Positions 1 through 64,000 of a stretch of DNA of 64,000 nucleotides are shown piece by piece; the stretch's first letter is position 1; every line of letters begins with the position of its first letter. Source of the DNA: Leptotrichia wadei (GTDB lineage: Bacteria; Fusobacteriota; Fusobacteriia; Fusobacteriales; Leptotrichiaceae). The notes below the pieces were generated by a model, which worked only from the letters and a program-made list of their open reading frames with translations, ran no database searches and had not been told where the DNA came from. The position numbers and the translations under genes are program-made. The stretch is taken from assembly GCF_007990445.1 (NCBI RefSeq), contig NZ_AP019841.1, positions 1,612,001-1,676,000 on the forward strand, in the 5' to 3' direction.

Positions 1-832
1 CTTTTCCAAAAAGTTCATCAGCAATTTTATCATATCCACCTTGCCCAAACCAGGTCGAAGCATAATTTCCACGGCAAACATGTGTATTAATTACCAAATC
101 TTCTGGATTATTTTGGAAAACTCTATTATTTATATTCAAAAATCTTTCTGCAAATTCACGCCTAATAACTTCCTTATCCCTGTCACTTTTTTCAATAAAT
201 GAAGCAATAAAGTTGTCATCAACAAGACATCCCCAAGTACAGTCATCAATCTGCAAAGTTCTAAGCCCTTCATTATACAAATCATTTATTACTGTTTTGT
301 AAGCATTTACAATATCATCTTCCAAACCTTCAAAATTAGGATAAACTTTAAGAAGTGCCTCAACATGCTTATCTTCCCTTACTAATTCCGCATAAAACTG
401 TGCTGGAGCTGGTATCGTAAATCTAGCTTCCACACCTTTTTTATCTTTTACCAAATCTCGCAAAAATATAAAATGCTTTACAAATGGATGATTTTCCCCG
501 CTAATTTTTCCAGTAACAATCGCAGTATCATCACGAGTTACAACTCCATTAAATTCATATCCCTTATCAGCGTGAATATGTCCAATTCCATTAAATCCCC
601 AGAAGAAATCCAAATGCCAGTAACTTCGTCTAAACTCTCCATCAGTAACACTTGTATATCCAAGTTCAATTTGCTTATCCACAATTTTTTTAATTTCTTC
701 ATTCTCAATTTTTGTCAATTCTTCCTTGTCAATTTTCCCCTTTTCAAAATCATTTCTAGCCTTTTTCAATCTTTCAGGTCTTAAAAAGCTTCCTACCGTA
801 TCATGTCTATGAGGTGCATTTATTGTACACAT
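1..832 (-). CDS. MetE C-terminal-like methionine synthase family protein (partial, 3' end outside window)
   Basis: The first ~277 residues of a cobalamin-independent methionine synthase-like protein of the single-domain type (B. subtilis YxjG/YxjH-like); the 3' part lies beyond base 1. The ATG at 832 has an AAGGAG ribosome site 9 nt upstream. The N-terminus reads MCTINAPHRHDTVGSFLRPE, matching the GSF-RP start of the MetE catalytic barrel, and THVCRGN near residue 247 supplies the His and Cys zinc ligands seen in this family. It follows metE by 80 nt of A/T-only spacer and is probably co-transcribed. Family members transfer a methyl group to homocysteine from a folate or another donor; which donor is used cannot be told from sequence. 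Confidence 0.88.
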   Translation of the reverse strand, partial: MCTINAPHRHDTVGSFLRPERLKKARNDFEKGKIDKEELTKIENEEIKKIVDKQIELGYTSVTDGEFRRSYWHLDFFWGFNGIGHIHADKGYEFNGVVTRDDTAIVTGKISGENHPFVKHFIFLRDLVKDKKGVEARFTIPAPAQFYAELVREDKHVEALLKVYPNFEGLEDDIVNAYKTVINDLYNEGLRTLQIDDCTWGCLVDDNFIASFIEKSDRDKEVIRREFAERFLNINNRVFQNNPEDLVINTHVCRGNYASTWFGQGGYDKIADELFGK

Positions 833-912
833 ATTTATCAGCTCCTTTATTTATTATTTATTTATAAATTTTTTATATTTTTTATATTTTTTATATTTTT
901 TTAATAATATTT

Positions 913-3201
913 CTATAATCTACTTTTCACAATTTTTGTAGCTTCAACAAGATTTTCCAAACTTTTTACAGTTTCTGTAATTCCTCTTGTCTTTAATCCA
1001 CAATCTGGATTTACCCATAATTTTTCCTTCCCAATTTTTTTAACCATTATTTCTAAAGCTGCTACAATTTCTTCAACTGAAGGTACTCTAGGAGAGTGAA
1101 TATCATAAACTCCAGGACCTACCTCTGTTTCAAAGTTATTTTCTTTTAGGAAATCAAGAATTGTCAATTTTGATCTTGAAGCTTCAAATGTTATAATATC
1201 GGCATCCATATTGTCAATGTCTTTTATTATATCTTCAAATTGACTATAGCACATATGTGTGTGAATCTGCGTATCAACTTTTACTCCGCTATGGCAAAGT
1301 CTAAATGCCTTCAATCCCCAATCAAGGTATTCTTTATGCCAATCTTCTTTTCTTAACGGTAATTTTTCCCTAAGTGCGGCTTCATCTATCTGAATTATTT
1401 TTATTCCTGCTTTTTCTAAATCCAATACTTCTTCTCGTATGGCAAGTCCAATTTGAAATGCCATTTCGCTTAATGAAATATCTTCTCTTGGAAATGACCA
1501 GTTTAATATTGTTACAGGCCCTGTAAGCATTCCTTTAACAGGCTTTTTAGTTAATTTCTGAGCATATTCAGAATATAGAACTGAAATTGGTTTTGTTCTT
1601 TTCACATCTCCAAAAATTATTGGCGGTTTTACACATCTTGTTCCGTAAGACTGAACCCACGCTTTTTCTGTAAATATATATCCTGCCAGATTTTCTCCAA
1701 AAAATTCAACCATGTCATTTCTTTCATACTCTCCATGCACAAGCACATCAAGTCCAATTTTTTCCTGCAATTCAATACATTCTTTTATGAAGTTAAATAC
1801 ATTTTTATCATATTCTTCTTTGCTAATTTCACCTTTTCTAAATTTGCTTCTATTTAGCTTCACTTCCTTTGTTTGGGGAAAAGAACCTATTGTAGTTGTT
1901 GCAAGTAAAGGAATATTCAACTCTTCCCTTTGAATTTTCTGTCTTTCCTTTCTTGCTCCCTCTCTTACAAAATCACTATCTTTCAATTTTTTAACCGTAT
2001 CTCTAACTTCCTTATCTTCCATTCCTTTTTCAGAAGTTATAATTTTTTGGTTTTTTACATAAAATTCATTTTCCTGTACTTTTTCCAGCGAATTTTCCCA
2101 AAGAACTTGACTCAATTCTCCCAACTCTTTTAATTCTGATAATTTTTCCTCAGCAAACGAGAAATGTCTTAATATATTTTCTGATAATTTTTTTTCATTT
2201 CTCAAAGTATAAGGCACATGAAGCAGTGAACAAGATGTCGTTATTACTATATTTTCAACTTTTCCTTTTAAATTATTCAATATATTTAAAACTTTTTTAT
2301 AGTCACATTTCCAAATATTTTTCCCATTTACAATTCCTGCAAATAATATTTTATCTTTTGGAAATCCCTTTTCAGTTATTAATTTCTCAGTTTGTCTTCC
2401 TTCAGCAAAATCAAGACCTATCCCATCAAAATCAAGTTTTGTTATTGTCTTGTAGCAATCTCTCACATCTCCAAAATATGTTTGAAGCAATACTTTTACA
2501 TCTTTCTTATTCTTCAAAATTTCTGTATAAATTTCTTCAAACAATTTTATATCTTCCTCTGTCTGATCTGTTACTAATTGCGGTTCTTCAATTTGAATCC
2601 AATCGATATTTTTTTCATTACATTTTTTCAGCAATTCCACATAAACATTTACAATATCAGTTAAATATTCTTTTTTCTCTTTATTTCCAGTTGTTTTAGC
2701 CAATTTATAAAATGTAAATGGTCCAATTACTGACGGATGAGTGTTCACTCCTAATTTTTTAGCTTCCTCAAGTTCATTAAATATCTTATCTGCATTTAAT
2801 TTAATCTCTGCATAATCATCTAGTTCAGGAACCATATAATGATAATTGGTATTGTACCATTTTCTCATTGAAAGAGCTTTTACATCTCCTTTTTCCCCTT
2901 GATAACCTCTCGCAATTGCAAAATATGTATTCAGTTCATTCAATCCTAAATCTTTATAATGTTTTGGAATCGCATTCAATAAAATTATTGTATCCAGTAT
3001 TCCATCATAAAATGAAAATGTATTTCCCGGAATAAATGAAATTTTTTCTTCCTTCTGTTTTAACCACTGGTCTTTTCTAAGCTTTTCCGCTATTTCCAAA
3101 AGTTCATTCTCTGTAATTTCATTTCTCCAATATTTTTCTATCGCAAATTTTAATTCTCTATTCTCCCCAATTCTAGGGTATCCAATAATCGCCGTTTTCA
3201 T
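913..3201 (-). CDS. metE: 5-methyltetrahydropteroyltriglutamate-homocysteine methyltransferase (cobalamin-independent methionine synthase)
   Basis: Full-length MetE of 762 residues (E. coli 753). It makes methionine by moving the methyl group of methyl-THF-polyglutamate to homocysteine in the cytoplasm without B12. The N-terminal barrel covers about residues 1-330 and the catalytic barrel about 415-755. Zinc ligands are visible as His649 and Cys651 (HTHMCYS), Glu673 and Cys734 (NPDCG), all offset by 8 from E. coli numbering. The GSFPQT, HGEYERNDMVEFFG and LTGPVT motifs are present. Start ATG has AAGGAG 7 nt upstream. A promoter with ideal spacing lies at 3263-3291 and a LysR regulator gene lies directly upstream on the same strand, suggesting local control by methionine or homocysteine. 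Confidence 0.97.
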   Translation of the reverse strand: MKTAIIGYPRIGENRELKFAIEKYWRNEITENELLEIAEKLRKDQWLKQKEEKISFIPGNTFSFYDGILDTIILLNAIPKHYKDLGLNELNTYFAIARGYQGEKGDVKALSMRKWYNTNYHYMVPELDDYAEIKLNADKIFNELEEAKKLGVNTHPSVIGPFTFYKLAKTTGNKEKKEYLTDIVNVYVELLKKCNEKNIDWIQIEEPQLVTDQTEEDIKLFEEIYTEILKNKKDVKVLLQTYFGDVRDCYKTITKLDFDGIGLDFAEGRQTEKLITEKGFPKDKILFAGIVNGKNIWKCDYKKVLNILNNLKGKVENIVITTSCSLLHVPYTLRNEKKLSENILRHFSFAEEKLSELKELGELSQVLWENSLEKVQENEFYVKNQKIITSEKGMEDKEVRDTVKKLKDSDFVREGARKERQKIQREELNIPLLATTTIGSFPQTKEVKLNRSKFRKGEISKEEYDKNVFNFIKECIELQEKIGLDVLVHGEYERNDMVEFFGENLAGYIFTEKAWVQSYGTRCVKPPIIFGDVKRTKPISVLYSEYAQKLTKKPVKGMLTGPVTILNWSFPREDISLSEMAFQIGLAIREEVLDLEKAGIKIIQIDEAALREKLPLRKEDWHKEYLDWGLKAFRLCHSGVKVDTQIHTHMCYSQFEDIIKDIDNMDADIITFEASRSKLTILDFLKENNFETEVGPGVYDIHSPRVPSVEEIVAALEIMVKKIGKEKLWVNPDCGLKTRGITETVKSLENLVEATKIVKSRL

Positions 3202-3262
3202 AATTTATCTCCTTTATCTATTTGTTACACTAGTAATATCTCTAATTATTTTTGATAAAATT

Positions 3263-3291
3263 ATTATATACAAATATATTATTTCTGTAAA
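3263..3291 (-). promoter_or_regulatory. Predicted sigma-70 promoter of metE
   Basis: On the minus strand TTTACA (3286-3291), a 17-nt spacer and TATAAT (3263-3268) lie about 60 nt before the metE start. No riboswitch-like structured leader fits in the short 5' UTR. Confidence 0.7.
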
Positions 3292-3443
3292 ATACATTTA
3301 TTTTTTGGTTTGTTATAACTTTTATTTATATCATTTTTTTTTATAAAAAAAACTGCACTAAAATTTACAATTCTAATCCAGTCTTTTTTATTTCTTTTTA
3401 TTTCAGTTTTTTCAATAATATCTCAAAATAATTTTTATAAATT

Positions 3444-4358
3444 TTACAAAATTTCCGTATATTTCAAATGCTCCTTCAAAGCCTCAACATAAACTTTCCC
3501 ATAAACACTAAGTTCAATATTTTTCTGCATTATAATCCCCACTTTCATATACTCATCAACTTCCAGCGGTCTTGCAATAATATTTTCTCCATTCAGCTCT
3601 TTACTGATTATCCCTGTACTCACAGTATACCCATTAAGCCCAACTGCCAAATTAAACAAAGTCGCCCTGTCCCTAACTTTTATATTTTTATCCCTGTCAA
3701 TCGTGCTAAGTATTTCTTCCGAAAAATAAAATGAATTGTAATCCCCCTGCTCAAACGACAAATATGGATATTCCTTCAAATCTTCAAGACTAATGCTTTC
3801 TTTTTTTGCTAAAGGATGATTGAAACTAATAAAAACATGCGGCTTCGCAGTAAATAATTCAATAAATTTCAAATTATTTCTTTTTATCATTTTCTCAATC
3901 ACAGTTTTATTTGCCCCTGAAGTATACAAAATCCCAATTTCACTTTTTCTCTTGCTCACATCTTCAATAATTTCATTAGTCTGAGTTTCCCTAAGCGTAA
4001 AATCGTACTTATTTTCCCCAAACTTCTTAATCACATCCACAAAAGCATTTACTGCAAACGAATAATGCTGTGCAGACACCGAAAAATGCCTAGTTATCTT
4101 ATTTCCCTTCTTATACTCTTCCTCCAATAAATCTGTCTGTTCCAAAACCTGCCTTGCATATCCCAAAAATCTATCTCCCTCAAGAGAAACAATCACTCCC
4201 TTATTTGTTCTGTTAAAAATTGATATATTCATTTCATCTTCCAATTCTTTTATAGCCTTAGTCAGTGCTGGTTGAGAAACAAAAAGCTCTTTTGCAGCAT
4301 CACTCAATGTCCCTTTTTCAGCGACTGTAACTACATACTTTAATTGTTGTAATGTCAT
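3444..4358 (-). CDS. LysR-family transcriptional regulator, possibly MetR/MtaR-like
   Basis: A 304-residue LysR regulator. The N-terminal winged helix-turn-helix covers residues 1-60 (TLQQLKYVVTVAEKGTLSDA, then SQPALTKAIKELE), and a periplasmic-binding-protein-like effector domain fills about 90-295. The ATG follows an AAAGGGG site closely. It sits just upstream of metE in the same direction with its own gap of 242 bp, and metE has a separate promoter. LysR regulators next to metE in other bacteria (MetR, MtaR) control methionine synthesis or uptake, so a methionine role is inferred from position only; a sulfur or unrelated effector is possible. Confidence 0.85.
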   Translation of the reverse strand: MTLQQLKYVVTVAEKGTLSDAAKELFVSQPALTKAIKELEDEMNISIFNRTNKGVIVSLEGDRFLGYARQVLEQTDLLEEEYKKGNKITRHFSVSAQHYSFAVNAFVDVIKKFGENKYDFTLRETQTNEIIEDVSKRKSEIGILYTSGANKTVIEKMIKRNNLKFIELFTAKPHVFISFNHPLAKKESISLEDLKEYPYLSFEQGDYNSFYFSEEILSTIDRDKNIKVRDRATLFNLAVGLNGYTVSTGIISKELNGENIIARPLEVDEYMKVGIIMQKNIELSVYGKVYVEALKEHLKYTEIL

Positions 4359-4433
4359 TTTACCCCTTTCTTTTTTTATTAAAATAATTGATAATTACTT
4401 TAAGCCCTGTTCTGTCGCCTTAGTCCGCATAAC

Positions 4434-4460
4434 AAAAAAAGCTGATATTTCTACCAGCTT
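4434..4460 (-). terminator. Rho-independent terminator overlapping the stop codon of the DUF2207 gene
   Basis: Read on the minus strand, AAGCTG (4455-4460), a 10-nt loop and CAGCTT (4439-4444) run into seven T. The stop codon TAG (4451-4453) sits inside the loop, so the last codons of the glycine-rich tail form the 5' arm. Confidence 0.75.
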
Positions 4461-6337
4461 CCTCCACCTCCCCCGCCGGAACCTCCGCCAGAGAAACCTC
4501 CTCCACTAAAGAAGCCGCCTCCGCCTGAGCCACTCTTGGATGAACTAAATTTTTCACTCATAATTTTCGATTTTCCACTGCTATAACTTCTTGAAAATGC
4601 GTTCGTAAAACTATGATTACTATAAGCGTACATATGAGTGTGGCTATTTATATAAGATTCATTTATGTCGAAGTTGTATAATTTTATTGTTTTTTTCATT
4701 AATTTTATTGCCTCATTTTTTACTCCAAGCGCTACTGCAAAAGGCAAGATTCCATTAAAATATTCGATTAATTCCTTTACATTGTCAAATTTTCTTATCT
4801 GATTCTCTTCTGCCGTTTTTATATACATTTTCATACCTTTCAGGTATTCTTTTTTTCTCAAGCCTTCATTTGTATATTTCCCAATTAACTTTGAATACGT
4901 AATAAATAGTATTACAAAATATGTTACAAAAACAAAAATCTCAATTCCCTGATAAAAAGATACACCTAAAATCGCTATAATTATTAGCCCTGTTAACAGT
5001 TTTTTACTAACAGTTATCCAAATTCTATGAAAAAATGAGCCTAATGTTATAAGTATATACAGTATTATAAAAGGATTGAAAATCTCAAAATTTGTCTGTG
5101 AAAATATAAAAATTATAAAAACAGGAGCTGCACAATAAAATGGAACTAAAAAACTTCCATTATTTTTATAAATTATTTTATTATACTTATCCTTCAGGAT
5201 TTCAATAATACTATTTGCCTTATTATAAATTCTTTTTTCACCACCAAAAATATTATTCTTTTCTGAAGAAAGAGCATCAAGCAGCATTCTTTCCTCTTCA
5301 GCCAGTTCAGTTTCCTGTGTATACACAGTTTTGAATCCCTTATTATATTTAATTTCACCATTAACTCTATTTGCTACTATAAACCCTTTTGTAAGTAATG
5401 TAAATATTCCTGCATTTAATATTTCCACTGTGTCTCTTTCACCATTTATATATGCCGCAAACATTGGAGAAATGTCTTTTGGCAAATTAAATTCTGGAAT
5501 TACAGATTTTCCTTGCGGATCCCTTCCAAAAAAATTCCATGTTACGATTGAATAAATTGTAAGAAACAATAACAAAAATGGCAAAATTATAGTTGCAGGA
5601 TTGGAAAGATATACAATTCTCAGCTTATCTGCCAAAGTTGGACTTATTTTATCTGTTTTCAAATTTAGCATAAATGTAAGCCCATTTTTGGGCTCCAGCT
5701 CTTTTGTTGCAATGTGTATTTCTACATCATTTTCTAAAATATCATAATTTTCACCTTTTTCTCCATAACTTCCAGTATAAACTTCCAATTTTTTAATTTC
5801 ATTTTTTTTAATTTCCTGTCCATCAGAAAATCTTATAATGACGCTTGCCCGTTCAACAGGAACATTCCAGAACTGCCCAATCGCATTGTAATATACTTGA
5901 TAAATTCCATCTTTTTCAAATACTGCATTATATATCACATAGTTAAACTCATATCTGTTTACGCCATTTTCCACAAATCTGTCTGCAGAACCTACTCTGT
6001 ATCTTACTCCTTCATTAAAATTTTTCGTTGAATACTCTTCTGAAAGCCCATTTCTCTTTATCGAATTCATTTTTATGTAAGATTTGTAGATATCCGCCCC
6101 ATTTTTCTTTGAACGTAACGGAATATCCCTATAAATCCCATGCTTTGCCGCATCATCAAATTCATAGTCAATTACTTCATTTACTGTCAAAGTCCCATTT
6201 TTATTTATCTGAACTGTAACGTCATAATTTGTTATTTTTTCAGCAATTAACGATTTTGTATTTAAGAAAAATAACGTGAAAAATACAAAAATTATTGAAA
6301 AAATATTATTTAATTTTTGTTTGTTAAAACTTTTCAT
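4451..6337 (-). CDS. DUF2207 membrane protein with Gly-rich C-terminus
   Basis: A 628-residue envelope protein. I start it at the ATG at 6337 (MKSFNKQKL) because a GGGGG ribosome site lies just upstream and the next segment is a signal peptide or membrane anchor (about residues 10-32); an upstream in-frame ATG at 6481 would overlap the lemA gene. The extracytoplasmic part (about 33-240) has the DUF2207 pattern GIYRDIPLR. A membrane segment follows near residue 255 and more hydrophobic segments near 400-480. The tail is almost only Gly and Ser and ends GGGSW, typical of DUF2207/TPM partners of LemA. Function unknown; the family is linked to envelope stress or membrane organisation. Last gene of the cluster. 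Confidence 0.9.
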   Translation of the reverse strand: MKSFNKQKLNNIFSIIFVFFTLFFLNTKSLIAEKITNYDVTVQINKNGTLTVNEVIDYEFDDAAKHGIYRDIPLRSKKNGADIYKSYIKMNSIKRNGLSEEYSTKNFNEGVRYRVGSADRFVENGVNRYEFNYVIYNAVFEKDGIYQVYYNAIGQFWNVPVERASVIIRFSDGQEIKKNEIKKLEVYTGSYGEKGENYDILENDVEIHIATKELEPKNGLTFMLNLKTDKISPTLADKLRIVYLSNPATIILPFLLLFLTIYSIVTWNFFGRDPQGKSVIPEFNLPKDISPMFAAYINGERDTVEILNAGIFTLLTKGFIVANRVNGEIKYNKGFKTVYTQETELAEEERMLLDALSSEKNNIFGGEKRIYNKANSIIEILKDKYNKIIYKNNGSFLVPFYCAAPVFIIFIFSQTNFEIFNPFIILYILITLGSFFHRIWITVSKKLLTGLIIIAILGVSFYQGIEIFVFVTYFVILFITYSKLIGKYTNEGLRKKEYLKGMKMYIKTAEENQIRKFDNVKELIEYFNGILPFAVALGVKNEAIKLMKKTIKLYNFDINESYINSHTHMYAYSNHSFTNAFSRSYSSGKSKIMSEKFSSSKSGSGGGGFFSGGGFSGGGSGGGGGGSW

Positions 6338-6371
6338 AACAATCCCCCTTCTAAAAATCCATTTAAACAAA

Positions 6372-6938
6372 TTAAAATTTAACTTCTGGAACTTTTTCCG
6401 CCTCTTCCACAGCATTAAAGAACTCAGCCTTTTTGAATCCAAAAATTCCACCAAAAATATTATTTGGAAAAGTTTCCACAAAAGTATTTCTATCTCTCGC
6501 TGTTCTGTTGTAATATTTTCTTGAACTTTGAATTTCTGTTTCTATTTGAGTTAATTGGGATTGTAAGTTCAAAAAGTTTTCATTTGCCTTCAAGTCTGGG
6601 TAATTTTCCTGTAACATCATTATTGATCTTAACGTCTTTGTCATTTCATTTTCAAGTTTTTGAATTTTTTCAATATTATCAATATCCTTTGTATCAATTG
6701 ACATCATCTGACTTCTCAATTTCACCACATTTTCCAGAGTTTCCTTTTCATGCGTCGCATACCCTTTAACAGTATTCACAAGATTTGGTATCAAATCCAG
6801 TCTTTTTTGCAAATATACGCCTATTCCGCTCCAACCTTCCTCATTCAAATTCTTCAATTTGATATATTTATTGTAAATCCCCATTGCCATCAGAACCAAA
6901 ATTACCAAAATTCCTATAAAAACAAATACAATATTCAT
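6372..6938 (-). CDS. lemA: LemA family protein
   Basis: A 188-residue LemA protein: one N-terminal membrane helix (residues 2-20) followed by an extended helical domain. The family pattern NEEGWSGIGVYLQKRLDLIPNLV, containing the N-x-x-x-x-W and R-x-D-L-I-P-N-L core, is at about 33-55, and RTARDRNTFVETFPNN-FG near the end is also typical. It lies between a DUF3999 gene and a DUF2207 gene, a frequent pairing. LemA proteins are membrane-associated and of unclear biochemical function. Confidence 0.95.
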   Translation of the reverse strand: MNIVFVFIGILVILVLMAMGIYNKYIKLKNLNEEGWSGIGVYLQKRLDLIPNLVNTVKGYATHEKETLENVVKLRSQMMSIDTKDIDNIEKIQKLENEMTKTLRSIMMLQENYPDLKANENFLNLQSQLTQIETEIQSSRKYYNRTARDRNTFVETFPNNIFGGIFGFKKAEFFNAVEEAEKVPEVKF

Positions 6939-6954
6939 AATTCATTCTCCTCTT

Positions 6955-8127
6955 CTATTTTTTATTTTTATTTATTTTATTTAACATAAATCCAATTAAT
7001 ATTACCACAACAGCTCCTATAAAAACATTATAATAAACCGTGTAATCCCTTGGCTTTGAAACTTTCTTTATATCTGCCTTTTCCAATTTTCCTACAAAAA
7101 CTTCATCTCGTTCTTTTATTGAATCAGCAAATTCTGCAATATCGTATTCTGGCTTATCTAAACTTTCATCTCCAAAGGTTATTTTATAATCTTCCCCTTC
7201 TGTAGCCCTAAACACAATTCTGTCTGGAACATAGTTTCCTGTTACCCCTTTTATTTTGAGCGGTGAATTATCTCCATTCTGTATTTCAACGACTATTTCA
7301 GACAATTTAGGAACATTTTCTAAATTTATTATCAAATTTGACTTTTCCCCAACTTTAAAAATTATCTCTTCCGCATAAAAATTATCTCCGCTTCTCACAG
7401 TATAATTTCTCTGAAACTCATCTTCCACATCCAGAACAATATTTTTTAACGGCAAAAACTTGCTCTTGATTTTCAGAATTGTATTTTTTCCTTCCTGCTC
7501 AACTTTATAATCCAATTTTGTCCCTACAGTTTTAAGTTTTCCAGCCTCATTATTTGACAATTTCAAAATTGCTTCACTAAAGATATTCCCTTTATCCAAC
7601 GGCGTTACAATTTTATAAAATTCATATCTTTTTTCTGAAAATTCGATTGTCAAGTTTGACTTATCAGGTGTCTTATAAATTTCTCCCGAAGTTATCTGTT
7701 CCCAATTTGTACCGTTATTACTTCCAAGCAAAGTATATTCGCTGTAAAAATTTTTGGAAGAAATCAGCACAAGCCTGTTTCCAATTATACCCTTTAACGA
7801 ACTATCAGAATTAAATTTCACAATAAATTCCATTTTATCCTTTTTCGTCAACACTTCATCTATTTTTGCCCTTGCCACAATTTTTTCGCTGTGCTTTTCC
7901 TGCTCTTTTCCAGTTTCGATAACATAAGGAACTTCTTTCCCTTTCTTATCAATTATCCGTATATCTCCAAGATTATTTTTACTGTTCTCATAAATATCCT
8001 CTGTTAGAAAAAATTGCTTGTATGTCGACTTTCCTGTTATTTTTATAGTTTTAAAATACTGGCTGGAAAAAAGTTGAACAATTGTTATTAAAAATAAAAA
8101 CAATATTATTTTATTTATTTTCTTCAT
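6955..8127 (-). CDS. DUF3999 domain-containing protein
   Basis: A 390-residue protein. I choose the ATG at 8127 (MKKINKIILF) because an AGGTGAG ribosome site lies 4-5 nt upstream; the longer reading frame from 8157 runs far into the upstream gene. An N-terminal signal peptide (about residues 2-21), a long beta-rich extracytoplasmic region and a single C-terminal membrane helix (about 365-383) ending in a lysine-rich tail are visible. It overlaps the DUF2339 gene by 17 nt, which points to translational coupling. DUF3999 and DUF2339 neighbours are common in other Gram-negative bacteria; the molecular function is unknown. Confidence 0.82.
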   Translation of the reverse strand: MKKINKIILFLFLITIVQLFSSQYFKTIKITGKSTYKQFFLTEDIYENSKNNLGDIRIIDKKGKEVPYVIETGKEQEKHSEKIVARAKIDEVLTKKDKMEFIVKFNSDSSLKGIIGNRLVLISSKNFYSEYTLLGSNNGTNWEQITSGEIYKTPDKSNLTIEFSEKRYEFYKIVTPLDKGNIFSEAILKLSNNEAGKLKTVGTKLDYKVEQEGKNTILKIKSKFLPLKNIVLDVEDEFQRNYTVRSGDNFYAEEIIFKVGEKSNLIINLENVPKLSEIVVEIQNGDNSPLKIKGVTGNYVPDRIVFRATEGEDYKITFGDESLDKPEYDIAEFADSIKERDEVFVGKLEKADIKKVSKPRDYTVYYNVFIGAVVVILIGFMLNKINKNKK

Positions 8128-10714
8128 TTTTCTCACCTTTCCCAAAATCCGTGTCACTCAAACTCTCTTTCACTTCCTGCTCCAATTTCTTCAAAGCTGT
8201 CTGATAAATATAGGAAGTTCCAATCAGAATAGCCCCCATACTAAAGTAAGCAATCAACTTATAGGAATTATCAAATCGTAAGAAATCCCATAAAAAACTT
8301 TTTGCCACAAAAGATATTCCTATTCCAAGCCCAATTCTTCTAACATTCCTATTCGGTACTCTAAATCCTTTCCAGACTAAATATCCACATAGTAGCAGCC
8401 CAACTATATCTAAAGCCAATCCAGCTCCTAAAAAAAGCATATTTGACTGTTCGTATATTCGTAAAATAATATTTGCTACACAAAGGAAATATATTGATTC
8501 TCCGAGTATCCACAATGGTTTTTTCTCATTTTTTTTGAAAAAGCATAAATGAATATCATTTTTAGCAACCATAAATAAATATATATTTACAAAAACTAGT
8601 AAAATTAGATATATCTGAAAGTTTATTGGCGGATATCTTGAATACAAATTTTCTTCTACCCATTCTCCACTTCCAAGAATATATTTTACACAATTAAACA
8701 TATTTATAAATAACAAATAAATTATTTCAATTATTACTAAAAATTTCAAGCTAAAACTATCTTGTAATTTTTTTATTTTATAAGTTACCATTCTCAGTAT
8801 AAATACCACAGCCAACATACAAAGTAAAATCTCTTTACCATAATTTGTAAATCCTAGTTTTTGAGCAGTATTATAAACAACTTTATTTATAAAAAATATT
8901 GAATAAATAAAAATCAGATATTTAAATATTCCATTTAAAATCCTAACTTCCTTTTTATAACTCTTTTGTTTTATCAGGAAATAAAGCACAAATGAAAAAG
9001 ATATTATCATCAAATCCTGAATATACACAAGCAAATATTTTTCTTCCCGCACAATTAAATTACTCACTAGCGAAACTAGATAAATCGCAATCGTTCCATA
9101 TCGCATTTCCTTATTTTTATATTTTCTATAAAAGAAATATAATAGTGCAGTTTCAACACCCCATGCAATCACAACAAATTGTTCTGGTACAATTAACGGA
9201 ATAATTAGGATAAAACTTCCTAATGCCACGATATAAAAGATTTTTGCAACTTTGTTGTCCTTGAGCCTGTCGCCAAAAAATCCGTAAATTATTCCGACTG
9301 TTCCAACTAATACCGCTTTTAGCCAACTTGGGGTTGTCTTGTCAAACAAGCTGTAAATCAATGAAAATTTTATAATTAGATTTAAACTTAGAAATATATA
9401 GTCGATTATGTTGCTTTGACGGTTTTCTTTTTTGTGCGAATTTAGGAAAATGAAACTGTATGCCGTTGTAAAAATTACGATGTAGAAAAATGCCGTAATC
9501 TTGTCGTGAATGCTGTAATTTAAATAATAAACTAGCCCCGTCATATTTACTACACCTGTAACAAATCCAAAAATCTTGCTGTATATCCAGTCCTTTTTCC
9601 AAGAAACTCCAAGCACAATTCCCTGCAAAATCAAAGAATATGCCAAAATATAATAAATCTGAACATTGCTCCTATTCACCCAAATATACGCTCCGTAAGG
9701 TAAATATCCACCAATCAGCGATAATACTCCAATCACCTGGCTGTCGTATCGTAACGAAAGAATCACAACCAGCCCTGTCAATATTACTGATATAAAAAGT
9801 CCCGCTGTCATTGGATAAAGTTTGAGATAAAGCGTGGAAAGAAGTGTAGTCAAATAAAGAATCCCAATTCCACCACCAATCAGCCCAACTGCAAAATGCT
9901 TCTTATTTTTCTGATAAAATTTTTCTCCAGCAAAAAGGAAAAACATCCCAAGCAAATACGATGCCGAACTTTTTACATAATTATTTGCCAGAATTTTTGC
10001 AAACTGTGTCCTAAATACCAAAAAAACTCCCAAAAAGATTGATATTATCCCTAAAAAGTTAAATCCTTTAAGTCCAATAAGCTTTTCAAATACAAATCTT
10101 TTTTTCTCTCTTTCAAAAAGAAATTCCACTTCCTTCAAAGCCGTTTCTTTCTTTATCTTATTATGAAACACCGAAGATTCCTCTTGAAGAAACATCTTAT
10201 TTTCAAAAGTTTTCTTATTACTTTTCTCTAAAAAAGCACCAATTTTCCCATTAATTTTTTTAAGTTCATCTCTTAAAGAATCAGCTTCATCTGAAAATTC
10301 GTGAGAAAGATTTCTTTCCAGCATTTTGACTTTTCTCTTCATTTCCTCTGCATAATTAGAAAGTCTTCTAGTCACTCCACTTTCCAATTCCACATTCATC
10401 TTCTCAGCCAAAATATTCTGAAACTTATCAATCTCACCATTTCTCCTAATTTTTCTCGCTTCCTTCAATTCCTCAATAAGTACTGCATTACTATTTTTAA
10501 GCCTTCCAATTTCCTCTTCCCTAACTTTCATCTTTTCATGAAATGCCTTTAAATCCTTCGCCAGCCTTTCATTATCTTCCAAAAGTTCTTTTTCCCTGCT
10601 TATTCCAGCCTCATTTTTTATATTTGCAATTATTGATTCTATCTCCGAATTTATTTTCCCAATTTCCCTATACTTATTCTCAAGATTCTCTAATTCTTTT
10701 AGTTTGTCAATCAT
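8111..10714 (-). CDS. DUF2339 polytopic membrane protein
   Basis: An 867-residue protein with a long N-terminal coiled coil (about residues 1-190, Glu/Lys-rich heptads) followed by more than 20 predicted membrane helices to about residue 835 and a short charged tail. This architecture matches DUF2339. The ATG at 10714 has GAGGTGG 8 nt upstream. It is the first gene of a four-gene run with DUF3999, LemA and DUF2207, all reading leftward with gaps or overlaps of under 40 nt, so the four products probably act together in the envelope. The specific role is not known. Confidence 0.88.
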   Translation of the reverse strand: MIDKLKELENLENKYREIGKINSEIESIIANIKNEAGISREKELLEDNERLAKDLKAFHEKMKVREEEIGRLKNSNAVLIEELKEARKIRRNGEIDKFQNILAEKMNVELESGVTRRLSNYAEEMKRKVKMLERNLSHEFSDEADSLRDELKKINGKIGAFLEKSNKKTFENKMFLQEESSVFHNKIKKETALKEVEFLFEREKKRFVFEKLIGLKGFNFLGIISIFLGVFLVFRTQFAKILANNYVKSSASYLLGMFFLFAGEKFYQKNKKHFAVGLIGGGIGILYLTTLLSTLYLKLYPMTAGLFISVILTGLVVILSLRYDSQVIGVLSLIGGYLPYGAYIWVNRSNVQIYYILAYSLILQGIVLGVSWKKDWIYSKIFGFVTGVVNMTGLVYYLNYSIHDKITAFFYIVIFTTAYSFIFLNSHKKENRQSNIIDYIFLSLNLIIKFSLIYSLFDKTTPSWLKAVLVGTVGIIYGFFGDRLKDNKVAKIFYIVALGSFILIIPLIVPEQFVVIAWGVETALLYFFYRKYKNKEMRYGTIAIYLVSLVSNLIVREEKYLLVYIQDLMIISFSFVLYFLIKQKSYKKEVRILNGIFKYLIFIYSIFFINKVVYNTAQKLGFTNYGKEILLCMLAVVFILRMVTYKIKKLQDSFSLKFLVIIEIIYLLFINMFNCVKYILGSGEWVEENLYSRYPPINFQIYLILLVFVNIYLFMVAKNDIHLCFFKKNEKKPLWILGESIYFLCVANIILRIYEQSNMLFLGAGLALDIVGLLLCGYLVWKGFRVPNRNVRRIGLGIGISFVAKSFLWDFLRFDNSYKLIAYFSMGAILIGTSYIYQTALKKLEQEVKESLSDTDFGKGEKNEENK

Positions 10715-10743
10715 TGTAAGACCACCTCAAAAGTTTTAAAATA

Positions 10744-10831
10744 GAGAGTGTTCAAATTTTGTATGAATCTCTAGACAAATCCAGTAACATAAGGATTTTT
10801 TATTTTATTTATACAAAAAATTTACACTCTC
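10744..10831. mobile_element. 88-bp element with ~25-bp imperfect terminal inverted repeats (MITE or IS256-type remnant)
   Basis: The left arm (10744-10768) begins GAGAGTGT and the right arm (10807-10831), read in reverse, also begins GAGAGTGT; 21 of 25 positions agree, with a shared TTTTGTAT core. There is no room for a transposase. The ends resemble IS256-type ends from memory only. It occupies the leader of the DUF2339 operon and the 3' side of the upstream SDR gene, so it may also act as a transcription terminator or promoter modifier. No clear target duplication was found. Confidence 0.5.
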
Positions 10832-10880
10832 TCCAAATTTAGTTAATGAAACTAACTTTATTAGAATTTTCAATATTTTT

Positions 10881-11717
10881 TTACAAGTTCTTCAAATACT
10901 CGGAAAGCGAAGTTGCTCTACGTCCCAATACTTTTTCAATATCACAAGAAATTCCCGATTGTTCACCTTGAGCGATCGCAGTATAAGTCGAAACCCAAGA
11001 ATCATATTCCCATTGCTCAGCCTTCCAAATTTTACGACTTTCGTAAGCTTCTTCCACAGTTTCATCAATATACTTAATTTCTTTTCCAAAATATTCGCTC
11101 ACAATTTTTACAATTTCATTCATTGTAAGTTCCTCAGGCCCTGTCATATTCAAAGTTTGATTTTCCCATTTTTTTGGATTTTCCAAAATTTTAGCAACAA
11201 CTTCCGAAACATCTGAACGAACTACAACAGAGACTTTCCCATTCCCCGCAGGTCCTTTTATTTCTCCATATTCTCTACACATATCCACAAAGAAATCCGC
11301 ATAAAAATTATCTCTCAAAAATGTATATTTAAATCCATTTTCTTTAATATACTCTTCAGTCGCATAATGATCTCTTCCCAATGTAAACACAGAATTTTTT
11401 GAAGCATTATAAAACGAAAGATACACAATGTGCGAAACCTTTGCCATTTTAGCCGCATCAATAAAATCCTTATGTTGCTGTACACGATTAGGATTTTCCG
11501 AACCAGACACCATAAAAAGCACATCAATTCCCTCTAGCGATTTCACAGTATCTTCTGATTTATCATAACTTGACTTAAAAACATTAGAAAATCCCATTTT
11601 TTCAGCCTTTTCTTTATTTCTAGCCAAGTTTATAACTTCTATTCCATTTTTCTTACATAATTTTGAAACAATTCCACCTAAGTGTCCAGTCACTCCAGTT
11701 ACTGCAATTTTAGTCAT
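10881..11717 (-). CDS. NmrA/QorB-type SDR family NAD(P)-binding protein
   Basis: A 278-residue short-chain dehydrogenase-like protein of the atypical NmrA/TMR/QorB group. The Rossmann fingerprint GVTGHLGG is at residues 7-14, and the C-terminal half contains the substrate-side region typical of quinone-oxidoreductase-like QorB proteins (NMTGPEELT). I start at the ATG at 11717 (MTKIAVTG), which gives the family-standard start; an ATG at 11741 adds eight unlikely residues. Probably an NAD(P)H-dependent oxidoreductase or redox sensor. Single gene between leuS and the DUF2339 operon. Confidence 0.85.
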   Translation of the reverse strand: MTKIAVTGVTGHLGGIVSKLCKKNGIEVINLARNKEKAEKMGFSNVFKSSYDKSEDTVKSLEGIDVLFMVSGSENPNRVQQHKDFIDAAKMAKVSHIVYLSFYNASKNSVFTLGRDHYATEEYIKENGFKYTFLRDNFYADFFVDMCREYGEIKGPAGNGKVSVVVRSDVSEVVAKILENPKKWENQTLNMTGPEELTMNEIVKIVSEYFGKEIKYIDETVEEAYESRKIWKAEQWEYDSWVSTYTAIAQGEQSGISCDIEKVLGRRATSLSEYLKNL

Positions 11718-11856
11718 TTTAATATCGCCTCTTATTCTCAATTTATCATGTAATCTAATAAATACTTCTTTATTTTATTCTATTTTTTCAAACAAAATAT
11801 TCATTAAGATTTTCTTAATTTTTTCTAAAAAATCCCCCACCTTTTATAAAAATTAT

Positions 11857-14535
11857 TTACCCTTTCACAACAACATTAACCAATTTATTTGGTACAACAA
11901 TCACTTTCACAACTTCTTTTCCATCAATAAATTTCTTAGCTTTTTCTGATTCAAACGCAAGTTTTTCAGCGTCATCTTTTGAAATTCCGATTTGAGCCGA
12001 AACCATATCTCTCACTTTTCCGTTTACTTGGATTACCAAATTGAAAGTATGATCTTTTGTCAATTCTTCGTCATATTTTGGCCATTCTTCTTCAAAAGTG
12101 AATGTTTTATTTCCTAAATAAGCCCACAATTCATCAGCTACATGTGGTGCAAATGGTGCGATTAACAAGATTGTTTTTTCCAATACTTCACGCCAGATTT
12201 TTTTGCTTTCTGAAGATATATTGTCTTTATCAATTACTTCTTGCTTGTAAGTTGTCATGTCGTTTAACAATTCCATAACAGCTGCAATTGCAGTATTAAA
12301 GTGGAAATCATCTTCAATGCTTTCTGTAACTTTTTTAACTGTTTGATGTAATTTCTTTTGAATTTCTTCATCTTTTTGATTTCTATTTTTTAATTCAACT
12401 CCATAATGATTTGCTGATTTCGCATTATGGTCAGAAAATTCTGCAGTTCCAGAAGCCAATAAATACAATCTATTTATAAATCTGTATGCCCCTGCAAGCC
12501 CATTCATGTTCCATTCTAATTCTTTTTCAGGCGGTGCAGCAAATAATGTAAACACTCTTGAAGAGTCAGCTCCATATTCTTTCACGATTTCTTCAGGGTC
12601 AACTCCATTATTTTTTGATTTACTCATTTTTTCTACTTTTGTAACTAATTCTTCCCCTGTTTTAATCGAAAACGCTTTTCCATCTTTAAATTCAGCTTCT
12701 CTTGGGAATAAGTATCTTCTCTCATTTTGTGAATAGAATGAAGGTCCTAAAACCATTCCTTGCGTCAATAATTTTTTAAACGGCTCATTTGTATCAACAT
12801 ATCCCAAATCTCTAAGTGATTTATGGAAAAATCTCGCATAAAGCAAGTGCATTACCGCATGCTCAATTCCACCAATATATTGGTTTACAGGTGTCCAAGC
12901 ATCTGCATCCGCTTTTTCAAAAGGTTTATCCGCACTGTGAGAATCTAAATATCTCAAATAGTACCAAGATGAATCAACGAAAGTATCCATCGTATCAGTT
13001 TCTCTTCTACCTTTTTTCCCATTCGGCAAAATCACATTCTTAAACTCTTCCGAAGTTTCAAGCGGATTCCCTTTCCCATTAAATTCAATATCAGTAGGAA
13101 GTTTCACAGGCAAGTTTTCTTCTTCTTCCAAGTAAATATTCCCATCTTCATCATAAATCACAGGAATTGGAGTTCCCCAATATCTTTGTCTACTAATCAA
13201 CCAATCATGAAGTCTATAATTTACCGTTTTCTTACCAAGCCTAATTTTTTCCAATTTTTCAGTAATTTTCTCTTTTGCTTCATTACTATTTAATCCATTA
13301 AATTCTTTTGAATTTACCAGTATTCCTGGAACTGTTAAAGCATTTTCCAATTTTTCAACAGAAACTTCTTCTAAACTCCCATTTTTATCAACAGGATTTA
13401 CAACAATTTTCAAATCCAAGTTATATTTCTTAGCAAATTGAAAATCTCTTTCATCATGTGCAGGTACCGCCATAACAGCTCCTGTCCCATAATCCATCAA
13501 CACATAATTTGCAACCCACAATTGCACTTTTTCTCCATTTACAGGATTAATCACATAAAGTCCAGAAAATACTCCTTCTTTTTCCTTATCTTCTGCTGTA
13601 CGAGCTATTTTATCCTCATTTCTCATCGTTTCAACTTTTTCTCTAATACTAGGATTTTCCTTTAAAATAACTTCCTCAACTAACGGATGTTCAGGTGCAA
13701 CAGTTGCATAAGTAACTCCATAAAGCGTATCTGGTCTTGTTGTAAACACAGAAATTACAACTTCTCCCTTGTCATTCAATTTCAAATGCGTATGTCCATT
13801 ATTTTCAAATTTGTAATCTAAAATAAAGTCAACTTCAGATCCAGTTGATTTTCCAATCCAGTTTTTTTGCATAGTTAAAACTTGTTCAGGCCAATGTCCT
13901 CTAAGTTCTTCATGCCCTTGCAGCAATTCTTCAGCATAATCAGTTATTTTAAAATACCATTGCGACAATTCCTTTTGAATAACATCAGTTTTACTATGTC
14001 TCCAGCATTTCCCATCTTCAACTTGTTCATTCGCCAAAACCGTATTACAATCAGGACACCAGTTTACAAAAGATTTTTTCTTATAAACCAATCCTTTTTT
14101 ATACATTTCAATAAAGAATTTTTGATTCCATTTGTAATACTCTGGAGTGTAAGTGCTAAGTTCTCTATCCCAATCATAAGAAAGACCCATAAGTTTCAAC
14201 TGTCTTCTCATGTTGTCAATGTTCGCTTTAGTCCATTTTCCAGGATGAGCCCCATGATCAATCGCCGCATTTTCCGCAGGTAACCCAAAACTATCCCATC
14301 CAAATGGATGCAACACATTAAACCCTTTCATTTTCTTATATCTAGCAATCGCATCACCAATCGCATAATTTCTCAAATGCCCAACATGCAATTTCCCTGA
14401 CGGATATGCAAACATCTCAAGCACATAATAATTCTCTTTCCCATCGGCTTTATTTTCAGACTTAAAAACATCTTTTTCAGCCCATTTATCTTGCCATTTT
14501 TTCTCAATTTCATTAGGATTATATTCCTTAATCAT
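11857..14535 (-). CDS. leuS: Leucyl-tRNA synthetase
   Basis: An 892-residue class I aminoacyl-tRNA synthetase that charges tRNA-Leu. The HIGH-type motif is HVGH at residues 50-53 and KMSKS is at 636-640. The editing (CP1) domain is visible through TTRPDTLYG and VMAVPAHDERD, and the C-terminal anticodon-binding and KVR regions are present (NLVIQVNGKVRD). A GGAGGAG ribosome site precedes the ATG at 14535. No T-box leader signature was found in the 120 bp between the start and the upstream terminator. Length and motifs are normal. Confidence 0.98.
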   Translation of the reverse strand: MIKEYNPNEIEKKWQDKWAEKDVFKSENKADGKENYYVLEMFAYPSGKLHVGHLRNYAIGDAIARYKKMKGFNVLHPFGWDSFGLPAENAAIDHGAHPGKWTKANIDNMRRQLKLMGLSYDWDRELSTYTPEYYKWNQKFFIEMYKKGLVYKKKSFVNWCPDCNTVLANEQVEDGKCWRHSKTDVIQKELSQWYFKITDYAEELLQGHEELRGHWPEQVLTMQKNWIGKSTGSEVDFILDYKFENNGHTHLKLNDKGEVVISVFTTRPDTLYGVTYATVAPEHPLVEEVILKENPSIREKVETMRNEDKIARTAEDKEKEGVFSGLYVINPVNGEKVQLWVANYVLMDYGTGAVMAVPAHDERDFQFAKKYNLDLKIVVNPVDKNGSLEEVSVEKLENALTVPGILVNSKEFNGLNSNEAKEKITEKLEKIRLGKKTVNYRLHDWLISRQRYWGTPIPVIYDEDGNIYLEEEENLPVKLPTDIEFNGKGNPLETSEEFKNVILPNGKKGRRETDTMDTFVDSSWYYLRYLDSHSADKPFEKADADAWTPVNQYIGGIEHAVMHLLYARFFHKSLRDLGYVDTNEPFKKLLTQGMVLGPSFYSQNERRYLFPREAEFKDGKAFSIKTGEELVTKVEKMSKSKNNGVDPEEIVKEYGADSSRVFTLFAAPPEKELEWNMNGLAGAYRFINRLYLLASGTAEFSDHNAKSANHYGVELKNRNQKDEEIQKKLHQTVKKVTESIEDDFHFNTAIAAVMELLNDMTTYKQEVIDKDNISSESKKIWREVLEKTILLIAPFAPHVADELWAYLGNKTFTFEEEWPKYDEELTKDHTFNLVIQVNGKVRDMVSAQIGISKDDAEKLAFESEKAKKFIDGKEVVKVIVVPNKLVNVVVKG

Positions 14536-14606
14536 TATTTTTTCTCCTCCATTTTTTCAGTATTTATAAATTTTTTATTTAATATCCTTAAAAAATAATT
14601 TGTCTA

Positions 14607-14635
14607 TTGACATTTCTGCAAAAATATTTTATAAT
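14607..14635 (+). promoter_or_regulatory. Consensus promoter for a short antisense RNA (locus A)
   Basis: TTGACA (14607-14612), 17-nt spacer, TATAAT (14630-14635): a perfect sigma-70 consensus on the plus strand, with no plus-strand gene downstream. It reads into the symmetrical terminator at 14661-14692. Confidence 0.75.
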
Positions 14636-14641
14636 TAATTA

Positions 14642-14692
14642 CCAAATAAAAACATGTGTGAAAAATAAGAGTATTATTGCTCTTATTTTTTT
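14642..14692 (+). ncRNA. Predicted ~50-nt antisense RNA, candidate type I antitoxin (locus A)
   Basis: Inferred from the consensus promoter ending at 14635 and the hairpin-plus-T run at 14661-14692. The RNA would be complementary to the 3' end of the bicistronic small-peptide mRNA from the other strand, including the stop codon of the second peptide. Confidence 0.5.
14661..14692. terminator. Bidirectional terminator shared by convergent transcripts (locus A)
   Basis: AAAAATAAGAG (14661-14671), 8-nt loop, CTCTTATTTTT (14680-14690): an 11-bp perfect stem with A-run before and T-run after, functional in both directions. It contains the stop codon (14683-14685) of the 29-residue peptide. Confidence 0.8.
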
Positions 14693-14772
14693 ATCCACTT
14701 TAAAAATCGATAACTAAATTCTATTGTTTTTACAATACATAATATAATCGTTGCTACCCTAATCCATTCCAT
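14683..14772 (-). CDS. 29-residue hydrophobic/basic peptide, candidate type I toxin (locus A, second ORF)
   Basis: An ORF of 29 codons starting ATG at 14772 with GGAG 9 nt upstream. The product begins MEWIRVATIILCIV and ends FLKWIKK: a hydrophobic helix with a cationic end, as in membrane-acting toxins. An ungapped alignment with the 37-residue peptide encoded just upstream shares the pattern II--I--TI(E/D)(F/Y) and KWI-K, so the two are paralogues. Function not known; a small bacteriocin-like or membrane regulator peptide is an alternative. Confidence 0.55.
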   Translation of the reverse strand: MEWIRVATIILCIVKTIEFSYRFLKWIKK

Positions 14773-14807
14773 ATTCAGCACTCTCCTTTGATTAAATAGA
14801 AGGGAGG

Positions 14808-14921
14808 TTATTCCCCTTTAAACCTCCTAATCATTTTGATAATCCATTTTATTATCTTTATCAGATAATCTATAGTTGTAATGAATAAAATAATTATCTC
14901 CCAAATTTTTAACATGTGCAT
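14808..14921 (-). CDS. 37-residue hydrophobic/basic peptide, candidate type I toxin (locus A, first ORF)
   Basis: An ORF of 37 codons with a very strong GGAGGGAG ribosome site. It begins MHMLKIWEIIILFITTIDYL and ends with a basic segment (MIRRFKGE). A single membrane-spanning helix is likely. It is first in a bicistronic mRNA with the 29-residue paralogue; the 3' end of this ORF (GGAGGTT) can pair with AACCTCC just after its stop codon, forming a hairpin that could couple translation of the two ORFs. A promoter sits at 14941-14969. Too short for routine gene calling. Confidence 0.55.
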   Translation of the reverse strand: MHMLKIWEIIILFITTIDYLIKIIKWIIKMIRRFKGE

Positions 14922-14940
14922 TTTCTCCCTCCGCCTCATA

Positions 14941-14969
14941 ATTGTACTATATTTTGGAATTTTTGACAA
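14941..14969 (-). promoter_or_regulatory. Promoter of the small-peptide mRNA (locus A)
   Basis: Minus strand: TTGTCA (14964-14969), 17-nt spacer, TACAAT (14941-14946). The predicted start near 14934 leaves only a ~13-nt leader that is almost entirely the ribosome site of the 37-residue ORF. Confidence 0.65.
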
Positions 14970-15087
14970 TTATTTTTGTTTCATAATATTTCTAGAGATC
15001 CTATAAATATTATTTCCTCTTCGCATAAAACAACAAAATCTAATAAAATCTATCTTTTTCCTAAACTCTATTTATCATTCAACCAAT

Positions 15088-16053
15088 TTACTTCTTCAAC
15101 TTCACAACCTTTTTCGATTTCCCTCCAGTTTTCTTCCCTAATTTCTCATAAGCCCATTCAACAAACGAACTTGCAGTCAAAAATAAATAATCATTCTCTG
15201 TCATTGATAATATAAGTTCATCAGTTGAAAATGGTCTATATCCCATACTGCTTAATTGATTAAGATAAAATTCTCCTCTTTCATTCATCATATCTTTAAA
15301 GAATTTTTTCAATCCTTTTACATTTTTCTCAATTTTTTTCAAATAATTTAATGATTTGGTAAATTCTCCCTTTTTAAAATAAAGAACTGAAATTGGAAGC
15401 AACATCTGTACTGAATTTTGTCCATTATATTTTTTGTAAAGTTTTAATGCATTTTCTTCATCTTCAAAAAAAGCATAAAGTGACATCAATCTAAATCGGA
15501 CTCCCAGATTGTCATTTTCATTTAATTTTAGTATTTCTTCATATTCTTTAACGGCTTTTTTCATCATTCCATTTTCTGCCAAAATTTCTGCATAGCTTTG
15601 TTTTATCCTCATATATGGCCGAGTTTCAACTATTTCCCAGAACTCTCCAATATTTTCTTCATCCATGAAACCTTCCCGCTCCATTATTTCATTTCCATGC
15701 TTTAATATTTTTTCCAATCTATTTAACATATCAATTGAATCTTTTGCATCTGTACTAGCTATCAAATATTCGGCATCCAAATTATCCTTATCCATTTTTA
15801 ATACTTCTTTTGCATATTTTAGCCTTTTACTATCATCCTCTGTTTCAAATGCCATTTCTAAATAGTCATAAATCTTTTCAGAATCACTTTCATCAAAAGA
15901 ATTATCTTCTTCACCTTTCATTGTACTTTCATTATATTGTCTTTCAAATTCATCTATTAGTTTTCGAATTTCACTTTCGCTCATTTCTTCAGTAGAATGT
16001 TCTTCCATAAATTTTTTAAATTGTTTGTACATTTTTTCTATTTCCCTATGCAT
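15088..16053 (-). CDS. Tetratricopeptide-repeat protein of unknown function
   Basis: A 321-residue cytoplasmic protein. The first 70 residues are acidic and helical; about 75-260 contains TPR-like helix pairs (AYILAENG-KKAVKEYEEILKLNENDN, then LKLYKKYNG and FKKGEFTKSLNYLKKIEK). A conserved-looking C-terminal module holds FSTDELILSMTENDYLF, and the end is Lys-rich. Similar proteins occur in Firmicutes beside unrelated genes; no catalytic motif is visible. It lies 42 nt downstream of the secreted-protein gene at 16096-16788 and is probably co-transcribed. Confidence 0.8.
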   Translation of the reverse strand: MHREIEKMYKQFKKFMEEHSTEEMSESEIRKLIDEFERQYNESTMKGEEDNSFDESDSEKIYDYLEMAFETEDDSKRLKYAKEVLKMDKDNLDAEYLIASTDAKDSIDMLNRLEKILKHGNEIMEREGFMDEENIGEFWEIVETRPYMRIKQSYAEILAENGMMKKAVKEYEEILKLNENDNLGVRFRLMSLYAFFEDEENALKLYKKYNGQNSVQMLLPISVLYFKKGEFTKSLNYLKKIEKNVKGLKKFFKDMMNERGEFYLNQLSSMGYRPFSTDELILSMTENDYLFLTASSFVEWAYEKLGKKTGGKSKKVVKLKK

Positions 16054-16095
16054 AATTCCCTATTTCCCTTTCAATAAATAATCTATTTCAACCTA

Positions 16096-16788
16096 CTAAT
16101 ACCCAAAACTTGGATTTTCAATAACCCATCTTCCATTCTTTTTATTAGCTTCTAAAATTTCTTTTCTTCCTACATATTTCCCATTTTTTGTAATTCGTTC
16201 TAATTCTTGATCCATCATTTCTAATTGAATTTCGCCTATTGTTTTAAAATATTTTTTAATAGCTTTTTCATCATTTTGTGAAATCGATTTTTGATATTCT
16301 TCCATTGTTTTTCCTGTTTTTTTCTTAAAGGCTTTATCCATTTTTTCAGCCATTTCTCCAGATCTTTCAATCATCTTATCCATGCTCATTTCATCTGTAT
16401 TTACAGGAAATCCCAATTTAACTTTTACATATGCTTTTTCTCCATTGATATAATCTATTTTTTCTATATCAATCTTGTAATATTTATACATTGTATCTAT
16501 CATTTTAGAAAAATAATCCTCTCCAAAAAAAGAACCCATCATTTCTTTCATCTGATTCGACCCATCTTTTTGACTTCCAGCAAAAACTCCATTCATCATT
16601 TTATTCATCATTCCAAACATTTCCTCTTTTGAGTAAATTCTGCCAACTTCCTTTTCAATTTGAGAATTGTAATCTGAAAGGATACTCTGGTTAAGTTTTA
16701 CAGCTGGTTCTACTTCCACTTGATATTTTTCTTGTGCAAAACTTGACAAACTTAATAATATTGACAAACTTAAAATTACTTTTTTCAT
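16096..16788 (-). CDS. Secreted protein of unknown function
   Basis: A 230-residue protein with a clear signal peptide (MKKVILSLSILLSLSSFAQ, cleavage probably after Ala18). I start at ATG 16788 because GGAGG lies 5 nt upstream. The mature part is Met- and Lys-rich and mostly helical (KMMNGVFAG, GEMAEKMDKAFKKKTGKTMEEY), with no Cys and no known motif. Likely periplasmic. I do not recognise the family. Confidence 0.78.
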   Translation of the reverse strand: MKKVILSLSILLSLSSFAQEKYQVEVEPAVKLNQSILSDYNSQIEKEVGRIYSKEEMFGMMNKMMNGVFAGSQKDGSNQMKEMMGSFFGEDYFSKMIDTMYKYYKIDIEKIDYINGEKAYVKVKLGFPVNTDEMSMDKMIERSGEMAEKMDKAFKKKTGKTMEEYQKSISQNDEKAIKKYFKTIGEIQLEMMDQELERITKNGKYVGRKEILEANKKNGRWVIENPSFGY

Positions 16789-16860
16789 ACTTACCTCCAA
16801 AAACAAACTTATGATTTAATAAATTATATCATAAAAATTTTATTTTTTCATTTTTTTTAC

Positions 16861-16894
16861 AAAAAAGAACACCAAAACCTAAGTTTCAATGTTC
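16861..16894 (-). terminator. Terminator of the first autotransporter gene
   Basis: Minus strand: GAACATTGAAAC, loop TTAG, GTTTTGGTGTTC, then six T. Twelve base pairs including G-U pairs; arms lie at 16867-16894 and the T-run at 16861-16866. Confidence 0.8.
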
Positions 16895-16928
16895 CTTCTC
16901 AAAAATTAGTTTAACAAATTTTAAAATT

Positions 16929-19900
16929 TTAGTAAATCGCTCTAAATCCAATACCTCCACGAACATTACTTCCTTTAGTATCATACCCAGCATTCACCGT
17001 AACACCAAATTGAGTATTATCAACTCCAATATTTAGATCAAATTTACCATTACCTCTTCTGTCTTCCTTTTCCCCTCTAATTCCAAACCAGTCAGCATTC
17101 GTATATCTAACTCTCGCTTCGTTATTGACATCTCCAATTTTTCCAAGTTCATTTTCATAAGCGGCTGTCAATCCAACTGTCAAATTAGTTCTTACTGCCA
17201 ATGGCTGTACATATTTAAACTCTACTCCAGCTTCAGGCTTAACAGAGAAATAGTCGTTCCCTTTCACTTCTAATCTCATTTGTCCTGAATCTTCCTTGAT
17301 GTTATTAAATCTTCCATATTCCATCTTCAATGCTCCATAAGGTCTTAAATGTGTTCTCTCGCTCATTCTTATGTCGTATCCCAAATCTGTTTTCAGTGCA
17401 GCACCGTAGGAATTATAATTTGACTTGGCTTCAAATACATCATCAACAACTAAAAATTTACGTTTCATGTTGTTAATTCCGGCAAACACATCTCCTCCGA
17501 TTGTCCATTGCAATGCTCCATTGTAGTCCTTCTTAGGCGACATTGTTTTAAATACTCCGGCTTTAAGCATTGTCTGATCTTCACTTGAATGTCCGATGTC
17601 CTTGAATTTAAATCTGTTTGTCACAACTCCAGCATACCATCCGCTTGAATTTCCTAATTTAACTGTTTCATTTTCGTGAACATAAGCCACTCCGTAAGCA
17701 TTGTTTGTATAATCAATGATTCCTGCTGTATCAGTTTTATATTCATCTTTCATTCCGAATACTTTGATTTTATTGTTTTGTTTAGATGGATTTTGCCAAT
17801 TTTTTTGTAGATGATTAAATTCTTTGTCTAAAGTGTTTCCAGTTGCATTGATTCTTTGCTGAATATTTCCATATTGGTGTCCCATCATTTCATCCATCGC
17901 TTGATACAATAATACTTCTTCATTATTTCCAATTCCATTTAATTTTTGAAATAATTGATTTTCTCTGCTTCCAAGTGCTTCTACGCCATATCTTTGTTCT
18001 AATCCATCTGCAAAATTATATGAATCTGTTTTATTTACTGGCGATTTGTCTGTTCCTGACCATTTTGTGTATGGAATTTTTGCCATATAGGCATTTTCTA
18101 TTGTTCCATCTGTCTGATTTTGTGCAACACTTGCCATCCAAGTTAGTGAACCTGAATAAATACTCCATTTTTCAATTTGCGGATTATTTAAAATCATTTG
18201 ATTGTATGGTGCAAGTATTTTTTTGCTTACTTGAATGTATTTTCCAGTTGTATTTTGAGCGGCTTCATTTCCTATAATTAAATCGGCTTGTTTTAATGTG
18301 CTTAATTGAGTTAATCCTGTTACAGGCACTGTAAACCGTTTATTTGAAGTATCGATGTACATTCCAATTGTTGAAACTTCCATCGGCTTAAATTCTTTGG
18401 CTGTTGTTGAAGCTAGTTCTGGTATTACTGGAACTCCGTTTACAGTTATTGTGGCTGTTTGAGATCCCGCTGGTGCATGTATTTTTACACCTCCCATATC
18501 TTTAGCCAAATCTTGACCTTCAGCTGGAACTACTGAATTTTCTGATCCGCTTCCTGTTATATTCAATGTTCCATAGTTCTTAATTATTCCCACATTTTTA
18601 CCTGCCAAATTTCCTTTGGCAAGCAATCCTACCGCATCTGTCGCATCAATCTGAATAATTCCATTATTTTCAATTGTTGAACCGTTTTTAACTACCATTC
18701 CTACAACTCTTCTCAATCCTGTTCCATTTGAACGGATAATTCCGTTATTTATTCCATAAGCTCCATTGTCAAGATACATTCCAGTGGTGTTACTTGCATT
18801 AAGGTTAATAGTCCCATTATTTGTTACAGTCGTTCCTCTTTCCGTTCCATACATTCCAATACTATGTTCACCATTAACATCAATAATTCCTTCATTTATC
18901 ACATTTCCAGAATATGCTGGCTTTACGGCATCTCCAACATATCCCGCAGCCATTCCTATCGCATAATAATTATCAGCTGGATTAGTATTTCCAACACTCG
19001 AAGTTCCTACTGCAATTCTAGCAGTACCGCTATTAACGGCAGTTCCTCCATAAATACTGTAAATTCCAACATTTCCTATACCTGAACTGTAATTGATATC
19101 AGCCTTATTTACCACATTTCCTGCTGAATAAAGTCCATAATTTAGTGAACCAGTTGAAGTCAATGGAGTGTTGTTGATTACATTTCCAGATGTATCTCTT
19201 GAAAATACAAAAACGGTATTATCCCCAGCAGGTGAAACTGTCGCATCGCTTATTATCGTATTTCCAGACCCTTCATTGATAAATCCATACGAACCGTTGC
19301 CAATTGTCATTTTTGAACCTGCATCGGCTTTTATCAGATTTCCAGTTCCTTTTGTATATACACCGATTGCTTCATTTTCTCCTAATGTAATTATAGAATT
19401 ATTTGTCAATGTAACATTTCCATTTGTACTAAGTATTCCTTTACCCTTGTCCTTCATAGTCAATGTTCCGCTATTTATGACATCTGCTCCATCAGAGTAA
19501 ATTCCATAGGCTTTTCCGCTCTTATCGGTTATTGCAGCCGCATTTGCAAGAGTTCCTTTTGTTGCATAAATTCCAACTATTCCTTTATCGCTGCTAGTAT
19601 TTACTATATCCACATCAGTTATGTTTGTAGCCGTGCTGTCATAAAAAATACCTGCTCCAGAAGCATTTGCTGAACCTGTATATTTTATTTCAAATTTATT
19701 TCCATTCGGATTTATAACAGAACCGCTTGAAACTGAAATTCCTACTCCTTTATCCTTAATTTCAACTCCAGTATTTGAAGTAAAATTCACCTCGCTCTTC
19801 ATTCCACCTGCATAAACTCCAATTCCGCTTTTTCCTACTAAAATATCAGAACTTCCAGTTCCCCCTAAATTAACTGTATTTCCAGCTCCTTCTGACACAA

Positions 19901-22900
19901 TACCAACACCGCTATCGCCAGTCATCACTATTTTGCCATTATTTGAAATAACTCCGTTTGATGTTAAAACTAATCCAGTTCCTGCAATATCATTTGTATT
20001 TCCATATAGTCCAATCGAACCATTACCTGCAACAGTTATTGTACCATTATTAATTATTTCCAAAACTTTGTCAGCCGCTAGTAATGTTCCGTTTGAAATT
20101 TTATCATCCGTTCCATAAGTTTTCAATTTTGAAGCAGAAGCAAATCCTGCCATACCAACACCGCTCGAAGTAATATTTACAGCCTTGTTATTTGTAAGAG
20201 AACTTCCATTTATTCCATAAGCTCCAATTCCATTATCAACATTTATCGTACCTTTATTATCCACATATCCAAAACTTGTAGATATTGCCGTAGTTTTGGA
20301 AGCTGTTCCTCCAGTTATATTAACAGTCCCATTATTTGTATACCCTGTAGTCGTATTTGTCGCAACACCGTCATGTGAAGCCATCGACAGTCCTTTTCCT
20401 GCTGCAGAACTTACAGTAACTCCATTTGCAATAGTAAATTTCTCATTTGAAAGTCCTATTTTCGTGTTAAATTCATCTGTATTGTCATCTAAATCCTGAT
20501 TAATGTTAAGATTAAATTTACCATCTATGTAGTATATCTTGTAGTCGTGATTATTTGTATTCAGTGCCGCAAGCTGCATATCATTTTTTATATTTGTAGT
20601 TCCTGTTGTCCCGCCAGTCCAGTTAGTTGTATCTCCATGGTATGTACGAAGTACAGCTTTATCTCCAGTAAGATTTACAGTTACATTATTCATTCCAAGA
20701 TATTTGGCAGTAGAAGAAGTATTTCCGCCATCATAATTAGTTGCATCTGTTCCTGGCATAAGTATTCCATCTGCCATATTTATTGTAGTAGCACCTTTGA
20801 ATTCAATCTTTGAAGAGCTGTCTGCATAAAATGGTGTAGATCTTGAATGATCAGCAGTTACTGTTCCAGCTGTTACCACATCTGAAGTTGTTGCTTTATC
20901 TTCATGATAGATTGTTCCTCCACTGAAGTTAACTTTTCCGCCATCAACTGCCGCCAATGCTCCATTTTCTCCAGTTTGAATTTTATTAGCTGTACCATTG
21001 TTAACATTTACAACTGAACCGGTTCCAGAGGCAAATCCTGCCATACCGCTTATTTTAATACTTCCATCTTCTATATTAACAGTTCCCCCAGATGTTCCAG
21101 TTACCGTTTTTGTAGCTAGACCTGCAATATTCTCAAATTTATTCTGAGTAGCATTTTTATCTATTGCTTCAATATTTCCATGAATATTAACAGTTCCTTC
21201 ATCTCGTGCAAATCCAATTATTGATTTGTAATTCACTGCTTCTGTAGTTGTAGGATTTGCCTGTGTTCCAGCATTTACAATACCCTTATTGTCACCCATA
21301 TAGGCAATTCCTTCTTTTGAAGCTAATACCACATTAGGATAAACATTTACTTCAGAAGGCAATCCTTGTAATTTTGCTGCAGTTGTAGCAGTTGCATCTG
21401 TCAATGCCTTTCTAGCTGTTCCATTATTTATAGCTCCAGCATCAGCATCATTTTGAGCTATTCTTGCGTCCTCACTTCCATATCTATGTTTTAACTGATC
21501 CCAAGTTCCTTCCGAATACGCAACTATAGTTCCTGTTGAAGCATCTGCTTCAAGAGTATTAGCACCATTGATACCATCAGTAATATCTGAACTTACTCCA
21601 GTAATATGATAGTTAGAAGTATTTTTACCTACATCTATTACTGTTCCTTGCTTTGATAATACCATAATTCCATTTTTAGAATATTTTCCAAATCTAATAT
21701 CAAGTTTTGCTACTTCTAAATTATGTATAGGGTCTTTTGAAAAATCATTACCCATTGGGAAACCATATCCTGGTCCAATATTATTCTTATCTACTTCCAA
21801 TCTTTGTGTTGTATTATTCCATTTATACAAAAACCATCTATCCCAAGCAGGATCAGTTTTATGAGCATTTATTTCAGCTGCAGTTGGTGGGACTCCCTCC
21901 ATTACATCTCCTCTTGCAACTATTCCAACTCTTTGACCACTTTCTGAGAAAATTCCTACAGCTCCATCAACTGTTTCATTAGTATAACCTGCATTGTTTA
22001 AATTTCCTTCAGCTGTCTGTTGATTTTGGTTATCTATTGTTAATTTTTCTCCAATTTTTGCAGAAAAATCTATTTCACCTTGGTATAGTCCTATATGAGC
22101 TGCCTTATTGTTATATCCATATACACTTTCTAGTTCATTGGCACCTTCCATATGTACTTTAGCAACATTTCCTTTGATTCTACTACCAAAATACATACCT
22201 ATATTTTCATCACCATATAGTTTAACATTTGATAACTTTATCATATTTGTATTGTGAAGATATCCTGCTCCTGCCGGATTTACAAGTTTTGATAAAGTTG
22301 GAGCATAGGAAAAACTTGAATATACTATGTTTGAAGCTCCATCTGATTGTATTAAACCATCATTTTGCCAATGTTTCATATATGATAATCCTGTTGTTAA
22401 ATAAACAGAATTATTTCTTCCATACATATTTACATTAGCTTTTCCAGAAAATCCTCCAGCTAGAACACGCCATTCTTTTCCTGCTTTGAAATATTTATAT
22501 GTATATCTAGCAACTGGCATATTATAGAATCCCATATTATCACTATTATACATATTTACAGTTACATCATCAAAATCCAGTATTCCATGTCTCCATGTTT
22601 CATTTGTTACTGCTCCTGCTCTTCCATATAGATTAAATACTAAATGTTTAATATTTAAATCTCCCAATGCATGAACACCAACAACACCTTCATCTGGAAT
22701 CCCATTTCCATGCCCGTCATTATATGCTCTTTGTCCATTATCAGATATTCCTAAATGTGCTCTAGTATTACTATCATTATAAGTATCAGTAGCATAATGT
22801 CCTCTTAAATAGAAAGTATTATTTTCAATTTTAGTTGCATTAGTTTGACTATTTATATAGTAAGTATTAGTATATCTATTATTTTCATTTATTATACGTG

Positions 22901-23828
22901 TTCCTTCAAGTTGTCTACCATTATATGAACCTGTCATTGCTGCAGGAGTAGGATTTCTATTATCTATATTTCCTATTAAAGAAGTAGGATCTATTCCTGA
23001 ATAAATAGAAATATTATCTCTTAACTCTCTATGGTTCCACGTTCCATCAAAATAATAACCTGTAAATGGTTCAGCATTAGGTTTTGCAATGCTGACTGTT
23101 TTAGTAGGAGTATTTGGTGTAGGAACTTTTATTGCTGGTACCTCTATTCCATTAACTGTCATCACTTGTAACTGAGGTGCTCTTATTCCTAAATCCGGAA
23201 TTTCTATCTGTACAGTTTTTGGTTTTATTGATGCATCAACATTTATTTCCAGGATTGGTTCCTGTGCTCTGGTATTGCTCATAAGGCCATAAGTCGAGTT
23301 AAATCCAGTTCTTTCGTTTGAAGAAGCCATTCTTCTATTTCTACTTAATGCCAAATTTCCATAATTTTTACTCAATGGCGAAACATTTCTCTCAAATAGA
23401 TTTTTACTTCTTTCATAGACTCCTTCATAAGAATATTTTTCAGACTTATCTCCTCTCCCTTTAAAAGTTCCTCCCCAGTTACTGGAAAATCCATTGACTC
23501 CAAATTGCCAATTGCTCCAAGGAGATTTTACAACATGATCCCCTTGTTCCATAAGTTGAATTAATTCTAAATTTGTCTTTTTCAGAAGTTTGTCATTTTC
23601 TTTTCGAGTTTCTTGAACTTTTTGATGTATGTCTTTAATTGATGTAGAAATTACTTGCTTTTGCTTTTCAATTGTTGTATTTGTCTCATTAGAAAATAGG
23701 TTATTTGAAATGTTTACTGTTCCTGTTATTAAAAATGTTATAAGCGCTGAATCAGTATACCTAAATTCTTGACATCTTTTTGCAAATGAACATAGGTCTT
23801 TTTTTACTTTTCTTAAATTATTAGTCAT
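16929..23828 (-). CDS. Giant autotransporter adhesin-like protein (type Va), intact
   Basis: A 2299-residue outer-membrane/surface protein. The N-terminal ~95 residues (MTNNLRKVKKDLCSFAKRC, then a hydrophobic stretch FLITGTVNISNN, then a Lys/Glu coiled coil) are the conserved autotransporter-associated leader of Leptotrichia proteins. The passenger (about 100-2000) is rich in Gly, Asn, Thr and Ser with repeated G-N-I-x-G and N-N-G-x-I motifs, as in a long beta-helix. The last ~280 residues form the beta-barrel translocator ending GGIGFRAIY with a C-terminal aromatic. GGAG-type ribosome site, promoter at 23958-23985. The C-terminal ~640 residues nearly equal those of the next gene. Ligand unknown. 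Confidence 0.93.
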   Translation of the reverse strand: MTNNLRKVKKDLCSFAKRCQEFRYTDSALITFLITGTVNISNNLFSNETNTTIEKQKQVISTSIKDIHQKVQETRKENDKLLKKTNLELIQLMEQGDHVVKSPWSNWQFGVNGFSSNWGGTFKGRGDKSEKYSYEGVYERSKNLFERNVSPLSKNYGNLALSRNRRMASSNERTGFNSTYGLMSNTRAQEPILEINVDASIKPKTVQIEIPDLGIRAPQLQVMTVNGIEVPAIKVPTPNTPTKTVSIAKPNAEPFTGYYFDGTWNHRELRDNISIYSGIDPTSLIGNIDNRNPTPAAMTGSYNGRQLEGTRIINENNRYTNTYYINSQTNATKIENNTFYLRGHYATDTYNDSNTRAHLGISDNGQRAYNDGHGNGIPDEGVVGVHALGDLNIKHLVFNLYGRAGAVTNETWRHGILDFDDVTVNMYNSDNMGFYNMPVARYTYKYFKAGKEWRVLAGGFSGKANVNMYGRNNSVYLTTGLSYMKHWQNDGLIQSDGASNIVYSSFSYAPTLSKLVNPAGAGYLHNTNMIKLSNVKLYGDENIGMYFGSRIKGNVAKVHMEGANELESVYGYNNKAAHIGLYQGEIDFSAKIGEKLTIDNQNQQTAEGNLNNAGYTNETVDGAVGIFSESGQRVGIVARGDVMEGVPPTAAEINAHKTDPAWDRWFLYKWNNTTQRLEVDKNNIGPGYGFPMGNDFSKDPIHNLEVAKLDIRFGKYSKNGIMVLSKQGTVIDVGKNTSNYHITGVSSDITDGINGANTLEADASTGTIVAYSEGTWDQLKHRYGSEDARIAQNDADAGAINNGTARKALTDATATTAAKLQGLPSEVNVYPNVVLASKEGIAYMGDNKGIVNAGTQANPTTTEAVNYKSIIGFARDEGTVNIHGNIEAIDKNATQNKFENIAGLATKTVTGTSGGTVNIEDGSIKISGMAGFASGTGSVVNVNNGTANKIQTGENGALAAVDGGKVNFSGGTIYHEDKATTSDVVTAGTVTADHSRSTPFYADSSSKIEFKGATTINMADGILMPGTDATNYDGGNTSSTAKYLGMNNVTVNLTGDKAVLRTYHGDTTNWTGGTTGTTNIKNDMQLAALNTNNHDYKIYYIDGKFNLNINQDLDDNTDEFNTKIGLSNEKFTIANGVTVSSAAGKGLSMASHDGVATNTTTGYTNNGTVNITGGTASKTTAISTSFGYVDNKGTINVDNGIGAYGINGSSLTNNKAVNITSSGVGMAGFASASKLKTYGTDDKISNGTLLAADKVLEIINNGTITVAGNGSIGLYGNTNDIAGTGLVLTSNGVISNNGKIVMTGDSGVGIVSEGAGNTVNLGGTGSSDILVGKSGIGVYAGGMKSEVNFTSNTGVEIKDKGVGISVSSGSVINPNGNKFEIKYTGSANASGAGIFYDSTATNITDVDIVNTSSDKGIVGIYATKGTLANAAAITDKSGKAYGIYSDGADVINSGTLTMKDKGKGILSTNGNVTLTNNSIITLGENEAIGVYTKGTGNLIKADAGSKMTIGNGSYGFINEGSGNTIISDATVSPAGDNTVFVFSRDTSGNVINNTPLTSTGSLNYGLYSAGNVVNKADINYSSGIGNVGIYSIYGGTAVNSGTARIAVGTSSVGNTNPADNYYAIGMAAGYVGDAVKPAYSGNVINEGIIDVNGEHSIGMYGTERGTTVTNNGTINLNASNTTGMYLDNGAYGINNGIIRSNGTGLRRVVGMVVKNGSTIENNGIIQIDATDAVGLLAKGNLAGKNVGIIKNYGTLNITGSGSENSVVPAEGQDLAKDMGGVKIHAPAGSQTATITVNGVPVIPELASTTAKEFKPMEVSTIGMYIDTSNKRFTVPVTGLTQLSTLKQADLIIGNEAAQNTTGKYIQVSKKILAPYNQMILNNPQIEKWSIYSGSLTWMASVAQNQTDGTIENAYMAKIPYTKWSGTDKSPVNKTDSYNFADGLEQRYGVEALGSRENQLFQKLNGIGNNEEVLLYQAMDEMMGHQYGNIQQRINATGNTLDKEFNHLQKNWQNPSKQNNKIKVFGMKDEYKTDTAGIIDYTNNAYGVAYVHENETVKLGNSSGWYAGVVTNRFKFKDIGHSSEDQTMLKAGVFKTMSPKKDYNGALQWTIGGDVFAGINNMKRKFLVVDDVFEAKSNYNSYGAALKTDLGYDIRMSERTHLRPYGALKMEYGRFNNIKEDSGQMRLEVKGNDYFSVKPEAGVEFKYVQPLAVRTNLTVGLTAAYENELGKIGDVNNEARVRYTNADWFGIRGEKEDRRGNGKFDLNIGVDNTQFGVTVNAGYDTKGSNVRGGIGFRAIY

Positions 23829-23957
23829 TTTCCATTCTCTCCTTTTAATTAAATTTTAGTTTTTTATTAAATGACTTATATTACTCCTTTTTTATTAGTT
23901 TTTATTTGATTTTTTGTCATAAAAAAAGTGAAATAATTATATTTCATGCCACTAATT

Positions 23958-23985
23958 ATTATAACATAAAAAAAAGATTTTTCAA
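23958..23985 (-). promoter_or_regulatory. Promoter of the first autotransporter gene
   Basis: Minus strand: TTGAAA (23980-23985), 16-nt spacer, TATAAT (23958-23963); the 5' UTR would be about 120 nt. Confidence 0.6.
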
Positions 23986-24032
23986 AAAAATTTTTTAATT
24001 TTTAATTTTTTTACAAATTCTAAAAATATCAT

Positions 24033-24100
24033 AATTCTCTCAAAGCAATGGATTCATTATAAAATAAATTCTCTCAAAGCAATGGATTCATTATAAAATA
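24033..24100. repeat. Perfect tandem duplication of a 34-bp unit
   Basis: Two identical adjacent 34-bp copies (24033-24066 and 24067-24100), each containing CTCTCAAAGCAATGGATTCA, lie between the terminator of the second autotransporter gene and the promoter of the first. A recent duplication, which may vary in copy number between strains. Confidence 0.95.
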
Positions 24101-24101
24101 A

Positions 24102-24142
24102 AAAGAGAACAGCAAAACTTAAATTTCACTGCTCTTTCTTTT
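24102..24142 (-). terminator. Terminator of the second autotransporter gene
   Basis: Minus strand: AAAGAGCAG, about 16-nt loop, CTGTTCTCTTTTT, with a 2-nt bulge; the T-run follows the 3' arm. Confidence 0.6.
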
Positions 24143-24154
24143 ATTTTAAAAATT

Positions 24155-27100
24155 TTAGTAAATTGCCCTAAATCCAATACCTCCACGAACATTACTTCCC
24201 TTAGTATCATACCCGGCATTCACTGTAACACCAAATCTAGTATTATCAACTCCAATATTTAGATCAAATTTACCATTACCTCTTCTGTCTTCCTTTTCCC
24301 CTCTAATTCCAAACCAGTCAGCATTCGTATATCTAACTCTAGCTTCATTATTGACATCTCCAACTTTTCCAAGTTCATTTTCATAAGCGGCTGTCAATCC
24401 AACTGTCAAATTAGTTCTTACTGCCAACGGCTGTACATATTTAAACTCTACTCCAGCTTCAGGCTTAACAGAGAAATAGTCGTTCCCTTTCACTTCTAAT
24501 CTCATTTGTCCTGAATCTTCCTTTATGCTGTTAAATCTTCCGTATTCCATTTTTAACATTCCATAAGGTCTTAAATGAGTTCTTTCGCTCATTCTTATAT
24601 CATAACCTAGTTCATTTTTTAATGCAGCTCCATAAGAATGATAATTTGACTTAGCTTGGAATACATCATCTACAACCAAGAATTTACGTTTCATATTGTT
24701 AATTCCAGCAAATACATCTCCTGCAACTGTCCATTGCAATGCTCCATTATAGTCTTTCTTAGGGGACATTGTCTTAAATACTCCTGCTTTTAGCATTGTC
24801 TGATCTTCATCTGAATGTCCGATGTCGCTAAACTTGAATCTATTTGTTACAGCTCCTGCATACCATCCACTAGAGTTACCCATCTTGATTTTTTCATCTT
24901 CGTGAACATAAGCCACTCCCCAGGCATTGCTTGTATAGTCAATGATTCCAGCTGTGTCAGTCTTATACTGATCTCTCATTCCAAATACTTTAATTTTGTT
25001 ATTTTGCTTAGAAGGATTTCTCCATTCATTTTTCAAGTATCTAAATTCCTTATCAAGCATATTTCCAGTTGCATTTATTCTCATTTGAGTGTTTGCATAT
25101 TGGTGACCCATCATTTCGTCCATTGCTTGATAGAATAAAATTTCTTCGTTGTTTCCAATTCCATTTAATTTTTGGAATAATTGATTTTCTCTGCTTCCTA
25201 GTGCTTCTACACCATATCTTTGTTCCAATCCATCCAAGAAATTGTATGTATCTGTAGGATTTACAGGTGATGCTTCATTTCCTGCCCAGTATGTATATGG
25301 TATTTTAGCAAGGTAGGCATTTTCTATTGTTCCATCGTTTGAATTTTGTGCGACTGTTGCCATCCAAGTTAATGATCCTGAATAAATGTTCCATTTTTCA
25401 ATTTGTGGATTAGCTCTAATTGTTGCATTGTATGGATCAGTTATTTTTGAATCCACTTGAATATATTTTGCAGTCGTATTTTGAGCAGCTTCAGCTCCCA
25501 CAATTAAGTCAGCTTTTTTCAATCCTGTCAAAGAACTAAGTCCTGTAATAGGATTTGTGTACACTTTATTTGAAGTGTCAATATACATTCCTATTTTTGA
25601 TAATTCCATTGGCTGAAACTCTTCTGCTGATGTTGTTGCTAATTCAGGTATTACTGGATTTCCATTTACTGTTATTGTTCCAACTGAAGATCCTCTAGGA
25701 ACATCAATTTTTATTCCAGATACTGTTTTTGTCAAGTCACTCGCAGCATCCACTCCAATAACTGTCGCATCAGTCGAATCTGTTACACCATTAATATTGA
25801 ATGTTCCATAGTTTTTAACTATTCCAAGATTAGCTCCTGAAGCATTTCCTTTTGATAAAATTCCTCTTGCATCTTCTGCAGTAATATCAATATTTCCGTG
25901 ATTTTCAATTGTCGAACCATTTTTTACTACAACTCCGACAACTTTTTTCAATCCAGAACCATTCGATTTAATCGTTCCATAATTGTATCCGTAAGCTCCG
26001 TTATCCAAGTAAATTCCAGTAGTTTCACTCGAATTCAAGTTTATCACAGCATTACGATTTGAAGCAGTACCGTTGTAAACCGTTGTTCCCGCTCCAGTTC
26101 CGTACATTCCAATACTTCCTTTTCCTGTAACATTAATAACGCCATTATTTACAATATTTCCAGTATATCCCACTTTTCCTGCAGCAATTTCAGCAGCCGT
26201 TGGAGTATACCCAGCAGCCATTCCTATAGCATAACGATTATTTAATGAACTAATTGGATCAAAATACGATTCTCCAACCGTAATCGAAGCATTATTCGTA
26301 GCAGTTCCGCCAAGAGTACTGTAAACTCCCACATTTCCATATCCTGAACCAAAATTAATGTTTCCGTTATTTACAACTTCTCCAGCAGAATAAACACCAT
26401 AATTGTAAGAACCTGTAGAAGTCAAGTTTGTATTATTTGTAACTTGTGCTCCAGCTCTGTTGTCATTTGAATAAATATAAACAGTGTCATTTCCAAGATT
26501 ATTAATGCTTCCAATGTTACTTATAATTTTATTTCCAGCAGAACCTGTTCCTTTTTCAGAAATAATTCCAAATGAATTATCAGCAATCGTCATATTTGCT
26601 CCAGAATGTGCAGTTACAGTTTGATTATCTCCATTCACATAAATTCCTGCAGCCTGATCCGTTCCAACATTTATTGTTCCAGCAGTCAAGTCAACATTTC
26701 CAGCAGTACTGAATATTCCAGTTCCCGCATCGCCAACATTAATATTTCCACTGTTTTCAACTTGATGTCCATAAATTCCAACAGAATATTTTCCTATAGT
26801 AATATCTCCGCTATTTGTAATTTTATTTCCGTTTTTAACATAAATCCCAACACTAGCCTTTTTACTAGCAGCATCCAACGGATTTGGTAAAGTGATATTT
26901 CCACTATTTCTAACTTCTACACCTTCAGAAATAATTCCATATCCAGCATTTCCAGTAATGTTTCCTTGATTGTTAATATCTCCAGCAGCTCCTTTTGCTA
27001 ATATTCCAACAAGTCCTTCTGTATTGTTAACTGTATCATTAAGAGTAATATTCATCTTGTTCGTCATACTAGATGTAGGCAATGTTGATTTATTATTCAT

Positions 27101-30100
27101 AAAGAATGCAACCGCAGATGCTGTAGGTGCTCCAGTATATTTAAGTTCAAAGTTTTTACTGTCATTCAATGAAGGATTATTTCCCTCAACAAAAATACCA
27201 GTTCCTCTGTCTTTAACTTCCACTCCATAATCTGTTTCAAATGTAACCTTCGTATTATCCGCATAAACACCAATTCCATCATTTCCAGTAGTCACAATAT
27301 CCGAACTTCCAGTTCCGTTAAGTTTCACTTCAGGCCCACCAAATTGTAAAGGATCAGCAGCTCCAGCAGGTGGCGTAACTTTCGACACAATTCCAACTGA
27401 ATTATCGCCTGCCAACACGATTTTTCCAGCATTTCTAATACTTCCATGACTTGTTCCAGCTTTTCCAACTTCAATGCTCGGATGTGCTCCAGTAATAGTA
27501 TTCAATTCTCCATACAATCCAATACCATTATTTCCATTTACAGTAATCGTACCTTTATTTTCAACTTCAAGCGTTTTATCTGTATTTAAAAGTGATCCAT
27601 TTGCAATTTTAGCATCAGTTCCATAAGTTTGAAGTTTATTAGCAGATGTAAAGGCAGCCATTCCAACTCCAGTTCCTGAAATAGTAATATTTCCATTAGT
27701 ATCATTTAATAATTTACTTCCATTTACTCCATATGCTCCAAGTCCATTATCTACAGTAATTGTATTTTTATTTATAATTTCTCCATAACTTGTACTAAGA
27801 GCAATTGTAGAAGCAGAACCACCTGTTATAGCCACATTTCCTTCATTTACATATCCCGTTTGCGTATTTGAAGTTGCACCAGCATCAGATCCAACAATCA
27901 TACCCTTACCAGTAGCCGAACTTACTGTAATTCCAGGATCAATAAATATTTTTTCTCTAACAAATTTTATCTTGTCAAATATTGGAGCATTATCTAAATC
28001 AATATCTCGTTGTATAGAATATTCTCCATTTTTATAATATACCTTGTAATCAGCACCAGTCCCAATCGTCAAGTTTCCTCTGTTTATCTTCAAGTCATCC
28101 TCAACACTTTCAATAAGTCCTGTAGGCCCAGTCCATTTATTATCAGTTCTAGTCCCACCATCTGTAACTCTTAAAATTACACCATTTCCTTCAACTTTAA
28201 TTTTCATATTACTCATACCAGTATATTTTTTCCCAGCAGTTGCAGCAGCATTTGCAGGATTAGATGAATCTTCAGCCGCATAATCAGCCGCTGTTCCAGG
28301 CATAAGTATTCCATCAGAAATAGTAAGTTCCGTATTCCCTGAAAAATTAATATTTGATCCAGTATTAGCTAAAAATGGCACAACTCCACTATAATCATCT
28401 GTAGAATTTCTTTTTCTAGTATCAATTTTTCCACCTTTAAAGTCAATCTTACCGCCATCTAAAGCTATAAGCCCTCCTTCTTTTGCCGAATAAATCTCAT
28501 TATTAGTACCTTCAAATTTAATTACCGAACCAGCTCCATTAGAAAATCCTCCAATACCACGTACTTTAACATCATCTCCAAATGTTATTGTACTTCCACC
28601 ATCTGCTCCTTTATTTGCATATCCCCCAATATTCTTATACAAATACGGTTTCGTAGCATCATCACTTGCAGCCCACTCATCAACCGCCGTAACTGCTTTA
28701 TCCAATGTAATCTTCGCATTATTATCCGCATACGCAATTATAGATCCAAATCCTTTCGCATCAGTAGTTCCTGCAGCTGTAATTATACCGCTATCTTTAG
28801 CCACGTATGCCGCTGGGAATGACTCTACTTTTGTTGTAGAACCTGCTGGTGTGTAATCTTTATATCTAGCAGACATTACAACATCCTGTCCAATATTAAT
28901 TTGACTTCCCTTTCCTTCAAATCTCTGTACTTCAGAAGAAGTCATTCTATGATCTGTATTTTTCCACTCACCAGCTGCATAAGCAATAACTGTACCAGTA
29001 GCAACTTGGTTTGTAGTATCATTATAAGAAGCTGTCAAAAGCGATGTTCCTTCATAATCTTTTATAGGTGTAGTCATAATTGGTACTGTTGTAGAATCTG
29101 TTTTTCCTGACATAGCATTTCCACTATTATCTTTTACAACAGTGCTATGAAGATTATTAGGCATAGCCACATCAATTACAGTCCCTCTTTCAGCGGCTAT
29201 CATAACTCCATTTTTAGAATTTTTACCAAATGTTATATCAATATTGTTTACTTGTAAAGAATGTATAGGATCATCTTCATAATTTATACTTGATCCGGCA
29301 GCTCCTAAATCTGTTTTTGTATTAAATTTAGCAACCTGGCCATTTATAGTTTCCTGACCTCTTTGTCCTGACCTTGAATATATCCCGATGTTATTTTCAA
29401 CCACTCTTGTTGCATCATTATTTCCTATTCTTGCTCTTGCATCAATTTCTCCCTGATAAATACCAATTACTGATTTTTTCCAGTTTGCATCATTAGTAGT
29501 GTATACGTTCATACTGGCTGCTGAAGTATCATCCATTTTATCATTAAAAAGAAGTACGATATTTCTATCACCATTTATTATAGGTGCTTCAGTAAGTTTT
29601 ATAGTCGGTGTCATACCAGTCTGATGTTTATCCTGTACAACTCCTTTACCTACAAAGTTATTCCAGTTAGGTGCATATCCATAACCTGAATAAACTATAT
29701 TTTCATTTCCTGTTATATTATATTTTCCACTACTGTCTATCTCAAAGGATCCCTGATTTCCTAGTACTGAATAAACTATATTTTTATCAGTTTTTATATC
29801 AGCATTTACTTTACCGGTAAATCCACCACGCTGGTGTTTAGCTCCATTATTGTATGATGCTACTGTACCATAGCTTCCTGGGTAAATAAGGAATATTGTA
29901 TTTTCATTTCCACTTCCTGCTACTCCTGGAACTGACTCAATATTTACTTTAACTTCTTTTCCAGGTGTATTATCAAACTCCATTTTACCTGCCCACCATG
30001 TTTCCAGTGAAAGGAAAGCAGCTTTTCCATATAAATGTGCATTTACATTTGAAAGTTTTCCATTCCAAACTGTGTGTATCCCCAATGCTCCTTCATGATT

Positions 30101-31000
30101 TCCATCTGTTAATCCTGCATTTCCTACATTTCCTGCTAGATATAAATCAAAGTTTTGAGCTTGAAATTTATTTTCCGGAGCATTTTTAGATGTTAATCTA
30201 AAAGAACTATTAAAGTATAGCAATGCCCCTGTTCTAGGATTAACATTCCTTCTATTTTGTGTTGCTGTGTATCCTTGACTTGTATATCCATATGGTAAAT
30301 CACTTCCATCTACTCCTGAATGCGGTTCTAATGAATTTGTAGTTGGATTGAATCCTGTCCAAAATTTATGTCCTATCCCATTATTAAATCTCGAATTTGC
30401 AGCAATGTGAGTATTATTATTAATTGTAGTGTAAGTATTATTATCAGTTGCAGAATCTACGCTAAACCATCCCAACACTCCATTCTGAAAGGAAAAGTCC
30501 ACAAACGGTTTTGCACTAGGTTGTGGAAGATCTACCTGTACCACAGGCGGATTAGGAGTAGGAATCGTCAAAGTAGCAGGAACTACAGTTGGTATACTCA
30601 AAGGTGCCAATACTGGTGCATTCACATTAACATTTGGTGCAGCAACAGGACTTTTATGTACATCTTTAGGTTTAATTGAGGCATCTATATTTAGACTTGC
30701 CACTGGTTCTTGTTTTTTCTCTGTGCTTGAAATTCCATATCCTTTCTCGTAGCCGAATCTTCCGCTTGTTGTGGCTGATCTTGGGTTTCTTGATTTGCTT
30801 AACAAATCGTAGTTTGAACTCAAGGGAGATATATTTCTCTCGAATCTGTTTTGGCTTCTTTCAAATTTTCCTTCATAAGGATATTTTTCAGATTTATCTC
30901 CTCTTCCTTTGTATGTTCCTCCCCAGTTATTATAAAATCCGTTAATTCCATATTGCCAACTGCTCCAAGGAGATTTGACCACGTGATCTCCTTGCTCCAT
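24155..31000 (-). CDS. Giant autotransporter adhesin-like protein, body separated from its leader by a frameshift
   Basis: Encodes 2281 residues of passenger and beta-barrel beginning MEQGDHVVKSPW, which in the intact neighbour is residue ~91, not the start. No ribosome site precedes this Met. The passenger carries G-N-I-x-G beta-helix repeats and the C-terminus (…GGIGFRAIY) is almost identical to the neighbour's barrel. The missing leader is encoded in another frame at 31009-31275. Restoring one base in the T6 (A6 on the coding strand) at 31024-31029 would give one protein of about 2373 residues. Either off-phase of a phase-variable gene, a pseudogene, or a homopolymer sequencing error. Confidence 0.85.
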   Translation of the reverse strand: MEQGDHVVKSPWSSWQYGINGFYNNWGGTYKGRGDKSEKYPYEGKFERSQNRFERNISPLSSNYDLLSKSRNPRSATTSGRFGYEKGYGISSTEKKQEPVASLNIDASIKPKDVHKSPVAAPNVNVNAPVLAPLSIPTVVPATLTIPTPNPPVVQVDLPQPSAKPFVDFSFQNGVLGWFSVDSATDNNTYTTINNNTHIAANSRFNNGIGHKFWTGFNPTTNSLEPHSGVDGSDLPYGYTSQGYTATQNRRNVNPRTGALLYFNSSFRLTSKNAPENKFQAQNFDLYLAGNVGNAGLTDGNHEGALGIHTVWNGKLSNVNAHLYGKAAFLSLETWWAGKMEFDNTPGKEVKVNIESVPGVAGSGNENTIFLIYPGSYGTVASYNNGAKHQRGGFTGKVNADIKTDKNIVYSVLGNQGSFEIDSSGKYNITGNENIVYSGYGYAPNWNNFVGKGVVQDKHQTGMTPTIKLTEAPIINGDRNIVLLFNDKMDDTSAASMNVYTTNDANWKKSVIGIYQGEIDARARIGNNDATRVVENNIGIYSRSGQRGQETINGQVAKFNTKTDLGAAGSSINYEDDPIHSLQVNNIDITFGKNSKNGVMIAAERGTVIDVAMPNNLHSTVVKDNSGNAMSGKTDSTTVPIMTTPIKDYEGTSLLTASYNDTTNQVATGTVIAYAAGEWKNTDHRMTSSEVQRFEGKGSQINIGQDVVMSARYKDYTPAGSTTKVESFPAAYVAKDSGIITAAGTTDAKGFGSIIAYADNNAKITLDKAVTAVDEWAASDDATKPYLYKNIGGYANKGADGGSTITFGDDVKVRGIGGFSNGAGSVIKFEGTNNEIYSAKEGGLIALDGGKIDFKGGKIDTRKRNSTDDYSGVVPFLANTGSNINFSGNTELTISDGILMPGTAADYAAEDSSNPANAAATAGKKYTGMSNMKIKVEGNGVILRVTDGGTRTDNKWTGPTGLIESVEDDLKINRGNLTIGTGADYKVYYKNGEYSIQRDIDLDNAPIFDKIKFVREKIFIDPGITVSSATGKGMIVGSDAGATSNTQTGYVNEGNVAITGGSASTIALSTSYGEIINKNTITVDNGLGAYGVNGSKLLNDTNGNITISGTGVGMAAFTSANKLQTYGTDAKIANGSLLNTDKTLEVENKGTITVNGNNGIGLYGELNTITGAHPSIEVGKAGTSHGSIRNAGKIVLAGDNSVGIVSKVTPPAGAADPLQFGGPEVKLNGTGSSDIVTTGNDGIGVYADNTKVTFETDYGVEVKDRGTGIFVEGNNPSLNDSKNFELKYTGAPTASAVAFFMNNKSTLPTSSMTNKMNITLNDTVNNTEGLVGILAKGAAGDINNQGNITGNAGYGIISEGVEVRNSGNITLPNPLDAASKKASVGIYVKNGNKITNSGDITIGKYSVGIYGHQVENSGNINVGDAGTGIFSTAGNVDLTAGTINVGTDQAAGIYVNGDNQTVTAHSGANMTIADNSFGIISEKGTGSAGNKIISNIGSINNLGNDTVYIYSNDNRAGAQVTNNTNLTSTGSYNYGVYSAGEVVNNGNINFGSGYGNVGVYSTLGGTATNNASITVGESYFDPISSLNNRYAIGMAAGYTPTAAEIAAGKVGYTGNIVNNGVINVTGKGSIGMYGTGAGTTVYNGTASNRNAVINLNSSETTGIYLDNGAYGYNYGTIKSNGSGLKKVVGVVVKNGSTIENHGNIDITAEDARGILSKGNASGANLGIVKNYGTFNINGVTDSTDATVIGVDAASDLTKTVSGIKIDVPRGSSVGTITVNGNPVIPELATTSAEEFQPMELSKIGMYIDTSNKVYTNPITGLSSLTGLKKADLIVGAEAAQNTTAKYIQVDSKITDPYNATIRANPQIEKWNIYSGSLTWMATVAQNSNDGTIENAYLAKIPYTYWAGNEASPVNPTDTYNFLDGLEQRYGVEALGSRENQLFQKLNGIGNNEEILFYQAMDEMMGHQYANTQMRINATGNMLDKEFRYLKNEWRNPSKQNNKIKVFGMRDQYKTDTAGIIDYTSNAWGVAYVHEDEKIKMGNSSGWYAGAVTNRFKFSDIGHSDEDQTMLKAGVFKTMSPKKDYNGALQWTVAGDVFAGINNMKRKFLVVDDVFQAKSNYHSYGAALKNELGYDIRMSERTHLRPYGMLKMEYGRFNSIKEDSGQMRLEVKGNDYFSVKPEAGVEFKYVQPLAVRTNLTVGLTAAYENELGKVGDVNNEARVRYTNADWFGIRGEKEDRRGNGKFDLNIGVDNTRFGVTVNAGYDTKGSNVRGGIGFRAIY

Positions 31001-31008
31001 TAACTGAA

Positions 31009-31275
31009 TTAATTCCAGATTTGTTTTTTCAAAAGCTTGTTGTTTTCTTCCCTAGTTTTCTGAACTTCTTGATGTATATCCTTAATTGATGTGTGGATTG
31101 CCTGTTTTTGATTATCTATATTTTTATTTGTTTCAGCAGAAAATAAATTATTTGAAATATTCACTACTCCTGTAATCAAAAATGTAATTAATGCAGAATC
31201 TGTATATTTAAAATCTTTACATTTTTTAGCAAAAGCACATAAATCCTTCTTTGCCTTTCTCAAATTATTAGTCAT
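31009..31275 (-). pseudogene. Leader fragment of the second autotransporter (frameshifted)
   Basis: 88 codons beginning MTNNLRKAKKDLCAFAKKC, nearly the same as the N-terminus of the intact autotransporter, ending prematurely at NNKLLKKQIWN. The intact paralogue reads NDKLLKKTNLELIQLMEQG at this place; here the adenine run is one base shorter. The ribosome site GGAGAG precedes the ATG and the promoter is at 31332-31359, so transcription and initiation signals are intact. Confidence 0.85.
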
Positions 31276-31331
31276 CTTTTTTCTCTCCTTTTTTTTGCTT
31301 ATATTTTTATTATTCTGAAAATTTCTTAAAT

Positions 31332-31359
31332 ATTATATCACAAAACAAAAAAAAATCAA
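31332..31359 (-). promoter_or_regulatory. Promoter of the second autotransporter gene
   Basis: Minus strand: TTGATT (31354-31359), 16-nt spacer of mostly T, TATAAT (31332-31337). Confidence 0.6.
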
Positions 31360-31399
31360 CATTTTTTTCATCTCATCTAAAATAATTTTAATTTCAAAA

Positions 31400-31414
31400 T
31401 TATAATAATTATAT
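31400..31414. promoter_or_regulatory. PerR/Fur-box-like operator upstream of dps
   Basis: TTATAATAATTATAT matches the PerR-box consensus TTATAATNATTATAA at 14 of 15 positions. It ends 24 bp before the -35 of the dps promoter. In DNA this AT-rich chance matches occur, so this is a candidate only. Confidence 0.4.
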
Positions 31415-31438
31415 TTTTAAAATAATTATAAAAAGTTG

Positions 31439-31467
31439 TTGACAAATAAATTTATTTTTGATATAAT
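31439..31467 (+). promoter_or_regulatory. Consensus promoter of dps
   Basis: TTGACA (31439-31444), 17-nt spacer, TATAAT (31462-31467): full sigma-70 consensus, 45 nt before the dps start codon. Confidence 0.8.
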
Positions 31468-31511
31468 AAATTTGTAATCAATAAAAATATATAATTTAAG
31501 GAGTGATAAAA

Positions 31512-31949
31512 ATGTCAAAAACAGTTGAAAAATTAAATCTTTATTTAGCAAATTTAAACGTACTATACAGAAAAGTTCAAAATTACCACTGGAATATTGT
31601 TGGTACAGGTTTCTTTTCTGTTCATGCAAAATTGGAAGAATACTATGATGCATTAAATGAACAAATTGATGATGTAGCTGAAAGAATCCTTTCAATCGGT
31701 GGTCGTCCTTTAGGAACATTAAAAGATTACTTAGCAGTTACTACTATTAAAGAAGCTGAAAACAAAGAAATTTCTATTGCTGATGCAGTTACCGACGTAA
31801 AAAAAGAATTTGAAGCAATGCTAAAATTAGTAAAAGAAGTAAAAGAAGCTGCAGATTCAGAAAACGATTACGGAACATCTGCAATGGTTGATGAATATAT
31901 CAGCACTTATGAAAAAGATTTATGGATGTTAAACGCATACTTAAAATAA
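31512..31949 (+). CDS. dps: Dps/ferritin-like DNA-protecting miniferritin
   Basis: A 145-residue Dps protein. It oxidises Fe(II) with hydrogen peroxide and stores iron in a 12-subunit shell, protecting DNA. The ferroxidase signature is visible: YHWNIVGTGFFSVHAKLEEYYD (His, then His, Asp and Glu ligands), followed by the family R-x-L-x-x-G-G-R-P. The ATG at 31512 (MSKTVEK) has AAGGAG 8 nt upstream. Monocistronic, with its own consensus promoter and terminator, and a PerR-box-like sequence upstream; a PerR-like regulator and a ferritin are encoded at 41.4-42.4 kb. Confidence 0.93.
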   Translation: MSKTVEKLNLYLANLNVLYRKVQNYHWNIVGTGFFSVHAKLEEYYDALNEQIDDVAERILSIGGRPLGTLKDYLAVTTIKEAENKEISIADAVTDVKKEFEAMLKLVKEVKEAADSENDYGTSAMVDEYISTYEKDLWMLNAYLK

Positions 31950-32011
31950 ATCTTTAAAAATAGACAAAACTTTACAAAATTATTAAAATTGCCTATTATA
32001 TATACTTTAGG

Positions 32012-32043
32012 GAGAAAGTCTTTTTATAGATTTTCTCTTTTTT
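32012..32043 (+). terminator. Terminator of dps
   Basis: GAGAAAGTCT (32012-32021), loop of six, AGATTTTCTC (32028-32037), then six T; ten pairs with one G-U. Confidence 0.8.
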
Positions 32044-32052
32044 ATTTTCCAG

Positions 32053-32081
32053 TTGCATTTTTCATTAAAAAATGTTATAAT
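32053..32081 (+). promoter_or_regulatory. Promoter of the yifB-like gene
   Basis: TTGCAT (32053-32058), 17-nt spacer, TATAAT (32076-32081), 33 nt before the start codon. Confidence 0.7.
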
Positions 32082-32114
32082 TAATTATTAATTAAAGATT
32101 AAAAGGTGGGAGTT

Positions 32115-33638
32115 ATGGCAATAAGTTTATTTAGCTGCAGTTATTTGGGAGTTGATACCTACGTTGTAGAGGTGGAAGTCGACCTTTCCAGAGGACTGCC
32201 TGTTTTTAATATAGTTGGAATGGGAGATCAAGCCATTTCAGAAAGCAAGGAGCGAATTAGAAGCTGCTTTAAAAATGTGGGATTTGAGTTTCCGGTCAGG
32301 CGTGTGCTAGTAAATTTATCGCCTGCAAATATTAGAAAAAAAGGAAGCCATTTTGATTTAAGCATATTTTTAGGCATCCTTGCCAACACAGGACATATTT
32401 CAAATATAGAAATACTAAAAAAATACCTAATTTTGGGAGAAATTTCCCTAAATGGAAAAATAAAATCAATAAATGGAGCAATAAATGCCACAATCTTAGC
32501 AAAAGAAACCGACTTTAAAGGAGTTATCGTTCCAATGGAAAACTATAACGAAGCAAAGCTGATTTCAGGAGCAGAAATTATTCCAGTTGATGAAATTAGT
32601 GAACTTCTGGACTTTCTAGATGGAAAAATTGATGTGGAAACTTTGTGCAAAAAAGCCGTTGAAATGGATACTTTAAAAATTGAAAAGGATAAGAAGCCAG
32701 AAGAAGCCATTGACTTTTCAGATGTAAAAGGGCAGCTTATGGCAAAAAGAGCTTTAGAAATCGCAGCAGCTGGTGGACACAACGTGTTTCTAATAGGTGA
32801 CCCAGGTTCAGGAAAGTCAATGCTTGCCAAAAGATTTAATACAATTTTGCCTGACATGCTAGAGGAAGAAATAATCGAAACAACCAAAATTTACAGCATT
32901 TCAGGAATGTTAAGCCAAAAAGAGCCGATAATCCGCAAAAGACCATTTAGGGCACCTCATTATTCAGCCACACAAGTTGCACTTGTAGGCGGAGCAAGCA
33001 GAGTCGGAGAAATAACATTAGCACTAAACGGAGTATTTTTTCTGGATGAAATTGGAGAATTTGAGGGAAAAACGCTAGAAGCGCTCCGACAGCCTCTGGA
33101 AGATGGAAAAATTGTCATTTCCAGAGCAAATTTCAGCGTAACTTATCCTGTAAAAAATATCACGATAACGGCTTCAAATCCAACTCCAAGCGGCTACTTT
33201 CCCGATAATCCGCTATGCAGCGACAGTCTGAAAGAAATAAAACGCTATCAAAAAAAATTTTCAGGGCCTCTTCTTGACCGAATGGACCTTTACGTTGAAA
33301 TGCATCAGCTAAAAAAAGATGAAATCTTTGACGAATCCCTTTCAGAAAAATCAAAAGACATCCAAGAAAGAGTAATAAAAGCCAGAGAGATCCAAAAACA
33401 GCGATTTAATTCAAATACGCTAAACAGAGATATGAACAAAAAGCAATTAAACAAATATTGCAAAATTGACAAGGAAAGCCAAGAAATTATGAAGGCCGCC
33501 ATTGATAATTTAAGATTATCAGTCAGAATGTTTGACAAAATATTAAAAATCTCAAGAACAATAGCAGATTTAGATGGGCAAGAAAATATAAAAAAAGAAC
33601 ATTTATTAGAAGCCCTGAATTATCGAAAAAAACAGTAA
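32115..33638 (+). CDS. YifB/ComM family Mg-chelatase-like AAA+ ATPase
   Basis: A 507-residue protein of the YifB/ComM family. The N-terminal ChlI-like domain (1-~160, SCSYLGVDTYVVEVEVDLS) precedes the AAA+ module with Walker A GDPGSGKS at 228-235 and Walker B FFLDEIGEF; a C-terminal Mg-chelatase subunit domain closes the protein. ComM is a hexameric branch-migration helicase used in natural transformation in other Gram-negatives, so a role in DNA uptake/recombination is likely. I start at ATG 32115 behind AAGGTGGGAG; the GTG at 32106 lies inside that site. Confidence 0.93.
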   Translation: MAISLFSCSYLGVDTYVVEVEVDLSRGLPVFNIVGMGDQAISESKERIRSCFKNVGFEFPVRRVLVNLSPANIRKKGSHFDLSIFLGILANTGHISNIEILKKYLILGEISLNGKIKSINGAINATILAKETDFKGVIVPMENYNEAKLISGAEIIPVDEISELLDFLDGKIDVETLCKKAVEMDTLKIEKDKKPEEAIDFSDVKGQLMAKRALEIAAAGGHNVFLIGDPGSGKSMLAKRFNTILPDMLEEEIIETTKIYSISGMLSQKEPIIRKRPFRAPHYSATQVALVGGASRVGEITLALNGVFFLDEIGEFEGKTLEALRQPLEDGKIVISRANFSVTYPVKNITITASNPTPSGYFPDNPLCSDSLKEIKRYQKKFSGPLLDRMDLYVEMHQLKKDEIFDESLSEKSKDIQERVIKAREIQKQRFNSNTLNRDMNKKQLNKYCKIDKESQEIMKAAIDNLRLSVRMFDKILKISRTIADLDGQENIKKEHLLEALNYRKKQ

Positions 33639-33693
33639 TTTTTTATTTGGCAGCAATTTGTTAAAAAAAAACTATTTTATTTACTTATTTAAT

Positions 33694-33720
33694 TACAAGG
33701 GGCTTTGACCCCTTGTTAAA
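33694..33720. repeat. Palindromic intergenic repeat, possible terminator of yifB
   Basis: ACAAGGGG (33695-33702), loop CTTTGA, CCCCTTGT (33709-33716) then TAAAATAAC. A related hairpin is found at 37965-38000 (minus orientation) and partial relatives at 41141 and 46078. It may end yifB transcription, though the T-run is delayed. Confidence 0.55.
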
Positions 33721-33767
33721 ATAACTTTTGCTTTTTTGAAAATTAATTTGAAAATCAATAGACATTT

Positions 33768-34358
33768 TTATTTTTTTTCATTAACTCTTTCCCCAATAAA
33801 ATCAAGCAATTCTTTTCTTCCAGTATTTTTTAAGGAAGAATAAAAAAACACATCTTCATTTTTAAACACAAGTTTTTTCTTAATTTCCTTTAACTGCTTA
33901 AATTTTTCATTATTAGACAATTTATCAGCCTTTGTAAAAATTATATAATATTCAATTCCAAAATGTTCCAGCCACTTTAACATTTCCATATCTTCGCCCG
34001 TTGGGATTCTACGCAAATCCAGCAAAAGAAATACAACTTTTTCACGATCTGACATAAGATAGCCTTCAATTGTTTTTCCCCAGTTTTTCTTTACTGAATC
34101 AGGTACTTTCGCAAACCCATATCCTGGCAAGTCTACAAAATGAATTGCATTATTTATCAAAAAATAATTTATAAGCTGTGTTCTTCCTGGGGTTTTACTT
34201 GTTCTTGCAAGATTTTTTCTCTTTGTAAGAGAATTTATAAGCGAAGACTTTCCAACATTTGATCTTCCAATAAATGAAAATTCTACAACGTTATTAAATT
34301 TTGGATAATCCTTTTCCATAACTGCCGATTTTACAAATTCTGACTTATTTATTTCCAT
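33768..34358 (-). CDS. engB: Ribosome biogenesis GTP-binding protein EngB/YsxC
   Basis: A 196-residue essential-type GTPase for late assembly of the 50S subunit. G1 is GRSNVGKSS at 31-39, the G2 region is SKTPGRTQ, G3 is DLPGYGFAKV, and G4 is TKADK. Length is normal for the family. It is last in the coaE-LCP-engB run, 16 nt after the LCP gene, with the ribosome site AGAGGTG before the ATG. Confidence 0.96.
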   Translation of the reverse strand: MEINKSEFVKSAVMEKDYPKFNNVVEFSFIGRSNVGKSSLINSLTKRKNLARTSKTPGRTQLINYFLINNAIHFVDLPGYGFAKVPDSVKKNWGKTIEGYLMSDREKVVFLLLDLRRIPTGEDMEMLKWLEHFGIEYYIIFTKADKLSNNEKFKQLKEIKKKLVFKNEDVFFYSSLKNTGRKELLDFIGERVNEKK

Positions 34359-34373
34359 ATTTCACCTCTTTTT

Positions 34374-35174
34374 TTAATTTTTAAATTCTTCCCTTGCTTG
34401 TTCCAGCGATGCCTCATCAGGCATAAAATACCAAATTCCGTTTATCATTTTTCCATCTCCAGTAATTTCATATTGATCAATATTTGACTGATGCATAAGA
34501 AATGCTGGCAATACTGACAATGCTTTAATCGGATTTACTGCAATATCCATATGCTGTTTTGAATAATTATATACTTGTGGCACATATTTCCATCCAGATG
34601 GGGCAACTAACTTTTTAGCAATTCCTTGAATAACCTGTCTTTGACGTTCATCACGCTTAAAAGCCGTGTCACTTTTTCTATGTCTTGTATATGCAAGCGC
34701 CATTCTTCCTTGTAAATTATAAACTTGCCCTTGATTAAAGTGAAACACTTCCTGATCAAAATAGTCCTGATTAAACGTATGATTTGAAACAACATTAACT
34801 CCTCCAATTAAAGTCGTTATATTCATAACATCTTCAAATCTAAATCTTACGTGATAATTAATTTTAGTTTCAAGTAAATTTTCCACAGCGTCAATCGTAC
34901 ATTGCACTCCTCCAAAATGGTGTGAATGTGTAATTTTATCCTGCTTATAATTTTCACACGGAATTTCCGCATAAGTATCACGTGGAATTGAAATCATTTT
35001 CACCTGTGCCAAATACGGAACAACTCTTATAACAATAAGCCCGTCACTTCTAGACCCTTCCGTAGGCTGATTAGCATAAGCATCGACTCCTATCACAAGA
35101 ATATTAAACGGTATAGAAAGCCATCCAATAAATGCTATCAGGAATATTCCCAATATTAAAAATATTTTTTTCAT
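34374..35174 (-). CDS. LytR-CpsA-Psr (LCP) family protein
   Basis: A 266-residue membrane-anchored protein with an N-terminal helix (about residues 3-24) and an LCP domain: RSDGLIVIRV, SIPRDTYAEIP, and the Arg-rich RHRKSDTAFKRDERQRQV segment that binds the pyrophosphate lipid head group. LCP proteins transfer lipid-linked glycopolymers to peptidoglycan in Gram-positives; in a bacterium with LPS, what it attaches is unknown. Encoded between coaE and engB with gaps of 36 and 15 nt. Confidence 0.93.
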   Translation of the reverse strand: MKKIFLILGIFLIAFIGWLSIPFNILVIGVDAYANQPTEGSRSDGLIVIRVVPYLAQVKMISIPRDTYAEIPCENYKQDKITHSHHFGGVQCTIDAVENLLETKINYHVRFRFEDVMNITTLIGGVNVVSNHTFNQDYFDQEVFHFNQGQVYNLQGRMALAYTRHRKSDTAFKRDERQRQVIQGIAKKLVAPSGWKYVPQVYNYSKQHMDIAVNPIKALSVLPAFLMHQSNIDQYEITGDGKMINGIWYFMPDEASLEQAREEFKN

Positions 35175-35210
35175 TTTTTTTACCTCTTATGTATTTTAAT
35201 TTTTTTGAAA

Positions 35211-35825
35211 TTACTGTCGTTCTAAACTTTTTAAAAATTTATCAACTTTTTTATTTAAATCATCCATATTTCCATCATTTTCAATGACAAAATCACTTTT
35301 TTCCCTTTTCTCATCCAAAGACATCTGAGAATTTATAATATTCCAGGCTTCTTCTTCACTACGCTTATCCCTTTCCAAAACACGCCTAACTTGCATATCC
35401 CTTTTTGCAGCAACTAGCAGTATATAATCAAATTCCTTTTCCCATTGGACTTCAAAAAGCAGCTGAACTTCCACAAAAATAATTTTATTTTTCTTTTTAT
35501 TTTTTCCCAATTCACATTCCAAAATTTTTTTATGCATAACTTTTAAAATTTCAGGGTGCATAATGGAATTTAAAGCAAGCCTTTTTTTCTTATCGGAAAA
35601 AATAATTTTCCCCAGCTTTTCCCGTGAAATAGTACAATTTCCAGCTTCATCCTCAGCCAGAACTTCTCTTCCAAAATTTTGTACAATTTTTTCCACAACC
35701 GATGAAAATTCAATAACTTCATGTGAAATCACATCCAAATCAATCACAGGAAATCCTCTATCCTTCAAAATCTGGCTAACAGTGCTCTTCCCCGTTCCAA
35801 TCCCTCCTGTAAGTCCGATAACCAT
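35211..35825 (-). CDS. coaE: Dephospho-CoA kinase
   Basis: A 204-residue P-loop kinase for the last step of coenzyme A synthesis (dephospho-CoA + ATP to CoA). The P-loop GLTGGIGTGKST is at residues 4-15, the D-x-D of VIDLDVISHEV follows, and the LID-like RVLERDKRSEEEA segment is present. First gene of the coaE-LCP-engB run; promoter at 35879-35907, divergent from the accB-like operon. Confidence 0.95.
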   Translation of the reverse strand: MVIGLTGGIGTGKSTVSQILKDRGFPVIDLDVISHEVIEFSSVVEKIVQNFGREVLAEDEAGNCTISREKLGKIIFSDKKKRLALNSIMHPEILKVMHKKILECELGKNKKKNKIIFVEVQLLFEVQWEKEFDYILLVAAKRDMQVRRVLERDKRSEEEAWNIINSQMSLDEKREKSDFVIENDGNMDDLNKKVDKFLKSLERQ

Positions 35826-35878
35826 TATTTATTTTCCTTTCCAAAAATAATTTATTTCTACAAAAAAGATTATGATAT

Positions 35879-35907
35879 ATTTTATACCTTTTTTCATTTA
35901 TTTGCAA
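35879..35907 (-). promoter_or_regulatory. Predicted promoter of coaE-LCP-engB
   Basis: Minus strand: TTGCAA (35902-35907), 17-nt spacer, TAAAAT (35879-35884); an overlapping TATAAA with 15-nt spacing is an alternative -10. Confidence 0.5.
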
Positions 35908-35973
35908 TAATTTTTTAAAATAAAAAAACAAGAGACTTCTAACAAATTTATTTTGTTCTAAAAAAAGAAAAAA

Positions 35974-36002
35974 TTGAAAAAATACTTTTAATATGGTAAA
36001 AT
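35974..36002 (+). promoter_or_regulatory. Predicted promoter of the accB-accC-asp23-amaP-nusB operon
   Basis: TTGAAA (35974-35979), 17-nt spacer, TAAAAT (35997-36002); about 70 nt of leader to the ATG at 36078. Confidence 0.55.
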
Positions 36003-36077
36003 TATAATATGAAATTTTAAAAAAATTATAAAAAATTTATTGAAATAAAATATTTAACTCAAAATTAAGGAGGGACT

Positions 36078-36485
36078 ATGGAACTTAAGGATATTCAGGA
36101 ATTAATGAAAGTTCTGAAAAAAGAAGACATAGCAGAACTAAAAGTAAGATACGGAAAAGTAAAACTTACTTTAACAAATTCTGAAAATACAAAAATTGTA
36201 AACACTGCAGCAGCATTGCCTAAAGTTACAAAAGAGAAAAAAATCGCTAAAGCGGTATTGCCAGCGGAAGAAATTGTTAAATCTAGCAATGTAGGTAAAA
36301 TAAAGCTGTTAAGTCCAAAAACTGGAACTTTGGTGAAAAAAGGGCAAATTCTTGCCAAAATTAAAACAATGGGAATTGACAATGATGTAAAGGCTACTGT
36401 GAACGGTACTTTAAAGGAAGTGCTTGTAGCAGATGGCTCAGCAGTTGATTTTGCAAAGGAATTATTTAAAATTGAAGTTAATTAA
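36078..36485 (+). CDS. accB: AccB-like biotin carboxyl carrier protein lacking the biotinyl lysine
   Basis: A 135-residue protein (usual BCCP ~155) with the AccB N-terminus (MELKDIQELMKVLKKEDIAE), a linker, and a short biotinyl/lipoyl-like fold from about residue 73. By position and synteny (accB-accC-asp23-nusB as in B. subtilis) it is AccB. However, where BCCPs read E-A-M-K it reads K-T-M-G (96-99), so Gly99 (codon 36372-36374) replaces the biotin-accepting Lys, and about ten residues of the first hammerhead are absent after PKTGT. It may be a non-biotinylated paralogue or scaffold. Strong AAGGAGGG ribosome site; no frameshift is evident. Confidence 0.8.
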   Translation: MELKDIQELMKVLKKEDIAELKVRYGKVKLTLTNSENTKIVNTAAALPKVTKEKKIAKAVLPAEEIVKSSNVGKIKLLSPKTGTLVKKGQILAKIKTMGIDNDVKATVNGTLKEVLVADGSAVDFAKELFKIEVN

Positions 36486-36569
36486 TAAACTAATTTAGAA
36501 AAAATTTAAATTTAAATAGTTAATAATTTTTTTTAGAAACAGAAAATCTTTTAGGAGGACTGAATATTA

Positions 36570-37925
36570 ATGTTCAAAAAAATATTAATAGCAAATAGAG
36601 GGGAAATTGCTGTTAGGATAATCAGGGCAGCAAGAGAATTGGGAATTGCAACAGTTGCAGTTTATTCAGAAGCTGATAAAGATTCGCTTCACGTAAGATT
36701 AGCTGATGAAGCCATTTGTATTGGAACTGCCAGCAGCGCAGATTCATATTTAAAAATACCAAATATTATTTCAGCGGCTCAAATTACACAAAGTGAAGCA
36801 ATCCATCCAGGATATGGATTTTTATCTGAAAATCAAAGATTTGCTGAAATATGCGATAAAAATGGAATTGTATTTATTGGTCCAAAACCTGAACTGATAA
36901 GTATGATGGGAGATAAGGCAACTGCAAGGGAAACTGCCATCAAGCATAAAGTTCCGATAACAAAGGGATCAGATGGAATTGTGCCAACTTTGGAAGAAGC
37001 TAAAAAAGTTGCAGAATGGATAACTTATCCTGTTATGATCAAGGCTACTGCCGGTGGTGGCGGAAAAGGAATGAGAATTGCACGTGATGAAAAAGAATTG
37101 GCTGAAAATTATATTGTTGCACAAAACGAAGCAAAAGCAAATTTTGGAAATCCAGATGTTTATATTGAAAAATATGTTGAAGAGCCAAGACACGTTGAAA
37201 TTCAGATTATAGGAGATAAATTTGGAAACGTAGTCCATCTTGGTGAAAGAGATTGTACAATTCAAAGAAGACACCAAAAATTAATCGAAGAATCTCCATC
37301 AGCAGGAATTGATTCAAAAACACGTGAAAAAATGGGAAAATTCGCCGCAAAACTTGCAAAAGGTATTGGTTACGACAGTGTTGGAACATTAGAATTTCTT
37401 GTTGACAAGAGCATGAATTTCTATTTTATGGAAATGAATACAAGAATTCAGGTTGAGCATACAATAAGTGAAGAAATTACTGGAGTTGACCTGGTAAAAG
37501 AACAAATAAGAGTGGCTGCAGGAGAAAAGTTAAGTATTTCTCAAAAAGATATACATATTAATGGACATGTAATTGAATGCAGAATAAATGCAGAAGATTC
37601 TGAAAATGGATTCTTGCCGTCATCAGGAACTTTAGAAACATATATTCCATCTGGAGGAATTGGAGTAAGAATTGACTCACATTCCTACCAAAATTATGAA
37701 ATCCCGCCTTACTACGATTCAATGATAGCAAAACTTATCGTAAAGGGAAAAAATCGGGAAGAAGCTATTTCACGTATGAAACGTGCCTTGAGGGAATTTA
37801 TTATAGAAGGTGTAGATACAACTATTCCTTTCCACTTGAAAGTGCTTGACAATGAGGACTTTAAAAAGGGAACTGTCTATACAAACTTTATTGAAACTCA
37901 CTTTAAGGAAGTTCTTGGGAAATAA
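36570..37925 (+). CDS. accC: Acetyl-CoA carboxylase, biotin carboxylase subunit
   Basis: A 451-residue biotin carboxylase, normal in length. It carboxylates the biotin of BCCP with bicarbonate and ATP, the first half-reaction of malonyl-CoA synthesis. Seen: N-terminal KILIANRGEIAVRIIRAA, the ATP-grasp glycine loop KATAGGGGKGMR, HLGERDCTIQRRHQK, and the catalytic MEMNTRIQVEHT. Follows the accB-like gene; AGGAGG ribosome site. The carboxyltransferase genes accA/accD are not in the window. Confidence 0.96.
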   Translation: MFKKILIANRGEIAVRIIRAARELGIATVAVYSEADKDSLHVRLADEAICIGTASSADSYLKIPNIISAAQITQSEAIHPGYGFLSENQRFAEICDKNGIVFIGPKPELISMMGDKATARETAIKHKVPITKGSDGIVPTLEEAKKVAEWITYPVMIKATAGGGGKGMRIARDEKELAENYIVAQNEAKANFGNPDVYIEKYVEEPRHVEIQIIGDKFGNVVHLGERDCTIQRRHQKLIEESPSAGIDSKTREKMGKFAAKLAKGIGYDSVGTLEFLVDKSMNFYFMEMNTRIQVEHTISEEITGVDLVKEQIRVAAGEKLSISQKDIHINGHVIECRINAEDSENGFLPSSGTLETYIPSGGIGVRIDSHSYQNYEIPPYYDSMIAKLIVKGKNREEAISRMKRALREFIIEGVDTTIPFHLKVLDNEDFKKGTVYTNFIETHFKEVLGK

Positions 37926-37952
37926 TAAACCTATTCAAACTATATAGGTTTA
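37926..37952 (+). terminator. Hairpin after accC, possible attenuator
   Basis: TAAACCTAT (37926-37934), 9-nt loop, ATAGGTTTA (37944-37952), directly after the accC stop. No U-run follows, so it may stabilise the upstream mRNA end rather than terminate. Confidence 0.4.
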
Positions 37953-37964
37953 AATTATATTTAA

Positions 37965-38000
37965 GATGTTATTTAACAAGGGACAAAATCCCTTGCCATT
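37965..38000. repeat. Palindromic intergenic repeat between accC and asp23
   Basis: CAAGGGA (37977-37983), loop CAAAA, TCCCTTG (37989-37995), flanked by TTAA and ATTAAAT. Read on the minus strand it resembles the hairpin at 33694-33720 followed by TTGTTAAATA. Confidence 0.5.
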
Positions 38001-38037
38001 AAATAAATAAATTAATTAAAAATTAGGAGGAATCAAA

Positions 38038-38433
38038 ATGAACGAATTAGGAAATGTAAATATATCACAGGAAGTGGTAGCAACAATCGCAGAATCAGTA
38101 ATATCAGAAATTGAAGGAGTAAACAGCCTTGTTGGTGGAACTTCAAAAAATGAAATTGTTAAATTTTTCCAAAATGTATCTTCAGGCGGAAAAGGAATCG
38201 AAGTGGAAGTTGGCGAAACTGAATGTACATTAGATCTTTACATTGTAGCAAAAATGGGATACAAATTACCAGCATTAGCTGGAGAAATCCAAACAAAAGT
38301 AGTAAAAGCAATTACTGAAATGACAGGATTAAAAGTACAGGAAGTTAATGTCTACATTCAAAAAATTGTAAAAGATGAAAAGAAAGATGTAGTTCCAGCT
38401 GCTGTAGCAGAAACAGCTGAAATCGAAGAGTAA
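38038..38433 (+). CDS. Asp23/Gls24 family protein, YqhY-like
   Basis: A 131-residue Asp23/Gls24 protein: N-terminal NVNISQEVVATIAESVISEIEGV, a central DLYIVAKMGYKLPALAGEIQ strand, and the C-terminal MTGLKVQEVNVYIQKI signature. In B. subtilis the Asp23 member YqhY is encoded directly after accB-accC and affects acetyl-CoA carboxylase, and the position here is the same. It precedes an AmaP-type anchor protein, the known membrane partner of Asp23 in staphylococci. Cytoplasmic, probably tethered through AmaP. Confidence 0.92.
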   Translation: MNELGNVNISQEVVATIAESVISEIEGVNSLVGGTSKNEIVKFFQNVSSGGKGIEVEVGETECTLDLYIVAKMGYKLPALAGEIQTKVVKAITEMTGLKVQEVNVYIQKIVKDEKKDVVPAAVAETAEIEE

Positions 38434-38460
38434 GAAAAAAGAAAGGAGAAACTGACAGAG

Positions 38461-38604
38461 ATACACCATAATTTACTATTATTAATTTTTAAAATAAAAA
38501 ATAGTTTATGAAATAGTGCAAGAACACTCGCAGCTTTAGTCGTGGGAGATTCAGTTAGAAGCTATGCAGATAAGTTATGATAAAACAAATATGGTGTATT
38601 TTTG
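38461..38604 (+). mobile_element. IS200/IS605 (TnpB-type) right-end-like fragment / structured RNA between asp23 and amaP
   Basis: A non-coding 140-nt segment bounded by perfectly complementary 10-mers ATACACCATA (38461-38470) and TATGGTGTAT (38590-38599), the latter followed by T5. Inside are small stems (ACTATT/AATAGT; AGTG/CACT) and CGCAGCTTTAGTCGTGGGAG, which recalls the right ends of IS200/IS605 elements that form the TnpB guide (omega) RNA; a short in-frame run before it ends VQEHSQL-stop, like a TnpB tail. Recognition is from memory. A free AAAGGAG ribosome site at 38441-38447 now lies ~170 nt before the amaP start. Confidence 0.45.
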
Positions 38605-38620
38605 CTAGTTTACAAAATTA

Positions 38621-39304
38621 ATGATTGCAATATTGGGATTTTTAGCAAGATTATCTGTGATACTTGGATTTATCGGTATTGCATTTTCAAGTATATCAGA
38701 TACTTTGTTCAGAACCGATTACTTGGGGCAGCTTGACAGTTTTATAGATTTAAGCAGCCTAAATTTTAAAATTTTAATCGGGCTGTTATCAATAATTTAT
38801 TTAGTCATATTTTTACTTTCTTACATTAACAAACTTACAAAATATTCTCAAAATAGAAAAGTAAAAAATAAAAATGGGGAAATCGAAGTTTCCATCAAAA
38901 CAATAAATGAAACATCAAAAAGTTTTTTAAGTTCAATGGAAATTATAAAAAATTCAAAAGTAAAGTCATATCCAAAAGGAAGATCAGTTATTATTGAAGC
39001 TACTGTTGATACCTACAACGTTGATAACTTAAATGAAAAATTAGCAGATATTCAAAACAAATTATCCGATTACATTTTCCATTCTACTGGAATTACCGTA
39101 AAAAAAAGTAAAGTTAAGTTAAAAAAAGTTTTAGGCAAAACAATTGTTGAAAAAAAAGTCATTGATTCTCCAGCTGTTCAAGAGGAAATTGAAAAAGAAG
39201 AAGAGAAGAAAAAATTAGAAGTTGAAGCAAGTAAAATTAACAATGACGAAAATTTAAAAAATGAAGAAAATAGCAAAACTTCCCCATCTGGAAAGGAAAA
39301 TTAA
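38621..39304 (+). CDS. amaP: AmaP-like alkaline shock response membrane anchor protein
   Basis: A 227-residue protein with two membrane helices (about residues 4-24 and 50-71), a cytoplasmic DUF322-like beta domain (KVKSYPKGRSVIIEATVDTYN, about 100-170) and a Lys/Glu-rich C-terminal tail. This matches AmaP, which anchors Asp23 to the membrane; asp23 is the preceding gene. The ATG at 38621 is the only start possible (a stop codon is 15 nt upstream in frame) yet no ribosome site is near it. Stop overlaps the nusB start (ATGA-type, 38621-39304 ends at the A of ATG). Confidence 0.85.
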   Translation: MIAILGFLARLSVILGFIGIAFSSISDTLFRTDYLGQLDSFIDLSSLNFKILIGLLSIIYLVIFLLSYINKLTKYSQNRKVKNKNGEIEVSIKTINETSKSFLSSMEIIKNSKVKSYPKGRSVIIEATVDTYNVDNLNEKLADIQNKLSDYIFHSTGITVKKSKVKLKKVLGKTIVEKKVIDSPAVQEEIEKEEEKKKLEVEASKINNDENLKNEENSKTSPSGKEN

Positions 39305-39723
39305 TGACACGAAGAGAGATTAGAGAAGAAATATTTAAATTACTTTTTGAATATGAGCTAATTGATAATAATATTGAAAAAAGAATAAATGATGTAATTG
39401 AAGAAGAACATTTGAAAAAAGAAGATGAAATTGATTTCTTAAGAAGTTATGTAACTGACATAATTGCAAATGAAGATATTTTGATTGAAAGAATAAAAGA
39501 TGTTTTGGAAGGCTGGACTTACGAACGTCTTGGAACAATCGAGAAAGTTTTATTAAAAATATCCTTTTATGAAATCACAATAAAAAAAATCGGATACGAA
39601 ATTGCAATTAATGAAGTTTTAGAAATTGCAAAAAAATATTCCTACAATGATACGAAAGAATTTTTAAATGGAATTCTTGCAAGATTAGTAAAAAATATTA
39701 AAGAAGGAAAGAGTGACTTCTAA
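39304..39723 (+). CDS. nusB: Transcription antitermination factor NusB
   Basis: A 139-residue NusB: TRREIREEIFKLLFEYELID at the N-terminus and the conserved IGYEIAINEVLEIAKKYSYNDTKEFLNGILARL at the C-terminus. It binds boxA RNA with S10 during rRNA transcription. The start overlaps the amaP stop by one base, so translation is coupled. Last gene of the acc operon, followed by a strong terminator; the accC-asp23-nusB order is also known in Firmicutes. Confidence 0.95.
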   Translation: MTRREIREEIFKLLFEYELIDNNIEKRINDVIEEEHLKKEDEIDFLRSYVTDIIANEDILIERIKDVLEGWTYERLGTIEKVLLKISFYEITIKKIGYEIAINEVLEIAKKYSYNDTKEFLNGILARLVKNIKEGKSDF

Positions 39724-39746
39724 ATTCATTTTAAAATAGGTTATAT

Positions 39747-39784
39747 AAAAAACTTCTATATTTTTGAATATGGGAGTTTTTTTT
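39747..39784 (+). terminator. Terminator of the acc-nusB operon
   Basis: A 16-bp stem including two U-G pairs: 39747-39762 pairs with 39767-39782 around loop TTTG, ending in a run of T. Confidence 0.85.
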
Positions 39785-39947
39785 AAATAATCTAGTGAAA
39801 TTTTTACTTAAAATTTATATAATAGATTTGTTCATAAACTATCTGTAAATAAACAAATGTTCTAAAGCAAATAGTCTTAATCTTTTGTAAAAAAAGTTGT
39901 TGAACAGATCTAATCAAGCAATTATATTATTAGAAAGGAAAAAATTA

Positions 39948-41060
39948 ATGAAAAAAATAGGAATAATTATCGGGAAATTTTTCCCGCTTCACATCGGACA
40001 TGTAAATTTCATTCAGAGAGCCAGCGGTATTGTAGACAGACTGTACGTTGTCATCTCATATTCTGACGATGCCGATGACCTGCTTACATCCAATTCCCGT
40101 TTTGTAAAGGAAATTACCCCAAAAGACAGATTACGTTTTGTAAAACAGACATTTAAAAATCAGCCAAATATTTCATCTTTTTTGCTAGATGAAAATCATT
40201 TTTCCCAACAAAGTGAAAATTGGGAAGAATGGGCTAACACTTTAAAGAAAGAAATTGAAAAAAGGGAAAAGCTGGAAAATGAAACAGAAATAGACTGGAA
40301 AAACAATGTTATTTTCATAAGCAACCGTGATGAAGATAAGGAGTATAACTTAAAACATTTTGGTTCAGAAACTAGATCCATAGACAAAAATTACATTGAA
40401 TACAACGTCAATTCCAAGCAGATACGTGAAAATCCAAGTAAATACTGGGATTTTTTGCCACGTGAAGTGAGGGAGCATTTAATCCCGATTATTACAATTT
40501 GTGGTGGAGAAAGCAGTGGAAAAAGTGTAATGATTGATAAACTTGCAAATGTATTTAATACAACTTCAGCTTGGGAATATGGACGTGAATATGTATTTGA
40601 AAAACTAGGCGGCGATGAAGAATCCCTTCAGTATTCTGATTATGAAAAAATTGTCTTTGGACACCAGTCAAATGTACTCTATGCCGCAAGAAATGCCAAT
40701 AAGTTTGCATTAATCGACACAGACTATATTGCTACTCTTGCTTTTTGCCTAACTTATGAAAAAAGAGATAATCCAATTGTCCGTGAATTTGTTCAAAATT
40801 ATAAATTTGATTTGACAATTTTACTGGAAAATAATGTGGCATGGGTAAATGATGGGCTTCGTTCAATTGGAGACAATGACAGACGGGAAAAATTTCAAAA
40901 TTTATTAAAACAGCTGTACAAAGAATATAATATTCCCTATATTACAGTAAAATCCAACAGTTATGAAAAAAGATATTTAGCTTGTAAAGATATTATAAAG
41001 GCTTATTTAGATGGTGCTGACAATTCTCAATTACAGGAAATTGCAGACAGTTTTATATAA
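39948..41060 (+). CDS. nadR: Bifunctional NMN adenylyltransferase / ribosylnicotinamide kinase NadR (without HTH domain)
   Basis: A 370-residue two-domain enzyme of NAD salvage. The nucleotidyltransferase domain (about 1-175) has GKFFPLHIGH at 9-18 and the ISNRDEDKEYNLKHFG region. The kinase domain (about 180-350) has Walker A GGESSGKS at 186-193 and the DTDY and DDRREKF-like NDRREKFQ segments. The N-terminal helix-turn-helix of enterobacterial NadR is absent, so it is an enzyme and not a repressor. I start at ATG 39948 (MKKIGIIIGKF) behind AAAGGA; 17 extra codons upstream have no family match. Single gene. Confidence 0.92.
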   Translation: MKKIGIIIGKFFPLHIGHVNFIQRASGIVDRLYVVISYSDDADDLLTSNSRFVKEITPKDRLRFVKQTFKNQPNISSFLLDENHFSQQSENWEEWANTLKKEIEKREKLENETEIDWKNNVIFISNRDEDKEYNLKHFGSETRSIDKNYIEYNVNSKQIRENPSKYWDFLPREVREHLIPIITICGGESSGKSVMIDKLANVFNTTSAWEYGREYVFEKLGGDEESLQYSDYEKIVFGHQSNVLYAARNANKFALIDTDYIATLAFCLTYEKRDNPIVREFVQNYKFDLTILLENNVAWVNDGLRSIGDNDRREKFQNLLKQLYKEYNIPYITVKSNSYEKRYLACKDIIKAYLDGADNSQLQEIADSFI

Positions 41061-41140
41061 CATAGTTGAAGATATTACTATTTTCCATTTAAACATCGAA
41101 CTAGTTACAAATTTCTTTGCAAATAATATATAATTATAAC

Positions 41141-41177
41141 ATCTTGTTAAATAGGATTTTTAATAAATCCATTGCTC
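41141..41177 (+). repeat. Dispersed intergenic repeat, copy C
   Basis: Contains TTAAATAGGATTTTTAATAA and closely matches the reverse strand of 46078-46131 over about 37 nt. Internal hairpin GGATTT/AAATCC. Confidence 0.55.
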
Positions 41178-41238
41178 TAACCAAAAATAACATAAGTCTC
41201 AATAATTTTGATGAATATTTGATGAATAAAAAAACAAA

Positions 41239-41285
41239 AACCTATTTACTAAATATGAAAAACTTTAGTAATAGGTTCTTTTTTA
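41239..41285 (+). terminator. Terminator downstream of nadR
   Basis: AACCTATTTACTAAA (41239-41253), 10-nt loop, TTTAGTAATAGGTT (41264-41277) with one bulged T, followed by T6. Confidence 0.8.
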
Positions 41286-41414
41286 GAACTAAATTTTATG
41301 TGCTTTTTTATGAAAAACAGCTAAATACTTTTGCCGTGCCCTCCTAAATCGTGCATACCTAGCCATTTTTAAAAAACCACTTTATTATCTTATTTAATTA
41401 TAAATATAAAATAC

Positions 41415-41912
41415 TTATTCTCTTGCTCCCATTTCTTTGTCTAATAGATAAAGTGTAGCACTATTATTATCAATATCTAAAGAAACTATTTTGTCAATTA
41501 TTTTTTGAACTTGTTCTTCTTCTTCTTCCTGTTCTTCAGCAAATTTGTTTAAGAACACTTCAGCTCCATAATCTCCCAATTCTCTTGCAAGTTTATGAAT
41601 TTTTTCAATAGCTGCAGTTACTGCTTCTTCGTGTGCAAGTGTAGCTTCAAATACTTCTTTTACTGATTTAAAGTCCATTCTAGGTTTATCTAGTGCAAAA
41701 AATTCTACTTTCCCATTTCTTTTTAATACGTAATTATAGAATTCATTTGAATGTTCAACTTCTTCCTTTGATTGTTTGCTCATCCATTTTGAGAACCCTT
41801 CCAACGCTCTTTCATCAAAATATGCTGCCATTGCTTGATATTGGTAAGAAGCTGCAAGTTCCATATTTATTTGATCATTTAATAATAATTCCAATTCTTT
41901 ATTTAATTTCAT
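41415..41912 (-). CDS. ftn: Ferritin (non-heme)
   Basis: A 165-residue ferritin that stores iron as a mineral in a 24-subunit shell. The ferroxidase ligands are visible in ELAASYQYQAMAAYFD and SKEEVEHSNEFYNYV (E-x-x-H), and later Glu residues in AEEQEEEEEQVQK. Encoded 35 nt downstream of a PerR-like regulator in the same direction, so iron storage and peroxide/iron sensing are co-expressed. AGGAG-type site is weak (TTGGAGT before ATG). Confidence 0.95.
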   Translation of the reverse strand: MKLNKELELLLNDQINMELAASYQYQAMAAYFDERALEGFSKWMSKQSKEEVEHSNEFYNYVLKRNGKVEFFALDKPRMDFKSVKEVFEATLAHEEAVTAAIEKIHKLARELGDYGAEVFLNKFAEEQEEEEEQVQKIIDKIVSLDIDNNSATLYLLDKEMGARE

Positions 41913-41947
41913 TTCTACTCCAATCTTTATTTTTTATATTTTTATTT

Positions 41948-42364
41948 TTAGTTATGTTTTTCTAAACATTTTTCACAAACACCTTTTATATAAAAGTGTA
42001 TTTCATCAATTTCCACATTACCCAACTTTGATAAATCAATTTTTGATAAATCCACATCGAAGTCCATTATTTCTCCGCAAGTCTTGCATTTGAAATGTCC
42101 GTGATTTTCCGTCACTACATCATATCTCACTTCATTTTCTTCGATTATTATCTCTTGAATAATGTTACTTCTGACGAACGTATTTAATGTGTTATATACT
42201 GTAGTTTTGGACAAAGTAGGCATTTCAGGAGATAAATTCTGAAAAATATCATCAACTGTTGGATGTGTATGATTATCCATTAGATATTGAAATATTCTCA
42301 TTCTTTGTATTGATGGCTTAATCCCATTTTTTTTCAAATATTCACCAACGTTTTCTATTTGCAT
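41948..42364 (-). CDS. perR: Fur-family metalloregulator, PerR-like
   Basis: A 138-residue Fur-family repressor. The winged helix is at about 10-75 (TTVYNTLNTF). Metal-sensing residues fit PerR better than Fur: His34, Asp82 (RYDVV), His88 and His90 (NHGHFKC); the structural zinc site is Cys93/Cys96 and Cys130/Cys133. PerR uses Fe(II)-catalysed His oxidation to sense peroxide. It heads an operon with ferritin and has a promoter at 42421-42449. A PerR-box-like site occurs before dps. A Fur or Zur role cannot be excluded without experiments. Confidence 0.88.
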   Translation of the reverse strand: MQIENVGEYLKKNGIKPSIQRMRIFQYLMDNHTHPTVDDIFQNLSPEMPTLSKTTVYNTLNTFVRSNIIQEIIIEENEVRYDVVTENHGHFKCKTCGEIMDFDVDLSKIDLSKLGNVEIDEIHFYIKGVCEKCLEKHN

Positions 42365-42420
42365 TTTTCCTCCTATTACTATTAAGTTATTTATATTTGC
42401 TTTTCCTTGTATCCATTACA

Positions 42421-42449
42421 ATTTTATACCTTTTTCTAAGTTTTGTCAA
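42421..42449 (-). promoter_or_regulatory. Promoter of the perR-like/ferritin operon
   Basis: Minus strand: TTGACA (42444-42449), 17-nt spacer, TAAAAT (42421-42426), about 57 nt before the start codon. Confidence 0.65.
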
Positions 42450-42567
42450 CACCTTTATTTATTTTTATTATCAAAATTTATTTTTTTTCAATACAACAAT
42501 AAATCCATTTTAAAAGTAAACTCATAAATAAAATATTTTTCAATTTTAATTTTTCCAAACAATTCTA

Positions 42568-44364
42568 TTATTTATCAAAAGGAATTAAAAAAGTAAAAAT
42601 CGTTTGCACATCTGGTTCACTTTCCACCAAAATTTCAATATTATGCCGTATCGCAATTTCCTTTGCAATTGCAAGGCCTAGCCCCATTCCATTCTTATTT
42701 TCTTCTGTATTTGACTTGTGGTAACGATTAAAAATTTCTCCGATATTTTCGGGATCTATTCCTTTTCCGTAATCACAAATTTTAAGTTCGTATTTTTTAT
42801 TTACTTTTCTTAAATAAATGTCAATTTTCTGATTTTCGCTTGAAAATTTTATTGCATTATCCAAGATAATTATTATCATTTGCCTAATTCTCTGATAATC
42901 TCCAGTAAAAAGATAATTTTCCATTTTTTGATTGACTTTATTTCCAAAAAAATTAATTTTTATATTCTTTTTGGTTGAAATCTGCTTCATGCTTCTAACC
43001 GCATCATTCACAATTTCAGATAAGTCAATTATACTTTTATCAATGGAAAAATCCGTGTTCTGAAGTTTTGTCAAATCGATCAGATCATTGACTAGCCTTT
43101 GTAAATGAATACTGTCTGATAAAATCTGCCTATTATATTCTTTTAACTGCTCAGGATCACTAATAATCCCGTCACAAATGGCTTCTATCGAACCTCGAAT
43201 CACAGTAATCGGTGTCCGCAGCTCATGAGAAATATTCGCAATAAAATTTTGCCGCATTTTTTCAAACCGCTCACTTTCCTTAGAGCTTTTATCAAGCTGA
43301 ACTGCCAATTTATCAATACTTTCTGCAAGTTCTCCAATTTCATCCCCTTGATCCACATCTGTTGTCACCTCATAATCTCCCTGTGCCAATTTAAGCGTAG
43401 CATTTCTAATCTTGTTAAGTGGCCTTGTAAAACTTATAGAAAGCCATATTGCACTGATGCTTGCTATTGCAAGAGCTGCTAAAATACTGAAAATAAGCGT
43501 ATAAATTCCGCTTTTTAAGGCAGATGACATATATTTTACTGGAGAATGAAGCAAAACTGCTCCTTCGATAATTTTACCATTTTTTATTGGAACTGCCACA
43601 GTAATTGAATTTTCATTTAAATATTCATTAAAATTTTCTGTTGTAGTTGTCTCTCCAGCGAGTGTCCTTTTTATAGTATTTTCAGCATTTGGCGGCAACT
43701 TTAAATAAGATAGCGACTGGGTTCTCTCACTTCTTCCTTGGACAATATTTCCTGTTTTCGCATCAACTATCCAAACTTCTCCCATTGCAAGATTTTCAAT
43801 CATTCTCATACTTCTAAAAATTTTAACATTGTTATCTTTTTCATCTACAATTCTATGCCTATGAAAACGTCTTTCTTCAGGTGGAATATTATCTTTTTCA
43901 TCTTCTATATTTCTATTATCTTCCCTTTTCCTCAATTTATTTTCTAAAATTTTATGTCTTTCTTCAGGCTTTCTTTCATCTTCATCTTTTCGTATATCTT
44001 CAATAATATTATTTTCAAAAATTTTCCCCTTTATATTTCCTACAATCTCAGCATTTTCTCTATGCGGAAATTTATTTTTATCTTCTTCAGGATTTCCAGT
44101 TCTTCTTTTTCCATCCGCACTCAAATCCCTATCTGGACTTTTTTCATTCTCAAACCATACTTTAGACAAAGTTTCTGAAATCTTACAAGCCCTTTCCTCT
44201 AAATCTTTTTTATGCATTGCAACTGTATTCTGAATATAGATATACCCAAAAATACTTCCAATTACAATTGAAAATAAAAAAAGTGATACTCCAAAATACG
44301 ACAGCAACTTTATAGCTATTTTATTCCTAAATCTAACATTTTGTGCTTTTTTAATTAATTTCAC
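42568..44364 (-). CDS. Sensor histidine kinase (orphan in this window)
   Basis: A 598-residue membrane sensor kinase. I prefer the GTG at 44364 (VKLIKKAQN) because AAGGA lies 7 nt upstream and it starts right after the tannase stop; a TTG at 44385 lies inside the tannase gene. Order: membrane helix (~20-45), extracytoplasmic sensor (~48-280) with a very charged low-complexity stretch, second helix (~282-305), HAMP, HisKA with phospho-His380 in SHELRTP, then HATPase with DNAIKFSS (N), DYGKGID (G1) and GMGLGLAI (G2). No response regulator is adjacent, so its partner lies elsewhere. Probably co-transcribed with the tannase gene. Confidence 0.93.
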   Translation of the reverse strand: MKLIKKAQNVRFRNKIAIKLLSYFGVSLFLFSIVIGSIFGYIYIQNTVAMHKKDLEERACKISETLSKVWFENEKSPDRDLSADGKRRTGNPEEDKNKFPHRENAEIVGNIKGKIFENNIIEDIRKDEDERKPEERHKILENKLRKREDNRNIEDEKDNIPPEERRFHRHRIVDEKDNNVKIFRSMRMIENLAMGEVWIVDAKTGNIVQGRSERTQSLSYLKLPPNAENTIKRTLAGETTTTENFNEYLNENSITVAVPIKNGKIIEGAVLLHSPVKYMSSALKSGIYTLIFSILAALAIASISAIWLSISFTRPLNKIRNATLKLAQGDYEVTTDVDQGDEIGELAESIDKLAVQLDKSSKESERFEKMRQNFIANISHELRTPITVIRGSIEAICDGIISDPEQLKEYNRQILSDSIHLQRLVNDLIDLTKLQNTDFSIDKSIIDLSEIVNDAVRSMKQISTKKNIKINFFGNKVNQKMENYLFTGDYQRIRQMIIIILDNAIKFSSENQKIDIYLRKVNKKYELKICDYGKGIDPENIGEIFNRYHKSNTEENKNGMGLGLAIAKEIAIRHNIEILVESEPDVQTIFTFLIPFDK

Positions 44365-44365
44365 C

Positions 44366-45961
44366 TTACTTTCCTTCTGCCACAACTTTATCTATCCATC
44401 CAAACAATTCTGTCAAATCATAATCTCCTGAATGTGGTGTCGCCCAAGGTGATGCAAAATCAACTTTTTTCCCAAGATTTTCCAATTTTATGGCAAGTAT
44501 CGCAGGTATTGCAAGTGAAGTATCTTTGTCAACTGCACCGTGTCTTATTCTCCAATATTTCACTTTTGAACTTCCAATATAATTCATCGGATTCATCATT
44601 TTTATAATTTTCTTATCAGCCATTGTTCCATTTACTGTCGAATGTTCTAGCATATATTCTGTAAAATGCTTATTATCTGTAGTTTCATCTCCAAATTCAT
44701 TATTTTCTCCAGTCGATAAATCCACATTATCAAAGGCTCCAGGCGTTTTTTGTCTACCCATGTAAGCAATATATTTATTGTAATCCAAATCTACAACTTT
44801 TCCATTTTTTATTGTTAAAAAGTCAAATTCTGATAAATCAGTTCCTTTTTTCAAAGCTACATTTGCAGAATCAATGTAATACTGCTTAATTTGATTTTTA
44901 AAGCTTCCATTTCCATCTTTATCCAACATTAAAAGTTTACCATTTTTGTCCTTCAATTTTAAACTATTCACATAATCAGGAAACATTTTTTTCAAATCAT
45001 TTGAACGTAAAATTTCATCATCAGTCAATGTACCCTCAGTGTATTTTCTTTCCACATTGTAATCTAGCATTGAAATTTCTATCTTTTTATATGTTTTCAC
45101 ATCATTAAACATCCATTCATACGCTGTATTTGCATTTTCTAAATTAGTTATTGGACAATAAGCTGAAACTGCATAAATATCATCTCTAGCTTTCAATGCT
45201 CCAATTTCCTTCAAATAAGGCTCGTAATCCTTGCTATTACCAGTTGCACCTAACAGAGCTGAAACCGCTCCTCCAGCACTTGTCCCATTAGAAATAATTC
45301 TGTCAGCTCTACCAGGCATTTTATTATCATTATAACGCAAATATCTGACAGCTGCCTTCAAATCTACAATTACAGCAGGTGCCTTTCCTGTATATTTCCC
45401 ATCTTTTTCCAAAGTTCTACCTCTAGCTCCAGGACTTGCCACAACATATCCATTTGACAAGGCAACTAATGAAGCATCAGGTTTCCCATCTCTTCCATTT
45501 CCAGGCACTCCAGCCGCTCCAGGCATGTATCCTCCAACTGTATTTGGGAAAAATATTGGTGCGCTTTTTGCATTGTATTTCCCAACTGATTTACTTTTAA
45601 AATATTCTTCTGGAATATAGATATTTATAGTTTGATAAGCAATGTCAACTGGTTTTGCAACATAAACTATATTTTCATAAGCACGATAAGTAACAGTTTT
45701 TCCATTAACAGTCGCTGTTTTTGTTGTATAATTTTTATTTGCATCAAAATTTAAGTTGTAACCATTTTCTGTTTTATTTGTTATCATATCTTCGGTTATT
45801 ACTTTTTTATTCATAGGTGCTCCCATTTGTGGTTTTTTATCTTCATTCTTTTCTACACTTTTTTGAGTTTTGCTAAAATCTAAACTTTTCATAGTACATG
45901 TCTCACTAGCCATAACTGCTACTGAAATTAATAAACTCATTACAATCAATTTTTTCTTCAT
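44366..45961 (-). CDS. Secreted subtype B tannase-like alpha/beta hydrolase
   Basis: A 531-residue exported serine hydrolase. The signal peptide is MKKKLIVMSLLISVAVMAS. The nucleophile Ser228 sits in NGTSAGG (G-x-S-x-G) and His510 in ATPHSGDYD; the Asp is probably in the insertion before it. Length, GARGR oxyanion region and the large lid insertion resemble bacterial tannases such as that described from Fusobacterium nucleatum, which split gallate esters of plant tannins. A feruloyl or other esterase is the alternative. GGAG ribosome site; the histidine kinase gene follows within 2 nt, linking the enzyme to a sensor. Confidence 0.7.
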   Translation of the reverse strand: MKKKLIVMSLLISVAVMASETCTMKSLDFSKTQKSVEKNEDKKPQMGAPMNKKVITEDMITNKTENGYNLNFDANKNYTTKTATVNGKTVTYRAYENIVYVAKPVDIAYQTINIYIPEEYFKSKSVGKYNAKSAPIFFPNTVGGYMPGAAGVPGNGRDGKPDASLVALSNGYVVASPGARGRTLEKDGKYTGKAPAVIVDLKAAVRYLRYNDNKMPGRADRIISNGTSAGGAVSALLGATGNSKDYEPYLKEIGALKARDDIYAVSAYCPITNLENANTAYEWMFNDVKTYKKIEISMLDYNVERKYTEGTLTDDEILRSNDLKKMFPDYVNSLKLKDKNGKLLMLDKDGNGSFKNQIKQYYIDSANVALKKGTDLSEFDFLTIKNGKVVDLDYNKYIAYMGRQKTPGAFDNVDLSTGENNEFGDETTDNKHFTEYMLEHSTVNGTMADKKIIKMMNPMNYIGSSKVKYWRIRHGAVDKDTSLAIPAILAIKLENLGKKVDFASPWATPHSGDYDLTELFGWIDKVVAEGK

Positions 45962-46077
45962 AATTTCTCCTTCTATTTTTTAAAAATATTGATAAGATTC
46001 TACAAATCTGATTAATCCTATATTTCTATTTTACTACATTTTATTTTTTAACAAAAATTTTATAATATTTCCCATTA

Positions 46078-46131
46078 GAGTACTAGATTTATTATAAATC
46101 CTATTTAATAAGATATTTTAACCCTTTGCCA
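46078..46131 (-). repeat. Dispersed intergenic repeat, copy D
   Basis: Read on the minus strand it begins TGGCAAAGGGTTAAAA and continues TTATTAAATAGGATTT, matching copy C (41141-41177) over the second half and the hairpin repeat at 37965-38000 over the first half. Confidence 0.55.
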
Positions 46132-46187
46132 GAAAACAAATAAAATATCTTTTCAATTTTTTAAATGAAAATTACTATAAACACAAA

Positions 46188-46222
46188 ATAAAAAAGGACA
46201 TAAGTATAAAACCTATGCCTTT
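46188..46222 (-). terminator. Terminator of the alpha (infA-rplQ) operon
   Basis: Minus strand: AAAAGGCATAGG, loop of about 7, CTTATGTCCTTTT, with one bulge and a following T-run. Confidence 0.65.
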
Positions 46223-46240
46223 TAACTATTATAATAATTA

Positions 46241-46615
46241 TTATACTAATTCAATAATTGCCAATTCAGCTGAATCTCCACGTCTTACAGCAGTTTTAAT
46301 GATTCTTGTATATCCACCATTTCTTTCAGCATATTTAGGTGCAATTTCATTAAAGATTTTAACAACTGCTTCTTCATTTCTTAAAAATGCAAAAGCCTGT
46401 CTTCTTAAATGTATTCTTCTTGCAGTATCAGTTGAATTATTGTATTTTTTCCCTAAAGTAATTGCTTTTTCAGCAAATTTTCTTAATTCTTTAGCACGAG
46501 TTACAGTTGTTTCGATTTGCTCATGTTTCACTAAAGAAATTGTCATATTTTTAAGCATAGCTAATCTATGGTCTGTTCTTCTACCTAATTTTCTGTATGA
46601 TTTATTATGATTCAT
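46241..46615 (-). CDS. rplQ: 50S ribosomal protein L17
   Basis: A 124-residue L17 with the standard start [20 protein letters not shown] and the conserved [20 protein letters not shown]-type segment. Last gene of the alpha operon, 54 nt after rpoA. Confidence 0.98.
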
Positions 46616-46669
46616 TTTCCCTCCTCGTTTAAGATTTTATTCTATATTCTAGTTTAATTTTTTTTATGA

Positions 46670-47644
46670 TTACTCTTCACTGCCTACGTTATCGCCTAAA
46701 TCGTAACCAAGTTCTTTCATTTTATCGATAATTTCATTTAGTGATTTTTTCCCTAAATTCTTGATTTTCAATAATTCATTATAAGTCATTGAAGTTAAGT
46801 CTGAAATTGTATTTACTCCTGCCTTCTTCAAGCAGTTATATGAACGTACTGTAAAGTCAAGTTCTTCAATTTTCATATCTTCAATGTTATTTTCATTTTC
46901 TTCTTCAGTTTCTGTCAATTCTTCTTCACTATCTCTATATTTACTCATACTGTTTCCAATATTTGTAAATGGTTCCAAATGCCAAGTTAGTAACTCTACC
47001 GCATAAGACAAGGCATCTTTAATTTCGATACTTCCATCTGTTGCAATTTCCAAAATTAACTTGTCATAATTTGTAACACGTCCAACCATAGTATCTTCAA
47101 CACTATAATTTACTCTTTTGATAGGCGTATAAATCGCATCAACTGCTAAATATCCTATTGGCCATCCATCAGTATTAATTTCATCAGAAATTACAAATCC
47201 TTCCCCTGAATCCACAAGAAATTCAATATCAATCTGTCTGTCAGTTGTAACTGTCATAATGACTTGTTCTGGATTTATAACTTTTAGTCCTGGTTCTACG
47301 TGAATATCAGCTGCTGTAATCACAGCTGGTCCTTTTACTGAAAGTGTCATTTTCTTTTCACCAGGTTCATCAGCTTCAACTACTATTTCTTTAATATTCA
47401 AAATAATATCTGTAACTGCTTCTTTTACACCTTCAATTGTAGAAAATTCATTTAATACACCTTCAATTTTGATTCCCTTTATTGCAGTTCCTGGAATTGA
47501 TGATAATAATATTCTTCTAAGCGCATTTCCAATAGTATTTCCATATCCTCTATATAAAGGCTCCAATGTATATTTTGCTGTATAATTATCTTCTTTTTCT
47601 TCAGTCAATCTTACATTTTTAGCTATTTTTTCAATATTTAACAA
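46670..47644 (-). CDS. rpoA: DNA-directed RNA polymerase alpha subunit
   Basis: A 324-residue alpha subunit. The N-terminal dimerisation domain (1-~225) shows GYGNTIGNALRRILLSSIPG; after an acidic linker (SEEELTETEEENENNIED) the C-terminal domain (~250-320) has the helix-hairpin-helix VRSYNCLKKAGVNTISDL and LKIKNLGKKSLNEI that contacts UP elements. Normal position in the alpha operon between rpsD and rplQ. Confidence 0.98.
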   Translation of the reverse strand: MLNIEKIAKNVRLTEEKEDNYTAKYTLEPLYRGYGNTIGNALRRILLSSIPGTAIKGIKIEGVLNEFSTIEGVKEAVTDIILNIKEIVVEADEPGEKKMTLSVKGPAVITAADIHVEPGLKVINPEQVIMTVTTDRQIDIEFLVDSGEGFVISDEINTDGWPIGYLAVDAIYTPIKRVNYSVEDTMVGRVTNYDKLILEIATDGSIEIKDALSYAVELLTWHLEPFTNIGNSMSKYRDSEEELTETEEENENNIEDMKIEELDFTVRSYNCLKKAGVNTISDLTSMTYNELLKIKNLGKKSLNEIIDKMKELGYDLGDNVGSEE

Positions 47645-47674
47645 GCTAATTCATCTCCTCTGATTAAAATATTA

Positions 47675-48262
47675 TTATCTAGAGTAGAACTCGATAATCA
47701 TCGCTTCGTCAACCTCAAAGTCAACTGCGTCTCTTCCTGGATTTTCAAGCACTTGAGCTTTTAAAGTATTTTCTTCAAGTGACAACCATCCTGGAATTGC
47801 TTTTTGCCCAACAGATTCTTTAATTAAAGCTAATTCTTTAGAATCTTCCTTAACTGTAATTACATCACCTTGTTTTACTCTATATGATGCAATATTTACT
47901 CTTTTTCCATTTATTAAAATATGTCCGTGACTTACGATTTGTCTTGCTTGTCTTCTAGTAGCTCCAAATCCTAATCTGTAAATTACGTTATCTAATCTTC
48001 TTTCAAGATATTGAAGTAAAAGTTCCCCTGTTACTCCTTCTTTTCTTGTTGCTTCTTCATATAGTTTATAGAATTGTTTTTCCATTACTCCATAAACAAA
48101 TTTTACTTTTTGTTTTTCTCTTTGTTGTGTTCCATATTCAGTTAATTTTCTATTTGCGTTTGGTCTAATATTTCTGTTTGATTTTTTGTTTACCCCTAAA
48201 ACAATAGGATCTAAACCAAGATTTCTACATCTTTTTAACACAGGCTGTCTATCTCTTGCCAT
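47675..48262 (-). CDS. rpsD: 30S ribosomal protein S4
   Basis: A 195-residue S4. The S4 RNA-binding domain carries LERRLDNVIYRLGFGATRRQARQIVSHGHI at about 90-120 and GKRVNIASYRVKQGD. The N-terminus has no zinc-binding Cys4 set (only one Cys), i.e. the zinc-free type. Between rpsK and rpoA. Confidence 0.98.
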   Translation of the reverse strand: MARDRQPVLKRCRNLGLDPIVLGVNKKSNRNIRPNANRKLTEYGTQQREKQKVKFVYGVMEKQFYKLYEEATRKEGVTGELLLQYLERRLDNVIYRLGFGATRRQARQIVSHGHILINGKRVNIASYRVKQGDVITVKEDSKELALIKESVGQKAIPGWLSLEENTLKAQVLENPGRDAVDFEVDEAMIIEFYSR

Positions 48263-48290
48263 TTATCTTTTTCCTCCTTAGTTTATAAAA

Positions 48291-48680
48291 TTACGGTCTT
48301 CTCTTTTTAGGTGGTCTTGCACCATTATGAGGTACTGGAGTTATGTCAACTATTCTTGTTACTTCTAATCCAGTAGCCTGTATTGATCTTATAGAAGCTT
48401 CTCTTCCAGATCCAGGTCCTTTTATTTTGATTTCGATTTGTTTCATTCCATTTTCAATTGCAACTTGAGCTGCTTGTTCAGCTGCTATTTGAGCTGCGAA
48501 TGGAGTTCCTTTTTTAGTTCCTTTAAACCCTGAAGTTCCTCCTGATTTCCAGATTACTACTTTTCCTTCTGCATCTGTAATAGTTACAACAGTATTATTA
48601 AAAGTAGAATGTATATATGCGATTCCATTAGGAATATTTTTTAATTTTTTCTTTTTTGAAGTTGCTGGTCTTTTTGCCAC
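48291..48680 (-). CDS. rpsK: 30S ribosomal protein S11
   Basis: A 129-residue S11, with [21 protein letters not shown] and the C-terminal [18 protein letters not shown] signature. Normal length and alpha-operon position. Confidence 0.98.
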
Positions 48681-48711
48681 TTATGGTTTCCTCCTTTAAC
48701 TTAATAGTCTA

Positions 48712-49077
48712 TTATTTTTTCTTAGCAATTGCCATTCTAACTGGCCCTTTTCTAGTTCTTGCATTTGTTTTAGTTTTTTGTCCTCTTACAGGTAATCCAT
48801 TTCTATGTCTTAATCCTCTGTAACTCTTGATGTCAAGCAGACGTTTGATGTTAAGTCTAATTTCTTTTCTTAACTCTCCTTCAATTTTGTACTCTTCTAC
48901 AGCAGCTCTTAATTTTGCTACTTGTTCTTCCGTTAAATCTTTTACTTTAGTATCTCTGTCGATACCAGTTGCTCCTAAAATTTTGTTTGAAGTACTTCTA
49001 CCGATTCCAAAAATGTAAGTTAAAGAAACTTCTACTCTTTTATTTCTTGGAATATCTACTCCTGCTATTCTAGCCAA
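48712..49077 (-). CDS. rpsM: 30S ribosomal protein S13
   Basis: A 121-residue S13 beginning [20 protein letters not shown] with the [20 protein letters not shown] motif and a basic tail. It is separated from rpmJ by 210 bp, longer than other gaps in this operon. Confidence 0.98.
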
Positions 49078-49113
49078 ATTTTTTCCTCCTCATTTTTGAT
49101 ATTTTAATCTTCT

Positions 49114-49194
49114 TCAATATGCCCTCACATACGCAATATAAGGAATAAGCCCTACAGCCAAACATACCTTTACAATCTTTATTTCAATATCCAT
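49114..49194 (-). CDS. Candidate 26-residue peptide ORF between rpmJ and rpsM
   Basis: An ORF of 26 codons starting MDIEIKIVKVCLAVGLIPYI, hydrophobic in the middle, in the unusually long 210-bp rpmJ-rpsM gap. The ribosome site is only moderate (GAG 7 nt upstream, AAGGA 13 nt upstream). It could be a small membrane peptide or chance. Confidence 0.25.
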   Translation of the reverse strand: MDIEIKIVKVCLAVGLIPYIAYVRAY

Positions 49195-49287
49195 AGTAAT
49201 CTCAATTTCCTTCAGTCTATATATATTTTAATAAAAATCTTTTTCAGGTTTATTAATCTGTTTTTTAAAATAAAAAATATTTTAAAA

Positions 49288-49401
49288 TTATCCTTGTATT
49301 TGCTTGTGTTTAGGGTTTTCGCATATTACTCTTACTTTTCCGTGACGTTTAACGATTTTACATTTGTCACAAATAGGTTTTACTGAAGCTTTTACTTTCA
49401 C
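49288..49401 (-). CDS. rpmJ: 50S ribosomal protein L36
   Basis: A 37-residue L36 starting with GTG at 49401 behind GGAGGG. Reads [20 protein letters not shown] at the start, with the zinc ligands Cys11 and Cys14 followed by Cys27 and His32. Usual neighbour of infA. Confidence 0.96.
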
Positions 49402-49422
49402 TAAAAACCCTCCTTCCAACTG

Positions 49423-49641
49423 TTATTTTTTTCTATATACAATTCTACCTCTTGACAAGTCGTATGGAGAAACTTCCACTGTAACTTTATCTCCTGGTAA
49501 AATTTTTATATAGTTCATTCTCATTTTCCCTGAGATATGTCCTAAAACTTCGTGTCCATTTTCAAGCCTTACTTGAAACATCGCATTAGGCAACGCCTCG
49601 ATTATTTCACCTTCCAGCTCAAGAACATCCTGTTTTGCCAT
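49423..49641 (-). CDS. infA: Translation initiation factor IF-1
   Basis: A 72-residue IF-1 with the S1/OB fold: [27 protein letters not shown]-like [18 protein letters not shown], and the [14 protein letters not shown] end. First gene of the operon, behind GAGGTGA and two promoters. Confidence 0.98.
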
Positions 49642-49665
49642 AAATAATCACCTCGGATCCTTTTT

Positions 49666-49694
49666 ATTATAACAAAAAAATAAATAAATGTCCA
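49666..49694 (-). promoter_or_regulatory. Proximal promoter P2 of the infA-rplQ operon
   Basis: Minus strand: TGGACA (49689-49694), 17-nt spacer, TATAAT (49666-49671), giving a leader of only ~18 nt. Confidence 0.7.
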
Positions 49695-49760
49695 GTTTTT
49701 TTCAATATTTAATTTTGATAAAATCTCAAAAAACAATTTACATTTTTTATTTACTCTATC

Positions 49761-49789
49761 ATAATACAGTATTTATCACATTTTGTCAA
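49761..49789 (-). promoter_or_regulatory. Distal promoter P1 of the infA-rplQ operon
   Basis: Minus strand: TTGACA (49784-49789), 17-nt spacer, TATTAT (49761-49766), located just after the stop of the upstream methyltransferase gene. Confidence 0.7.
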
Positions 49790-49814
49790 TTATTTTTATT
49801 TTACAGCAAATCTT

Positions 49815-50450
49815 CTATTTTTTAACACTTCTAAAAATCCTGTACCCAGCATCAATTTCCAGCGTTTCACAATTCCCAAAAACCTCCTCCAGTTTTTTCT
49901 GTGTACTTTTCGCCCCATGTTTTGTCTGAATCACACAATAAAATTCCCCATTTTCATTCAAATGCTCAAAACTTTTTTCATAAATCTGAAAAATAGTCTG
50001 TTTTCCAGCCCGAATCGGCGGATTAGACAAAATCACATCAAACTTTTCAGAAATATTATCAAATGCAAAAGATTTTATCACTTTAAAGTCACTATTTCCA
50101 AAATCATTACTTTTTACAACTCCATTTTTAAAAAGATTTTCCCTCGTAAGCTCCAAAGCCCGCTCGTTCACATCTGATGAAACAGTTCTCGAATTTTTAA
50201 AAAAAGATTTTACAACAACAGATACAACTCCATATCCACATCCAATATCCAGCACATCAAATTTTTGATTTTTTTTATTTGAATTTTCCCGTAAAAACAC
50301 CTTCAACATAACATCTGTCCCAAAATCCACCTTTGTCTTTGAAAATACCCCATTATCTGTCACAAATTCAAAATTTCTATTTTCTATCTCATATCTTATT
50401 ATTTTTCTGTCTGATTTAACTTCCTGCTTTTCTGAAAAATAATGACTCAT
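49815..50450 (-). CDS. RsmC/YbxB-like class I SAM-dependent methyltransferase
   Basis: A 211-residue single-domain methyltransferase. SAM-binding motif I is VLDIGCGYGVVSV (about residues 66-78), the acidic motif II is SSDVNERALELT, and the catalytic motif IV NPPIRAGK is typical of MTS-domain m2G methylases (RsmC C-terminal domain, B. subtilis YbxB). The substrate is probably 16S rRNA guanine, inferred from family. AGAGGTG ribosome site. Upstream of the infA operon on the same strand. Confidence 0.87.
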   Translation of the reverse strand: MSHYFSEKQEVKSDRKIIRYEIENRNFEFVTDNGVFSKTKVDFGTDVMLKVFLRENSNKKNQKFDVLDIGCGYGVVSVVVKSFFKNSRTVSSDVNERALELTRENLFKNGVVKSNDFGNSDFKVIKSFAFDNISEKFDVILSNPPIRAGKQTIFQIYEKSFEHLNENGEFYCVIQTKHGAKSTQKKLEEVFGNCETLEIDAGYRIFRSVKK

Positions 50451-50560
50451 CCTATTTCACCTCTTAAATTTTTGTTTTCTATAATTTTTTAATTTCATAC
50501 CATTATACCATATTTTACCGCTCATACCACATATTTATTTTCTTGCACATACAAAATCCC

Positions 50561-50589
50561 TTGCATTTTATCCAATTTTTTTATATAAT
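50561..50589 (+). promoter_or_regulatory. Promoter of the copZ-like gene
   Basis: TTGCAT (50561-50566), 17-nt spacer, TATAAT (50584-50589); start predicted near 50596. A second possible promoter, TTGACA (50594-50599) with TAATAA 18 nt later, overlaps the palindrome. Confidence 0.65.
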
Positions 50590-50597
50590 ACTTTTGA

Positions 50598-50614
50598 CAC
50601 AAAATAATTTTGTG
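50598..50614. promoter_or_regulatory. Palindromic operator candidate at the copZ-like start site
   Basis: CACAAAAT-A-ATTTTGTG, a perfect 8+1+8 palindrome covering the predicted +1 of the main promoter and the spacer of the second one: the position expected for a repressor site. Confidence 0.5.
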
Positions 50615-50650
50615 CCCTAATAAAAATAAATTTTTATGGAGGTTTTTAAA

Positions 50651-50875
50651 ATGATTAAAAAACTTGTTGAAATAGAAGGACTGCATTGTGAAAACTGTGC
50701 AAAAAAAGTGAAAAATGCTTTATTCGGATTGCCAGAAGTAGAAGATGTGGAAGTAAATCTTTCTGATAAAAATGCAAAAGTTACTTTAAATGAAGAAGTT
50801 GACGACTTGCTAATAGCAGATGTGGTAAATGGTGCTGGACATTATAAAGTGAAGGATGTTACAGAAATTTCTTAA
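50651..50875 (+). CDS. HMA-domain metallochaperone, CopZ-like
   Basis: A 74-residue heavy-metal-associated domain protein with the metal-binding GLHCENCAKKV loop (Cys-x-x-Cys at residues 13 and 16) and the beta-alpha-beta-beta-alpha-beta pattern of CopZ/Atx1. It likely carries Cu(I) to a transporter or repressor; no P-type ATPase gene lies in the window. ATG at 50651 has GGAGG 7 nt upstream. Monocistronic, under a promoter overlapped by a palindrome. Confidence 0.85.
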   Translation: MIKKLVEIEGLHCENCAKKVKNALFGLPEVEDVEVNLSDKNAKVTLNEEVDDLLIADVVNGAGHYKVKDVTEIS

Positions 50876-50929
50876 TCTTTTTATTAACTATTTATTTATA
50901 AAAAATTAAAAAAATTATTTTAAATTGAG

Positions 50930-50958
50930 TTGATTTTTTTATTATAAAATGTTATAAT
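50930..50958 (+). promoter_or_regulatory. Promoter for a short antisense RNA (locus B)
   Basis: TTGATT (50930-50935), 17-nt spacer, TATAAT (50953-50958) on the plus strand; no ORF downstream, only the convergent terminator at 51003-51039. Confidence 0.7.
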
Positions 50959-50964
50959 AATGAT

Positions 50965-51040
50965 GTAAAAGAATAAAAATTCTCATTGTAGTGTTACAAA
51001 TCAAAAGAGAGCTAACCCCCAAAGTAAGTTCTCTTTTTTA
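50965..51040 (+). ncRNA. Predicted ~75-nt antisense RNA, candidate type I antitoxin (locus B)
   Basis: Inferred from the promoter ending at 50958 and the hairpin-T-run ending near 51039. It would be complementary to the 3' untranslated end of the 26-residue peptide mRNA made from the minus strand. Confidence 0.5.
51003..51039. terminator. Bidirectional terminator shared by convergent transcripts (locus B)
   Basis: AAAAGAGA (51003-51010), 19-nt loop containing CCCCC, TCTCTTTT (51030-51037) with further T; usable on both strands. Confidence 0.75.
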
Positions 51041-51041
51041 G

Positions 51042-51122
51042 TTATTTCCAAAATTCTTGAATTAAAATTATTACTATCTGTAATAAAATTACAATTAAGA
51101 TTTTTATCAATAACACTCTCAT
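51042..51122 (-). CDS. 26-residue hydrophobic peptide, candidate type I toxin (locus B)
   Basis: An ORF of 26 codons with an ideal GAAAGGAGG ribosome site. The product starts MRVLLIKILIVILLQIVIIL and ends IQEFWK: one membrane helix made almost entirely of Ile, Leu and Val with a Trp-Lys end. Promoter at 51157-51185. The convergent antisense promoter and shared terminator repeat the design of the 14.6-kb locus. Similar in size and build to Fst/TxpA/Ldr-class toxins, but sequence homology to these is not claimed. Confidence 0.6.
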   Translation of the reverse strand: MRVLLIKILIVILLQIVIILIQEFWK

Positions 51123-51156
51123 TATAGTATTACCTCCTTTCTCAAGGATTGCTAAA

Positions 51157-51185
51157 ATTATAATATTTTTTGAAATGTTTGTATA
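51157..51185 (-). promoter_or_regulatory. Promoter of the 26-residue peptide (locus B)
   Basis: Minus strand: TATACA (51180-51185), 17-nt spacer, TATAAT (51157-51162). Confidence 0.6.
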
Positions 51186-51230
51186 TCTATTTTTTAATTT
51201 TTTTAATAAATTACAAATTTTTATAAAATA

Positions 51231-51275
51231 AAAAAGATGATATTAAACGATTTTACTGCTCTTTATCATCTTTTT
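51231..51275. terminator. Terminator downstream of the TPR gene
   Basis: AAAAAGATGAT (51231-51241) pairs perfectly with ATCATCTTTTT (51265-51275); the minus-strand T-run ends transcription before locus B. Confidence 0.7.
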
Positions 51276-51286
51276 AATTTTTTTAA

Positions 51287-52159
51287 CTATTTTCCTTTAT
51301 TTTTACCTTTTAAATGATCATTTGCCTCCATTAAAAGTCCAAGAAACTCAATAGATTTCAATTTATCAAAATTTTCTTTGTATAATTTAGAATTTTTATT
51401 TTCATACAATTCTTGATTTTTATAATACAATAGCTCCATTAATTCATTTACAACAGAAGAATTATCCTGTTTCATATTAATATAGGAATCTTCAAAAAAC
51501 TCTATTGCCTCTGCTAATTTTTCCTGTTTTACATAGTTATTAATTATTATTTTTTGGGCATCTATTATAAAACTTTTTTTCATATCTTGAGTTATATACC
51601 AGTAATCAATTTTTTTTATCTTGTTATATTTTTCAATTGCTTTTTTCATATACTCTGTGCTTTCAGAATATTTTTTATTATCTAATAACTTTAAAGCCCA
51701 TTGATAGTATCCCTCTGGATATTCGGGAAATAATGACATTATCTGTTTTATAGTTTCATCAGATTTTTTAGTATCACCTAAATATCCATAGGCAATTGCA
51801 AGATTGTTATATGGTCTTGGATTTTTCGGATTTAAATTTATTGCTTTTTGATAATATTCAATTGCTTTTTTTGTATCTTTGTTAAACACTCTTTCGTATG
51901 TTCCAATATAAAACATGGCAAGATAATTTTTATTATCTAGCTGAACAGCTTCTTCAAATGGTTTTTTTGATTTAGAAAAATCTATTCCTTGCATTTTTAT
52001 TCCCTCAAAAGTTTTTTCAATTGATTTATCGTTTATCTTCAATTCTTTCAGTTCCTGTCGTGTAACTCTCATAATTTCTTCCTGATCTTCAGCTAAAATC
52101 CCAAAACTTAATACAAAAAAACTTAATAAAATTAAAATTTTTAAATATCTATTATTCAC
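51287..52159 (-). CDS. Exported tetratricopeptide-repeat protein
   Basis: A 290-residue protein with a signal peptide (about residues 5-23, LILLSFFVLSFGILAE). At least three TPR units follow: NKDTKKAIEYYQKAINLNPK, RPYNNLAIAYGYLGDTKKSDE and YQWALKLLDNKKYSESTEYM (about 90-190). No enzyme motif. Probably a periplasmic scaffold. Monocistronic behind proA; GGAGG-type site before ATG. Confidence 0.83.
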   Translation of the reverse strand: MNNRYLKILILLSFFVLSFGILAEDQEEIMRVTRQELKELKINDKSIEKTFEGIKMQGIDFSKSKKPFEEAVQLDNKNYLAMFYIGTYERVFNKDTKKAIEYYQKAINLNPKNPRPYNNLAIAYGYLGDTKKSDETIKQIMSLFPEYPEGYYQWALKLLDNKKYSESTEYMKKAIEKYNKIKKIDYWYITQDMKKSFIIDAQKIIINNYVKQEKLAEAIEFFEDSYINMKQDNSSVVNELMELLYYKNQELYENKNSKLYKENFDKLKSIEFLGLLMEANDHLKGKNKGK

Positions 52160-52217
52160 ACTATCCTCCTTTTAAATATTTTATCCTTTCTAAACCAAAA
52201 TATAATATTAAAAAAAT

Positions 52218-53474
52218 TTATTCTCTAATTTGCCCTTCTCCTCTAATCACATACTTCGTCGTAGTCAATTCCCTAATTCCCATAGGCCCACGAGCATGCA
52301 GTTTTTGTGTGGAAATTCCAATTTCTCCACCGAAACCAAATTCCCCTCCGTCAGAAAATCTTGTTGAAGCGTTTAAATAAACATTGGCTGAATCTACTTC
52401 GTTTAGGAATTTTTCAGCATTTTCTATAGATTTTGTCAAGATTGAGTCGGAATGGTGCGTTCCGTGATTATTTATGTATTCTATTGCTTCATCTACGTTT
52501 TTAACTAATTTTAGCGACATTATCAAATCTAAATATTCTGCTCCAAAATCTTCTTCAGCTGCCAATTTTACATCCGATCTATTTCCTACTATTTCCAATG
52601 CTTCCTTACTATATCTTAACTCTACTCCATCCTTCAAAAGCATTTCTGTCAATTCAGGCAAAATTTCTTTTGCAATATTTTCATGAATTAACGTTGTTTC
52701 AATAGCATTACAAACGCTTGGACGTTGAACTTTAGCATTTTCAATAATTGGCAGTGCTTGTTTTATATCAGCTGTTTCATCTACAAAAATATGACAAATT
52801 CCCGCACCAGTTTCTATCATTGGAATTGTTGCATTTTCAATGATAAATCTTTTTAGCCCTTTTCCACCTCTCGGGATAATTACATCAATATATTTATCTG
52901 CACGAATTAAATCCTTTACCAATTCCCTATCTGGCTTTTCCACAAGCTGAACTGTATTTTTTGGCAATCCATGAGCATCTGCAACTCTATTTAACAAATT
53001 ATTTAAATAAATATTTGAATTTAGAGCATCCTCTGAACCACGTAAAATTATCGCATTTGAAGATTTTATCGCAAGTCCTGCTGCATCGACTGTAACATTT
53101 GGACGTGATTCGTAAATCATTCCGATTACTCCAAGGGGAACTCTCTTTTTAGTAATGCTCATTCCATTTTTATGATTCCATCCTGTAACGACTTCTCCAA
53201 TTGGATCTGGGAACGCAGCCATTTCTCGTAAACTCTGGGCCATCCCTTCAATTCTGCTATCAGTCAATGTCATTCTATCTAGCAAAGCAAAAGAAAGCCC
53301 ATTTTTTTCCCCTTTTTCCAAATCTATTTTATTCGCTGCTTTTATTTCCTCTTTTTTATTTATAAGTTCATCTGCAATTGCAAGCAAAACATCATTTTTA
53401 GTTTTAGTTCCGATTCTCAAAAGTTCCCTTGATGCAATTTTTGCTTTTTCTCCAAGTTCTTCTATATAACTCAT
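52218..53474 (-). CDS. proA: Gamma-glutamyl phosphate reductase
   Basis: A 418-residue aldehyde-dehydrogenase-fold enzyme that reduces gamma-glutamyl phosphate to glutamate semialdehyde in proline synthesis. Seen: KKRVPLGVIGMIYESRPNVT, the SSNAIILRGSEDAL region, catalytic Cys in QRPSVCNAIETTL, and the HARGPMG-REL end. I start at ATG 53474 (MSYIEEL) behind GAGGG; four more upstream codons are unlikely. 41 nt downstream of proB, same operon. Confidence 0.97.
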   Translation of the reverse strand: MSYIEELGEKAKIASRELLRIGTKTKNDVLLAIADELINKKEEIKAANKIDLEKGEKNGLSFALLDRMTLTDSRIEGMAQSLREMAAFPDPIGEVVTGWNHKNGMSITKKRVPLGVIGMIYESRPNVTVDAAGLAIKSSNAIILRGSEDALNSNIYLNNLLNRVADAHGLPKNTVQLVEKPDRELVKDLIRADKYIDVIIPRGGKGLKRFIIENATIPMIETGAGICHIFVDETADIKQALPIIENAKVQRPSVCNAIETTLIHENIAKEILPELTEMLLKDGVELRYSKEALEIVGNRSDVKLAAEEDFGAEYLDLIMSLKLVKNVDEAIEYINNHGTHHSDSILTKSIENAEKFLNEVDSANVYLNASTRFSDGGEFGFGGEIGISTQKLHARGPMGIRELTTTKYVIRGEGQIRE

Positions 53475-53515
53475 ATTTTCCCTCATTTCTCATTTTTTAA
53501 TTTATATATATTTTT

Positions 53516-54658
53516 TTATTTTTTTACTACAACATTATCAATATGAATCACTGCATCATCATATTTATAACCTAAAATTTCTTCAATATTTTCACTTTTA
53601 ACGCCTTTTATAAGATTAATTTCTTCTGCCGAATAATTTGAAATTCCTGTTGCGATAACTTTTCCTTCTAAATTTTCGATTTCAATAACAGCTCCTTTAT
53701 CAAAATTTCCTTCAACTGATTTTATTCCAACAGATAATAGGCTCTTACCATTTTTCAAGGCTGTTTTTGCACCATTATCAATTGTTACTACGCCTTCTTT
53801 GTTAGGACCGTAAGCAAGCCAATATTTTTTCAAGCTGATTTTTTTATTTTTCTTCACAAAAAGTGTTCCAATATTTTCTTTTTCAACAATTCTAGTTATG
53901 TTTCTAGGGTCGTCTCCACTTGCAATAACTAAACTTGTTCCTATTTTTGTTACCATCTCTGCAGCAACAATTTTTGTAATCATTCCACCAGTCCCAAATT
54001 TTGAACCTTCTGCTCCTGCCATATTTTTTATGTCTTCGTTAATGTCTCCAACCATATTAATTAGATTAGCATCCTCATATTTTCTAGGATTTTTGTTATA
54101 AAGCCCATCAATATCCGACAAAATAATCAATAAATCAGCATCAATCAATCCTGAAACAAGTGCTGACATCGTATCATTATCACCAACCTTTATTTTTAAA
54201 GCATTTGATACAATCGCATCATTTTCATTTATAATTGGAATAATCTTTCTTTTCAAAAATGCGTTACAAACGTTTCTCATATTTAAATATCTTTTTCTAT
54301 TTGAAAATTCCTCTTTTGTCAATAAAAGTTGCCCAATTATTTTGTTATGTTCTTTAAAAAGCGTCTGATAAATCTGCATAAGCGAAACCTGACCAACAGC
54401 TGATAACATCTGTTTTTCTGCCAATGTTTTAGGTTTTTCATTTATATTAAGAAGTCCCATCCCAGCACCAACTGCTCCAGAAGTTACAAGTATCACGTCA
54501 TATCCCTTATTTTGCAAATTACTCAATTCCATTACAATTTTTTTTATTTTATCAATATTTAAACGTCCATCTTCAGTCGTAAGGGTCGATGTTCCCACTT
54601 TTACAACGACTCTTTGAACATTCTCTAATATTTCTTCTCTCTTATTATTATTTTTCAT
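53516..54658 (-). CDS. proB: Glutamate 5-kinase
   Basis: A 380-residue enzyme: amino-acid-kinase domain (about 12-265; VVVKVGTSTL, VTSGAVGAGMGLL, NENDAIVS, GTGGMITKI) plus a C-terminal PUA domain (about 290-375; KGAVIEIENLEGKVIATGISNYS). It phosphorylates glutamate as the first step of proline synthesis and is usually feedback-inhibited by proline. It precedes proA and follows a 47-residue lipoprotein gene by 31 nt. Confidence 0.97.
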   Translation of the reverse strand: MKNNNKREEILENVQRVVVKVGTSTLTTEDGRLNIDKIKKIVMELSNLQNKGYDVILVTSGAVGAGMGLLNINEKPKTLAEKQMLSAVGQVSLMQIYQTLFKEHNKIIGQLLLTKEEFSNRKRYLNMRNVCNAFLKRKIIPIINENDAIVSNALKIKVGDNDTMSALVSGLIDADLLIILSDIDGLYNKNPRKYEDANLINMVGDINEDIKNMAGAEGSKFGTGGMITKIVAAEMVTKIGTSLVIASGDDPRNITRIVEKENIGTLFVKKNKKISLKKYWLAYGPNKEGVVTIDNGAKTALKNGKSLLSVGIKSVEGNFDKGAVIEIENLEGKVIATGISNYSAEEINLIKGVKSENIEEILGYKYDDAVIHIDNVVVKK

Positions 54659-54689
54659 CTCTTTTATTCCCCTTTTCTATATTTTATTT

Positions 54690-54833
54690 TTATTTTTTCA
54701 ATCTATTGCAAAGATTTGTATTTACACAAGTATACCCACCTGCAACAGCTCCAGCCCCCAATGCTACTGCTGTACAAGAACTCAAACTCAACATCAATGC
54801 AATTACTGCTCCTATAATTTTAACTCTTTTCAT
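54690..54833 (-). CDS. 47-residue small lipoprotein
   Basis: An ORF of 47 codons; ATG at 54833 has GAGG upstream. The product begins MKRVKIIGAVIALMLSLSSC, a clear lipobox (LSSC, lipidated Cys20), followed by an Ala/Gly segment VALGAGAVAGGY resembling a glycine zipper and two more Cys near the end. Likely an inner-leaflet outer-membrane lipoprotein of the small entericidin-like class. It lies between the amylase gene and proB on the same strand. Confidence 0.75.
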   Translation of the reverse strand: MKRVKIIGAVIALMLSLSSCTAVALGAGAVAGGYTCVNTNLCNRLKK

Positions 54834-54888
54834 CTTTCCTAACCTCTCAATTTAATTTTTTTAGATTTTTACATTCTATTATAATTTC

Positions 54889-56331
54889 TTAGTTTTTACG
54901 TATCCAAACAGAAATTTTTTCAGCCTCAACTTTAAAATTACCATTTCCTTCTTCATCAATTATAACATCCTCAAATCCGCTTCCTGTAACTTCCTGCCAA
55001 ACCTGACCAGCCCGTTCCTTTCCAACTTCAACCTGAATTTCTCCTTCTTTATCTAAATTTGAAAGCACAGCCACACATCCAGTCCATTCATCTCTTCCTG
55101 TTCTTTGAATTGCAATTATATTTGGATCTTCAAAGTGATTTATTTGATCACCATAGGCATGCAGGCTTCTGACTTCCAAAAGTTTGTCAATTATCCATTG
55201 ATGCGGGCTATTTTCTCCGCCTACACCATAATAATCTCCATAAAACAGACAAGGATAACCATCCCTGGATAATAAAATTATAGCATAGGAATGTGGAATA
55301 AACCAGTTTTCTACCTGTGATTCTAAAGCGCTTCCCTTTTGTGAATCATGATTATCCACAAATGTTACAGCTGCCATTGGATTTGTTGCAACTATTGTAT
55401 GTTCAAAAATTTCTCGCAAGTCATAATCTTGTTTCTTTTTAGAAGCGTCATACATATTAAAGTGAAGTCCAACATCAAATAAATCAGTTTTATAGCCAAC
55501 ATTATCCAAATATTCCTTCAATTTTTCCAAGTCATTTCTCCAGTATTCTCCCACAGAATAAAATTTTTCTCCATAAACTGCCCTTACTTGTGTTAAAAAT
55601 TCTGCTATAAACTCATCTTTTATATGTTTCACCGCATCCATCCTGAATCCATCAATTTTTAGTTCATTTACAACCCATTTTCCCCATCGGATTACTTCCT
55701 CACGCACTTCAGGATGAGAAAAATCAATATCAGCATTCATCAAATAGTCATAATTTCCAAGTTCAGAATCAACTCCCTCATCCCAGTCCTTATTTTCTCC
55801 AACAATTTTATAAATTGCAGTTCTTCCTGTCTTATTGTCAAAATCCACACCGTCAAAAAGATTATAGTTCCACTTAAATGCGGAATATTTTCCGTTTCTC
55901 CCAGGAAAAGTAAATTTTGTCCATCCTTCTATTTCAAAAGGCTCTGATATTTCCACAGTTCTATCTTCCGGATCAACTTCAATCGCCAAAAAATTCTCCG
56001 TTTCATCAGCTCCTCCCTTATGATTCAAAACTGCATCCAAATACACATTTATATTGTATTTATGAAGTTCCTCAATCGCCTCAATCAATTCCTGCTTCGT
56101 TCCATATTTCGTTCTGACAGTCCCCTTCTGATCAAATTCTCCCAGATCCCACAAATCATAAGCTCCATAACCAACATCCGCTTGAGAAGTTCCTTTATAT
56201 GCAGGCGGAATCCAAACTCCACTAACTCCAATTTCACTTAAATGTTTCGCATCATCTTTCAATCTTTTCCAATGTTTCCCATCATTTGGCAAATTCCATT
56301 CAAAATACTGTATCATTACTCCATTTTCCAT
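54889..56331 (-). CDS. Cytoplasmic alpha-amylase (GH13)
   Basis: A 480-residue alpha-amylase without signal peptide, like E. coli AmyA/B. licheniformis-type GH13_5. Catalytic residues: Asp232 (GFRMDAVKH), Glu262 (SVGEYW), Asp329 (VDNHDS); region I DAVLNHKGGAD is near 99-109. It hydrolyses internal alpha-1,4 bonds in glycogen or imported maltodextrins. A GGAGG site precedes the ATG; 28 nt downstream of kdsB. Confidence 0.95.
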   Translation of the reverse strand: MENGVMIQYFEWNLPNDGKHWKRLKDDAKHLSEIGVSGVWIPPAYKGTSQADVGYGAYDLWDLGEFDQKGTVRTKYGTKQELIEAIEELHKYNINVYLDAVLNHKGGADETENFLAIEVDPEDRTVEISEPFEIEGWTKFTFPGRNGKYSAFKWNYNLFDGVDFDNKTGRTAIYKIVGENKDWDEGVDSELGNYDYLMNADIDFSHPEVREEVIRWGKWVVNELKIDGFRMDAVKHIKDEFIAEFLTQVRAVYGEKFYSVGEYWRNDLEKLKEYLDNVGYKTDLFDVGLHFNMYDASKKKQDYDLREIFEHTIVATNPMAAVTFVDNHDSQKGSALESQVENWFIPHSYAIILLSRDGYPCLFYGDYYGVGGENSPHQWIIDKLLEVRSLHAYGDQINHFEDPNIIAIQRTGRDEWTGCVAVLSNLDKEGEIQVEVGKERAGQVWQEVTGSGFEDVIIDEEGNGNFKVEAEKISVWIRKN

Positions 56332-56359
56332 AAAAAATCTCCTCCTCTTTACAATATTT

Positions 56360-57112
56360 TTATTGTCCCATAATTTTTATTCCTTTTTCCTTTACAAACT
56401 TAATAACTTCTCTCAAATCCTCTTCAGTATCTACTCCTATCACATTTGACTCAGTTTCTAAAACCTTTATTTTATACCCATTCTCAATAAATCTCAACTG
56501 CTCAAGCGACTCAATTTTCTCAAGCACACCTTCCTTCAGGCTATTCAGTTCATTCAAAAATTTCACTGTATATCCGTAGATTCCTATATGCCTAAAATAC
56601 TTAAAGTTTTCACTTCCATTACGTTCATAAGGAATTACTGAACGGCTAAAATAAATGGCATTGTCATTAAAGTCTGTAATAACCTTTACATGATTTGGAT
56701 TTTCAATTTCCTTCTTAGATTTTATTTCCTGCTTTAACGTAACAATTTCTGACTTTTCACTTCTGTAATTATTTGCAAGAATATTAATTGATTCAATGTC
56801 AATTAACGGCTCATCCCCCTGAATATTTATTACAAAATCATAATTTTTAAACTCATCTTTATTTATAACTTCAATTATTCTGGAAGTTCCATTTTGATGA
56901 TTTTCAGCAGTCATAACCACATTTCCGCCAAATTCTTTCACAGCCTCAAAAATTCTCTCGTCATCAGTCGCCACAACTAATTCATCAATATCTGCATTTT
57001 TAGCTCTTTTGTAAACCCACTCAATCATAGGATGTCCACAAATATCCTTTAACGGCTTTCCCTCAAACCTGCTAGACGCATATCTTGCCGGTATTACTCC
57101 TAATATTCTCAT
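56360..57112 (-). CDS. kdsB: 3-deoxy-manno-octulosonate cytidylyltransferase
   Basis: A 250-residue enzyme that makes CMP-Kdo for LPS. Motifs: IPARYASSRFEGKPL (nucleotide-binding loop), VATDDERI, NIQGDEPLI, and YFSRSVIPYERN. Its presence shows that the organism has an LPS-bearing outer membrane. GGAG before the ATG; start of the leftward kdsB-amylase-lipoprotein-proB-proA series. Confidence 0.97.
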   Translation of the reverse strand: MRILGVIPARYASSRFEGKPLKDICGHPMIEWVYKRAKNADIDELVVATDDERIFEAVKEFGGNVVMTAENHQNGTSRIIEVINKDEFKNYDFVINIQGDEPLIDIESINILANNYRSEKSEIVTLKQEIKSKKEIENPNHVKVITDFNDNAIYFSRSVIPYERNGSENFKYFRHIGIYGYTVKFLNELNSLKEGVLEKIESLEQLRFIENGYKIKVLETESNVIGVDTEEDLREVIKFVKEKGIKIMGQ

Positions 57113-57323
57113 AACTATTTTCTCCTATTTATAATTTATATCTGCCATTTGTAAAAATCTAAAACTTTCAGCAAATACAGTATTTTCTAATATTTAATTT
57201 TTTCCAATTTTAAAAAATCTGCAATCTCTTTTTATTTTTTATTAAAAACAATCTGCTTTATTTTACCATATTTTAAGATAAATTACATTATTTTATTTTA
57301 TAATCTTATATTAACAAAAAATA

Positions 57324-57358
57324 TAAAAAAAAGAGTCATTTAAATCTTTAAACAACTC
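57324..57358 (-). terminator. Terminator of the D,D-carboxypeptidase gene
   Basis: Minus strand: 11-12 pairs (GAGTTGTTTAAA with TTTAAATGACTC, including two G-U) around a short loop, followed by T8. Confidence 0.8.
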
Positions 57359-57371
57359 CATATTTTTTATC

Positions 57372-58865
57372 CTATGCCATTCCAAATGTTACAAATCTTA
57401 AAATACGTCCAAACACAGATAACTGCTTATAATCATTTTGAGCTAAAATGTCCACAGTTCCTACAACTTGGTTATCCTTTGACAGCACTTCCAGCTTACC
57501 GATTATATCTCCTTTTGAAATTCCTTGTTTTTCAGCTGTAACTTGCAAATCCTTTACTTCAAATTTGTAATTTGTATTGTCAATTTGATACACATTGCTT
57601 GAAAGGACACCGTTTATTTCCTTCTGTTGAGCATTTTTTACTTTAAATTTGCTTCCTATTTCCTGTCCTGCCTTATAAACTGGGATCATTCTTTTTTCCA
57701 GCTGTGTAAATTCTTTTTTCTGATCTTCAGTTCTGTCGCTATCTGTCTTATTTCCCAATGTTACTGAAATAATTTCAAGATTTCCAATTTTGCTTGAAAC
57801 AATCATATTGTATCCAGCCTGTGCATGAAATCCTGTTTTTAGACCATAAATTCCAAATTGATCCAAAAGATGATTTCTATTATTATAAACTACATCTTCT
57901 CCTTCAGAATTTTGCAATACCAATTCAGATTCCTTCATCCATGCTCTTAATCTTTCATCTCTAATTGCTCTTTTTCCAAGAAGATACATATCATAAGCTG
58001 TAGAAATATCCATATTTTTCTTAGTCATAGAAGATGGCAGACCTGCTGGAGTATAATAATGTGTATCCTTCATTCCAAGTTCTTTAGCCTTCTCATTCAT
58101 CAATTTTACAAAATTATCATAATTTCCATGCCCAATGTGATATGCCACCAAATATGCAGCATTATTGGCAGAATAAATAATTTCTGCACGCAATAAATCT
58201 CTTAATGTATAACAGTCACCAGCTTTTGCATTTAGCCAGCTTCCTCCCATATTTACTGTTTCAGGCGTAAAACATACTTTATCATCAAGTTTTGCATTTC
58301 CTCTATCCACTTGATCAAGTGTAACAAGAATATTCATAACTTTTGTAAGTGATGCTATCGGATGTTTTTGTCTTGACATTTTATCCTTCAAAACTTTTCC
58401 ATCTGTAGTCGCAATATATTTTATTACTTCTCCAGAATATTGTGAAACGCCTTCTTGCTCATGTTCTATCGCTTTTACAACTTTTCTTTTTGGAGCAGGC
58501 TTATTATTGCTGCTGCTATTCTCTACTTTTACAGATTTATTTTCATTATTATTAACTTCTTTTGCTTTATTATCCTTTAAATTTTTTTCATTTACAGTTT
58601 TTACCTGTTCATTGCTTTTTTCAATTTTCTTCTTTTTCTCAATTTTTTCGTTTCTCGGTTCTTCCCTTTTTACAGACCGATGTTCAACCTCGCTATGTCT
58701 TTCACTGTTTTCCCTTACAGCCGGAGCACTTTTTTTCTCTTCCCTAACTGTAACACTTTCTTTTGGAGCAGTACTTCCAACTTCCTGTTCACCTTCCGCA
58801 TAAACTAACGATGCAAGCAATGCAACAACTCCCAAAACCAAAACTCTTTTTACTCTTTTAACCAT
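57372..58865 (-). CDS. D-alanyl-D-alanine carboxypeptidase (PBP5/6-like)
   Basis: A 497-residue periplasmic penicillin-binding protein. A signal peptide (1-23, ending VYAE) is followed by an unusual ~105-residue Lys/Glu/Asn-rich linker (25-130). The S11 peptidase domain has the active triad motifs SLTK (Ser172, Lys175), SAN (232-234) and KTG (343-345), then a PBP5-type C-terminal beta domain and an amphipathic end (FGRILRFVTFG) that could attach to the membrane. It trims D-Ala from peptidoglycan stem peptides. AAAGGA site before ATG. Confidence 0.93.
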   Translation of the reverse strand: MVKRVKRVLVLGVVALLASLVYAEGEQEVGSTAPKESVTVREEKKSAPAVRENSERHSEVEHRSVKREEPRNEKIEKKKKIEKSNEQVKTVNEKNLKDNKAKEVNNNENKSVKVENSSSNNKPAPKRKVVKAIEHEQEGVSQYSGEVIKYIATTDGKVLKDKMSRQKHPIASLTKVMNILVTLDQVDRGNAKLDDKVCFTPETVNMGGSWLNAKAGDCYTLRDLLRAEIIYSANNAAYLVAYHIGHGNYDNFVKLMNEKAKELGMKDTHYYTPAGLPSSMTKKNMDISTAYDMYLLGKRAIRDERLRAWMKESELVLQNSEGEDVVYNNRNHLLDQFGIYGLKTGFHAQAGYNMIVSSKIGNLEIISVTLGNKTDSDRTEDQKKEFTQLEKRMIPVYKAGQEIGSKFKVKNAQQKEINGVLSSNVYQIDNTNYKFEVKDLQVTAEKQGISKGDIIGKLEVLSKDNQVVGTVDILAQNDYKQLSVFGRILRFVTFGMA

Positions 58866-58986
58866 TCTTTTCCTTTCTCATATTATTTAAAATTAATAAT
58901 TACACTAAACCACTTTAAAACAACCTTACACTAATTTTTATTTAATTTAAATAAAAAATAGCATAAAACAAAATTTACAAATTATA

Positions 58987-59634
58987 TTACTCTTTCCTTA
59001 AATTATCTAAATTATACTTACAATAATTCCGAATTTCACATATATCACATTTCGGACTTCTAGCAATGCACTTATCCCGCCCATGTAAAATCATATAATG
59101 CGAATATACAAACCAGTCCTTTTTAGGCACGAATTTCATAAGTTCCCTCTCGATAATTTCAGGATTTTCACTTTTTACAAATCCAATACGGTTGGATAGC
59201 CTTTTTACATGTGTATCGACTACAATTCCTTCACGAATGTTCCAAAGTTCACCTAGAACGACATTTGCAGTTTTTCGACCTACGCCTGGCAGTTCCACTA
59301 GCTTTTCCAGTTCCTTTGGAATTTTGTCATCGTACTTTTCCAATATCATTTCAGCATTCAATTTTATATTCTTAGCCTTATTTCTGTAAAATCCCGTTGA
59401 CTTTATGTACTTTTCCAATGTTTCCAAGTCCATTTGCCTTATATCCTCAGGTTCCTTCACAACTTTAAAAAGTTCCTTTGTAACAATATTGACACGTGCA
59501 TCAGTACATTGAGCCGAGAGAATCACCGCAACCATCAGCTGATAAGGTGTTTCAAATTCCAAAGCCGCTTTTGGATTTCCAAACTTTTCCTTTAATATTG
59601 GAAATACCTTTTTAAATCTTTCCTTTTTTGTCAT
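58987..59634 (-). CDS. nth: Endonuclease III
   Basis: A 215-residue base-excision repair DNA glycosylase/AP lyase for oxidised pyrimidines. The helix-hairpin-helix ELPGVGRKTANVV holds the catalytic Lys and VVDTHV the catalytic Asp; the [4Fe-4S] loop is Cys-x6-Cys-x2-Cys-x5-Cys (CIARSPKCDICEIRNYC). I start at ATG 59634 (MTKKERF), 6 nt after GGAG; a TTG four codons upstream overlaps that site. The gene follows the TraX gene by 16 nt. Confidence 0.97.
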   Translation of the reverse strand: MTKKERFKKVFPILKEKFGNPKAALEFETPYQLMVAVILSAQCTDARVNIVTKELFKVVKEPEDIRQMDLETLEKYIKSTGFYRNKAKNIKLNAEMILEKYDDKIPKELEKLVELPGVGRKTANVVLGELWNIREGIVVDTHVKRLSNRIGFVKSENPEIIERELMKFVPKKDWFVYSHYMILHGRDKCIARSPKCDICEIRNYCKYNLDNLRKE

Positions 59635-59650
59635 TTCTCTCTCCAAAATT

Positions 59651-60292
59651 TCAAAAAAAATTTTTTATTGCTTCTAAAATAAAAAAATGTATTGGATAAA
59701 ATAAATAAAAAAAGTATTTCATACTTCTTCCCTTTTCACCGTTATACATAAAAATAAATACTAACGAAATTAGTGAAAAAAATTGAGTATCAGGTAAATC
59801 AAAGACCTCAGGAAAAATTGCATTGAAAACATTTAATACAAGAAAATTCATCAAAATTTTAAATTTATCATTTCTAAAAATACTAAAATTCATAATGAGT
59901 AAAATCCCATACATTCCATAATCCAATTTAAATTTTTGCGAAAAAAATAAAATAAATCCAATCAGAATAATTTTCAAAATTATACTTATTTTTTTCAAAC
60001 TAAAAATATAAATGGACAAAAGCCCTAAAAATAACGTAAAAAAGATATTCATTGGATAATTGTAACCAAGCAGGACTGATGGCATTTGAATACTAACAGC
60101 AAAAATAAATAACCTTAAAAGATACTTTTTCAAACTCCGAGTATGCACATACCCTTCACTAAGTGTAAATGCAAATATCGGGAACGCAATCCTTCCAGCA
60201 ACATTTAAAATCTCACTTCCACCAATTACATAATGATAATGATCCAAAAACATTGTCACTATCCCAATTACCTTCAAAACAAATAAACTCAA
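59651..60292 (-). CDS. TraX family integral membrane protein
   Basis: A 213-residue protein with about seven membrane helices and the TraX start (VIGIVTMFLDHYHYVIG, then AGRIAFPIFAFTLSEGYVHTRS). TraX of the F plasmid acetylates pilin; chromosomal members are thought to acylate cell-surface molecules, target unknown. Starts with TTG at 60292, 5 nt after AGGAG. Probably co-transcribed with nth. Confidence 0.9.
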   Translation of the reverse strand: MSLFVLKVIGIVTMFLDHYHYVIGGSEILNVAGRIAFPIFAFTLSEGYVHTRSLKKYLLRLFIFAVSIQMPSVLLGYNYPMNIFFTLFLGLLSIYIFSLKKISIILKIILIGFILFFSQKFKLDYGMYGILLIMNFSIFRNDKFKILMNFLVLNVFNAIFPEVFDLPDTQFFSLISLVFIFMYNGEKGRSMKYFFYLFYPIHFFILEAIKNFF

Positions 60293-60627
60293 TTCATCTC
60301 CTAAATTTAATATAAAAACTACAATGACACATCTAAAAAAATATGATTATTCTAATAAATATATCATATTTAATAATATCATTTTTTCAGTTTAATTTCA
60401 AGAATTTTTTTTAGAAAAATTATACTAAATTCTATTTAAAAAATAAAATAATCTTTCTGTATTCAGCAACGGAAAATTGCAATTCCCTGTTAAATAAAAC
60501 TGCAAAATAAATCCATAAACACTATTTCCATTTAAACAGAAAACTAATCATAAAAAAAAGCAATCCATCTTTCACTTATAAAAGTCAAAAATTTCTTGCT
60601 ATTTTTTTACCACTAAATTTAAATTAT
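60293..60627. other. 335-bp intergenic region, no gene seen
   Basis: AT-rich. Contains a sequence around 60478-60525 (CCCTGTTAAATAAAA … AATAAATCCAT) that resembles the dispersed repeat at 41141, and near 60555-60608 a weak hairpin (AGCAA/TTGCT plus T-run on the minus strand) that may end the SemiSWEET transcript. Confidence 0.4.
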
Positions 60628-60885
60628 TTAAAACGCTGTTACTGTTGCTAAAAATCCAAAAATTACTCCTGGTAAATTTGCTGCTGATAATGGATAATCC
60701 TTTTGTTCTTTTAAAAGTCCATAACTTGTCCATATTGCACAGTTAATAGTAGCTGCCAAAGGTTGTAAAAAAAATGTTTTGTGACCGTGTAAGTTTCCCA
60801 TAATTTGGGGAACATAAGATACGTACATTATTACAGAAAGTAATGTTCCAAGCCATCCTAAAATTTTTAAATTCTTTTCACTCAT
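60628..60885 (-). CDS. SemiSWEET family sugar transporter
   Basis: An 85-residue protein of three membrane helices (one triple-helix bundle), the bacterial half-size SWEET. The PQ-loop motif YVSYVPQIMGN is in helix 1 and ANLPGVIFG in helix 3; Trp and Asn in helix 2 (NCAIWTSYG) fit the sugar site. It works as a homodimer, moving sugars by facilitated diffusion; substrate unknown. GGAGG ribosome site. Monocistronic. Confidence 0.93.
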   Translation of the reverse strand: MSEKNLKILGWLGTLLSVIMYVSYVPQIMGNLHGHKTFFLQPLAATINCAIWTSYGLLKEQKDYPLSAANLPGVIFGFLATVTAF

Positions 60886-61131
60886 ATTTTCCTCCTATCC
60901 ATTATATTTTAATCAGGTCAGTTTAATATTTCCCAACTGAAAATATAACATATAAATTTTTTTATATTTTATCATTATAACATTTTTTATTTATAATTTC
61001 AAATAAATAATTTTTAGTTGACAGAGTAAAAAATATAGGGGCAAATAAATTTAATTAAATTTTTAATTAACAAAAAAGAGAAAACCAGTTACAATATAAT
61101 CCCCCAATCCTATTGAAAGGTGGTTTCCTCT

Positions 61132-61480
61132 ATGATCAAAATATCAAATTTTTATTCACTTGTAAAGACTTTTTTTTAAAATATTTTTTCCTTCAAACTT
61201 TCATTTGAGTATCCATTTAAACTATTTGTCGTAAAGGCTTTTGAAACACTGTTTAGAGTTATGTCAAAAAAGTTGAGGAAGTGTCGGAGTATGTGCTTAA
61301 CTACCTTGAAAAAAGATACAGTATGGATAAAAAGAAACCGATTGTGAACTCTGATGGCGGAAAATGGATAGACAGGTTTGTAGGAGAACTTAGAATTTAC
61401 AATCCCATACACATCTATGACAAGTTCCATCTGGTGATTTCCAAAAGGAATAAGGAAATATCGCAAAGCAAAAGTTCATA
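61132..61480 (+). pseudogene. Remnant of an ISLre2-type (UPF0236) transposase
   Basis: Reading one frame from ATG 61132 gives MIKISNFYSLVKTFF, a stop, then FEYPFKLFVVKAFETLFRVM; at the A6 run near 61266 the match shifts frame into VEEVSEYVLNYLEKRY, then NSDGGKWID and IYDKFHLVISKRNKE. The GDGG-like and DKFHL motifs recall ISLre2 transposases. At least one stop, one frameshift and a large internal/C-terminal loss make it inactive. An imperfect inverted repeat at ~61077-61131 (AGAGAAAACCA / TGGTTTCCTCT) may be an end. Confidence 0.65.
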
Positions 61481-61544
61481 AATACAGGATTTTTATTAAA
61501 AATCAAAAAAATTTAAGAAAATAGTAAAGATAGGAGATTTATAT

Positions 61545-62633
61545 ATGCTAAAAGAAAAATTGAATAATAAAAATTTAGGTGATATGATATGGAAAGAAAT
61601 TTTTAAAGTTGATAGTAAAGACTTTGAAAAAATAGAAAAGAAGTTGGGAATAAAATTTCCTGAAAATGATATAAAATATTTGAAAGTTTTTAACTGTGGA
61701 AAAAGTGTAAATGTAATTTTTAATATTGAAAATGAAAAATTTTATTTAAAATTTGATACTTTGGAATATAAATATTTTTCTGAAAATTTAAAATATTTTC
61801 ATAGACTGACAGGAAATTATTTTGAAAATAGAAAAATCATTCCTATAATATCTAATACTAAGTTTTTAACTCAACCAAGTGAATTAAAGGAGTTTGTTAT
61901 TGCATATGATTTTACAAATAATATTAATAATCCTGAAATAATCTTTATAACTTATAAAGCTAAAGATACTGGTAAAAGTTATGAAAGATATAGATATATA
62001 GAAGATAGTGTTACAGAAAAAAAATTAGGAAATGATAGTTTGGCAATACTGGATTATTTATATTTAACAGATGACAAACCAGAAGAGATAAAACCAGGAT
62101 GGCTATTTGAGGAATTTTCAACAAAAGAGGAGATAGAGGAGTTTCAGAAAGAGATTGGTTTAAAGTTTCCAGAAAAATATTTGAATTTTTTGTATAAGGC
62201 AATTGATGAAAATGGAATAAGAATATATCCTGAAAAGTATAAAAAAGAATATAAAGAAAAATTAGAACAAACGAATTTTAAAAATGGGGCTTATATGATG
62301 TTAGATCAAGTAAAAGAAGATTATCAATTTTTACTGGATGAATTTAAACCATATCCGAAGAAATTAATTCCAATATTTGACTGCTTGTATGAACGTTACA
62401 TCTGCCTTGACTACAGAGGAAAACTGAATACGACGCTGAAAGAACCGAGAATAACGTATTTTAATTCAGAAGAAGAGGGAAATAGAAGGTTTGTGCCGAT
62501 AGCGGACAGTTATGAGGCATTCTTGGATATGATAGAAATTGATGAGAAGAAGGTTGAAAGTGAAAAGAGGGCGATGAAGGAGAGATATTTGTATGGTTAT
62601 CAGATATTGGAGATGATAAGGGAGGAAGAATAG
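61545..62633 (+). CDS. SMI1/KNR4 (SUKH) family protein with two domains
   Basis: A 362-residue soluble protein. Two SUKH-like units are visible from the repeated start motif: IEKKLGIKFPENDIKYLKVFN (about 31-51) and FQKEIGLKFPEKYLNFLYKA (about 198-217). The second unit ends with PIADSYEAFLDMI, typical of the superfamily. SUKH proteins are frequent immunity proteins of contact-dependent and polymorphic toxins. It has an AGGAG site 8 nt upstream, sits next to an IS remnant and is followed by a YwqK-type gene; no toxin gene is in view. Confidence 0.85.
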   Translation: MLKEKLNNKNLGDMIWKEIFKVDSKDFEKIEKKLGIKFPENDIKYLKVFNCGKSVNVIFNIENEKFYLKFDTLEYKYFSENLKYFHRLTGNYFENRKIIPIISNTKFLTQPSELKEFVIAYDFTNNINNPEIIFITYKAKDTGKSYERYRYIEDSVTEKKLGNDSLAILDYLYLTDDKPEEIKPGWLFEEFSTKEEIEEFQKEIGLKFPEKYLNFLYKAIDENGIRIYPEKYKKEYKEKLEQTNFKNGAYMMLDQVKEDYQFLLDEFKPYPKKLIPIFDCLYERYICLDYRGKLNTTLKEPRITYFNSEEEGNRRFVPIADSYEAFLDMIEIDEKKVESEKRAMKERYLYGYQILEMIREEE

Positions 62634-62697
62634 GAAGGTTTTATTTATTCTAAAATGAAAATAGGACAATGTTAAGGAAAGGGAGTGTTAAAAAATA

Positions 62698-63834
62698 ATG
62701 AAAGTATTGAAAATAGACGAGCATGAAAAGTTTTATGAATATTTTGATGTGGAAACAGTAGATAAAACAGAAATTTTAAGCAAGAATGGTGAAAAAGTAA
62801 CAGCGGAAATAGAAATTTTTTCAGAAAATGTGGTAATTACACGAGGGAAAATTATTGACGGATTAAGGGAAGGAAGATGGGAGCATTTCTTTGATACAGG
62901 AGAACCAAAAGGAGTCAATGAATATAAAAGTGGACTACTGGATGGGCTGAATGAGGAGTACAGAAGAGATGGCTCAAAAATATTTAGTGGACAGTTTAAA
63001 AAAGGAAAGAAATCAGGACATTGGTGCTGGTATCATGAAAATGGAATAATTGAAGTAGAAGGGGAATATATCGAAGATAGAAGGGAAGGGAAGTTTATCC
63101 AAAATTTTGAAAGTGGAAATCTTTTTATGGAAACATGCTATAAAAATGGACTTGAAAATGGGAAAGTGAAAATATACTATGAGAATGGAAATATTCAGGC
63201 AGAATATAAAAGAGTAGATGGCTTAACGGAAGGGGAATACAGAAGATATTATGAAAATGGAAATACAAAGTATCAGGGGCTGGAAATCAATGGAAAAAGG
63301 GAAGGCAAGTGGATTTCATATTTTGAAACTGGCGAGATTGAAGCACAAGAGCAATGGAGCAAAAACAAATTAAATGGCTATCAAATTTTTTATTATAGAA
63401 ATAAGAACATTGAGGGTGAATTTAATTGGGAAAATGGTAAGCTGGAAGGAATAGTGAAAAGATATTATGAAGATGGAACTCCTGAAAGCATAGAAAGGTA
63501 TGAAAATAATAAATTAAATGGAGAATATACGGATTACTATCCAAATGGTAGAATTAAACAGTCAGGATTTATGAAAGATGGGGAATTAGATGGGAAAATA
63601 GTTACATATTTTGATTATGGAGGAAATTTAATTTCAAAAAAAGTTGATTATATAAACGGTAAGAAAAATGGAGAAAAAATTTCATATAATGATGATGGAA
63701 AGACAGTCGAAAGTATAGAAAGATACCTGAATGATAAACTGGAAGGAATAGCCGAATACTATGATGAACTAGGAAATTTAATATTAAAGCAAAAGTTTCA
63801 TGAAGATGAATTAGTAAGTGAAGAAAATTTTTAG
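62698..63834 (+). CDS. YwqK-type MORN-like repeat protein
   Basis: A 378-residue protein built of about 11-13 repeats of roughly 22 residues with the core Y-x-E/D-N-G-x-x-x-x-x-G-x-x-x-x-G (for example YHENGIIEVEGEYIEDRREG, YYENGNIQAEYKRVDGLTEG). This is the toxin-antitoxin YwqK antitoxin-like (MORN variant) family; in B. subtilis YwqK is an immunity protein for the LXG toxin YwqJ. No signal peptide. 64 nt after the SUKH gene with GGGAG upstream; probably co-transcribed. Confidence 0.87.
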   Translation: MKVLKIDEHEKFYEYFDVETVDKTEILSKNGEKVTAEIEIFSENVVITRGKIIDGLREGRWEHFFDTGEPKGVNEYKSGLLDGLNEEYRRDGSKIFSGQFKKGKKSGHWCWYHENGIIEVEGEYIEDRREGKFIQNFESGNLFMETCYKNGLENGKVKIYYENGNIQAEYKRVDGLTEGEYRRYYENGNTKYQGLEINGKREGKWISYFETGEIEAQEQWSKNKLNGYQIFYYRNKNIEGEFNWENGKLEGIVKRYYEDGTPESIERYENNKLNGEYTDYYPNGRIKQSGFMKDGELDGKIVTYFDYGGNLISKKVDYINGKKNGEKISYNDDGKTVESIERYLNDKLEGIAEYYDELGNLILKQKFHEDELVSEENF

Positions 63835-63848
63835 GGAATGGAGGGAAT

Positions 63849-63992
63849 ATGATAGGGAAAATAAGAAATTTTGATAAAAAAAAATATGAAATTTTATCAA
63901 CTTCAAGAATAAAAATGTATGATGATGAAGAAAAGATGCAGATAAAAAAGACAGATAAAAATATTTTAGAGAGTATCCATAATTTTGTGTAA
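63849..63992 (+). CDS. 47-residue hypothetical protein
   Basis: An ORF of 47 codons with a strong GGAGGG site 3-4 nt before ATG, 14 nt after the YwqK-type gene. Begins MIGKIRNFDKKKYEILSTSR and ends SIHNFV. Charged, no membrane segment. It may be the truncated N-terminus of a further immunity-type protein. Not recognised. Confidence 0.5.
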   Translation: MIGKIRNFDKKKYEILSTSRIKMYDDEEKMQIKKTDKNILESIHNFV

Positions 63993-64000
63993 ACTAATAG

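Follow-up and report, generated by a model that had tools for sequence, protein, structure and literature searches.

As listed in Table 1, asp23 and amaP are neighbours on the forward strand of a 64,000-nt stretch of Leptotrichia wadei DNA (contig NZ_AP019841.1, positions 1,612,001 to 1,676,000), referred to here as the window. The asp23 stop codon TAA occupies positions 38431-38433. A free AAAGGAG lies 8 nt downstream of it, not 7 nt as given in a preliminary description of this sequence, and is the sole good ribosome site for amaP. The gap between this Shine-Dalgarno (SD) sequence and the amaP ATG is 172 nt, in agreement with the earlier estimate of about 170 nt, and no near SD was found when one was looked for at the ATG. 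An in-frame TAG directly precedes the ATG. The start of amaP is correctly assigned, because the N-terminus is identical across the ten genomes that share this arrangement and the congeners with a short spacer start at the matching codon.

A perfect 10-bp pairing between ATACACCATA (38461-38470) and TATGGTGTAT (38590-38599), described previously as closing a 140-nt element, is present in the spacer, but it is part of a longer stem with 22-nt arms. The closing-pair probability of the hairpin in this genome was 1.00, against a mean of 0.14 for dinucleotide shuffles. A promoter scan of the asp23-amaP spacer gave nothing beyond shuffle level. The spacer had been thought worth searching for TnpB omega RNA; a search of 38434-38620 against the families in Rfam returned no significant match to this or any other family. 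A palindrome between accC and asp23 (37942-37995, minus strand) gave a sub-threshold Rfam match to Lnt RNA (29.3 bits, gathering score 55).

Table 1. Features of the asp23-amaP region of L. wadei, in window coordinates.
Feature	Position	Strand	Remarks
asp23	38038..38433	+	131 aa; PF03780, E 4.7e-25
amaP	38621..39304	+	227 aa; NF033218, 77.5 bits (cut-off 55); start kept in all relatives
amaP Shine-Dalgarno AAAGGAG	38442..38448	+	identical in 10/10 genomes with a putative split ribosome binding site
Spacer hairpin, 5' arm AAACTGACAGAGATACACCATA	38449..38470	+	
Variable hairpin loop	38471..38589	+	length and sequence vary among species
50-nt IStron-derived miniature element in loop	38505..38554	+	fused left and right IStron ends; at amaP in this genome only
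Spacer hairpin, 3' arm TATGGTGTATTTTTGCTAGTTT	38590..38611	+	
Unpaired linker ACAAAATTA	38612..38620	+	the entire SD-AUG spacer once the hairpin folds

Thirteen Leptotrichia genomes, found by Asp23 and AmaP searches, were compared at this locus. The order SD-hairpin-ATG was present in 10 of the 13. The unfolded gap in these ten genomes ranges from 54 to 172 nt, and 7-12 unpaired nt are left after folding. Every one of the ten spacers folds as a single hairpin, with closing probabilities of 0.97-1.00 compared with shuffle means of 0.13-0.28. The AAAGGAG adjoins the stem within 0-3 nt. It is invariant in all ten genomes, whereas only 19 of 49 fourfold sites in asp23 and 17 of 43 in amaP are invariant (∼39%). 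In seven of the ten genomes (L057-L063) a second hairpin, of the CTCAAA...TTTGAG type, follows the asp23 stop and precedes the AAAGGAG; it is missing from this genome, G002 and G003.

Conservation of the stem was analyzed in alignments made from loop-trimmed sequences. The stem columns were 88% paired, against 30-54% in slid controls. In shuffle tests, the number of paired cells was reached by 3 of 500 shuffles and the covariation score by 12 of 500; with the MAFFT alignment, changes on both sides of the stem were not above shuffles (404/500). With a hand alignment, both-side changes occurred in eight columns and exceeded the shuffles (p 0.011). Formal covariation at amaP is thus modest on these alignments, by which the stem is nevertheless preserved despite sequence change.

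In the remaining three congeners (G004, G006 and G012) the asp23-amaP spacer is merely 10-17 nt and has no distant SD with a hairpin. G012 has an ordinary SD, AGGAGG, and G004 and G006 have GUGGA. Short spacing was also seen in most of the other genera of the family whose amaP start could be read. A tree built from partial amaP, cdr and typA sequences separated G004, G006, G012 and the outgroup genus G022 from the ten with support of 1.000. This split is consistent with a single gain of the arrangement in the ten genomes.

A covariance model of the amaP element recovered the other short-loop amaP leaders. The own-genome locus was missed in the whole-genome search with this model because its loop is ∼120 nt long. 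Through one weak additional match (L080) a fadA-like gene was identified. In the same ten genomes it has AAAGGAG followed by a hairpin and 7-12 residual nt; the stem is ATACGAGAA...TTCTCGT, with a compensated version, ATATGGGAA...TTCCCAT, in G002. A gene for a CoA-disulfide-reductase-like protein (cdr) and typA were found by scanning sampled stretches. Both carry the arrangement in the same ten genomes as amaP, cdr with a gap of 34-41 nt and a residual of 8-13 nt, typA with a gap of 32-33 nt and a residual of 14 nt. The closing probabilities for the fadA-like gene, cdr and typA were 0.96-1.00 and the residuals 7-14 nt; the stem at typA has a low stability of -3.4 to -4.2 kcal/mol. Counting amaP, a single hairpin fills the gap in 40 of 40 cases (four genes in ten genomes). 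In G004, G006 and G012 the fadA-like gene has an ordinary 9-10 nt spacer, cdr and typA also have ordinary SD spacing, and none of the three genes has the hairpin.

Further sampling yielded pcp and an RND transporter gene. The pcp stem is TGCACGA/TCGTGCA in G011 and TGCATGA/TCATGCA in G005, a compensatory pair, and pcp of G009 has an ordinary spacer. Stems at the RND gene include ACGGTTA/TAATCGT, ACACGAT/ATCGTGT and CATGCGATT/AGTCGTGTG, and all leave short residuals. The RND leaders of this genome, G002 and G003 differ from those of G004, G006 and G012 in stem sequence but not in geometry; in the other seven genomes the gene is a more distant version and has a normal SD. Over its first 400 aa, the RND protein of this genome's group is 97-100% identical to that of two of the three distant congeners and 89% identical to that of the third (L221-L226), and identity to the other seven genomes is about 71%. 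By these comparisons the RND gene was likely transferred horizontally; the leader stems are of different sequence.

Several other leaders resemble these. The gene of a TPR protein (tpr; L248-L260, 5' of position 1501) has AAGGAG followed by a conserved GCTAC...GTAGC hairpin. In genomes with a weak near site the gap measures 77-101 nt, and a near AGGA or AGGAGG is additionally present in some genomes. Since tpr keeps its hairpin yet has a near GGGA or AGGA, it is an ambiguous case, perhaps a site in transition. The long SD-ATG gap upstream of typA in the outgroup genus G022 (L184) contains a short GCGA/TCGC hairpin and is possibly an independent case. An identical 62-nt block of AAAGGAG, hairpin, 8 nt and ATG was found in G009, G008 and G010 (L081-L083, 1501-1562) between differing flanks. 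In this block TAA directly follows the ATG, giving a start-stop behind a putative split ribosome binding site; a membrane-protein gene downstream of the block has an SD of its own.

Far-SD starts were also surveyed in a sample of 864 kb, 36% of the genome. A strong far SD with no near SD was detected at 24 starts. The single-hairpin architecture was seen at 8 of these 24, where 1.67 were expected and 0 of 200 shuffles gave as many, under criteria fixed after amaP, cdr and typA had already been seen. Two of the eight matches (L203 and L213) proved false, as their true start, preceded by a normal SD, lies further upstream. The excess was small in two looser hairpin surveys (4 vs 1.3 and 3 vs 1.6).

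The loop of the amaP hairpin in this genome contains a 50-nt unit (38505-38554) that resembles IS200/IS605 ends and matches both ends of the resident IStrons. The full resident elements are ∼1.9 kb long; between left and right ends that are the same as in the unit, they carry a group I intron and OrfB_IS605/TnpB. Their intron matched RF00028 (E 4.6e-11), its 47.9 bits falling slightly short of the gathering score of 50. The 50-nt unit agrees with the left end of a resident IStron at 37 of 40 positions and with the right end at 21 of 24, and looks like two IStron ends joined at a common CGACTTTAGTCGTG. It occupies part of the apical loop, and the closing stem is untouched. A pattern for the solo unit gave six matches in this genome (38505-38554 included), two in G002 and one in G004, and none at amaP of any other genome. 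Many IStron-like copies with a group I intron and TnpB (e.g. L067, 227-2134) and several 50-nt derivatives with fused ends are present in this genome (G000:C1). An IStron of Leptotrichia buccalis, LbISt1, has already been reported (PMC4227781); the 2014 survey gave one LbISt1 copy for that species.

The IS200/IS605-like core noted in the preliminary description therefore corresponds to the 50-nt unit, but the 10-bp stem is not its boundary. The same description had offered two accounts of the spacer, folding that brings the ribosome site close to the ATG, or removal of the 140-nt element from RNA or DNA as with IStrons. Removal is exceedingly improbable. The unit has the left and right ends of an IStron, a class to which CdISt1-like elements and LbISt1 belong, and is the same in kind as the ends of resident IStrons that carry a group I intron and TnpB. 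Unlike IStrons, however, it has neither an intron core nor an ORF or transposase, and an Rfam search of window positions 37000-40000 gave no match to a group I intron. It cannot splice because the intron is missing, and having no ORF it cannot move by itself. Loss of the 50 nt would still leave an SD-ATG gap of ∼120 nt, and relatives without the unit retain the stem and a long gap. An identity of the whole 140-nt element as a mobile element or IStron was rejected on the ground that the hairpin is present in relatives without the IS-like core. A divergent, non-mobile spacer is conserved in the related species, which is the observation that the preliminary description itself had set against its mobile-element reading.

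Two other explanations leave the spacer in the message. In one, amaP is translated without an SD, by an A/U-rich start, by an S1-dependent route or by carry-over from asp23, and the hairpin, placed by chance between an SD-like sequence and the ATG, acts in mRNA stability or as an RNase III element. The amaP linker and start are indeed A/U-rich, a strong near SD is missing from about one third of the genes surveyed (present in 254 of 371), and the second hairpin of seven genomes also fits this explanation. Yet AAAGGAG is identical in ten genomes at 0-3 nt from the stem, and the residual spacing stays constant. Other genes show the geometry too, and where congeners lack the hairpin, an SD or a G-rich SD-like sequence is found at the usual distance; SD-free translation is accordingly considered unlikely. 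In the other, a short upstream ORF is translated from the far SD, and ribosomes then re-initiate at the gene itself. An ATG does occur 3 nt past the SD in cdr and some pcp leaders (MIL*, MKL*). No ATG, GTG or TTG stands at a usable distance in the amaP, typA or RND leaders, however, and pcp of G011 has ACG in place of that ATG while its stem is kept by a compensatory change. We regard a leader ORF as very unlikely.

The asp23-amaP spacer is most probably a split ribosome binding site, in which the folded hairpin would bring SD and AUG to normal spacing. The folding account of the preliminary description is strongly supported in this respect, as the geometry is kept in the ten amaP genomes and recurs at other genes of the genus on stems of unrelated sequence. 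The SD-hairpin-linker-AUG order was observed in its anatomy, its conservation and its recurrence, and from these we infer that the helix is needed for initiation. In the proposed mechanism the 30S subunit would bind the SD AAAGGAG, the hairpin would project out of the mRNA channel unmelted, and the AUG would be set in the P site at a normal effective spacing, so that initiation would depend on the folded helix. The apical loop would therefore be free to vary. The amaP loop of this genome may have taken up the 50-nt IStron-derived element in this way, with the geometry unchanged. We also speculate that, in the three genomes whose asp23 stop is close to the SD, ribosomes ending asp23 could collide with the SD and stem, which would hold AmaP below Asp23.

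Hairpins between SD and AUG are known from phage T4, where they cut the effective spacing from 22 to 5 nt at gene 38 and from 27 to 11 nt at gene 25 (PMC3014915). Destabilising mutations were shown experimentally to reduce initiation, and the gene 25 structure is kept in close T-even phages and missing in distant ones (PMC3014915). The Leptotrichia amaP leader is similar to these in that its SD is too far away with no near SD, its hairpin restores near-normal spacing with a high closing probability, and its structure is conserved in relatives. In contrast to the T4 genes, the Leptotrichia cases are chromosomal bacterial genes known from sequence, at least four of them clade-wide in one genus, plus others. 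Their gaps range from 27 to 172 nt, and the loops vary freely, one with a transposon remnant.

In E. coli thrS, a hairpin lies between the SD region and a standby segment upstream of it and does not part SD from AUG. The ribosome accommodates this hairpin inside its binding region and does not unfold it (PMC3936740). The proposed Leptotrichia mechanism likewise has a hairpin accommodated in the ribosome binding region, but one that parts SD from AUG instead. In the literature searched, hairpin-accommodated SD-AUG spacing was found only at T4 genes 25 and 38, and the full-text search, which had incomplete coverage, returned no description of a chromosomal class of hairpin-split SD-AUG sites. 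As judged by these comparisons, the Leptotrichia cases would be a new form of a rare T4-type mechanism, one with long loops that occurs on the chromosome, in several genes of a single genus.

It is possible, though rather doubtful, that a class of perhaps 15 genus-wide genes, about the number to be expected from this sample, needs a folded spacer hairpin and may form a shared post-transcriptional regulon, with the stem opened by temperature, a helicase or ribosome traffic. Gene finders that need a near SD will misjudge such starts. The amaP loop illustrates that an apical loop can tolerate a transposon remnant. With several genes and matched congeners without the hairpin, Leptotrichia offers a comparative system for how the 30S subunit tolerates structure within the SD-AUG spacer.
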